Positions 1 to 25,648 of a DNA stretch of 25,648 bases are shown here, piece after piece (within the stretch, counting starts at the first letter, position 1; each line of letters opens with the position of its first letter). The translations under genes and the position numbers were made by a program. This DNA is from a virus: positions 1-25,648 of the IMG/VR virus record IMGVR_UViG_3300025362_000033; one strand, written 5' to 3'. Under the pieces are notes generated by a model. It worked only from the letters and a program-made list of their open reading frames with translations. It was not told the DNA's origin and did no database searches.

Positions 1-16
1 GTAAAGGAAAAATAAT

Positions 17-253
17 ATGAAAGCTGATTTGGAATTTGATTGCGAAGATTTAGAAGACGAAATGAAACTAAAGCGAATGTTGTTAGCTAGTGATCTATGC
101 TATGTTATTTTTGAAATGCAACAATATCTTAGAAATAAAGTTAAATACACCGAAGAATTAAAATCAGCAGATAAAGAAATTGAGGACATTCGATCTCATT
201 TAAATAATCTTTTGATTGACAATTGTATTGATTTAGATAAAATTTATAGTTAA
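17..253 (+). CDS. Small acidic helical protein, unknown function (78 aa)
   Basis: The ATG at 17 is preceded by an AAAGGAAAA ribosome-binding site. The 78-residue product is rich in Glu, Asp, Lys and Leu and reads as mostly alpha-helical, with a charged heptad-like stretch around residues 45-68 that could form a short coiled coil. No catalytic motif, membrane segment or cysteine cluster is visible. The stop at 251-253 is followed within 10 bases by the start of the broken YopX-like gene, so the two are probably co-transcribed. I do not recognise the family. It is called a gene on its ribosome-binding site, reading direction and tight packing. Confidence 0.7.
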   Translation: MKADLEFDCEDLEDEMKLKRMLLASDLCYVIFEMQQYLRNKVKYTEELKSADKEIEDIRSHLNNLLIDNCIDLDKIYS

Positions 254-261
254 GGATAATT

Positions 262-675
262 ATGGAAATTAAAGATTTGATTTTTAAAGGTCGGGTGGTT
301 AGTAGAAATGTTTGGATTTAAGGATCGCTGATATTCTTTGATGATTTCAAAAAAGGAATTAGAAAATATTTTATCTTCCAGAATAATCATATTAATCCAC
401 AGAGTAACTCAGCTATCTTCTATGAGGTTGAATTTAAATCAATCAAACAATATATTGGTAGGAAAGATAAGAACCGAGAAATGATCTTCACTAAGGATAA
501 ATTGGTTACTTCTAACGATGATCCAAAATTTGATATTTGGACTGAGAAAGATTTTGGAATTACAGAAGTTTACTGGAACGAAAAATATAAAAGATTTGAT
601 GGAACCAAGTGGTTTATTGAAGATGCTGATGAGAGTGTTTATGGAATAGAATTTGTTTCAATTTTGAAAGATTAA
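262..675 (+). pseudogene. YopX-like phage protein interrupted by an in-frame TAA
   Basis: The frame opens with ATG at 262 and stays aligned to the TAA ending at 675, apart from one in-frame TAA at 319-321. The residues before the stop (IFKGRVVSRNVWI) and after it (GSLIFFDD) match the family pattern in which a 'FRGKR...NGEWVYG.L' N-terminus runs on without a break, so the stop sits where a Tyr or similar residue is expected (TAT or TAC changed to TAA). Further on, QYIGRKDKNRE at about residues 67-77 matches the YopX signature 'GQYTGLKDKNGKEI'. An internal ATG at 481 gives a 64-residue open stretch but has no ribosome-binding site. The simplest reading is a nonsense-mutated gene; a sequencing error or a shortened functional product is possible. 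YopX proteins are common in phages, and their role is unknown to me. Confidence 0.75.
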
Positions 676-677
676 AT

Positions 678-685
678 TATAAATA
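678..685 (+). promoter_or_regulatory. T4-late-like promoter box TATAAATA
   Basis: An exact TATAAATA octamer lies in the intergenic space 41 bases upstream of the NrdD fragment's ATG. In T4-type phages this box at -10 is read by the late sigma factor gp55. The octamer is also expected several times by chance in AT-rich DNA of this length, so only its intergenic position supports the call. Confidence 0.35.
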
Positions 686-725
686 AAAGAAACATTAATG
701 TAGGTAAATAAAAAAGGAATTATTG

Positions 726-878
726 ATGTCAAAGTGTGGATGTGAGTGCCAGATATATAGTCGTGTGGTGGGTTTCTATAGACCCGTTAGCCACTGGAAT
801 TTAGCTAAGAAAGAAGAATTTAAAGAAAGACTAAATTATAATGTGAAGAAAACAAAAACACTAAAGAAAACTGGTTGA
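726..878 (+). CDS. Stand-alone C-terminal glycyl-radical segment of anaerobic ribonucleotide reductase (NrdD-like, 50 aa)
   Basis: The ATG at 726 has a clear AAAAAGGAA site 7 bases upstream and the frame ends in TGA at 878. The product begins MSKCGCECQIYSRVVGFYRPV, then S-H-W-N and an EEFKER helix. This matches the extreme C-terminus of class III ribonucleotide reductase NrdD: the second half of its zinc site (here C4, C6, C8), the R-V-V-G-F/Y segment whose glycine (G16 here) carries the radical, and the conserved 'YRPV..WN.GK.EEF' tail. A full NrdD is roughly 600-700 residues; here only this tail exists, and no NrdD body lies elsewhere in the window. Known glycyl-radical spare parts such as GrcA/YfiD repair pyruvate formate-lyase, and by analogy this could complement a host or distant phage NrdD. 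It could also be a broken exon or a remnant. Confidence 0.8.
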   Translation: MSKCGCECQIYSRVVGFYRPVSHWNLAKKEEFKERLNYNVKKTKTLKKTG

Positions 879-908
879 TATATTCTTTATATTTTTTAAA
901 ATTTACTA

Positions 909-936
909 TTGACTTTTCTTTCAAACTTGGTATTAT
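909..936 (+). promoter_or_regulatory. Early/middle-type promoter, family copy 1
   Basis: The -35 box TTGACT (909-914), a 16-base spacer ending in TGG, and TATTAT (931-936) form a sigma-70-like promoter with extended -10. The same unit recurs five more times on this strand. It lies 33 bases before the 102-residue gene at 969, whose ribosome-binding site AGGAG starts at 957. If TATAAT at 934-939 were the -10 instead, the spacer would be 19 bases; the copies at 19892 and 22358 conserve TATTAT but not TATAAT, so TATTAT is preferred. Confidence 0.85.
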
Positions 937-968
937 AATAGTAATGAACTTAAACTAGGAGATTTAAA

Positions 969-1277
969 ATGACTACAACAGACTTGGCACAATTCGGACA
1001 TCGTGAAAGAGAAATGGCTCAAGAACTTTTGAATCAATGGAACAAAGGAAATCTTCCTAAAGACTTCGATGACGATGAAGTTAATATTATGATGAACGAT
1101 CAATCAGGGAATGTCTTTCTAACCAATTCAGACTATCAAGTAGCTATGATGAATGGAGATGACTTAGAGATGTTCTACAGTTGTTCTGAATGTGGAAACG
1201 AAGGATTCAAAGAAGATTTCGATGATGAAACGGAATGTGAAGGTTGTTTAGAAATTATTAATGGAGATGATGAATAA
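969..1277 (+). CDS. Acidic zinc-ribbon protein, unknown function (102 aa)
   Basis: The start at 969 follows an AGGAG site and a strong family promoter. The protein is strongly acidic, with a Met/Gln/Asn-rich middle, and has a C-terminal zinc-ribbon pattern: CSEC at about residues 72-75 and CEGC near 90-93, each C-x2-C. The paired cysteines suggest one structural zinc. The stop overlaps the next ATG by one base (TAATG), so the two zinc-ribbon genes are translationally coupled. I do not recognise the family. A DNA-binding or protein-contact role is possible but not shown; the high negative charge argues against plain DNA binding. Confidence 0.8.
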   Translation: MTTTDLAQFGHREREMAQELLNQWNKGNLPKDFDDDEVNIMMNDQSGNVFLTNSDYQVAMMNGDDLEMFYSCSECGNEGFKEDFDDETECEGCLEIINGDDE

Positions 1278-1492
1278 TGAAAATTAAAACTATTACAAGT
1301 CAACATCGTAGAGATTTTACAGCAACACTAGAATGCGAATATTGTGGAAATCAGGAAACATTAAAAGATGGATATGATGATAACTACCATCGTAATGTTA
1401 TTCCGGCAATGAAGTGTAAAAAGTGTGGGGAAGTTGCTCCACCAGAATATCAATCACTAACTACAAAATATGCCGCACATGAGGTAGTATAA
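1277..1492 (+). CDS. Small zinc-ribbon protein (71 aa)
   Basis: It starts inside the previous gene's stop (TAATG). Two C-x2-C pairs, CEYC at about residues 20-23 and CKKC near 47-50, form a classic zinc ribbon of about 30 residues with a Tyr/His-rich linker. The C-terminal tail is short and has no further motif. The nucleotidyltransferase gene begins two bases after its stop, so genes 969, 1277 and 1495 form one operon behind the promoter at 909. Function is unknown; small stand-alone ribbons like this are common in large phages. Confidence 0.78.
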   Translation: MKIKTITSQHRRDFTATLECEYCGNQETLKDGYDDNYHRNVIPAMKCKKCGEVAPPEYQSLTTKYAAHEVV

Positions 1493-1494
1493 TA

Positions 1495-2472
1495 ATGAAT
1501 ACAATAGTTAAAATGATTTTTGGTTCACGTCTATATGGAACTGATACCGAAAATTCTGATACCGACTATAAAGGAATATTTATATCAGATCATAAAGATA
1601 TTCTTCTACAAAAAGTTCCTAAGTCAATAGACAATTCTACAGGAAAGATGCATGTTAAAAATACCAAAGATGATATTGATGTAGAAATGTACTCCATTCA
1701 TCACTTCTTTAAACTTGCATCGGAAGGACAAACCGTGGCTATTGATATGTTATTTGCTCCAGAAGATAAAATTATCGAATCTTCACTAGTTTGGAAATTA
1801 ATTGTTAAGAACAGGAATATGTTTTTATCAAAGAACCTTAAAGCTTTTGTTGGATATTGTAGATCACAAGCGGCACGATACGGCGTAAAAGGTGGAAGAG
1901 TTAATGCACTAAAACAATTTAAAGAAATTTTGGAAAAGGTAAATTATGTTGGAGTTAAAGAGTGTACACTAAAATTAATCTGGAAACATTTACCAATCAA
2001 TGAGCATAGTAGAACATATATTGAGCCAAAGAACTCTATGTCAATGTATGAGGTATGTAGTAAAAAATTTGAATCAACCGCTAAGGTTGAATATGTTTTA
2101 ACTCAAGTAAATAAAATATATGATAATTATGGAGCAAGAGCAAAGGAAGCTGAGAAATCTGAGAACATAGATTGGAAAGCTATTTCCCACGCATTTAGAG
2201 TGTGCTACGAGATGCTTGAGATATTACGAGATGGTACAGTTACATTTCCATTAGCTGATGCTCAGTTTCTTCGAGAATTGAAATTAGGACAATATCATTA
2301 TAAAAATGACGAAATTGGATTACGATTAGATTCTTTGTTAGAAGCTGTTGAATTAGTTAGTGAAGAATCAACATTACCAGATAATGTCAATCAAAAAGAA
2401 ATTGATGAGTTCTTATATAAAATTTTATATGGTAGATTTTGTAGAGATATTTTTCCATCTCAGTTAATATAA
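1495..2472 (+). CDS. Phage nucleotidyltransferase (pol-beta-like superfamily, 325 aa)
   Basis: Residues 10-25 carry the nucleotidyltransferase signature: G10-S11 followed by LYGT and then S-D-T-D-Y-K-G, with D22 and D24 as the metal-binding carboxylates. A further acidic cluster near residues 58-65 (DDIDVE) could supply the third carboxylate. This matches the predicted nucleotidyltransferases grouped as COG3541, often found in large phages, which are thought to transfer a nucleotide to RNA, protein or a small molecule; the substrate is unknown. The C-terminal 200 residues are helical and resemble the family's accessory domain (RSQAARYGVKGGRV, then AFRVCYEMLEIL). It is third in the 969-2472 operon. 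Length and motifs look intact. Confidence 0.88.
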   Translation: MNTIVKMIFGSRLYGTDTENSDTDYKGIFISDHKDILLQKVPKSIDNSTGKMHVKNTKDDIDVEMYSIHHFFKLASEGQTVAIDMLFAPEDKIIESSLVWKLIVKNRNMFLSKNLKAFVGYCRSQAARYGVKGGRVNALKQFKEILEKVNYVGVKECTLKLIWKHLPINEHSRTYIEPKNSMSMYEVCSKKFESTAKVEYVLTQVNKIYDNYGARAKEAEKSENIDWKAISHAFRVCYEMLEILRDGTVTFPLADAQFLRELKLGQYHYKNDEIGLRLDSLLEAVELVSEESTLPDNVNQKEIDEFLYKILYGRFCRDIFPSQLI

Positions 2473-2490
2473 ACTAAAAGGAAGATTAAG

Positions 2491-3519
2491 ATGAACAAAG
2501 AAAAATTAAATCTAGTTGCCGTTGAAACCGAAGAATGTAAAATCTATCTATCAGATCATAGAAGTTGTGGTGATAAATGGAATAATTATGAATTAGATGA
2601 TTATCTCTTTGATGGAATAGAACCATCTAAAACATTTGATCAAAATTGGGTATGTCTGGATAAACCACCAACTAAAATTACTAAAATGATTAATCAACCA
2701 AATATTAATCATCGCTTTGAATTAACAGATAAAAGTTTAATCTCAGATAAAATTCCAGAAGTTCTCAAAAGAGAAGATGTGGTTCTTAATGGTGAAGATG
2801 GTTATTACTGGAAAGAGGAATATGCAAAGTATAAATCTCTTTATGTTGAGATGTCCGACAAACAGGAACCGATAGAAGAGGAATATGAATTTAACTTAGA
2901 TATTGTAATTAAAACCAAAAAAGTTTCTGATCCTGTTAACATGTCTTATATTGTTCCAAAAACAGAATGGAGTAGTGATGGAATGACTACAATTACATCT
3001 AAAGACGTTAAACATCAATTAGTTGATAAGATGATGTTTCCAAGTATTCTTCTTCCACAACGACCATGTAAACTAACATCAACTCAAACATATAAAATAA
3101 TTCGTCAATATATTAAAGACAATATTAATCCACAGGTTGCTAAAATTACTTCGGATTATGATTTTTGTTTTACTGTTAAACGTAGAATTAAATTAGCCGA
3201 AATTGTAAAATATACTGTTGATGTAAATAATGGAATATTTCAAAAGAGAAAACGTAAACCAAAATATGTCAATAGACAACAGACCGAGAAAGAAGAAACT
3301 TGTTTCTCTATGGGACATTCTGGACATCCTTACGATGGATATGAATCAATTAAAGGATTTGAAGCCAGTAATCAAGAAGAATTAAAAGAGAAGATTGATA
3401 ACTATTGTGAAGAATTAATAAACTTTATCAACGCTAAATTTGAAGAATGTAAACATTGTAAAGGTAACGGTGTTGTTTGGAGTGAAACTAAACCAGAAAG
3501 AAAGGAAACTAAAGAATGA
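2491..3519 (+). CDS. Unknown 342-aa protein with C-terminal CxxCxGxG motif
   Basis: An AAAAGGAAG site precedes the ATG at 2491. The protein is hydrophilic and without signal peptide or membrane segments. Residues 130-150 and 230-250 are basic and beta-rich. Near the C-terminus, at about 320-327, is CKHCKGNG, one half of the C-x2-C-x-G-x-G unit seen in DnaJ-type zinc fingers; a single copy could bind zinc only with another cysteine pair or partner. Its stop overlaps the next gene's ATG (ATGA at 3516-3519), so the two are coupled. I do not recognise the family. It probably continues the 969 operon because only 18 bases separate it from the nucleotidyltransferase. Confidence 0.75.
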   Translation: MNKEKLNLVAVETEECKIYLSDHRSCGDKWNNYELDDYLFDGIEPSKTFDQNWVCLDKPPTKITKMINQPNINHRFELTDKSLISDKIPEVLKREDVVLNGEDGYYWKEEYAKYKSLYVEMSDKQEPIEEEYEFNLDIVIKTKKVSDPVNMSYIVPKTEWSSDGMTTITSKDVKHQLVDKMMFPSILLPQRPCKLTSTQTYKIIRQYIKDNINPQVAKITSDYDFCFTVKRRIKLAEIVKYTVDVNNGIFQKRKRKPKYVNRQQTEKEETCFSMGHSGHPYDGYESIKGFEASNQEELKEKIDNYCEELINFINAKFEECKHCKGNGVVWSETKPERKETKE

Positions 3520-3746
3520 AAGTTAAAAAATTATTAGAATCATTAAGTAAAGTTAATCCAGAATTAGAAGTCTGGGGATTCGATGGAGAAACCTGTCAAG
3601 CATATCCCAGAAATGATTGTGGTCGTGCGGATAAAGTTTCACAATATTTTAATACTGCATTGGAATATAAAGTTTGGGATCTATCTGAGAATATTTATGA
3701 TGAAGATAAACCTGAGAATGAAACAGAAGTGTTTATGATCTATTGA
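3516..3746 (+). CDS. Small hypothetical phage protein (76 aa)
   Basis: This coupled gene overlaps its neighbour through ATGA. The N-terminus (VKKLLESLSKVNPELEVWGF) resembles a very common class of small phage proteins of 70-110 residues that begin 'KV.ELIE.L.K.NPD..V'. No catalytic residues are evident. It ends the plus-strand operon. Beyond it the minus-strand block begins, so its TGA at 3744-3746 marks a convergent junction. Confidence 0.72.
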   Translation: MKVKKLLESLSKVNPELEVWGFDGETCQAYPRNDCGRADKVSQYFNTALEYKVWDLSENIYDEDKPENETEVFMIY

Positions 3747-3772
3747 CTTGATTCTTCAAGATTGACTTGATT
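3742..3772. repeat. Short direct repeat with weak hairpin at convergent junction
   Basis: ATTGACTTGATT occurs at 3742-3753 and again at 3761-3772. The bases between allow a weak 5-bp stem (CTTGA/TCAAG, loop TTCT). It lies where the plus-strand operon meets the minus-strand relic and could mark a recombination scar or a weak terminator. There is no strong stem or U-tract, so a terminator is not claimed. Confidence 0.3.
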
Positions 3773-3796
3773 TTACAATTTAAACAAATAATAACA

Positions 3797-4041
3797 AAAG
3801 AGGTGTTGCTCTTAAACGCAATATACTCATCAAGCGATGGCTCAAGGACTTTTGTTGTATTTATTCTCTTTGTTTTAATCATCACTGTGTTGACTGTATT
3901 CATTCTAGCCATCAAAGCTTTAACAACATCAGCTTCGGTCACTACCGTATTACCTGTTCCTAGCCCTAGCGAATCTAAGCTGATAGTGTTCGTACCAATA
4001 AGAATAGAGTTAATAATATTACTGTTAAAAACTTTTTCATA
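3797..4041 (-). pseudogene. Decayed fragment of the 467-aa secreted-protein gene fused to a fibre-downstream remnant
   Basis: Positions 3797-4012 align without gaps to 8409-8624 inside the 467-residue gene. The translated match runs from INSILIGTNTISLDSLGLG to LEPSLDEYIAFKS, compared with LEPSLDEYMAFKS in the full gene. From 4012 to 4041 the sequence instead resembles the start of the secreted 173-residue gene: an ATG just after the fibre stop opens MKKFLTVILLTLFLL and then hits TAG. The remnant therefore joins the first codons of one gene to the middle of another, with everything between lost. It has no credible start of its own; a GTG at 3942 opens 69 residues but has no ribosome-binding site. 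The reading frame also ends in unrelated sequence beyond 3797. I call it non-functional. Confidence 0.75.
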
Positions 4042-4760
4042 TTATTCAATCTCCGTTTTGGTCTTATCTACCATTATCGTGCCACCTATATTTCTAAGTG
4101 TGATGATATATTTTCCTGTTTCGCCAGCACCTATTAGCTCAGTTGCTTTAGGTGTTACGGTTGTGGCATTAGCATTATCAACCTCTATTTCAAGAACATC
4201 ACCTGCTATACTATTTATCATAGTCATACTTGTAACAGGGGTTGCGGCGACAGTTGCTATTTGCTGATAGTCGCCCCTTGCAAAGTCAAGACTTACTGCT
4301 CCGCTTTCCGCGCCCTCGTCATATTCAACAGCAGGGTGTTTGTGTAAATGGCTTGCGGGGGTATTGCTTCCACCTGTTAATGCTTTAATTGCCACCGCTG
4401 GGAGTTCGGGAATAATCATTGAGTAATTTGGATAGGTGCTTGCGAACCAATCTGATAAGGCTACCCAAGTTGAACCTGTGCTGTTATATAGTGTTCTAAT
4501 GCGAGTGTAGTAGTTAGTTCCAGCAACGGCAGTCTGTAATGCAAATCGAATCTTATTGCCGTAATATGCCTTAACCGCTCCGCCCGCTGGCATTGCCACC
4601 CAATCAGTACCGTCAAATAGTTGTATATTAGCTTGAGAACTTGAGCTGTTAAATGTTTCGACTGAGGTGTCGTAAGTTGCATCGCTGTATATCTGCAATT
4701 CAAAGTGTAAGGCTAGTTCGCTATTATTGTTTGGAATATTTGATTCGATGTACATTGCCT
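4042..4760. repeat. Duplicated fibre C-terminal module, copy B
   Basis: This segment is highly similar at the nucleotide level to 10046-10759, with long identical stretches across the 3' ends of both fibre genes. Both copies have the same orientation. Similarity stops at the start of the shared module (about 4757/10757), where the two N-terminal parts diverge completely. It is either a gene duplication or recombination of an adhesin module. Confidence 0.88.
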
Positions 4761-4956
4761 GTGAACCGCCGCCAACTTCAACGACTGTACCGGCGCTATC
4801 CTTCGTGGACAGCTTATTCGAGTTAGTCGAATCGTTAAACAGAGCGAATTTTCCCGACGGTGCATTAGGAACATTCGCCGGATCGATCGCATCAAACAGC
4901 AACCCGCCCTGAATGTTCGTATCACCAACTATCTTATACTTTACAACGTTTGCCAT
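4042..4956 (-). CDS. Short tail fibre / receptor-binding protein (304 aa), paralogue of the 664-aa fibre
   Basis: The first 65 residues are unique: a Val/Ile-rich start, then an NAPSGKFALFNDSTN segment typical of phage fibre N-termini. From about residue 66 the protein is a close copy of the last 240 residues of the 664-residue fibre. The shared part runs from QAMYIE.NIPNNNSELALHF, through VEYDEGAESGAVSLDF, to a terminal GETGKYIITLRNIGG segment. Modular fibres with unlike N-termini and a shared C-terminal half are usual for adhesins, so this is probably a second or alternative receptor-binding protein. Differences cluster around shared residues 110-160 (SDWFASTYPNYSMI versus SDWYAGTYPNFPLH), which may be the variable tip. 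It starts three bases after the 33-residue miniprotein gene. Confidence 0.78.
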   Translation of the reverse strand: MANVVKYKIVGDTNIQGGLLFDAIDPANVPNAPSGKFALFNDSTNSNKLSTKDSAGTVVEVGGGSQAMYIESNIPNNNSELALHFELQIYSDATYDTSVETFNSSSSQANIQLFDGTDWVAMPAGGAVKAYYGNKIRFALQTAVAGTNYYTRIRTLYNSTGSTWVALSDWFASTYPNYSMIIPELPAVAIKALTGGSNTPASHLHKHPAVEYDEGAESGAVSLDFARGDYQQIATVAATPVTSMTMINSIAGDVLEIEVDNANATTVTPKATELIGAGETGKYIITLRNIGGTIMVDKTKTEIE

Positions 4957-4958
4957 AA

Positions 4959-5060
4959 TTATCTATCTGTTCTTCTAGTTGTTCTACATCCACCACGACC
5001 TCTTCCACCATCTGTTCTTGGTCCATTTCCCATTGGTCCTTTTCTATCTCTATTAGGCAT
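4959..5060 (-). CDS. Gly/Arg-rich miniprotein with single Cys (33 aa)
   Basis: ATG at 5060 has an excellent AAAGGAG site 8 bases upstream. The 33 residues begin MPNRDRKGPMGNGPRT and end with GRGRGGCRTTRRTDR. The start recalls the 'MPGGDGTGPMGMGPMTGRG.G.C' N-termini of small DUF5320-like proteins. A paralogue of 31 residues lies at 6416-6511. The protein is strongly basic and probably disordered; RNA, DNA or membrane contact is possible. The fibre gene begins two bases after its stop, so translation is coupled. Confidence 0.72.
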   Translation of the reverse strand: MPNRDRKGPMGNGPRTDGGRGRGGCRTTRRTDR

Positions 5061-5080
5061 CTTAAGACTCCTTTATTAAT

Positions 5081-5437
5081 TTATTTATTTTTAATTTCAT
5101 CGAATATTGAAACACTAAGTTTAGATTTAGCTGATCCAGAACCCAATAATAAATTTATGTCATTGTATTCTTCTTCTATAGTCGGTATGTATTTATCATT
5201 ACCAACTATATACTCCCGCTTAAGAATACCAAACCACAATATTGGAATTTTGGTTTCAACTTCAAATCCCAACTTTAAACCAAATCCAATAGACTTAACC
5301 GCATGTGGAGCTGGATAAATTTTTTCAGTAACTCTAACAATTTTATCATTTTCAAAGAATGTTTCTGTTTCGGTAATCTTAGTATTGACACAACCAACTA
5401 ACAAAACTAAAATTAGTAACATAATTATATTTTTCAT
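5081..5437 (-). CDS. Phage-encoded lipoprotein (118 aa)
   Basis: The chosen ATG (5437) has an AGGAG site and opens a lipoprotein signal peptide: MKN, a hydrophobic run, then LLVGC with the lipobox Cys at about residue 15. The frame is open further upstream, but that extension overlaps the 71-residue gene in another frame and has no start signal. After the Cys come about 100 polar residues with beta character and a cluster near GFGLKLGFEVETKIPILWFG. It is probably anchored in the outer membrane or inner periplasm. Its neighbours include a membrane protein, so this may be a lysis or cell-surface module. It is too unlike known spanins for me to assign. Confidence 0.78.
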   Translation of the reverse strand: MKNIIMLLILVLLVGCVNTKITETETFFENDKIVRVTEKIYPAPHAVKSIGFGLKLGFEVETKIPILWFGILKREYIVGNDKYIPTIEEEYNDINLLLGSGSAKSKLSVSIFDEIKNK

Positions 5438-5447
5438 AATAAATCTC

Positions 5448-5663
5448 CTAAAAAAATTTACTCCAGAAACTTTGTTTAGGACAATCTTCTGGATTTTTAT
5501 TAGCTCTTTTAACAGCTCTCTTAATATCATTAACCGTAAATAAAGCAGTAAATGTTTCTTCATCTGTTTGAAAGATAACCGGAATATATTTGGCATTTGC
5601 TTTCCAATGAGGATTCTTATTATCAACGACTGCAAATTTTATACTATCAAGTTTCAATTTCAT
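5448..5663 (-). CDS. Small basic hypothetical protein (71 aa)
   Basis: The start follows the previous gene's TAA by one base (TAAAATG), with a GGAT-type site inside that gene's last codons. The 71-residue product has an N-terminal beta-like part (LDSIKFAVVD, KYIPVIFQ), a central ALFTVNDIKRAVKRANKN helix and an aromatic C-terminus ending FWSKFF. No cysteine pair or membrane helix is present. The segment 'FTVNDIKRAVKRANKNPED' resembles a small phage-protein type seen in lysis regions, but I cannot name it. It sits between the predicted membrane protein and the lipoprotein. Confidence 0.7.
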   Translation of the reverse strand: MKLKLDSIKFAVVDNKNPHWKANAKYIPVIFQTDEETFTALFTVNDIKRAVKRANKNPEDCPKQSFWSKFF

Positions 5664-5664
5664 T

Positions 5665-5925
5665 TTATCCTAGCCATCCTTTTACTTTAGCCCATAAACC
5701 AGCACCAATCAATCCAAGTGTCCCGATAACAACAGCATAGGTAAAGGCGGCAATAGCGGTTTTCTTACTTGTATTAAAGATACGAACAAAGTCTTTTAAT
5801 CCTGCCGCTGTATCTGAATCAATACCATGTGGACATTCTGCTTTAACTGAACCAATACCAGATAATATTTTATTTACTATCTCATCTTTGTCTTTTTCGG
5901 TTAGTGATTGCTTTGCGGAACTCAT
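5665..5925 (-). CDS. Small membrane protein, holin-like candidate (86 aa)
   Basis: The N-terminal 50 residues are polar, with AECPHGIDSDTAAGLKDFVR at about 29-48. They are followed by basic residues (NTSKKT) and one hydrophobic segment at about 56-78 (IAAFTYAVVIGTLGLIGAGLW), then KVKGWLG. One C-terminal transmembrane helix with a short basic tail fits small phage membrane proteins often found in lysis regions, but holin activity is only a guess. A TATAAATA box lies 44 bases upstream at 5969-5976, and it leads the group 5925 to 5081. Confidence 0.65.
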   Translation of the reverse strand: MSSAKQSLTEKDKDEIVNKILSGIGSVKAECPHGIDSDTAAGLKDFVRIFNTSKKTAIAAFTYAVVIGTLGLIGAGLWAKVKGWLG

Positions 5926-5968
5926 TTCGTTTTAATCCTTAAATTAGAAATTATTTGCTTTATATAGT

Positions 5969-5976
5969 TATTTATA
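5969..5976 (-). promoter_or_regulatory. T4-late-like promoter box (minus strand)
   Basis: The minus strand reads TATAAATA here, inside the only real gap (5926-5999) of this part of the block. It faces the small membrane-protein gene 44 bases downstream. The match is exact, but the octamer is not rare in AT-rich sequence. Confidence 0.4.
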
Positions 5977-5999
5977 AAATTAGATATTATTTGTTTTAT

Positions 6000-6419
6000 C
6001 TAATTATCCCAAGCTTGTTTTCCAAGGTTGTTACATGCTTTCTCAGCTAACCAAGCATTCCGGTATCTATACCAATAGAGAATTGGATTCCACCATTTAG
6101 AAGTGTGTTCTAACAACTCTATTCGTGCATTCATCTTTAACGCTTGGTTAGATTCATAAAAATCTTCATCAGTTAATTCAAAGCGTTCTATATATGTCCA
6201 GATAGTGTCGTGTATAACAACCGCACGAATAGCCCAACGAAATATAAAGCTCAATGCTTTGCGTAGTGGTTTCCAAGTTAAATCAGATCCAACGCCGTTA
6301 TAACAATGAGCTATTTCCCGGGGAGTTAAAGTCCAGAACCATTCAGGAATTATCTGTCCTGATTCTTCTATTCTCTTGAGAATCGGTATAACTTCTTCTG
6401 CTGTTAGTTTGAGTTTCAT
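6000..6419 (-). CDS. Hypothetical phage protein, possibly DUF1353-like (139 aa)
   Basis: The start overlaps the stop of the 31-residue miniprotein (ATGA, 6416-6419). The protein is aromatic-rich. The segment AVVIHDTIWTYIERF at about residues 66-80, followed by DEDFYESNQALKM and a tail of the type YWYRYRNAWLAEKAC..LGKQAW, resembles the 'VLHD..Y......D..F...L........Y......G..AW' layout of DUF1353 phage proteins, which are predicted hydrolase-like and often near lysis genes. The resemblance is by eye and partial, so the family call is weak; that it is a gene is well supported. Confidence 0.7.
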   Translation of the reverse strand: MKLKLTAEEVIPILKRIEESGQIIPEWFWTLTPREIAHCYNGVGSDLTWKPLRKALSFIFRWAIRAVVIHDTIWTYIERFELTDEDFYESNQALKMNARIELLEHTSKWWNPILYWYRYRNAWLAEKACNNLGKQAWDN

Positions 6420-6511
6420 CTTCCTCTTGATCTAGTTGTTTTACAGCCGCCACGTCCACGATTATCCCTTGTGCCCCGTCCGCTTCCGTTTCTTTTTGGT
6501 ATTCCTTTCAT
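6416..6511 (-). CDS. Gly/Arg-rich miniprotein, paralogue of the one at 4959 (31 aa)
   Basis: ATG at 6511 has an AGGAG site 6 bases upstream. The 31-residue product has a basic Gly/Arg-rich body and ends NRGRGGCKTTRSRGR, matching GRGRGGCRTTRRTDR in the other copy. The single Cys and following (K/R)TTR are conserved; the N-termini differ. It is coupled to the 139-residue gene through ATGA. Each copy sits immediately upstream of a larger gene, so it may act partly as a translational leader. Confidence 0.7.
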   Translation of the reverse strand: MKGIPKRNGSGRGTRDNRGRGGCKTTRSRGR

Positions 6512-6523
6512 TTTTCGCTCCTG

Positions 6524-6699
6524 TTACATTCTGTCTTTCAGTCTAGTAATAGCGGCAGTTAATTCTGCTAAGAAAGTATCATAAACATAAACACGTTTAC
6601 CATCTTTCATAACCATTGCAGAATAAGCGTCCTGAATATCCTGATAATCAGCAAGCTTAATAGCATTGGTAATATCAGTTCCACGAGTTCTAAGCTCAT
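6524..6699 (-). pseudogene. Small gene frameshifted just after its start codon
   Basis: An AGGGA site and ATG at 6699 are in the right place, but that frame gives only 30 hydrophobic residues. Shifted by one base, the frame is open from 6700 to the TAA at 6524 and reads as a normal protein: LRTRGTDITNAIKLADYQ, then MVMKDGKRVYVYDTFLAEL and a C-terminal ITRLKDRM. That frame has no start before its internal Met. Adding one base within codon 2 would restore an approximately 58-residue gene. The KRVYVYD...AAITRLK end resembles the end of the secreted 244-residue protein (KREYVYEDMRATIIDLLK). It is probably a decayed or misassembled small gene; a frameshift-dependent start is less likely. Confidence 0.6.
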
Positions 6700-6713
6700 G
6701 TTAAATCCCTTTA

Positions 6714-6766
6714 TTAATGTGTTCTATGGAGCATACCATTTCTGATACGCTCTAAGAATACATTAA
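6714..6766 (-). other. Long imperfect intercistronic hairpin
   Basis: Immediately after the stop of the secreted 244-residue gene, the transcript can fold into a 53-nt hairpin. Its parts are TTAATGT/ACATTAA at the base, TTCT/AGAA, then a 9-bp stem GAGCGTATC/GGTATGCTC (two G-U pairs) closed by the loop AGAAAT. No U-tract follows; the next gene's ribosome-binding site begins directly after it. This fits an RNA-stability or processing element better than an intrinsic terminator. Confidence 0.6.
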
Positions 6767-7501
6767 TTACAGGTCTTTAAGCAAGTCTATAATAGTTGCT
6801 CTCATATCTTCGTAAACATATTCACGCTTAGTAACACCATCAACAGTAGTTTTGACTGTTTTGGCATACTTACGTTTTAGTTTCTTGAGCATTTTCTTAT
6901 AATCCACTTCCGAAACTTCTGCTTCATCTAAGTCAATATCAGTAAGAATATTGAATATTCTATTAGCTTGAGCAACAGATAAACGTTTAGCAAGTAACAG
7001 GCTAACGCAAGTATTGTATTTTAGTGGTACATCAGATAGCTTTCCAATGTACATTATTTTGCAGCTAGCAGAACCTAATTTAACAGCTTTTGTATAATCA
7101 CCAACTCTACCGTAGCACCAACCAATATAGTTTTTTACAGCAGGAATAGTTATGTTTGCTTCAGCCAAAGCTAAAGATTCTTTAGTAAGTCCACTGTTGA
7201 AATAGTTATATACTTTCGCAAAAACTACTTCATCAGCAGTCAGTTTATTCTCTACCGCCAATTCTGCAATACGAGCGTCTATTGCAGGGACCGTTTTTTC
7301 CAGTTGACCTAATTTGCTCTCCCACTGAACAATTACCCGCACTTTTCTAGCCATCTTGATTGCTGGACTTGTTACAGTTTTCCAGTAAGCTAAAAAGCCT
7401 TCTGGGTTAGTCTTGTAATCAGGCATATCAGCCACTTTGTATTCAACTGCGAAACTTGCGATAGCCATTACAGCTAACAACATTGTGAGTAAGAATTTCA
7501 T
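6767..7501 (-). CDS. Secreted protein with helical repeat-like body (244 aa)
   Basis: ATG at 7501 is chosen because a GGAG site sits 6 bases upstream and the first residues form a clean signal peptide: MKFLLTMLLAVMAIASFA, with an A-x-A cleavage site near residue 18. The mature part is mostly alpha-helical. It includes paired helices around residues 75-140 (ADEVVFAKVYNYFNSGLTKE, ALAEANITIPAVKNYIGWCY, RVGDYTKAVKLG) that look like TPR/Sel1-type repeats. The C-terminus KREYVYEDMRATIIDLLK recurs in degraded form in the next gene. It overlaps the end of the 467-residue gene's signals and is probably co-expressed with it. Role unknown; export implies action in the periplasm or at the surface. Confidence 0.78.
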   Translation of the reverse strand: MKFLLTMLLAVMAIASFAVEYKVADMPDYKTNPEGFLAYWKTVTSPAIKMARKVRVIVQWESKLGQLEKTVPAIDARIAELAVENKLTADEVVFAKVYNYFNSGLTKESLALAEANITIPAVKNYIGWCYGRVGDYTKAVKLGSASCKIMYIGKLSDVPLKYNTCVSLLLAKRLSVAQANRIFNILTDIDLDEAEVSEVDYKKMLKKLKRKYAKTVKTTVDGVTKREYVYEDMRATIIDLLKDL

Positions 7502-7502
7502 C

Positions 7503-8906
7503 TTATTCTCCATTTGTGACATGCCACTCGGATTGAGCAACGTTGTCGGTTATGTTAGGGGGGTAGTTGCCATCACTACCATCACCTGATAAAGTTATTG
7601 TGCCAGCGAATCCAGCACTAATAAACCTTTTTTCTATTCTTGCAATAATACTTCTGTTCTCCTGTTTGGTTTTGTTAGTATTGTATCTGCTCATGTAATA
7701 AGGTTTCTCACCTACTACAACATTTATTAAAGGTAAAGCAGTCTTCTTACGGACAAACCGCATTACACCTTTAGCATAACTATTGCCAACTCCACAATTT
7801 ACTGTAATCACTCCTGACATGTTGGCAGGGATATTATAAGCTACATCACCATGCTTTCTTGTTTCAGAGTTATAGTCAAAGTAAACTTCACCAAATAGCA
7901 ATATCTTTTTATTACCCTTACGGACTTGCTGTAAAGTATAGTTCGTCCAGCCTTTTTCGGGCTGGAATAAATGTCTGCTACTTCTACGCCAACCTAATAC
8001 AAAACCATCACAAACTTTTGCAAGTTCTTGTAAACGTTTACCATACATTTTAGTTGGTAGATAAATCGGTGTGCTAGTGCTTTCTTTACCCCCAAAAGTA
8101 AACCAAACTTTATATCCAAGCTTCTTAGCTATCTTAATTCTTCTTATCAGCGGATTAGTTCCACCACCTCTCCAGCAAGCCAATACAGCGTTATAACCCA
8201 TCTTCTTAAAATACTTTAACTCGGCTCTAAGGTTTTGCTTATTACCCTCTTTCCGTATCTCAGCAAGCATCTTTAACTTAGTGTCTGTGAATGGTCTGTA
8301 TTTAATGGTCTTAAACTTCTTCTTATTAAACGCTTTCCATTTCTTGAACATACCTCTATTCTTTTTGCGGAAACCTTTATCACCTGTCTTAGTGTAACGG
8401 TCTTTGATAAAAGAGGTGCTGGATTTGAACGCCATGTATTCATCAAGTGATGGCTCAAGAATCTTAGCTGTTCTTATTCTCTTTGTTTTCATCATTACTG
8501 TGTTGACCGTATTCGTTCTAGCCATCAAAGCCTTGATAACATCAGCTTCGGTCACTACCGTATTACCTGTTCCTAACCCTAGCGAATCTAAGCTAATAGT
8601 GTTTGTACCGATAAGAATAGAGTTGATATAATTAGTATCAATAGTTGAAGTACCAAGACTGCTAGTACCAATAGTTGAAGTACCAATCATCTGATTATCC
8701 ATTGTGAGCGTTGCGATATCTTCAGCTGTAAGAAAAACGTTCTCTATCATAGTTGGATGAACTATCTCAGCAAGTACTAGTGTAGGTAGAACAAACACTA
8801 CTTCGTTTTCTGCATCCATTGCATCAAGTTCTGCTTGTGTCGGCAAATCTTCCTGCGCAAATAAACCTAAGCTACACACCATTAAAATTAAAAATAAGTA
8901 TTTCAT
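7503..8906 (-). CDS. Secreted protein with beta-repeat N-terminus and TIM-barrel-like (glycoside-hydrolase-like) C-terminal half (467 aa)
   Basis: The start at 8906 has a very strong AGGAGG site and opens a signal peptide, MKYLFLILMVCSLGLFA. Residues about 80-125 are a Gly/Thr/Ser/Ile repeat (MIGTSTIGTSSLGTSTI and on to SLDSLGLGTG) likely to form a beta-helical or fibrous stalk. Residues 125-200 are basic and helical. From about 210 the pattern of alternating strands and helices looks like a TIM barrel: ELKYFKKMGYNAVLACWRGG, AKKLGYKVWFTFGGKE, ELAKVCDGFVLGWRR, KKILLFGEVYFDY, and a C-terminal AGFAGTITLSGDGSDG. This resembles glycoside hydrolases, but catalytic acids cannot be assigned by eye. 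It could trim surface glycans. A fragment of it recurs at 3797-4012. Confidence 0.78.
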   Translation of the reverse strand: MKYLFLILMVCSLGLFAQEDLPTQAELDAMDAENEVVFVLPTLVLAEIVHPTMIENVFLTAEDIATLTMDNQMIGTSTIGTSSLGTSTIDTNYINSILIGTNTISLDSLGLGTGNTVVTEADVIKALMARTNTVNTVMMKTKRIRTAKILEPSLDEYMAFKSSTSFIKDRYTKTGDKGFRKKNRGMFKKWKAFNKKKFKTIKYRPFTDTKLKMLAEIRKEGNKQNLRAELKYFKKMGYNAVLACWRGGGTNPLIRRIKIAKKLGYKVWFTFGGKESTSTPIYLPTKMYGKRLQELAKVCDGFVLGWRRSSRHLFQPEKGWTNYTLQQVRKGNKKILLFGEVYFDYNSETRKHGDVAYNIPANMSGVITVNCGVGNSYAKGVMRFVRKKTALPLINVVVGEKPYYMSRYNTNKTKQENRSIIARIEKRFISAGFAGTITLSGDGSDGNYPPNITDNVAQSEWHVTNGE

Positions 8907-8907
8907 G

Positions 8908-9507
8908 TTATACCGCCTCCTTGTATTGCCATTTATAACCGCCTGCTGAGTTTGCTTTTCCTTTACAACATTTTGCAATATTACTGTGGTCAATAAGTAT
9001 TTCTCTTTCTGCGTGTTTTGACGAATAAAAGTCCTTTATAAACTCCCCACTCAGGGTAAGTTGACAAACCGCTTTAGATAGTTTATTATTTACACCATTA
9101 ATTGCATCATCGTGTCCTTTTTTATTATTTTCCTTAAACGTCATAAGCTGTATATTTTCTAAAGTATACCCAACATAATCATCTATTCTATCAACACTTG
9201 GCACTAACCATAAATCAAAATTACTATCTTGCCACGCTTTGAAGAGTTCATGGAATAATGTTTGTGAACATAACCATTCTTTTAATTCCAACTTAGTATA
9301 TAGAGGCAGTGCCATGTTTCTATGTAAACTGTTTTCTTTTTGTGATTTATATATCTTAGTTACAAAACCATCTATGCTATGAGCATATTCTTTATAATAA
9401 ATACTATAACATTGTTTACACTGATTTGTGCATCCACCTTTGTGACACTTACTTTTATTAAAATTACTAAAAGATAGTATCTTACCACATGTTCTACATT
9501 TTTTCAT
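8908..9507 (-). CDS. HNH-family homing endonuclease with NUMOD-like C-terminus (199 aa)
   Basis: ATG at 9507 follows AAAGGAA; the longer open frame upstream overlaps the 173-residue gene and has no ribosome-binding site. The N-terminus is a zinc finger: C-R-T-C near residues 4-7 and CTNQCKQC at about 26-33. The nuclease core is P-S-V-D-R-I-D, then YVGYTLENIQLMTFKENNKK at about 113-132, matching the 'VDRID...GY...N......N..K' pattern of HNH homing enzymes. The C-terminal 50 residues (AVCQLTLSGEFIKDFYSSKH, then AKCCKGKANSAGGYKWQY) are a NUMOD1-type DNA-binding module. It lies between two secreted-protein genes and runs with them, as expected of a free-standing homing gene that has settled in an operon. 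Confidence 0.9.
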   Translation of the reverse strand: MKKCRTCGKILSFSNFNKSKCHKGGCTNQCKQCYSIYYKEYAHSIDGFVTKIYKSQKENSLHRNMALPLYTKLELKEWLCSQTLFHELFKAWQDSNFDLWLVPSVDRIDDYVGYTLENIQLMTFKENNKKGHDDAINGVNNKLSKAVCQLTLSGEFIKDFYSSKHAEREILIDHSNIAKCCKGKANSAGGYKWQYKEAV

Positions 9508-9524
9508 TTTTAAAATTCCTTTAT

Positions 9525-10046
9525 TTAGCGTCGTACTGTTCCGACAGTCATACTGAAACACCACTGGTCTCTCCAGCCGTTTGTTCCCTCAGCAGTTGTA
9601 TCAACATCTATTTGGGCATTGACCGTAGTTGCATCTGTTACTTGTAGTCTTACTAATAGCACGTCTCCCGTGGCTACGCCAGCAGGATTAAAGTTATATC
9701 TTCCAAATAATGGAATCGGTTTACTGTAATCAAGAACCCAAGTAAAGTTCTCTAAATTATTTACTGTTTTCCAAGTTGTTCCACTTGCGTATTTCCATTG
9801 TAACAAAGCCATCTGAATAGGTGTTCCGTTTGTAACACTCGGAACAGCTTTAATTAGAATAGTACATGGAACATTTTGTGTACCAGCTTCGGGAGCAGAT
9901 ACAGTTGGAAACGTTCCAAAGGTTGGTGTGATGTCTGTATCATTTACTCTTGTAAAGTAAACCACCTGCCAATCTGTGGCTGTAAACCAACAAGCACTTG
10001 CTATGATGGTTACTGTTAACAGTAATGCTGTTAATAGTTTTTTCAT
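9525..10046 (-). CDS. Secreted beta-rich protein downstream of the fibre (173 aa)
   Basis: It begins at the fibre's stop (TAATG overlap) and opens with a signal peptide, MKKLLTALLLTVTIIASA, followed by CW; the A-S-A/C end could serve signal peptidase I or, less well, form a lipobox. The mature domain is beta-rich with many Thr, Val and Trp (TDWQVVYFTRVNDTDITP, WKYASGTTWKTVNNLENF, DVLLVRLQVTDATT) and resembles an immunoglobulin-like or carbohydrate-binding fold, though no family is clear. Coupling to the fibre suggests a fibre-linked role such as surface modification or superinfection control, but this is inference. Confidence 0.75.
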   Translation of the reverse strand: MKKLLTALLLTVTIIASACWFTATDWQVVYFTRVNDTDITPTFGTFPTVSAPEAGTQNVPCTILIKAVPSVTNGTPIQMALLQWKYASGTTWKTVNNLENFTWVLDYSKPIPLFGRYNFNPAGVATGDVLLVRLQVTDATTVNAQIDVDTTAEGTNGWRDQWCFSMTVGTVRR

Positions 10047-10759
10047 TATTCAATCCCCATTTTGGTTTTATCTACCATTATTACACCACCTATATTTCTA
10101 AGTGTGATAATATATTTTCCTGTTTCGCCAGCACCTATTAGCTCAGTTGCTTTAGGTGTTACGGTTGTAGCATTAGCATTATCAACCTCTATTTCAAGCA
10201 TATCACCCTTTCCGCTATTTGACATAGTAATACTTGTTATGGGCGTTCCAGAAACCGTTGCCATGGTCTGATAATTACCCCTTGAGAAATCAAGGCTGAC
10301 TGCCCCGCTTTCTGCACCCTCGTCATATTCAACAGAGCTGTGCTTGTGATATGCGCTTGCATCTGTATTACTGCTTTTGGTTAATGCCGCAACAGCAACA
10401 GGCGTAATGTCCGGGATATGCAAAGGGAAGTTTGGATAAGTTCCAGCATACCAGTCTGATAATGCTTTCCAGGTACCATCTAAATAAAGCGTTCTAATGC
10501 GGGTATAATATATAGTCCCCGCAACGGCAGTCTGTAATGCAAATCGAATCTTATTGCCGTAATAAGCAAGCACAGCGCCACCAGCGGGCATTGCTACCCA
10601 ATCAGTTCCATCAAACAATTCTATATTCGTTTGCGAACTCGAGCTGTTGAATGTTTCGATAGAGGTATCGTAGGTTGCATCTGAATATATCTGTAGTTCA
10701 AAATGTAAGGCAAGTTCGCTATTATTGTTCGGGATATTTGCTTCAATATACATTGCTTG
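10046..10759. repeat. Duplicated fibre C-terminal module, copy A
   Basis: This is the partner of 4042-4760, in the same orientation. The most conserved parts are the final 140 bases of coding sequence and the block encoding YYGNKIRFALQTAVAGT. In this copy the module is followed by an intact secreted-protein gene, while in the other copy only the first codons of such a gene remain. Confidence 0.88.
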
Positions 10760-12040
10760 AGCATCGGCACCGAGTTTTTTTCTAACGACAGCCGCATTTG
10801 TAATATATGGAACTCCGCTTGAATCCACCTCCAATGCTCCGGCTTCGGCAGTTGTATTTAAAACTGCGCCCGGAAGTGTGAATTTTAAAGGAGAAGTTCC
10901 TGCGGTTGCAGTTCCTAGTGATAGCACAACACCACGAAAAAAATCAAAATTTGTTGTATTAAAATGAGCTAGAGTATTAACTCCTTTTATAATAGTAAAT
11001 CCTTTATCTGTAACATTTGATAAAGACACAGAAGTTGTAGATGTATTTGTTATAGCTATTTCTGATTGAAACAGGAGCCTTGAACCCTCGAAAAAACCAG
11101 TGCCGTAAGTACCGCCAGTAACATAAATACTTTCATTAACTGACAGCGGTCTAGTTGAAACAGCAGCCCTGCCAATCCCAACAGCTCCATTAGTTGTGTC
11201 AATAGTAATAACAGGAGTCGTGCCATCGGCTTTTGTAATCTGAATTGCACTCGTTGAATCGGCGGATGGTTTGATTATTGGAGTTGTGATTGAAGTGCTA
11301 AAAACAAAATCACCACCAGCAAAAGTAAGATTACCAGATGAATGAGTTATTGTAATATCTGAAGTAGATGCCGCTGTTGAGAAGTCTATTACTGCCTCGT
11401 TTCCTAAATATAAATCCGACCAGGGTATCGCAGAAGTCCCAAGCGAATCTGTATTATAAGTATCAGAAACTAGGCTTTCGTTTATTGCTACAGAAGCCAA
11501 ATTATCTAAAGCTGGAGCGGTAAAATTTAAAAGCGACTTAACCGTTGATACACTTAACACTTCAGGAACACCAACACCAGCCGTATTTCGTCCAATAAAA
11601 CTAGCTGTCGCCATGTCATTCATTTTTGCCAACGTAACTTTCTTATCAACTATCGTCAAAGCACCAGCTCCGGTTACATCTCCGGTATGAGTGGCGTTTG
11701 TAAATTTGGCAGAATTCGCAACCACCGCTAAATTTGCAGACACACGAGATTCTGTATAATATAAATTAGTGCTTTCCTCAATATCAGCCGTAACTAAAAC
11801 AACAATGCCAGTATCACCATTAACTGAATCAACAGCACCTTTCGTATCTGTATCTACCCAAGCTGAACTATCTCCATCCCAAACCCACCATGTATCTGTA
11901 TCATAATTAAATACAAACCAACCAAGTTCTCCAGTTGGATACGCAATGTTTATTGCGGCTTCATTTGCATATTTACCTTTGTCATATAAATCAACATCGG
12001 ATGCTCTTAGTTTTTTTAGAAATGGATCATATTTTGGCAT
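10046..12040 (-). CDS. Long tail fibre protein (664 aa)
   Basis: An AAGGAAT site precedes ATG at 12040. Residues 1-75 look like a virion-attachment segment (GELGWFVFNYDTDTWWVWDG). Residues 75-180 have the typical fibre module VNGDTGIVVL..ADI.E..NLYYTESRV and FIGRNTAGVGVPEVLS. The middle is a Ser/Thr/Ala-rich shaft, with a further motif 'ADGTTPVITIDTTNGAVGIG' at about 260-280. The last 240 residues form the receptor-side module shared with the 304-residue protein. There is no visible peptidase-type intramolecular chaperone. Long length, low charge and repetition mark it as a trimeric fibre that binds the host surface. Confidence 0.88.
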   Translation of the reverse strand: MPKYDPFLKKLRASDVDLYDKGKYANEAAINIAYPTGELGWFVFNYDTDTWWVWDGDSSAWVDTDTKGAVDSVNGDTGIVVLVTADIEESTNLYYTESRVSANLAVVANSAKFTNATHTGDVTGAGALTIVDKKVTLAKMNDMATASFIGRNTAGVGVPEVLSVSTVKSLLNFTAPALDNLASVAINESLVSDTYNTDSLGTSAIPWSDLYLGNEAVIDFSTAASTSDITITHSSGNLTFAGGDFVFSTSITTPIIKPSADSTSAIQITKADGTTPVITIDTTNGAVGIGRAAVSTRPLSVNESIYVTGGTYGTGFFEGSRLLFQSEIAITNTSTTSVSLSNVTDKGFTIIKGVNTLAHFNTTNFDFFRGVVLSLGTATAGTSPLKFTLPGAVLNTTAEAGALEVDSSGVPYITNAAVVRKKLGADAQAMYIEANIPNNNSELALHFELQIYSDATYDTSIETFNSSSSQTNIELFDGTDWVAMPAGGAVLAYYGNKIRFALQTAVAGTIYYTRIRTLYLDGTWKALSDWYAGTYPNFPLHIPDITPVAVAALTKSSNTDASAYHKHSSVEYDEGAESGAVSLDFSRGNYQTMATVSGTPITSITMSNSGKGDMLEIEVDNANATTVTPKATELIGAGETGKYIITLRNIGGVIMVDKTKMGIE

Positions 12041-12056
12041 TGGGTAATTCCTTAAT

Positions 12057-12710
12057 TTATTTTTTTATTAGTGTTGTGTATGTCCCCGTTATCGGTACAT
12101 TGGCAACAGGAAAGTATACCGATATATTATTTGCGTCTATAGCATCATTAGCTAAAGAAACTCCTTCACCATTATTATCCCTGATAGAAATAGAAACATT
12201 TGAACTATTTAAACTGTGGGTTATTGTAAGAACATTATCAGCCCAGACAAATCCAGTTGAATCTGCTGAAGTAAAGCTTCCGGTGAATGGAGCTAGATCA
12301 GCGACAGTTAATTCTAACGAATCTAAATCACCACTTATAGTTAATGTATCTAATTCGAGAGAATCTAAATCACCACTAACTGTATCTAATCTTGTACTCA
12401 AATCAACAAAGTCCATTGATTCTGTTTCAGAAGATTTAACCCAAGCACTATTAACTAGAACATAAGTAGCTGAACCAGAATCAACCGTAACATCATCTGT
12501 GGCATCAACAACAAAAGCAGTTAGATAACTTGAATCAAGAGCATCTCTAGCAGTAATATCATCAACCACAGCAAAGGTATCATTGCTTACAATTTCTTCA
12601 CCATCGACATATAGAACTCCACCAGAGACAGTTAAATCATTTAAGCCTCTAGCTTTAGCTATTGCTAATTCTATTTGTGCTCCTGTATAAACCGAGCGAA
12701 ATTTTCCCAT
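12057..12710 (-). CDS. Virion or fibre-associated protein with internal repeats (217 aa)
   Basis: The N-terminus (FRSVYTGAQIELAIAKAR) is of a type found at the start of many phage fibre and baseplate-linked proteins. The middle is a Ser/Asp/Leu repeat: SGDLDSLEL occurs twice about 16 residues apart (roughly 112-138), suggesting a trimeric coiled or beta stalk. The C-terminus, with NVSISIRDNNGEGVSLA and a final VPITGTYTTLIKK strand, resembles small beta domains that cap phage structural proteins. It lies between the gp15-like gene and the long fibre with short gaps, so it is probably a fibre connector. Confidence 0.78.
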   Translation of the reverse strand: MGKFRSVYTGAQIELAIAKARGLNDLTVSGGVLYVDGEEIVSNDTFAVVDDITARDALDSSYLTAFVVDATDDVTVDSGSATYVLVNSAWVKSSETESMDFVDLSTRLDTVSGDLDSLELDTLTISGDLDSLELTVADLAPFTGSFTSADSTGFVWADNVLTITHSLNSSNVSISIRDNNGEGVSLANDAIDANNISVYFPVANVPITGTYTTLIKK

Positions 12711-12726
12711 AATTTATATCCTAATT

Positions 12727-13623
12727 TTAAGTTCCATCGTAAGTTACGTCAAACAGAGTATGATCTACCACGAAAAAATCTTCTTGACCATTGGCATAAT
12801 AACCATCATACGCATATCCACTAGCCTCACCAGAAGCTTCAGAATCATAAGCGATAGTTTCATACTCATATCCAGTATAACCGCTAACTACATTATCTTT
12901 ATAAGTATTTATATCAATAGACTTCGGAACTGCATAGAAGTTACTTTGTCCAAATCCACCATCATTGACATCAAATAATTCATCACCACTTAAATTTATA
13001 TTTGTTATTGTGGTATCACTTCCAGAGTCAGCAGTTATTCCAGCAAAGATATAAGTCTTAAAAGTAAAAGTTGTTGTCATCTGCCAGAGTTCAGCATCGC
13101 CTTTTCCAATATCAGTTGGATTCTGTATCTGAACATTTCCATTCCACAGTAGTTGACTCTTGATAGTTTGATCAGAATATTTCGGATGTTTCCAAGTTAC
13201 ATAAACAGATGGAGTAAAGAACGGAATGAAGTTTGTCATTATCTGATCTAAGTCAGCTTGATACTTTGCTATAGCCGATACTTCAAATTCTATATTTATT
13301 GGAACCCCTCTTCTCTTCTGGTGATCAATTGTTCCAGAACCAGTTAGTTTTAAGAAGTCATATAAACTATGCATCCTAGAACTATCAATAGCGAATCCCT
13401 CTTTAGAAACAGCTATCACAGGCGGCTTAAGTGTCTGGTTTGGATTCTCTAAGAACTTTAACAATCGACTTCTGTTACCATTAACAGTAGGAACTTCGAT
13501 AGCAGTAATCTGTTCTCTATGTCCATCGTATCTTCCGATGACCACGTTACTAAAACATCGTTGTACTAGAGCTTGAGCTATTTTAAACTCAAATGAATTT
13601 GATCTATATTTAATGTCAATCAC
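12727..13623 (-). CDS. T4 gp15-like tail sheath stabiliser / tail completion protein (298 aa)
   Basis: Compared from memory with T4 gp15 (272 aa), the layout agrees: a short N-terminal strand with FKIAQALVQRCFSNVVIGR (T4 has 'LMGDLFSNIQIKR'), a VP strand at about 43 followed by basic residues, then the conserved core INIEFEVSAIAKYQADLDQI with NFIPFFTP (T4: 'YELSIFTRYEDDMFQIVEQILPYFQP'), and a terminal strand block. In T4 this protein caps the tail tube and sheath and joins tail to head. The last 90 residues here are Asp/Gly/Tyr-rich and differ from T4. It leads the minus-strand structural block, with a late-like box 30 bases upstream. Confidence 0.75.
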   Translation of the reverse strand: MIDIKYRSNSFEFKIAQALVQRCFSNVVIGRYDGHREQITAIEVPTVNGNRSRLLKFLENPNQTLKPPVIAVSKEGFAIDSSRMHSLYDFLKLTGSGTIDHQKRRGVPINIEFEVSAIAKYQADLDQIMTNFIPFFTPSVYVTWKHPKYSDQTIKSQLLWNGNVQIQNPTDIGKGDAELWQMTTTFTFKTYIFAGITADSGSDTTITNINLSGDELFDVNDGGFGQSNFYAVPKSIDINTYKDNVVSGYTGYEYETIAYDSEASGEASGYAYDGYYANGQEDFFVVDHTLFDVTYDGT

Positions 13624-13652
13624 CTGTTAAAATTAAAAGTTTTGCTTTATTT

Positions 13653-13660
13653 TATTTATA
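13653..13660 (-). promoter_or_regulatory. T4-late-like promoter box for the structural block
   Basis: The minus strand reads TATAAATA in the divergent intergenic region, 29 bases before the gp15-like ATG. Of all the octamers in the window this has the best placement, at the head of a tail gene cluster. Confidence 0.5.
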
Positions 13661-13665
13661 AAAGT

Positions 13666-13693
13666 TTGCTTATTTATTTTTACACACTATAAT
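13666..13693 (+). promoter_or_regulatory. Sigma-70-like promoter, divergent from the structural block
   Basis: TTGCTT at 13666-13671, a 16-base spacer and a perfect TATAAT at 13688-13693 lie 40 bases ahead of the 64-residue gene. It lacks the TTGACTTTTC core of the six-copy family, so it may be controlled differently. Confidence 0.55.
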
Positions 13694-13733
13694 ATAGAAT
13701 AACTAGATAAATTAAAAATAAGAAAATAAAATT

Positions 13734-13928
13734 ATGAATGATAGTTATTTTCAATTATATTGTGATGGTGTGGATAAAGCTAAAGAAAATAGACAAGCTC
13801 TTGTTGATTTGTTGATACACTTAGACGATAGAAAGACCGAAGAACTTCTAGAATATAACGATTTATCTGAATTAATTCTTGAACTTCGGTGGACTATCAA
13901 CAATAATTATAAACGCAATGTAAAGTAA
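13734..13928 (+). CDS. Small acidic helical protein (64 aa)
   Basis: It is the first gene of the plus-strand group after the divergent promoter. The 64 residues are acidic and helical with leucine-rich segments (ALVDLLIHLDD, ELLEYNDLSELILEL). The ribosome-binding site is weak (AAGAAAATA). Its TAA at 13926-13928 leads straight into a 21-bp palindrome. No family recognised. Confidence 0.65.
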   Translation: MNDSYFQLYCDGVDKAKENRQALVDLLIHLDDRKTEELLEYNDLSELILELRWTINNNYKRNVK

Positions 13929-13948
13929 TGTTCACAATTTGTGAACAT
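13928..13948. promoter_or_regulatory. Perfect 21-bp palindrome, operator-like
   Basis: ATGTTCACAA, a central T, and TTGTGAACAT form a perfect inverted repeat with 10-base arms. It sits in the 52-base gap before the cysteine-rich gene. The odd centre and TTCACAA/TTGTGAA half-sites suit a dimeric repressor; an RNA hairpin is also possible. No U-tract follows, so a terminator is unlikely. Confidence 0.55.
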
Positions 13949-13980
13949 ATGTAAATAATATTAAACATTAAGGAATAATA

Positions 13981-14184
13981 ATGAAAAATTATCGAGTACA
14001 GATATTCGGAAGTTGTTGTGGAAATTGCAAACATCAATCCGATAATTTATGTATAGCAGATATTTCAGATGAATTGGAAATTATGGTGAATGATTATTGT
14101 AAACATAAAAACTGGATTAAAGAACATACTATAGTATTAAATGGAATTTGCAATAATTACGAAAGAAAGGAAACTGAATGCTAA
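13981..14184 (+). CDS. Small cysteine-rich protein (67 aa)
   Basis: The ATG follows AAGGAATAATA. The protein has seven cysteines: C12, C13 and C16 (SCCGNCKH), C24, C40, C57 and the final C67. The spacing 'CGNCKH......C' followed by a later C and H suggests a small metal-binding fold of the kind seen in many phage 'C..CKH' proteins. Its last codons overlap the glycosyltransferase start by seven bases. No function assigned. Confidence 0.72.
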   Translation: MKNYRVQIFGSCCGNCKHQSDNLCIADISDELEIMVNDYCKHKNWIKEHTIVLNGICNNYERKETEC

Positions 14185-14960
14185 GATTCAATCACTCTGG
14201 AAACTTTGGTGATATCATTTATGCTTTGCCATTTTGTTTGGCTTTACTTAAACATAAGAAACTAACTAAAGCAAATTTCAATCTACAGATAAATGTCAAA
14301 GCAAATTACTTTAAAGATGTAAATCATCCATATGATTTAGTTAGAATGAATATAGCAACCGCCAAGATGTTACAACCTTTATTAGAAAGTCAAGTCTGGA
14401 TAAATAAAGTATCTATATCAGAAGATGTTCCAAAGAAATCAGTTGAATTAGATATAGCTAGAAAATTAGGACAGAATTTTTCCGCTGGTTCAATCTCACA
14501 ATGGTATTATCCAATAGTACCAGAGATTCTTAATCCGTATCCACTAGAGCAAGCTTGGTTAATTCCAACAGAGACCAAAGAAAGATTTAAAGATAAAATA
14601 GTTGTAATTCGCTCAAATAGATATAGACGACAAGGAGTAAACTTTAGTTCACTTAAACCACTTAAAGATAAACTAATCTTTTTAGGACTTAGTAAAGAAT
14701 ACGCAGAGTTCAGACACAACGTTGTGGATTGTGAATTTGTTCAAATAGAAGATTTCCTAGAAGCTTTAAATATAATTAACAGTTCAAAATTGGTAGTAGG
14801 AAACCAGACTGGATTATTTTCGTTAGCGGAAGCTATAAATAAAGATAGATGTTTAGAAACAGCATTTGAATGTCCGAATGTTGTAATGTCTGGTGGAAGA
14901 TATTTTCCAATTATATCTGAAGCTCAATTGGAAATAACATTAAGAGAATATTTTAAATAA
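14178..14960 (+). CDS. Glycosyltransferase family 9-like protein (260 aa)
   Basis: The N-terminus FNHSGNFGDIIYALPFCLAL at about residues 4-23 matches the 'G.GD.I...P' nucleotide-sugar loop of ADP-heptose transferases (GT9, GT-B fold). The second half contains a strand (KIVVIRSNRYR) and the donor-site-like block INSSKLVVGNQTGLFSLAEA at about 203-222, equivalent to 'A...VG.DTG..H.AAA' in the family. GT9 enzymes add heptose or related sugars to lipopolysaccharide; here the protein is shorter (260 versus about 320-350). It is co-oriented with the portal gene and close to it. It may alter host surface sugars or the virion. The family is fairly clear, the substrate is not. Confidence 0.68.
   Translation: MLRFNHSGNFGDIIYALPFCLALLKHKKLTKANFNLQINVKANYFKDVNHPYDLVRMNIATAKMLQPLLESQVWINKVSISEDVPKKSVELDIARKLGQNFSAGSISQWYYPIVPEILNPYPLEQAWLIPTETKERFKDKIVVIRSNRYRRQGVNFSSLKPLKDKLIFLGLSKEYAEFRHNVVDCEFVQIEDFLEALNIINSSKLVVGNQTGLFSLAEAINKDRCLETAFECPNVVMSGGRYFPIISEAQLEITLREYFK
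14834..14841 (+). promoter_or_regulatory. Possible T4-late-like box ahead of the portal gene
   Basis: TATAAATA lies in the 3' end of the glycosyltransferase gene, 137 bases before the portal ATG. T4 late promoters can lie inside an upstream gene, and the portal is a late product, so the placement makes sense; a chance match cannot be excluded. Confidence 0.3.
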
Positions 14961-14977
14961 ACTAAAGGATGTAAATT

Positions 14978-16738
14978 ATGCTCAACTTGGGAGTCAACAA
15001 TTCTTTCGCTGACAATGGATCTAACAATGAGAAGATAGCATTCTTCGATAAACTTTCAAATAAAATTCAATCTCAGGATATGAGTGTTGTCAAAAAATAC
15101 TTCGACAACCAATATGATTCTACGGCTGGATTCTATACCGGACATAAATTAAACATAAGCGATGATGAAGCACATGATATTGTTGTGCCTAGTACATTTA
15201 TAGCAAAGAGCAAAAGGATGATGCAGTATCGAGCTATGGCTGACTTCAATGAAGTTGGTGATGCAATAGATGAAATTGCCGATGCTCATATAACTAGCCA
15301 CGATGATGGTAAATTTGCTAAGGCAGTTATCAAATCCGGTTCTGGATTAAATGACAATGCAATTAAAGAAGTCGAAAAGAACTCTGAAAGGTATTTAGCT
15401 CTCTTCGACTTTGAGAATAACATCTATGAATATGCTAGAAAATTGGTCATTGAAGGACAACTGTGTTGGGAAAATATCGTTCCAGACAATGTAGATGATA
15501 TGGAACTTGGTGTCGTTGACGTTCGCTTTATGCCAACAGAGACTTATGAATTTGCCTTTGACGTTACAAGTAAAGAGAAAACCGGAATAGTCGTCAATCA
15601 AGATACCTCTGCTTCTACTAAAGCGGTAATGGAAACTCTATCTAATCCATCTGGAATTGGTGGAAACTCTGGATACGACAATGCAAGAAATCTAAACTGT
15701 TCAGAATTAATTGCTAATCAGAAAGGAGTTTATCTTCCATATTCTCAGATTACTTATATCGATTCTGGTATCTACAATCAAACTGGTCTAATGGTCTATC
15801 CTCCACTAGAGAGAGCTAGGAGAGCATATAATCAACTACAGCTAGTTGAAGACTCATTCTTGATCTATCGCATCGCTAGAGCACCTATGCGGCATGTATT
15901 CAACGTTGGAGTTGGTGGACTTAGTAGAAGTAAAGCAGAACAGAGAGTTAAACAATTAAGTCAATCATTCTCATCTAAGAAGATGTATGACCCTGCTACT
16001 GGAACTATCGTTGGACATTATGATCCGTATTCAATGATGGAAAATATTTGGTTAGCTCAAGGAAAGGATGGTAATGGAGTTAAGATTGAATCTGTTGGTG
16101 GAGATGCTGAATGGAAAAACTTCGATGACCTCTATTATTTCTTGAGAAAATTATACCGAGCACTGAAAGTTCCAGCAAGTAGATTAATACCTGGAGAATC
16201 TGGTGGAGTAAAAGAAGTAAAACTTACTGATGGAATAGATTATGAAGAATATAAGTTCAGTAAATTTATTGTTCGTCTATTAACTTGCTTTAGACGAGGA
16301 TTGAAAGCTGGATTAATTAATCACCTGAAGATGGTTGGTTGTTGGGACATTAATCACTTAGATGATTCAATGTTGGATATAGATATTAAACCACCAGCAG
16401 AATATGAAATCTACAAGAAACAGAAAGCTGTTGAAATGAGAACAGATATGTATAAGAAGATGGCTGACATTGAAGGAGTTAGTCAGAGAATGTCTATGAA
16501 GAAATATCTTGGATTTAATGATGAAGAAATCAAAGAAAATAAGAAATACTATGAACGTGAACAATTAGAGAAAGCTAAATTTGAAGCTCGTCTGGCAGAA
16601 ATTGCGAAAGGAAAAGCTAAAGGAATAGATGAAACTTTTGATAATGAAGATTCTTCTGAATTGGATGAAGTTGAACCAGAAGAATCTATTGATGAAACCC
16701 CAGAAATTGAAGATTTAGATATCGAAGAAGTTGAATAA
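14978..16738 (+). CDS. Portal vertex protein, T4 gp20 family (586 aa)
   Basis: The central part follows T4 gp20 closely: SQITYIDSGIYNQTG, then QLQLVEDSFLIYRIARAPMR at about 288-307, YDPATGTIVGHYDPYSMMEN with W and a KDGNGVKIE strand, and LYRALKVPASRL near 395-406. These correspond in T4 to 'DSGL', '[20 protein letters not shown]', 'YDASTG', 'SM.EDYWL' and 'LY.ALRVPLSRI'. The portal forms the dodecameric ring through which DNA is packaged and to which the neck binds. At 586 residues it exceeds T4's 524, mainly through an acidic, Glu/Asp-rich C-terminal tail after residue 545. An AAAGGATG site precedes the ATG. No other head gene (21, 22, 23) adjoins it, so the head genes are dispersed in this phage. 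Confidence 0.96.
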   Translation: MLNLGVNNSFADNGSNNEKIAFFDKLSNKIQSQDMSVVKKYFDNQYDSTAGFYTGHKLNISDDEAHDIVVPSTFIAKSKRMMQYRAMADFNEVGDAIDEIADAHITSHDDGKFAKAVIKSGSGLNDNAIKEVEKNSERYLALFDFENNIYEYARKLVIEGQLCWENIVPDNVDDMELGVVDVRFMPTETYEFAFDVTSKEKTGIVVNQDTSASTKAVMETLSNPSGIGGNSGYDNARNLNCSELIANQKGVYLPYSQITYIDSGIYNQTGLMVYPPLERARRAYNQLQLVEDSFLIYRIARAPMRHVFNVGVGGLSRSKAEQRVKQLSQSFSSKKMYDPATGTIVGHYDPYSMMENIWLAQGKDGNGVKIESVGGDAEWKNFDDLYYFLRKLYRALKVPASRLIPGESGGVKEVKLTDGIDYEEYKFSKFIVRLLTCFRRGLKAGLINHLKMVGCWDINHLDDSMLDIDIKPPAEYEIYKKQKAVEMRTDMYKKMADIEGVSQRMSMKKYLGFNDEEIKENKKYYEREQLEKAKFEARLAEIAKGKAKGIDETFDNEDSSELDEVEPEESIDETPEIEDLDIEEVE

Positions 16739-16783
16739 GTGTCAGTAGTTAATTTTAATTGTAAACAAATATTCAATCTAGTG

Positions 16784-16811
16784 TTGACTTTTCTTTCAAA
16801 CTTGGTATTAT
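16784..16811 (+). promoter_or_regulatory. Early/middle-type promoter, family copy 2
   Basis: TTGACT (16784-16789), 16-base spacer and TATTAT (16806-16811). From -35 through -10 and on to TAATGAA it is identical to copy 1. It lies 43 bases before the 52-residue gene, which has TAGGAGATAG as its ribosome-binding site. Confidence 0.85.
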
Positions 16812-16854
16812 AATAGTAATGAAGTTAAATTAAACTAAAATAGGAGATAGAAAG

Positions 16855-17013
16855 ATGACTAACAAAGAAAAAGCAATATTATTAGAACTACTTAAAAAAT
16901 TTGAACACTGCATACAACAAAATAAATCATATGATGATAGTGATAAACTAGCTGTAATCGAAATCAAAAGGATGGTTTCGTTTGCGATGGGTCTACCAAT
17001 GAGAGATAAATAA
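16855..17013 (+). CDS. Small hypothetical protein (52 aa)
   Basis: This short gene is supported by the strong promoter 43 bases upstream and a TAGGAG site 8 bases before ATG. The 52 residues are helical (KEKAILLELLKKFEHCIQQN, then SDKLAVIEIKRMVSFAMG). The first half has the look of a short amphipathic helix. No family recognised. It ends in TAATAA. Confidence 0.72.
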   Translation: MTNKEKAILLELLKKFEHCIQQNKSYDDSDKLAVIEIKRMVSFAMGLPMRDK

Positions 17014-17200
17014 TAACGAAAACCAAAATACAAACTATACTTGATACAACTACCGGATGGAATAATTGGAAATCCGAATATTATAAAAAAGTTGGAGATC
17101 AAAAAGCCGAAAAATAAATCAAAAAGAATATTTAATGTTGTATGATTCTAATGTTGAAGTGTTACCTCCATGTACTAGAGAAAGGAAAATCGAACAATGA
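17013..17200 (+). pseudogene. Small gene split by a one-base deficit in an A-run
   Basis: From 17013 one frame reads ITKTKIQTILDTTTGWNNWK and EYYKKVGDQKAEK, then stops at TAA (17115-17117). In the next frame the text continues INQKEYLMLYDSNVEVLPPC and TRERKIEQ, up to a TGA at 17198-17200 that overlaps the next ATG. One extra A in the A-run at 17110-17114 would join both into an approximately 62-residue protein. Neither part has a normal start with a ribosome-binding site: the first begins with ATA codons, the second has an ATG at 17135. A sequencing indel, true decay or -1 slippage at the A-run are all possible. No family recognised. Confidence 0.45.
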
Positions 17201-17610
17201 AAAAGTTATTTATAATTTTACTCGTACTAATTAGCATCAATAGCTACGCTGTTACATCACTTGGAAACTTCAGCACTAACAATACCAGAAGAATTGTTTC
17301 TAACTCAGTAACTATCGTCCGGTGGACATTTACAACTATCGCTGATCTGTTTACGATATACAATAAAACTGAATGTGCAGTCAAGACTGAGCAATTAGAA
17401 TCACATGATATAATTCCGATTATAATTGGCATCTCTGGAGCTTCTAATCTAGTTCCTTATGTACCAGAATCCAGAATGATAATATCGATTATTCCAAACA
17501 CATTTATATACAATGTGAATAAGATACAAAACTCTAAGAGAGAAAGTGATGATGGAGATGTTTCGATGAGATTTTATGGCGATGAAGTTAAAGAAATGTT
17601 GGAGAGGTAG
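17197..17610 (+). CDS. Small secreted protein (137 aa)
   Basis: AGAAAGGAAAA precedes the ATG, which overlaps the upstream frame's TGA. The N-terminus is a typical signal peptide, MKKLFIILLVLISINSYA, with an A-x-A-like site at S-Y-A/V near residue 18. The mature part is Ile/Ser/Thr-rich with one hydrophobic stretch (DIIPIIIGISGASNLVPYV) and a charged, acidic C-terminus. It could be periplasmic or weakly membrane-bound. No family recognised. Confidence 0.72.
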   Translation: MKKLFIILLVLISINSYAVTSLGNFSTNNTRRIVSNSVTIVRWTFTTIADLFTIYNKTECAVKTEQLESHDIIPIIIGISGASNLVPYVPESRMIISIIPNTFIYNVNKIQNSKRESDDGDVSMRFYGDEVKEMLER

Positions 17611-17611
17611 A

Positions 17612-17782
17612 ATGGAAGAAGATAAACATATTTTTACTGAAGATGATATAACAAATTGTTGGATATATCATCTATCATATTTTGCTGATATTCTCAATGG
17701 CAACTATTCAGTAGAGGAAGCTAGAGAAGATTTACTTAGTTTAATTAATTCAAAATTTGATAACAAAGGAGATTTAAAATGA
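17612..17782 (+). CDS. Small acidic hypothetical protein (56 aa)
   Basis: ATG at 17612 is used because GGAGAGG lies just upstream at the end of the secreted gene. A longer in-frame extension from 17576 would overlap that gene and lacks a start signal. The residues EEDKHIFTEDDITNCWIYHL, followed by VEEAREDLLSLINSKFDNK, are acidic and helical. The stop overlaps the next start region by four bases. Confidence 0.68.
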   Translation: MEEDKHIFTEDDITNCWIYHLSYFADILNGNYSVEEAREDLLSLINSKFDNKGDLK

Positions 17783-17885
17783 AAGAAGATTTAGAGAACG
17801 TGGTGTTCCTAAAAATATTAAAGCTAAAATGATTCATGGCGATGCTGTACCAAAATACATATTAAAACAAATAAAGGAGAAGTAA
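17779..17885 (+). pseudogene. Small gene frameshifted near its start
   Basis: AAAGGAG and ATG at 17779 give only 17 residues (MKEDLENVVFLKILKLK). One base over, the frame reads RRFRERGVPKNIKAKMIHGD and AVPKYILKQIKEK to TAA at 17885, which looks like real protein. Adding one A after the third codon gives an uninterrupted 35-residue product beginning MKERFRERGVP. The first 12 bases also equal those of the next gene (ATGAAAGAAGAT). No family recognised. Confidence 0.45.
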
Positions 17886-17886
17886 A

Positions 17887-18510
17887 ATGAAAGAAGATAA
17901 ACCAAAGGAAGAAATTATGAATGAGATTAAGACTTATGAAGTAAAAGATGTCGATGGAAATATGCAAACTTTCTACGAAGGTGAAATTGTATTGGTATCT
18001 GATGATGATGAATATTGGAATATGTCGCTATTTGGAAATATATCAAATGGAAATATATATACTACCGGTGACGGATATTTAGATTTAGGTGATCTGTATG
18101 ACTATAAGTATATTAAAAAACTTCATCCAACTATTCCTGAACAATGGATAATTAATGGAGTGGTTTATACTAGGGGCGAAGAAGTAAATACACATTTTGG
18201 TAATGGTAAACTATTAAATTACATTCATGAATGTAATTTATCAAATGTCATTTCACATGAATTTGAAGAAGACGAAATTTTACCATATATTTGTAAAGTA
18301 AATGGTAAAATTATAAATACAGTCACAATTTATAAGCTTCCAGCTACACCAAAAAATGAACTATTGACCATTAAACAAATGACCGATTTTTTAAAATATA
18401 AAAAGTTAATAAAATATGTTTCTTTAAATATTGAAGGCGTTGATGTTGAATTTAAACGAGATGATATTGATGTTCTTATTGATAAACTGGAACAATTAAA
18501 AGAGGATTAG
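17887..18510 (+). CDS. Hypothetical protein (207 aa)
   Basis: An AAAGGAGAAG site precedes ATG at 17887. A second in-frame ATG at 17917 also has AAAGGAAG upstream, so the product may start at MNEIKTYEV. The protein looks like three small beta units followed by a helical end. A motif is repeated loosely: VKDVDGNMQTFYEGEIVLVS and then IINGVVYTRGEEV, both of the type 'V.G..Y..GE.V', suggesting duplicated small beta-barrel units. The C-terminus (LNIEGVDVEFKRDDIDVLID) has the look of a 'G..V.F...D...L...L' module. No family identified. Confidence 0.72.
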   Translation: MKEDKPKEEIMNEIKTYEVKDVDGNMQTFYEGEIVLVSDDDEYWNMSLFGNISNGNIYTTGDGYLDLGDLYDYKYIKKLHPTIPEQWIINGVVYTRGEEVNTHFGNGKLLNYIHECNLSNVISHEFEEDEILPYICKVNGKIINTVTIYKLPATPKNELLTIKQMTDFLKYKKLIKYVSLNIEGVDVEFKRDDIDVLIDKLEQLKED

Positions 18511-18536
18511 ATAAATAATACCAAAAAGGATTAAAC

Positions 18537-18863
18537 ATGAAATTTTCAGAATTCTTTCAAAGATATGATCTACCATTCTCAACAGATGCAGTTCTCCATT
18601 TCCTCTATTCAGATAAACATGAGGACAATCTATTCAAGACTGCTGATCAACTTCACAGGAAAGGTTATACTGATTCAGCAACCATCTCCGGTGAAGTATA
18701 TGATATGGCATCAAGTTATGTATTCGATTTAGAATTTGAAATACTAGCGTGTCTTGATAGTGATGAAAGAGAAATCAGGAAGAAAGAGGACTTAGTAAAG
18801 TTACTCAGACCATTAGAGGAGATGGTAAACAAAGCTTTGAAAGTTGAAGATGAAGAAGAATAA
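18537..18863 (+). CDS. Hypothetical acidic protein (108 aa)
   Basis: AAAAAGGATTAAAC precedes the ATG. The protein begins MKFSEFFQRYDLPFSTDAV and is mostly helical, with an acidic end (KVEDEEE). The DKHEDNLFKTADQLHRKGYT segment is hydrophilic, and there are no cysteine pairs or membrane segments. It is followed by promoter copy 3, so it ends a transcription unit or is read through. No family recognised. Confidence 0.7.
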   Translation: MKFSEFFQRYDLPFSTDAVLHFLYSDKHEDNLFKTADQLHRKGYTDSATISGEVYDMASSYVFDLEFEILACLDSDEREIRKKEDLVKLLRPLEEMVNKALKVEDEEE

Positions 18864-18876
18864 TTTAAACTTACTA

Positions 18877-18904
18877 TTGACTTTTCTTCTAAACTTGGTA
18901 TTAT
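18877..18904 (+). promoter_or_regulatory. Early/middle-type promoter, family copy 3
   Basis: TTGACT (18877-18882), 16-base spacer, TATTAT (18899-18904) with the TGG extension. It differs from copy 1 by only a few spacer bases (TTTCTTCTAAAC). It drives the 75- and 64-residue genes; AAAGGAG precedes ATG 18928. Confidence 0.85.
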
Positions 18905-18927
18905 AATAATAAACAAAGGAGTATAAG

Positions 18928-19155
18928 ATGAAAATAATTACAAATGAGAAAGAACACATCAACATTATCAATGCAGATCAGCTTATGAATATTCAAATGG
19001 TCAAAGCAAATCCACCAGATAAAACTATAGTTCGATTTTATTATAATGATAATAGTTCTTCTTCGATAAACATAAATACCAACGATGTAGATAATGTTAT
19101 TGAATTAATATGCGGTAAATTTGAAACAGTTGATTTAAGGGTATTTCAGAAATGA
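18928..19155 (+). CDS. Small hypothetical protein (75 aa)
   Basis: This is the first gene after promoter copy 3, with a good AAAGGAG site. The product is beta-rich with a Ser/Asn-rich turn (YYNDNSSSSININTNDVDNV), ending FETVDLRVFQK. The pattern 'I....V.F.Y.DNSS..I....D....I' resembles small phage single-domain proteins. It is coupled to the membrane protein by ATGA at 19152. Confidence 0.7.
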   Translation: MKIITNEKEHINIINADQLMNIQMVKANPPDKTIVRFYYNDNSSSSININTNDVDNVIELICGKFETVDLRVFQK

Positions 19156-19346
19156 CAGCACTAACAATAATATTTGGAATCATTACAATCCTTTCTATCT
19201 TATTCTATTATGGATTGTCATTATATATAATATTATCCAATACTTATGGAATGGTGTATAAAGAAATTTCAATTAAATTAGCTGTTAGTGGAATTATCTC
19301 AATAATTTTATTGGTTATAGAAACCACATTAATTATATTAAAATAA
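19152..19346 (+). CDS. Small two-helix membrane protein (64 aa)
   Basis: Two hydrophobic helices are clear: residues about 3-27 (ALTIIFGIITILSILFYYGL) and about 42-62 (SIKLAVSGIISIILLVIETT), joined by a short loop NTYGMVYKE. The topology is hairpin-like with both ends on the same side. Such hairpins occur in phage inner-membrane proteins such as superinfection-exclusion or antiholin-like factors, but no specific assignment can be made. Confidence 0.7.
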   Translation: MTALTIIFGIITILSILFYYGLSLYIILSNTYGMVYKEISIKLAVSGIISIILLVIETTLIILK

Positions 19347-19359
19347 AGGAATAAACAAA

Positions 19360-19875
19360 ATGAACGAAGGCTTCTTCATAAATTACTCAAGGAATGGATT
19401 ACCAGATGAACCGAATAACTGGATCAAGATTGATGAACATGAAAGATGGATAAGAGTTCCATCTAACGCAAAGAAAATTGGAGTATCTGATGACGTGATT
19501 GAGAACTTCAAAGATTATACTCCAGTTGAAGATCGAGATGAGTTCTTGAAATATGTTCTAGCCAATTCACCAATAATTAGAATGCGTGGACATGGAGCTT
19601 ACTTTGCTTTTGAATTTTCGAGTAAGAAAGTCAATGCTCCACTCTGGGAAATATTTGAATTCATGAATTGGTTTGGTGGAGCATATACCGGAATGGTGAT
19701 TGTCAACTTCTCTACTGGAGAAAAAGCACAAATGCGATTTGAGCAATTTAGAGGATACATGGACGACGATAACTCAGAAGCTATACTCCGAATCAGAGAA
19801 GGTAAGAATCTTCCTGAGGATTCGTTGAGAGCCATATTTGGTGATACTCTGGTAAGTGATCTTGTAATTAAATAA
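19360..19875 (+). CDS. Hypothetical protein (171 aa)
   Basis: AAAGGAATAAAC precedes the ATG. The protein mixes helices and strands: an N-terminal aromatic segment with WIKIDEHERWIRVPSNAKKI, then LKYVLANSPIIRMRGHGAYF at about 67-86, a Gly/Phe-rich strand (FEFMNWFGGAYTGMVIVNFS) and a helical end (DNSEAILRIREGKNL). The segment with GHG and the FGG turn might hint at an enzyme fold, but no known motif is recognised. Confidence 0.68.
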   Translation: MNEGFFINYSRNGLPDEPNNWIKIDEHERWIRVPSNAKKIGVSDDVIENFKDYTPVEDRDEFLKYVLANSPIIRMRGHGAYFAFEFSSKKVNAPLWEIFEFMNWFGGAYTGMVIVNFSTGEKAQMRFEQFRGYMDDDNSEAILRIREGKNLPEDSLRAIFGDTLVSDLVIK

Positions 19876-19891
19876 AATTTTAAATTAACTA

Positions 19892-19919
19892 TTGACTTTT
19901 TGATGAAAGTTGGTATTAT
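19892..19919 (+). promoter_or_regulatory. Early/middle-type promoter, family copy 4
   Basis: TTGACT (19892-19897), a diverged 16-base spacer (TTTTGATGAAAGTTGG) and TATTAT (19914-19919) followed by AAGAATAAT. The conserved -35, spacer length, TGG and TATTAT, with variable flanks, support the family definition. Confidence 0.82.
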
Positions 19920-19950
19920 AAGAATAATTAACAAATTAAGGAGAAGTAAA

Positions 19951-20193
19951 ATGGAAATGAATTGGATTAAAATCGAAGATGATATTCCTGATATTAAAAT
20001 TGATGGAAGTGGAGAAAAACAAACTGTTAATGTTTTGGTTACTGATGGCAAACAAATTGATATGGGTTATTTAGCATCTTATGTATATGATGATAGTGAA
20101 GATGACTTTGAGTGGTATCAGGCAGGAATCGATGGATACAAAATGGACTACATGGAAATTACTCATTGGATGCCGTTACCAGAGTTACCATAA
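19951..20193 (+). CDS. Small acidic protein, DUF551-like (80 aa)
   Basis: ATG at 19951 is chosen because AAGGAG sits 7 bases before it. An in-frame ATG at 19900 lies inside the promoter's spacer and cannot be the start. The residues MNWIKIEDDIPDI near the start, VLVTDGKQIDMGYL in the middle and the end THWMPLPELP match the 'W..V.D.LP......VLV....G....G......W..........VTHWMPLPEPP' signature of DUF551 proteins, a common phage family of unknown function. The match over the two ends is strong. Confidence 0.85.
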   Translation: MEMNWIKIEDDIPDIKIDGSGEKQTVNVLVTDGKQIDMGYLASYVYDDSEDDFEWYQAGIDGYKMDYMEITHWMPLPELP

Positions 20194-20236
20194 ACTAAGT
20201 CCACAATTTAATTAAAATGGAGTGAGAGATTATAAA

Positions 20237-20284
20237 ATGAGTGAAACTATCGAAACAAGCTATTTACTATCAGGATATAAATGA
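20237..20284 (+). CDS. 15-residue leader peptide overlapping the phosphoesterase start
   Basis: ATG at 20237 follows GGAGTGAGAG and encodes MSETIETSYLLSGYK; its TGA overlaps the next ATG (ATGA, 20281-20284). The ribosome-binding site is better than that of the phosphoesterase (CAGGATATAA). It probably acts by translational coupling. Confidence 0.45.
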   Translation: MSETIETSYLLSGYK

Positions 20285-21033
20285 AAATTCTAATTTTATC
20301 AGATTTGCACATTGAAAATCATTATACTTTAGAGTATGTACTTTGTTATATCAACGATAATATCAATCCAGAGGACTATGACACTGTGGTAATCTCTGGA
20401 GACATCTTTGAATCAAGTTATCAGAAAGATTACTATAAGGCTCTTCATGAGATGTTCAATGGTAAACCTGTTATATGCTGTCTAGGGAATCATGAGTTCT
20501 TTCATAGAGATCACAATAAAGTAATAGAACATTATCGAGAATTATATAATCCAGAAAAATATGATGTCCACTATTTAGATGTAGTTGATTCAGTTACTAT
20601 CGATGAAGTCAACTTTGTTGGAAATTTCTTAGGATACGATGGTTCATTAGGATTTAAAGATCAAGTAATGGAAGATTGGGCTAAGTTTGGTTGGATGGAT
20701 TATACTATAAAATCTTTCTACAACAAAGGTTATTTAAATTTCTACAATGAGAACAGAGAGAAGATATTAAATTCCATAGAGGAAAATTGTTCTCCAATAT
20801 TAGTTATGGTAACTCATACAGTTCCTCATGCTGATCTAAACTTACATATGTCCAAGGAGAGTTCACTCAACGCATACTCAGGTGTAGATAACTTCCTGAA
20901 GGATTGTGATGTGGATTATTCTATCTGTGGTCATACTCACCTCAAAGTAATCGGAAAAACAATAGAAGATATTGATTGTGTCAATGTTGGATCCGACTAT
21001 TCTAACATTCAATATTATATTTTAGATATTTAA
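20281..21033 (+). CDS. Calcineurin-like metallophosphoesterase (250 aa)
   Basis: All blocks of the two-metal phosphoesterase fold are present in order: D8-L-H10 near the start, G40-D41, G69-N70-H71-E72, a histidine in THTVPH at about residue 181, and GHTH at about 217-220. These coordinate two metal ions in enzymes that cleave phosphomonoesters, phosphodiesters or nucleotides. The predicted strands (MKILILSDLH, TVVISGD, VICCLGNHE) are typical. The length of 250 fits a single-domain member. Substrate is unknown; phage versions can act on cyclic or dinucleotides or on nucleic acid ends. It is translated from the 15-residue leader's overlap. Confidence 0.93.
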   Translation: MKILILSDLHIENHYTLEYVLCYINDNINPEDYDTVVISGDIFESSYQKDYYKALHEMFNGKPVICCLGNHEFFHRDHNKVIEHYRELYNPEKYDVHYLDVVDSVTIDEVNFVGNFLGYDGSLGFKDQVMEDWAKFGWMDYTIKSFYNKGYLNFYNENREKILNSIEENCSPILVMVTHTVPHADLNLHMSKESSLNAYSGVDNFLKDCDVDYSICGHTHLKVIGKTIEDIDCVNVGSDYSNIQYYILDI

Positions 21034-21046
21034 TTTTATTCTACTA

Positions 21047-21074
21047 TTGACTTTTCTGTCAAACTTGGTATTAT
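21047..21074 (+). promoter_or_regulatory. Early/middle-type promoter, family copy 5
   Basis: TTGACT (21047-21052), 16-base spacer (TTTCTGTCAAACTTGG), TATTAT (21069-21074), with the same AATAGTAATGAACTTA tail as copy 1. It drives the genes at 21111 to 22237. Confidence 0.85.
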
Positions 21075-21110
21075 AATAGTAATGAACTTATAAATTAAGG
21101 AGACAGGACA

Positions 21111-21383
21111 ATGATTTCACCATGTATAAGTACGAAAGAATATGATATAACCACATGCGTTAATGATGCGATTGAATTGTCTATCAAAAATGGGGCGATT
21201 AAAGCAGGGCAGGTGTGGTCTTTCCTTTGTTTTGAAGATAATCCATTTAAAGAAAACAAAAAAATGTTATTGAAAATTTTAAATATTCAAGATGGATTTA
21301 TAGAGTATCAATATATAAATGGTGGATGTATAGATTCACTTCCTGCTATTGGATTTGTAAAAGTATGTAAATTTGAAAAATAA
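21111..21383 (+). CDS. Small hypothetical protein (90 aa)
   Basis: AAGGAGACAGG precedes the ATG, 36 bases downstream of promoter copy 5. The product has mixed character, with the segment IKAGQVWSFLCFEDNPF at about 34-50 and a beta-rich C-terminal half ending FVKVCKFEK. The 'KAGQVW' start and 'V.Y......SLP...F' end resemble small beta-barrel proteins of phages. No catalytic motif. It is first in a run of short genes. Confidence 0.7.
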   Translation: MISPCISTKEYDITTCVNDAIELSIKNGAIKAGQVWSFLCFEDNPFKENKKMLLKILNIQDGFIEYQYINGGCIDSLPAIGFVKVCKFEK

Positions 21384-21412
21384 CAAATTAAACAAACTAA
21401 GGAGATAGTATA

Positions 21413-21541
21413 ATGACTATTACGATCAACGGCAACGGCAAATGTCAACTCGCAATTAAATCAGAATGCTTACATAAAGCTTTTAAACAAGCTAAGAAAA
21501 GTAAGGTTATTATAACTGAAATTATAACCGGAGAAAAGTAA
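21413..21541 (+). CDS. Very small hypothetical protein (42 aa)
   Basis: AAGGAGATAGTATA precedes ATG at 21413. The 42 residues, beginning MTITINGNGKCQLAIKSECL and ending IITEIITGEK, include two cysteines and a basic patch (KQAKKSK). The gene is followed after one base by the next small gene, whose ribosome-binding site (GGAGAAAAG) lies within its last codons. Confidence 0.6.
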   Translation: MTITINGNGKCQLAIKSECLHKAFKQAKKSKVIITEIITGEK

Positions 21542-21542
21542 A

Positions 21543-21707
21543 ATGGAAAGTACTTTAATAATATGCGTAACTATTTTCATAGTTGGATTTCTTATTAATC
21601 GTTCAATATGTAAATCCAACTATGAACAAAAGAAAACAAATGAATTTTTAGATTCTATTGAATCTGGAATAATATACGTTGTAAATAAACTAACGGAGAA
21701 TAAGTAA
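21543..21707 (+). CDS. Small single-pass membrane protein (54 aa)
   Basis: The ATG follows GGAGAAAAGTAAA. Residues 4-19 (TLIICVTIFIVGFLIN) form one N-terminal transmembrane helix, followed by a charged cytoplasmic or periplasmic tail with KSNYEQKKTNEFLD. The gene ends at AAGTAA, two bases before the next ATG. No family recognised. Confidence 0.62.
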   Translation: MESTLIICVTIFIVGFLINRSICKSNYEQKKTNEFLDSIESGIIYVVNKLTENK

Positions 21708-21709
21708 AG

Positions 21710-22237
21710 ATGAAAACAACATCTGTAAACTGGTCTAAAATTGATTATGAAGATTGGGAATTCGTAGGAGCAAATCTAATCAGAGAAAAAGAACAAGCTA
21801 GATTAGAACAATGTCCTCATGGTAATGAATCAGAATACTATTGTGATGAATGCAACTGCTATCCTGAAGATGCTGAAAGTGATAACTGTCCAATGATGAA
21901 CTTTGCTTATCCACTGTATTCTAATCCAACTGATGAAGCTATTGAAAGAGTCTGTAGAGAAACAAATTGTACAGTGGTCTTAAACAACAATGAGGATGCT
22001 TACTATCTATCTCTTACTGGTGGAGGTACAAACTTATCTCAGAGCATTGCATTAGCTTATATCATTGCTGATGGTTATATTGATTGGGATATGCTAAATG
22101 ATGTTTATATTTCACAAAATCTTTGTCTTAGTTCAGAAGAATATAAATTGGTCATGGAAGAACTTCAGAGGCAATTGGAAATTAATATAGCTAAACAACA
22201 GAGAAAGGTTGAAGAAATTAAAGAGGCATTAAAATAA
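21710..22237 (+). CDS. Hypothetical protein with Cys-rich N-terminal region (175 aa)
   Basis: GGAGAATAAGTAAAG precedes the ATG. Residues about 35-62 contain CPHG, then CDEC, CYPEDAESDNC, a cluster that could bind zinc. A central strand/helix block (NNEDAYYLSLTGGGTNLSQS then IALAYIIADGYIDWDMLNDV) follows, and a C-terminal coiled helix (ELQRQLEINIAKQQRKVEEI). The 'YYLSLTGGG..L...IA.AY' segment resembles a small conserved phage domain, but no name can be given. It ends the copy-5 unit, with a hairpin directly after its stop. Confidence 0.75.
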   Translation: MKTTSVNWSKIDYEDWEFVGANLIREKEQARLEQCPHGNESEYYCDECNCYPEDAESDNCPMMNFAYPLYSNPTDEAIERVCRETNCTVVLNNNEDAYYLSLTGGGTNLSQSIALAYIIADGYIDWDMLNDVYISQNLCLSSEEYKLVMEELQRQLEINIAKQQRKVEEIKEALK

Positions 22238-22276
22238 ACACATACTTCATAATTAAAGTGTGTGATTATTTTAATA
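22238..22276 (+). terminator. Probable intrinsic terminator
   Basis: Directly after the stop, ACACATACTT (22238-22247) pairs with AAGTGTGT (22256-22263), giving 8 bp with a two-base bulge and an 8-base loop. It is followed by GATTATTTTAATA, which is T-rich but not a pure T-run. It fits the end of the unit from promoter copy 5. Confidence 0.45.
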
Positions 22277-22312
22277 ATAGTAAAATTAACTTTGCTTACT
22301 TTTGAACTTAAA

Positions 22313-22350
22313 TTGATCAATAAGTCCCTAGAGGAACATAGATTTTTAAA
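22313..22350 (+). repeat. Conserved 38-nt element, copy on plus strand
   Basis: These 38 bases match the minus-strand segment 25398-25361 at 33 of 38 positions without gaps (core AAGTCCCTAGA.GAACATA.). Both translate to K-S-L-E-E-H-(R/K)-F-L in the frame set by their TTG, and the GAA/GAG and AAA/AGA differences are conservative, which suggests coding origin. Here it lies in the 185-base gap 22238-22422, just upstream of promoter copy 6, and belongs to no intact gene with a start signal. Confidence 0.65.
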
Positions 22351-22357
22351 ATCGTAT

Positions 22358-22385
22358 TTGACTTTTAGATTTAAAAGAGTATTAT
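22358..22385 (+). promoter_or_regulatory. Early/middle-type promoter, family copy 6
   Basis: TTGACT (22358-22363), 16-base spacer (TTTAGATTTAAAAGAG), TATTAT (22380-22385), followed by AGTAGTAAAC. It is the most diverged copy and lacks the TGG extension, but keeps spacing and both boxes. It drives the 22423 gene and those after it. Confidence 0.8.
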
Positions 22386-22422
22386 AGTAGTAAACTTTAA
22401 CAAATAAAAGGAAATGAGTAAA

Positions 22423-22929
22423 ATGAAAAAGAAAGATTTAAAACCTGGATGTGAAGTAGTTCAACGAGATGGTAAAATTGGAACAGTTATATTAGGATAC
22501 ACTGGTAATCAGTATTGTTCTGGAGATATAATTAGATTTACTGATGGACAGTATTGTGATATGGAAAATGTCAATGATGATTTAACTGGAACAGAAAGTA
22601 GATTTGACATCATGGAAGTCTATTCAACAACTCCAGGTGGTCGTAGATGTAATCTTCTCTGGGAACGTAAACCAGACGTATTAGAAAAGACTATGGCTGA
22701 TTTAGAAGAAGACTATGGAAAGAAAGTTAAAATTGTAAAGGAAAAATCAGAATTAGCTATCGGTGAAGTTGGATACATTATGGGTGTTAAAGTTAAATGT
22801 ATTGAAGATAATGGTGGGATTGACATTTGTAAAAATTGTGTCTTTGATTGCCTAGAAGAATGTGCCGATACTAAATGTAATGTAGAAGATCGCTCAGATG
22901 GAAAAGACGTTCACTATGTAGGGGTGTAG
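22423..22929 (+). CDS. Hypothetical phage protein with Cys cluster (168 aa)
   Basis: Two in-frame ATGs exist. The one at 22423 lies at normal distance from AAAGGA (22407-22412); the one at 22414 is too close to it. The N-terminus (KKKDLKPGCEVVQRDGKIGT) is a small SH3-like beta unit of the type 'DLKTGM.V..RDG..G.V', and the IMEVYSTTPGGRRCNLLWER segment at about 65-84 fits the same domain. The C-terminal part has a cysteine cluster, CKNC, C, C, C (ICKNCVFDCLEECADTKC at about 137-154), probably binding metal. No enzymatic motif. It heads the unit that ends with the deaminase. Confidence 0.75.
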   Translation: MKKKDLKPGCEVVQRDGKIGTVILGYTGNQYCSGDIIRFTDGQYCDMENVNDDLTGTESRFDIMEVYSTTPGGRRCNLLWERKPDVLEKTMADLEEDYGKKVKIVKEKSELAIGEVGYIMGVKVKCIEDNGGIDICKNCVFDCLEECADTKCNVEDRSDGKDVHYVGV

Positions 22930-22932
22930 ATT

Positions 22933-23151
22933 ATGATTTTAGAGAAGCCGCATATATACAGTCCAATAACAGGAACTTGTAAACAACATGCTTTGTGGGC
23001 TAATGATAAAGATAGAAAAAGTTGTATATTCCCATTAATTTATTTTCAGAAACCAAAGTGGATTAGTAAAGAAAGATTTGATAGATTGATAAAACAAATA
23101 TCAATAGAGATGCCGAAAGAAATAGAACTAGAATATAATCCAAAGGAATAA
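22933..23151 (+). CDS. Small basic hypothetical protein (72 aa)
   Basis: It starts three bases after its neighbour's TAG, with a GTAGGGGTGT site. The product is Lys- and Ile-rich, with HIYSPITGTCKQHALW near the N-terminus, a KPKWISKERFDRLIKQISIE helix and an acidic end. It has two isolated cysteines only. No family recognised; support comes from tight packing in the operon. Confidence 0.65.
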   Translation: MILEKPHIYSPITGTCKQHALWANDKDRKSCIFPLIYFQKPKWISKERFDRLIKQISIEMPKEIELEYNPKE

Positions 23152-23154
23152 ACG

Positions 23155-23412
23155 ATGGCAAAACAAACTTTCTACATTGAATGTCATGGTGAACCATATC
23201 CAACATCAAATTGTTATAGATGTAAAAATATCATTAGTCGAGTTGGAAATAAGAAAAGATATTGGAATACAAATCCTAATGCCAGATATAAAAATGTTTG
23301 TTCAATTTGTTATGATGAATGGAAAACTAAAAGAGATGAAGCATATGTTAAATATCATGAATATTTATTATTAGAAGCAGAAGGAAAATCAACAGGTGAT
23401 CCAGCTAAATAA
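23155..23412 (+). CDS. Small zinc-finger protein (85 aa)
   Basis: CCAAAGGAATAAACG precedes the ATG. Residues C10, C20 and C23 (CYRCKN) with CSIC at about 49-52 give a zinc-finger arrangement, C-x2-C...C-x2-C, with a basic linker (RVGNKKRYWNTNPNARYKNV). The C-terminal helix is charged. Its 3' end overlaps the start of the J-domain gene by 17 bases. This kind of single finger can accompany HNH or recombination proteins, but it stands alone here. Confidence 0.75.
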   Translation: MAKQTFYIECHGEPYPTSNCYRCKNIISRVGNKKRYWNTNPNARYKNVCSICYDEWKTKRDEAYVKYHEYLLLEAEGKSTGDPAK

Positions 23413-23803
23413 ATATTTACATGATGAATTAAAAGATAGAGCTAGATTAATTTTGGGATTAAGTGAAAATTATACTGTAAGCGACATAAAAAGAAATTTT
23501 CATAGACAAATTAAATTAGTTCATCCAGATAATATAAAACATTATAACTCTAAACTATTGTATCGAAATAAAATAACTAAACTAATTATTCAGTCTTATC
23601 ATTTGCTGATTGGAAAGAATCAATCAGTATATTATATAAAAGATGATTATCTTGTTTCATATCTAATTGGAGAAGAGAATATTGTTTCAACTGATAATTT
23701 AATAAATATTGACAAAGAACATGATAATAGATTTTATAAAAATGGAACAATGTTTAATAATTCTTATGACGATTGTCCTGATTGGAAATTTAAGGGAATT
23801 TAA
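23396..23803 (+). CDS. J-domain (DnaJ-like) protein (135 aa)
   Basis: GTG at 23396 is used: an AAGGAA site lies 9 bases upstream and no ATG is in frame before the domain. Residues about 13-72 form a J-domain: helix I/II (LILGLSENYTVSDIKRNFHR), the invariant HPD at 43-45 (KLVHPDNIK), and helix III (ITKLIIQSYHLLIG). J-domains stimulate the ATPase of Hsp70/DnaK, so the protein may recruit the host DnaK. The remaining 60 residues are acidic and unlike DnaJ zinc or client domains. It overlaps the zinc-finger gene and precedes the deaminase by two bases. Confidence 0.88.
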   Translation: MIQLNKYLHDELKDRARLILGLSENYTVSDIKRNFHRQIKLVHPDNIKHYNSKLLYRNKITKLIIQSYHLLIGKNQSVYYIKDDYLVSYLIGEENIVSTDNLINIDKEHDNRFYKNGTMFNNSYDDCPDWKFKGI

Positions 23804-23805
23804 AA

Positions 23806-24159
23806 ATGAAAAATATATGTGCTAAACAAACTACATTAGCAGTAATACAAACTCCAGATGGTGAACTTTACTGGGGATACAATAAATGCCTAACTCCACA
23901 ATCCACCTGTCCTAGAGATAAACTTGGATTTGCTTCTGGAGAAGGCTATAATTTATATTCTGAAGTTTGTAAGCAATTACACCATGCAGAGGTTTCAGCA
24001 GTCTTAGAAGCCTCTAAGAAAGCAATAGGAGCTACTTTAACCCTATATGGTCATACATACTGCTGTGATAATTGTTTAAAGGTAATGAAAGAAGCTGGAA
24101 TCAAAGATGTTTATATTGCTAAGGAAGATGCAATAACTTTAGCTTATAGATTAAATTAA
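23806..24159 (+). CDS. Cytidine/deoxycytidylate deaminase-like protein (117 aa)
   Basis: The zinc-dependent deaminase signature is present: H60-A61-E62 (HHAEVSAVLEA), with the general acid Glu, and C87-x2-C90 in YCCDNCLKV, where the usual P before the first Cys is replaced by C86. The N-terminal part (CPRDKLGFASGEGYNLYSEV) matches the 'CPR......GEGY.LC..VC.Q.HAE' type of dCMP deaminases in phages, which make dUMP for dTTP synthesis. A nearby thymidylate synthase is not in the window. At 117 residues it is a single minimal domain, shorter than T4 Cd (193 aa). A single-nucleotide or RNA substrate cannot be excluded. Confidence 0.85.
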   Translation: MKNICAKQTTLAVIQTPDGELYWGYNKCLTPQSTCPRDKLGFASGEGYNLYSEVCKQLHHAEVSAVLEASKKAIGATLTLYGHTYCCDNCLKVMKEAGIKDVYIAKEDAITLAYRLN

Positions 24160-24161
24160 TT

Positions 24162-24193
24162 CTGTAAGGAATAGTATATACTATTCCTTACAG
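24162..24193. terminator. Perfect 32-bp palindrome between convergent genes
   Basis: CTGTAAGGAATAGTAT is followed by its exact reverse complement, with no loop. It lies between the deaminase and the zinc-finger gene, whose last codons and TAG are inside it. It likely forms a bidirectional transcript-end hairpin (about 14-bp stem with a 4-base loop). A clear U-tract is missing on both sides, so another role, such as a binding site or recombination end, remains open. Confidence 0.5.
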
Positions 24194-25344
24194 CTTAGTG
24201 CTCTAGCTCGTCTCATATGTTCTCTACCCTCTGGTCTTATAGGTTTACTATCATAAACTTTGCCGCTATACAATATTCCCATATCCTTATTCCCGGTTGA
24301 ACCTTTACCCATCACTTTAGAAAGCTTTGTTGTTATAACTCCAGTCTTACGATTGAATCCAGCAAGTGCTTTAAGTTCACTTGCTCTAATTCCATGTGCA
24401 CTATTCATGTGCATTGATAAATTTAATCCAACCCAATCACACCCATCAACAAGACATGGTAATTCTTCTTGAGATAAAAATGAATCATAACATTCCGGCG
24501 AATGTAAATGTGATGTTTGTGCTATATGACGCTCGTATCTGGACGCAAAATATTCTCTAAAACAAGAATGACAACAAAACCGTTTTGGTGGTGTTTTATA
24601 ATTAGAACCACTTTTCCTTTGTCTAGCGTAATTTGGCGTTTCTTCTGACGGTTTTATTTTCATCATTGTACCACAATTAAGACATTTTTTATCAATTCTA
24701 GCTTTTTTACATTTATCAATAAAATTTTGTCTTGTTTGTTGAAATACATCTGATTTAACATAACATTCATTTGAACAATATGTTGATGATTTATAATAAG
24801 ATAGAAATTCTTTACCACATACCGGACAAATTCCAACATGTTTACTTCTATTTTCTGGAGCTAATATAACCCATTTAGCATGACATCTCTTACAGAGTCC
24901 TCTACGATAAACACCAACGTTATTACAATCATCATTGGAACATGGGGTGTTTGCTAATTTAATCCGCTTTAATTTATATTCTTTTTGTTTAATTATTTTT
25001 TCGCATGTTTTACTACACACCAAATGTTTTGATTTTTTCCGTTCACTTTTGGTTCTTTTTATTAACTTCCCACAATTAGAACATGGAACCATTTTAGTTT
25101 CTTTTGTGTTTGATTTTATTAATTTTTGTCTTATCTTTGGGTCATTCAATACACATATTTTACTACAGTGTGTTGGGGTTGGTTTTTTAATTGATTTAAA
25201 TTTCTTACCACATATTTTACATACTATATCTGGAGACATAGCGGTTAGTCGCTTTCTTCTGGCTAGAGCATAACAATTCTTACAAAGTGATTTTGCAACA
25301 ACTTTGGCGTTACCACATGTAATGCAGTTTTTAACTTTATTCAT
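24181..25344 (-). CDS. Multi-zinc-finger protein with MucR-like C-terminus (387 aa)
   Basis: ATG at 25344 is preferred, with GGAA upstream; a TTG at 25398 would add 18 residues but has no ribosome-binding site. About ten paired-cysteine units run through the protein, including CITCGN, CKNC, CKICGKKF with CSKIC, CSNCGK with CSKTC, CPVCGKEF with CSNEC, and CLNCG with CCHSC. These are alternating zinc ribbons of the C-x2-C-G-K-x-F...C-S-x2-C type. The C-terminus (LPCLVDGCDWVGLNLSMHMN, then SAHGI.A.ELKALAGF) resembles a Ros/MucR C2H2 domain. No HNH or GIY-YIG core is seen. It may be a DNA-binding regulator or relative of homing factors. It ends in the 32-bp palindrome. Confidence 0.78.
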   Translation of the reverse strand: MNKVKNCITCGNAKVVAKSLCKNCYALARRKRLTAMSPDIVCKICGKKFKSIKKPTPTHCSKICVLNDPKIRQKLIKSNTKETKMVPCSNCGKLIKRTKSERKKSKHLVCSKTCEKIIKQKEYKLKRIKLANTPCSNDDCNNVGVYRRGLCKRCHAKWVILAPENRSKHVGICPVCGKEFLSYYKSSTYCSNECYVKSDVFQQTRQNFIDKCKKARIDKKCLNCGTMMKIKPSEETPNYARQRKSGSNYKTPPKRFCCHSCFREYFASRYERHIAQTSHLHSPECYDSFLSQEELPCLVDGCDWVGLNLSMHMNSAHGIRASELKALAGFNRKTGVITTKLSKVMGKGSTGNKDMGILYSGKVYDSKPIRPEGREHMRRARALSCKE

Positions 25345-25360
25345 TATTTTTAATTCCACA

Positions 25361-25398
25361 TTTAAAAATTTATGTTCTTCTAGGGACTTTCTTATCAA
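25361..25398 (-). repeat. Conserved 38-nt element, copy in the zinc-finger gene leader
   Basis: The minus strand from 25398 to 25361 matches 22313-22350 (33 of 38 bases). It lies 17 bases upstream of the chosen ATG, in the leader between the partial gene and the zinc-finger gene. If the TTG at 25398 were the true start, it would encode residues 1-12 of the protein. Confidence 0.65.
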
Positions 25399-25405
25399 AT
25401 TGGGG

Positions 25406-25648
25406 TCAAGATTGAATTGCTATTATGTTAAAGTTATCCAAGGTACATTCTCCATTAGCATGAATGATGTCAATGATATCTTCCACTGGAACAACATTAC
25501 CAACAGCATTATCTTCTATGTATTGTACAACCCATTCATTTAAATCTTTACGATATACTATAAAGAAGTCAAAGTCAAGTAATGGCATAAGCAAATCACT
25601 TAATTCAAGTTCACATAGATCTATTTCGATGCATGATTTTTCTAATCT
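25406..25648 (-). CDS. 3' part of an unknown gene, cut by the window edge (80 aa seen)
   Basis: The frame is open from the window's end to TGA at 25406-25408; 80 residues are visible and the start lies outside. The part begins RLEKSCIEIDLCELELSDLL and ends GECTLDNFNIIAIQS. It is acidic, with FDFFIVYRKDLNEWVVQYIE and a region DAVGNVVPVEDIIDIIHANG that looks like a helix-turn. No family recognised. Its stop lies 61 bases before the zinc-finger gene's ATG, with the conserved element in between, so the two may be co-transcribed. Confidence 0.65.
   Translation of the reverse strand, partial: RLEKSCIEIDLCELELSDLLMPLLDFDFFIVYRKDLNEWVVQYIEDNAVGNVVPVEDIIDIIHANGECTLDNFNIIAIQS

Follow-up and report, generated by a model that had tools for sequence, protein, structure and literature searches.

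A stand-alone glycyl-radical tail in a phage genome fragment, a probable subunit of a split anaerobic ribonucleotide reductase

We conclude that the short gene at positions 726-878 (plus strand) of the viral DNA analysed here quite probably encodes the glycyl-radical subunit of a split class III (anaerobic) ribonucleotide reductase (RNR). What we observed is homology to NrdD, a radical glycine that never varies, purifying selection, and tails strictly paired with tail-less NrdD wherever both were seen; docking of the tail, its activation by NrdG and catalysis are inferred from the homology and the pairing, without docking, radical or activity data. In the mechanism that we propose, the catalytic NrdD barrel would be a protein of its own, carrying the thiyl-forming finger loop together with all or most of the zinc ribbon and stopping just short of the glycine loop; the tail, of ~50 aa, would dock in trans on this tail-less NrdD, with the tail loop entering the barrel. 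NrdG would generate the radical on the tail glycine, and the radical would pass to the finger-loop cysteine, starting ribonucleotide reduction as in fused NrdD.

The 726-878 gene and the window around it

The window, by which we mean the whole stretch of DNA analysed, makes up an entire IMG/VR record, yet this linear record of 25,648 bases covers only part of a larger phage genome. Since it encodes a portal protein (PHROG 213) and a tail sheath stabilizer (PHROG 227), we take it to be a piece of a T4-like myovirus. The ORF at 726-878 starts with an ATG at 726, has its stop codon within that span, and is preceded by a ribosome-binding site (AAGGAA, 714-719) located 6 bases 5' of the ATG; its 50-aa product reads MSKCGCECQIYSRVVGFYRPVSHWNLAKKEEFKERLNYNVKKTKTLKKTG. 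An earlier sequence-only reading had described a 50-residue gene with its own ribosome-binding site that encodes only the end of class III NrdD, and both parts of this description were confirmed. The product matched Pfam PF13597 (NRDD) over profile positions 526-562 of 562 (35.5 bits against a cut-off of 26.2, E 6.2e-9) as well as the NCBIfam NrdD models, among which PRK08579 gave the lowest E-value (3.1e-10). No Pfam family besides NRDD was matched up to E 10, and no second NrdD stretch was present anywhere in the 25,648-base fragment. With a significant PF13597 match in hand, a lack of similarity to NrdD in a profile search, which would have refuted the earlier reading, was not realised.

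The product resembles the fused class III NrdDs (PF13597), such as those of T4 and T. maritima, in its R-V-x-G-Y/F loop, its P-V-x-x-W-N segment and its GKxxEFxxR tail, aligned end to end at profile 526-562. Gly16, in the segment SRVVGF (codon at 771-773), aligned with the radical glycine of NrdD and is the predicted glycyl-radical residue, in agreement with the role first proposed for R-V-V-G, and the conserved C-terminal motif PVxxWNxxKxxEFxxR (783-830) includes the columns P+4, K+12, E+15 and R+19. The ORF thus meets both criteria that define the NrdD tail, namely a significant match to the C-terminus of PF13597 and a glycine in R-V-x-G-Y/F, and, being a separate short ORF with its own start and ribosome-binding site, it also meets one criterion for the split-subunit grouping that we propose.

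Unlike fused NrdD, the 50-aa product stands by itself, and the barrel, the finger loop and most of the zinc ribbon are missing from it. Lacking the ten-stranded barrel and the finger-loop cysteine, it is not a complete class III RNR catalytic subunit, and the four-ligand zinc ribbon that precedes the glycine loop is likewise missing, only C4, C6 and C8 (codons at 735-749) being found there. C4, at position -12 from Gly16, corresponds to the last zinc cysteine of fused NrdD. Part of the zinc site had been assigned to this gene; at most that last cysteine remains of the claim, since in split relatives the ribbon lies mainly or wholly on the large protein. The product has three cysteines compared to one in most stand-alone tails, and an alanine at +11, where glycine is conserved in 97% of them; both departures weigh against the split-subunit reading. 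Judged by its sequence, it is a member of the NrdD tail region, and neither a complete NrdD nor a GrcA.

No NrdG was detected in the 25.6-kb window with the NrdG2 model, and the absence of both barrel and activase here counts against that reading too. Searches for close relatives of the window phage through its portal, Gad1-like protein and nucleotidyltransferase returned none or one remote relative, the large-virus portal search being without a positive control. Several other features of the window were recorded. A homologue of the Gabija anti-defence protein Gad1 is encoded at 2491-3519 (plus strand; PDB 8u7i Gad1, E 3.4e-42), with 30-36% identity to proteins of SPbeta-group and Clostridioides phages, and its presence suggests that the window phage may counter Gabija. 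The gene at 1495-2472 (plus strand) encodes an RlaP-type nucleotidyltransferase of an RNA repair pathway (Pfam E 6e-15; PHROG 388 E 2e-89). The ORF at 262-675 (plus strand) has an in-frame TAA at codon 20 (MEIKDLIFKGRVVSRNVWI, stop, GSLIFFDD...) followed by 117 more open codons; it looks, by context only, like a YopX-type protein in which one codon became a stop by mutation or sequencing error. Duplications of 233-300 bases with 81-86% identity (4034-4778 and 10038-10776; 3796-4028 and 8409-8641) are common to neighbouring minus-strand ORFs, probably tail-fibre genes, and a weak, below-cut-off match to NUMOD1 or I-HmuI at 8908-9564 (minus strand) suggests a homing endonuclease beside the fibre genes.

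Stand-alone tails and their barrels in viruses

A second stand-alone tail was identified by tblastn of named phages in ANMV-1 virus (AJP62049.1), whose 38-kb genome has no other NrdD, and a third in IMG/VR locus L003. Two DNA patterns, in which a ribosome-binding site and an ATG are followed after no more than 14 codons by R-[VI]-x-G-[YF] and then W-N, were run against IMG/VR and yielded ~125 loci (L012-L135), mostly tail-only, with a minority of ends of fused NrdDs. Together with the earlier finds and a later pattern match, this gave 110 viral tail-only loci encoding 99 distinct proteins with a median length of 49 aa. An ATG start was present in 104 of the 110 and a ribosome-binding site in 109, although the latter figure arises partly by construction, because the search patterns demanded that site for most tails.

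Glycine was found in all 47 matches (44 within stand-alone ORFs) of a third scan in which its codon was left free. Columns that the first two patterns had not specified were near-invariant across 98-99 distinct tails (P+4, 99%; G+11, 97%; K+12, 96%; E+15, 96%; R+19, 99%), and a cysteine stood at column -12 in 51% of stand-alone tails and at column -8 in 49%. For 30 moderately close pairs of tails, the median dN/dS was 0.14 and no value exceeded 1. Stand-alone tails are under purifying selection.

The tails share their strand with replication and recombination genes, including ResIII/DEAD helicase (18 loci), AAA_24 (13), DUF669 (11), RusA (8) and DUF3799 (8). A neighbour-gene cluster of 13 loci that included the NrdD barrel was a mixed cluster; by direct check, a barrel lies near the tail in five loci. 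Some tails depart from the usual form. Two related viral tails, L098 (about 1979-2182) and L100 (about 3088-3291), have an in-frame TAA between PV and QWN and were recently broken, and the 47-kb viral record G023 (the contig of L063) contains two separate stand-alone tails (27407-27601 and 45522-45632). In L005 (3680-4114), L052 (about 219-500), L086, L105 and L136 (642-893), the tail is longer, with a cysteine-rich part resembling a zinc ribbon added at its N-terminus; this extension before the glycine loop, common to these tails and that of ANMV-1 virus, is an apparent second architecture.

We searched for NrdD in 97 distinct tail-carrying viral records. A large NrdD was present in eight (G012, G014, G019, G026, G027, G033, G043 and G173), and all eight stop at profile position 525-536, the tail missing in each; the barrel of G173 has in-frame stops and may be interrupted. 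No fused NrdD was found in any of the 97, so an intact NrdD frame running into the tail, the other outcome that would have counted against the earlier reading, did not occur. The search that this reading had advised, for an NrdD lacking its C-terminus in the rest of the genome, found none within the 25,648-base fragment, which holds only part of the phage genome; the tail-less NrdDs come from these eight other records. In L144 (G014), nrdD is followed by nrdG and then by the tail, which begins 10-20 bases past nrdG, while in L143 the tail lies 66 bases downstream of nrdD. An NrdG2-type activase was detected in six of the seven viral records with split NrdD that were tested, and strong or moderate NrdG2 scores were confined to records with a split barrel, no other activase families having been included in the search. 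The tail-less NrdDs of L142-L145 (G019, G033, G014 and G043) contain large internal inserts, with open frames of 839-1080 aa; the insert breaks the profile match near position 263, and these are probably inteins.

Split NrdD is present in seven of the nine tail-carrying viral records larger than 70 kb and, below 70 kb, only in G173. For this reason, and by analogy with those large viruses, the barrel of the window phage may lie in the missing part of its genome; alternatively, it would be the barrel of the host. In about nine tenths of the viral records with a tail, no barrel was seen. Exact direct terminal repeats of 107-175 bases, the usual sign of a complete genome, were present in 11 of the 30 tail-only records tested, so that eleven phage genomes are apparently complete and have the tail, with NrdD and NrdG2 absent. 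These phages therefore probably use a host barrel, and since most tail-carrying records have no barrel, eleven of them in apparently complete genomes, most such phages appear unable to make the split enzyme alone, a point against the split-enzyme reading. Most likely, tail-only phages supply the radical subunit to a host barrel. DNA similarity searches for hosts of the isolate prophages L039, L050 and L062 returned no match.

Split NrdD in bacteria and where the chain divides

The only match in a single-sequence search of genome contigs was a prophage tail in the complete chromosome of Synergistota bacterium L-13. This prophage (L137), which has primase, helicase, terminase and head genes, is the sole tail case with a known host, and L-13's own NrdD is split: a 678-aa nrdD (ending ...SVCPVHGYIPGAHEFCPYCDAERGYVEEEKIS) is followed by nrdG (TIGR02495, E 1.5e-50) and then by a 52-aa tail. 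In 18 of 188 Synergistota genomes, NrdD stops at profile position 529-536 of 562, after the zinc ribbon. Seventeen of these have a separate ~50-aa tail (profile about 528/532-562) some 0.75-0.9 kb downstream, past nrdG, and the eighteenth is cut by a contig end. None of the 87 Synergistota genomes with a complete fused NrdD has a separate tail, and the association between tail and tail-less NrdD in this phylum was significant (Fisher p 1.1e-18). These counts omit a few drafts in which NrdD is cut by contig ends (e.g. G244, G269 and G273; G244 has a tail 0.55 kb upstream of the start of an NrdD), and the host-side survey is confined to one phylum and its 188 genomes. The nrdG gene lies between barrel and tail in L139 and in the other Synergistota loci where the motif caught nrdG, and in all 15 further Synergistota loci that were read NrdD ends directly past the second cysteine pair.

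The same division was found on five bacterial plasmids or megaplasmids in all, each with a tail-less NrdD and a separate tail gene. On plasmids of Bradyrhizobium ottawaense, Aquabacterium olei and Sulfuricurvum kujiense, the order is nrdD, a 58-63-aa tail, nrdG, and the tail is annotated 'nrdD' in the records; in Paracoccus denitrificans and Cupriavidus metallidurans, the split is likewise present, in unannotated stretches. The bacterial 'nrdD' proteins WP_035682077 (Bradyrhizobium) and WP_013449874 (Sulfuricurvum) resemble the window's gene as 58-63-aa tails that adjoin a tail-less 'ribonucleoside triphosphate reductase' and an activase. Their names, however, come from automatic pipelines, and the viral tails are more diverse and usually without a barrel. 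NrdD is fused in Actinomyces oris and Geoalkalibacter. The proposal that the gene is the second part of a split NrdD is therefore directly supported in relatives, by 17 Synergistota genomes, five plasmids or megaplasmids and eight viral records. A contig artefact or a broken exon as the general cause is ruled out by the terminal repeats in 11 of 30 records and by the chromosomal split operons.

A tree of barrels built with a quick method required six changes between split and fused, three of them forced by starred branches, and with at least three forced changes the state must have changed more than once. This tree, from which fused Synergistota are mostly missing because the motif did not catch them, clusters the states but does not distinguish splitting from re-fusion.

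The zinc ribbon of T. maritima NrdD is placed between the last barrel strand and the Gly621 loop (PMC4493059), and the natural split, between ribbon and loop, thus falls at a domain boundary. Aligned to PDB 4coi, the L-13 barrel matches as far as residue 610, eleven before Gly621. The MCCR finger loop was present in all 21 split barrels that were read without interruption, and most split barrels keep the full C..H..C..C set. Some viral ones end in CPYDT or CPYPH without the last cysteine, and the G026 tail has a cysteine where the last zinc cysteine would be; from this we infer that in some pairs the zinc site may be shared between barrel and tail.

Possible roles of the tail and related systems

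The split subunit was weighed against other roles for the peptide. It could replace the C-terminal end of an oxygen-cleaved fused NrdD in the host, in the manner of GrcA/YfiD and T4 Y06I. Cleavage of NrdD by oxygen does occur at the radical glycine (PMC3019208), and in phage T4 a spare part for a different glycyl radical enzyme is proven, with others deemed possible (PMC8683613). Tail-only phages lack both NrdD and NrdG2, and many tails begin inside the zinc motif, as though cut from a fused NrdD. The distribution of tails speaks against such a repair: Synergistota with fused NrdD never have a separate tail (0 of 87), the sole prophage tail in that phylum resides in a host with split NrdD, and fused NrdD is absent from all 97 tail-carrying viral records. 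We regard this role as rather unlikely, although for tail-only phages the rescue of oxygen-cleaved fused NrdD is not excluded. Only tentatively do we advance a broader proposal, in which the radical glycine of class III RNR can be exchanged as a subunit: phages of anaerobes would carry a ~50-aa version of this subunit in their replication modules and use it during infection to power or re-power host NrdD, including oxygen-cleaved NrdD.

Small phage proteins, as is generally known, often inhibit host enzymes, and the part that NrdG must recognise is within the tail alone, so the peptide might instead bind host NrdG or NrdD unproductively and thereby block or redirect host dNTP synthesis. A pure inhibitor, however, would have no need of the radical glycine, which is invariant, and tails neighbour replication genes and also belong to nrdD-nrdG operons in free-living bacteria, for which an inhibitor would be senseless; we consider this very improbable. 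The idea that the ORF is no more than the end piece left by a disrupted nrdD is scarcely tenable: it could appeal to the coverage of only the last 37 NrdD positions and to the in-frame TAA in the tails of two related viral loci, but 99 distinct proteins keep their start, length and residues, dN/dS is well below 1, and the ORF has its own start codon and ribosome-binding site, with no NrdD debris flanking it in the window.

The glycyl-radical subunit that we favour has partial counterparts among known proteins. GrcA/YfiD of E. coli and Y06I of phage T4 are likewise small and separate, and each bears the radical glycine on behalf of a large glycyl radical enzyme; in T4, the phage itself encodes it. 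Spare parts have been validated only in these two cases, both for pyruvate formate-lyase, others being called possible (PMC8683613). GrcA/YfiD differs, however, in being of the pyruvate formate-lyase type, ~127 aa long and disordered in its N-terminal half, and the 726-878 product is not in that domain family. Unlike this repair part, the tail in split RNRs looks like an obligatory subunit. In NrdJa/NrdJb of Pseudomonas aeruginosa, an RNR catalytic chain is also divided, with its C-terminal part a separate protein (PMC9669993), but that enzyme is class II, B12-dependent and without a glycyl radical. The 'nrdD' of ANMV-1 virus (AJP62049.1, annotated as 144 aa) is likewise a tail-only protein in a viral genome without other NrdD, from which the window's product differs in lacking the extra cysteine-rich N-terminal part. 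The ANMV-1 tail was published as a whole 'oxygen-sensitive ribonucleotide reductase' (PMC4372165), a reading that finds no support in the protein's sequence.

In reviews of RNR evolution, class III chains include the glycyl-radical domain, and class II is the only class for which a split is listed (PMC9669993, PMC9531940); the split nrdD reported in phages is interrupted by introns or endonucleases, or fragmented (PMC3653736). In the open literature, we came across neither an account of a class III RNR whose glycyl-radical subunit is separate nor a paper on the bacterial split nrdD arrangement or its meaning; subscription papers were outside the search, and a prior description is possible. The sequence-only reading knew of no such phage protein, which holds for the open literature except that the 144-aa ANMV-1 tail had been published, as a whole RNR.

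A recurrent natural split that puts the radical on a ~50-aa protein implies that radical storage and catalysis can be separate parts, whereas the open RNR literature has class III as one chain with a built-in radical domain; the split also provides a ready two-piece system for the study of radical transfer. The finding also bears on the question, left open by GrcA/YfiD, of whether other glycyl radical enzymes have spare parts (PMC8683613), and it cautions that small phage ORFs annotated 'nrdD' should not be taken for a whole RNR, as happened with ANMV-1 virus. For phages of anaerobes, the tail represents a widespread and hitherto unnamed dNTP-supply gene. Should the radical glycine indeed be an exchangeable subunit, it would be the first case of a spare part or radical carrier for an RNR, and would give a virus a minimal means to control host dNTP synthesis.
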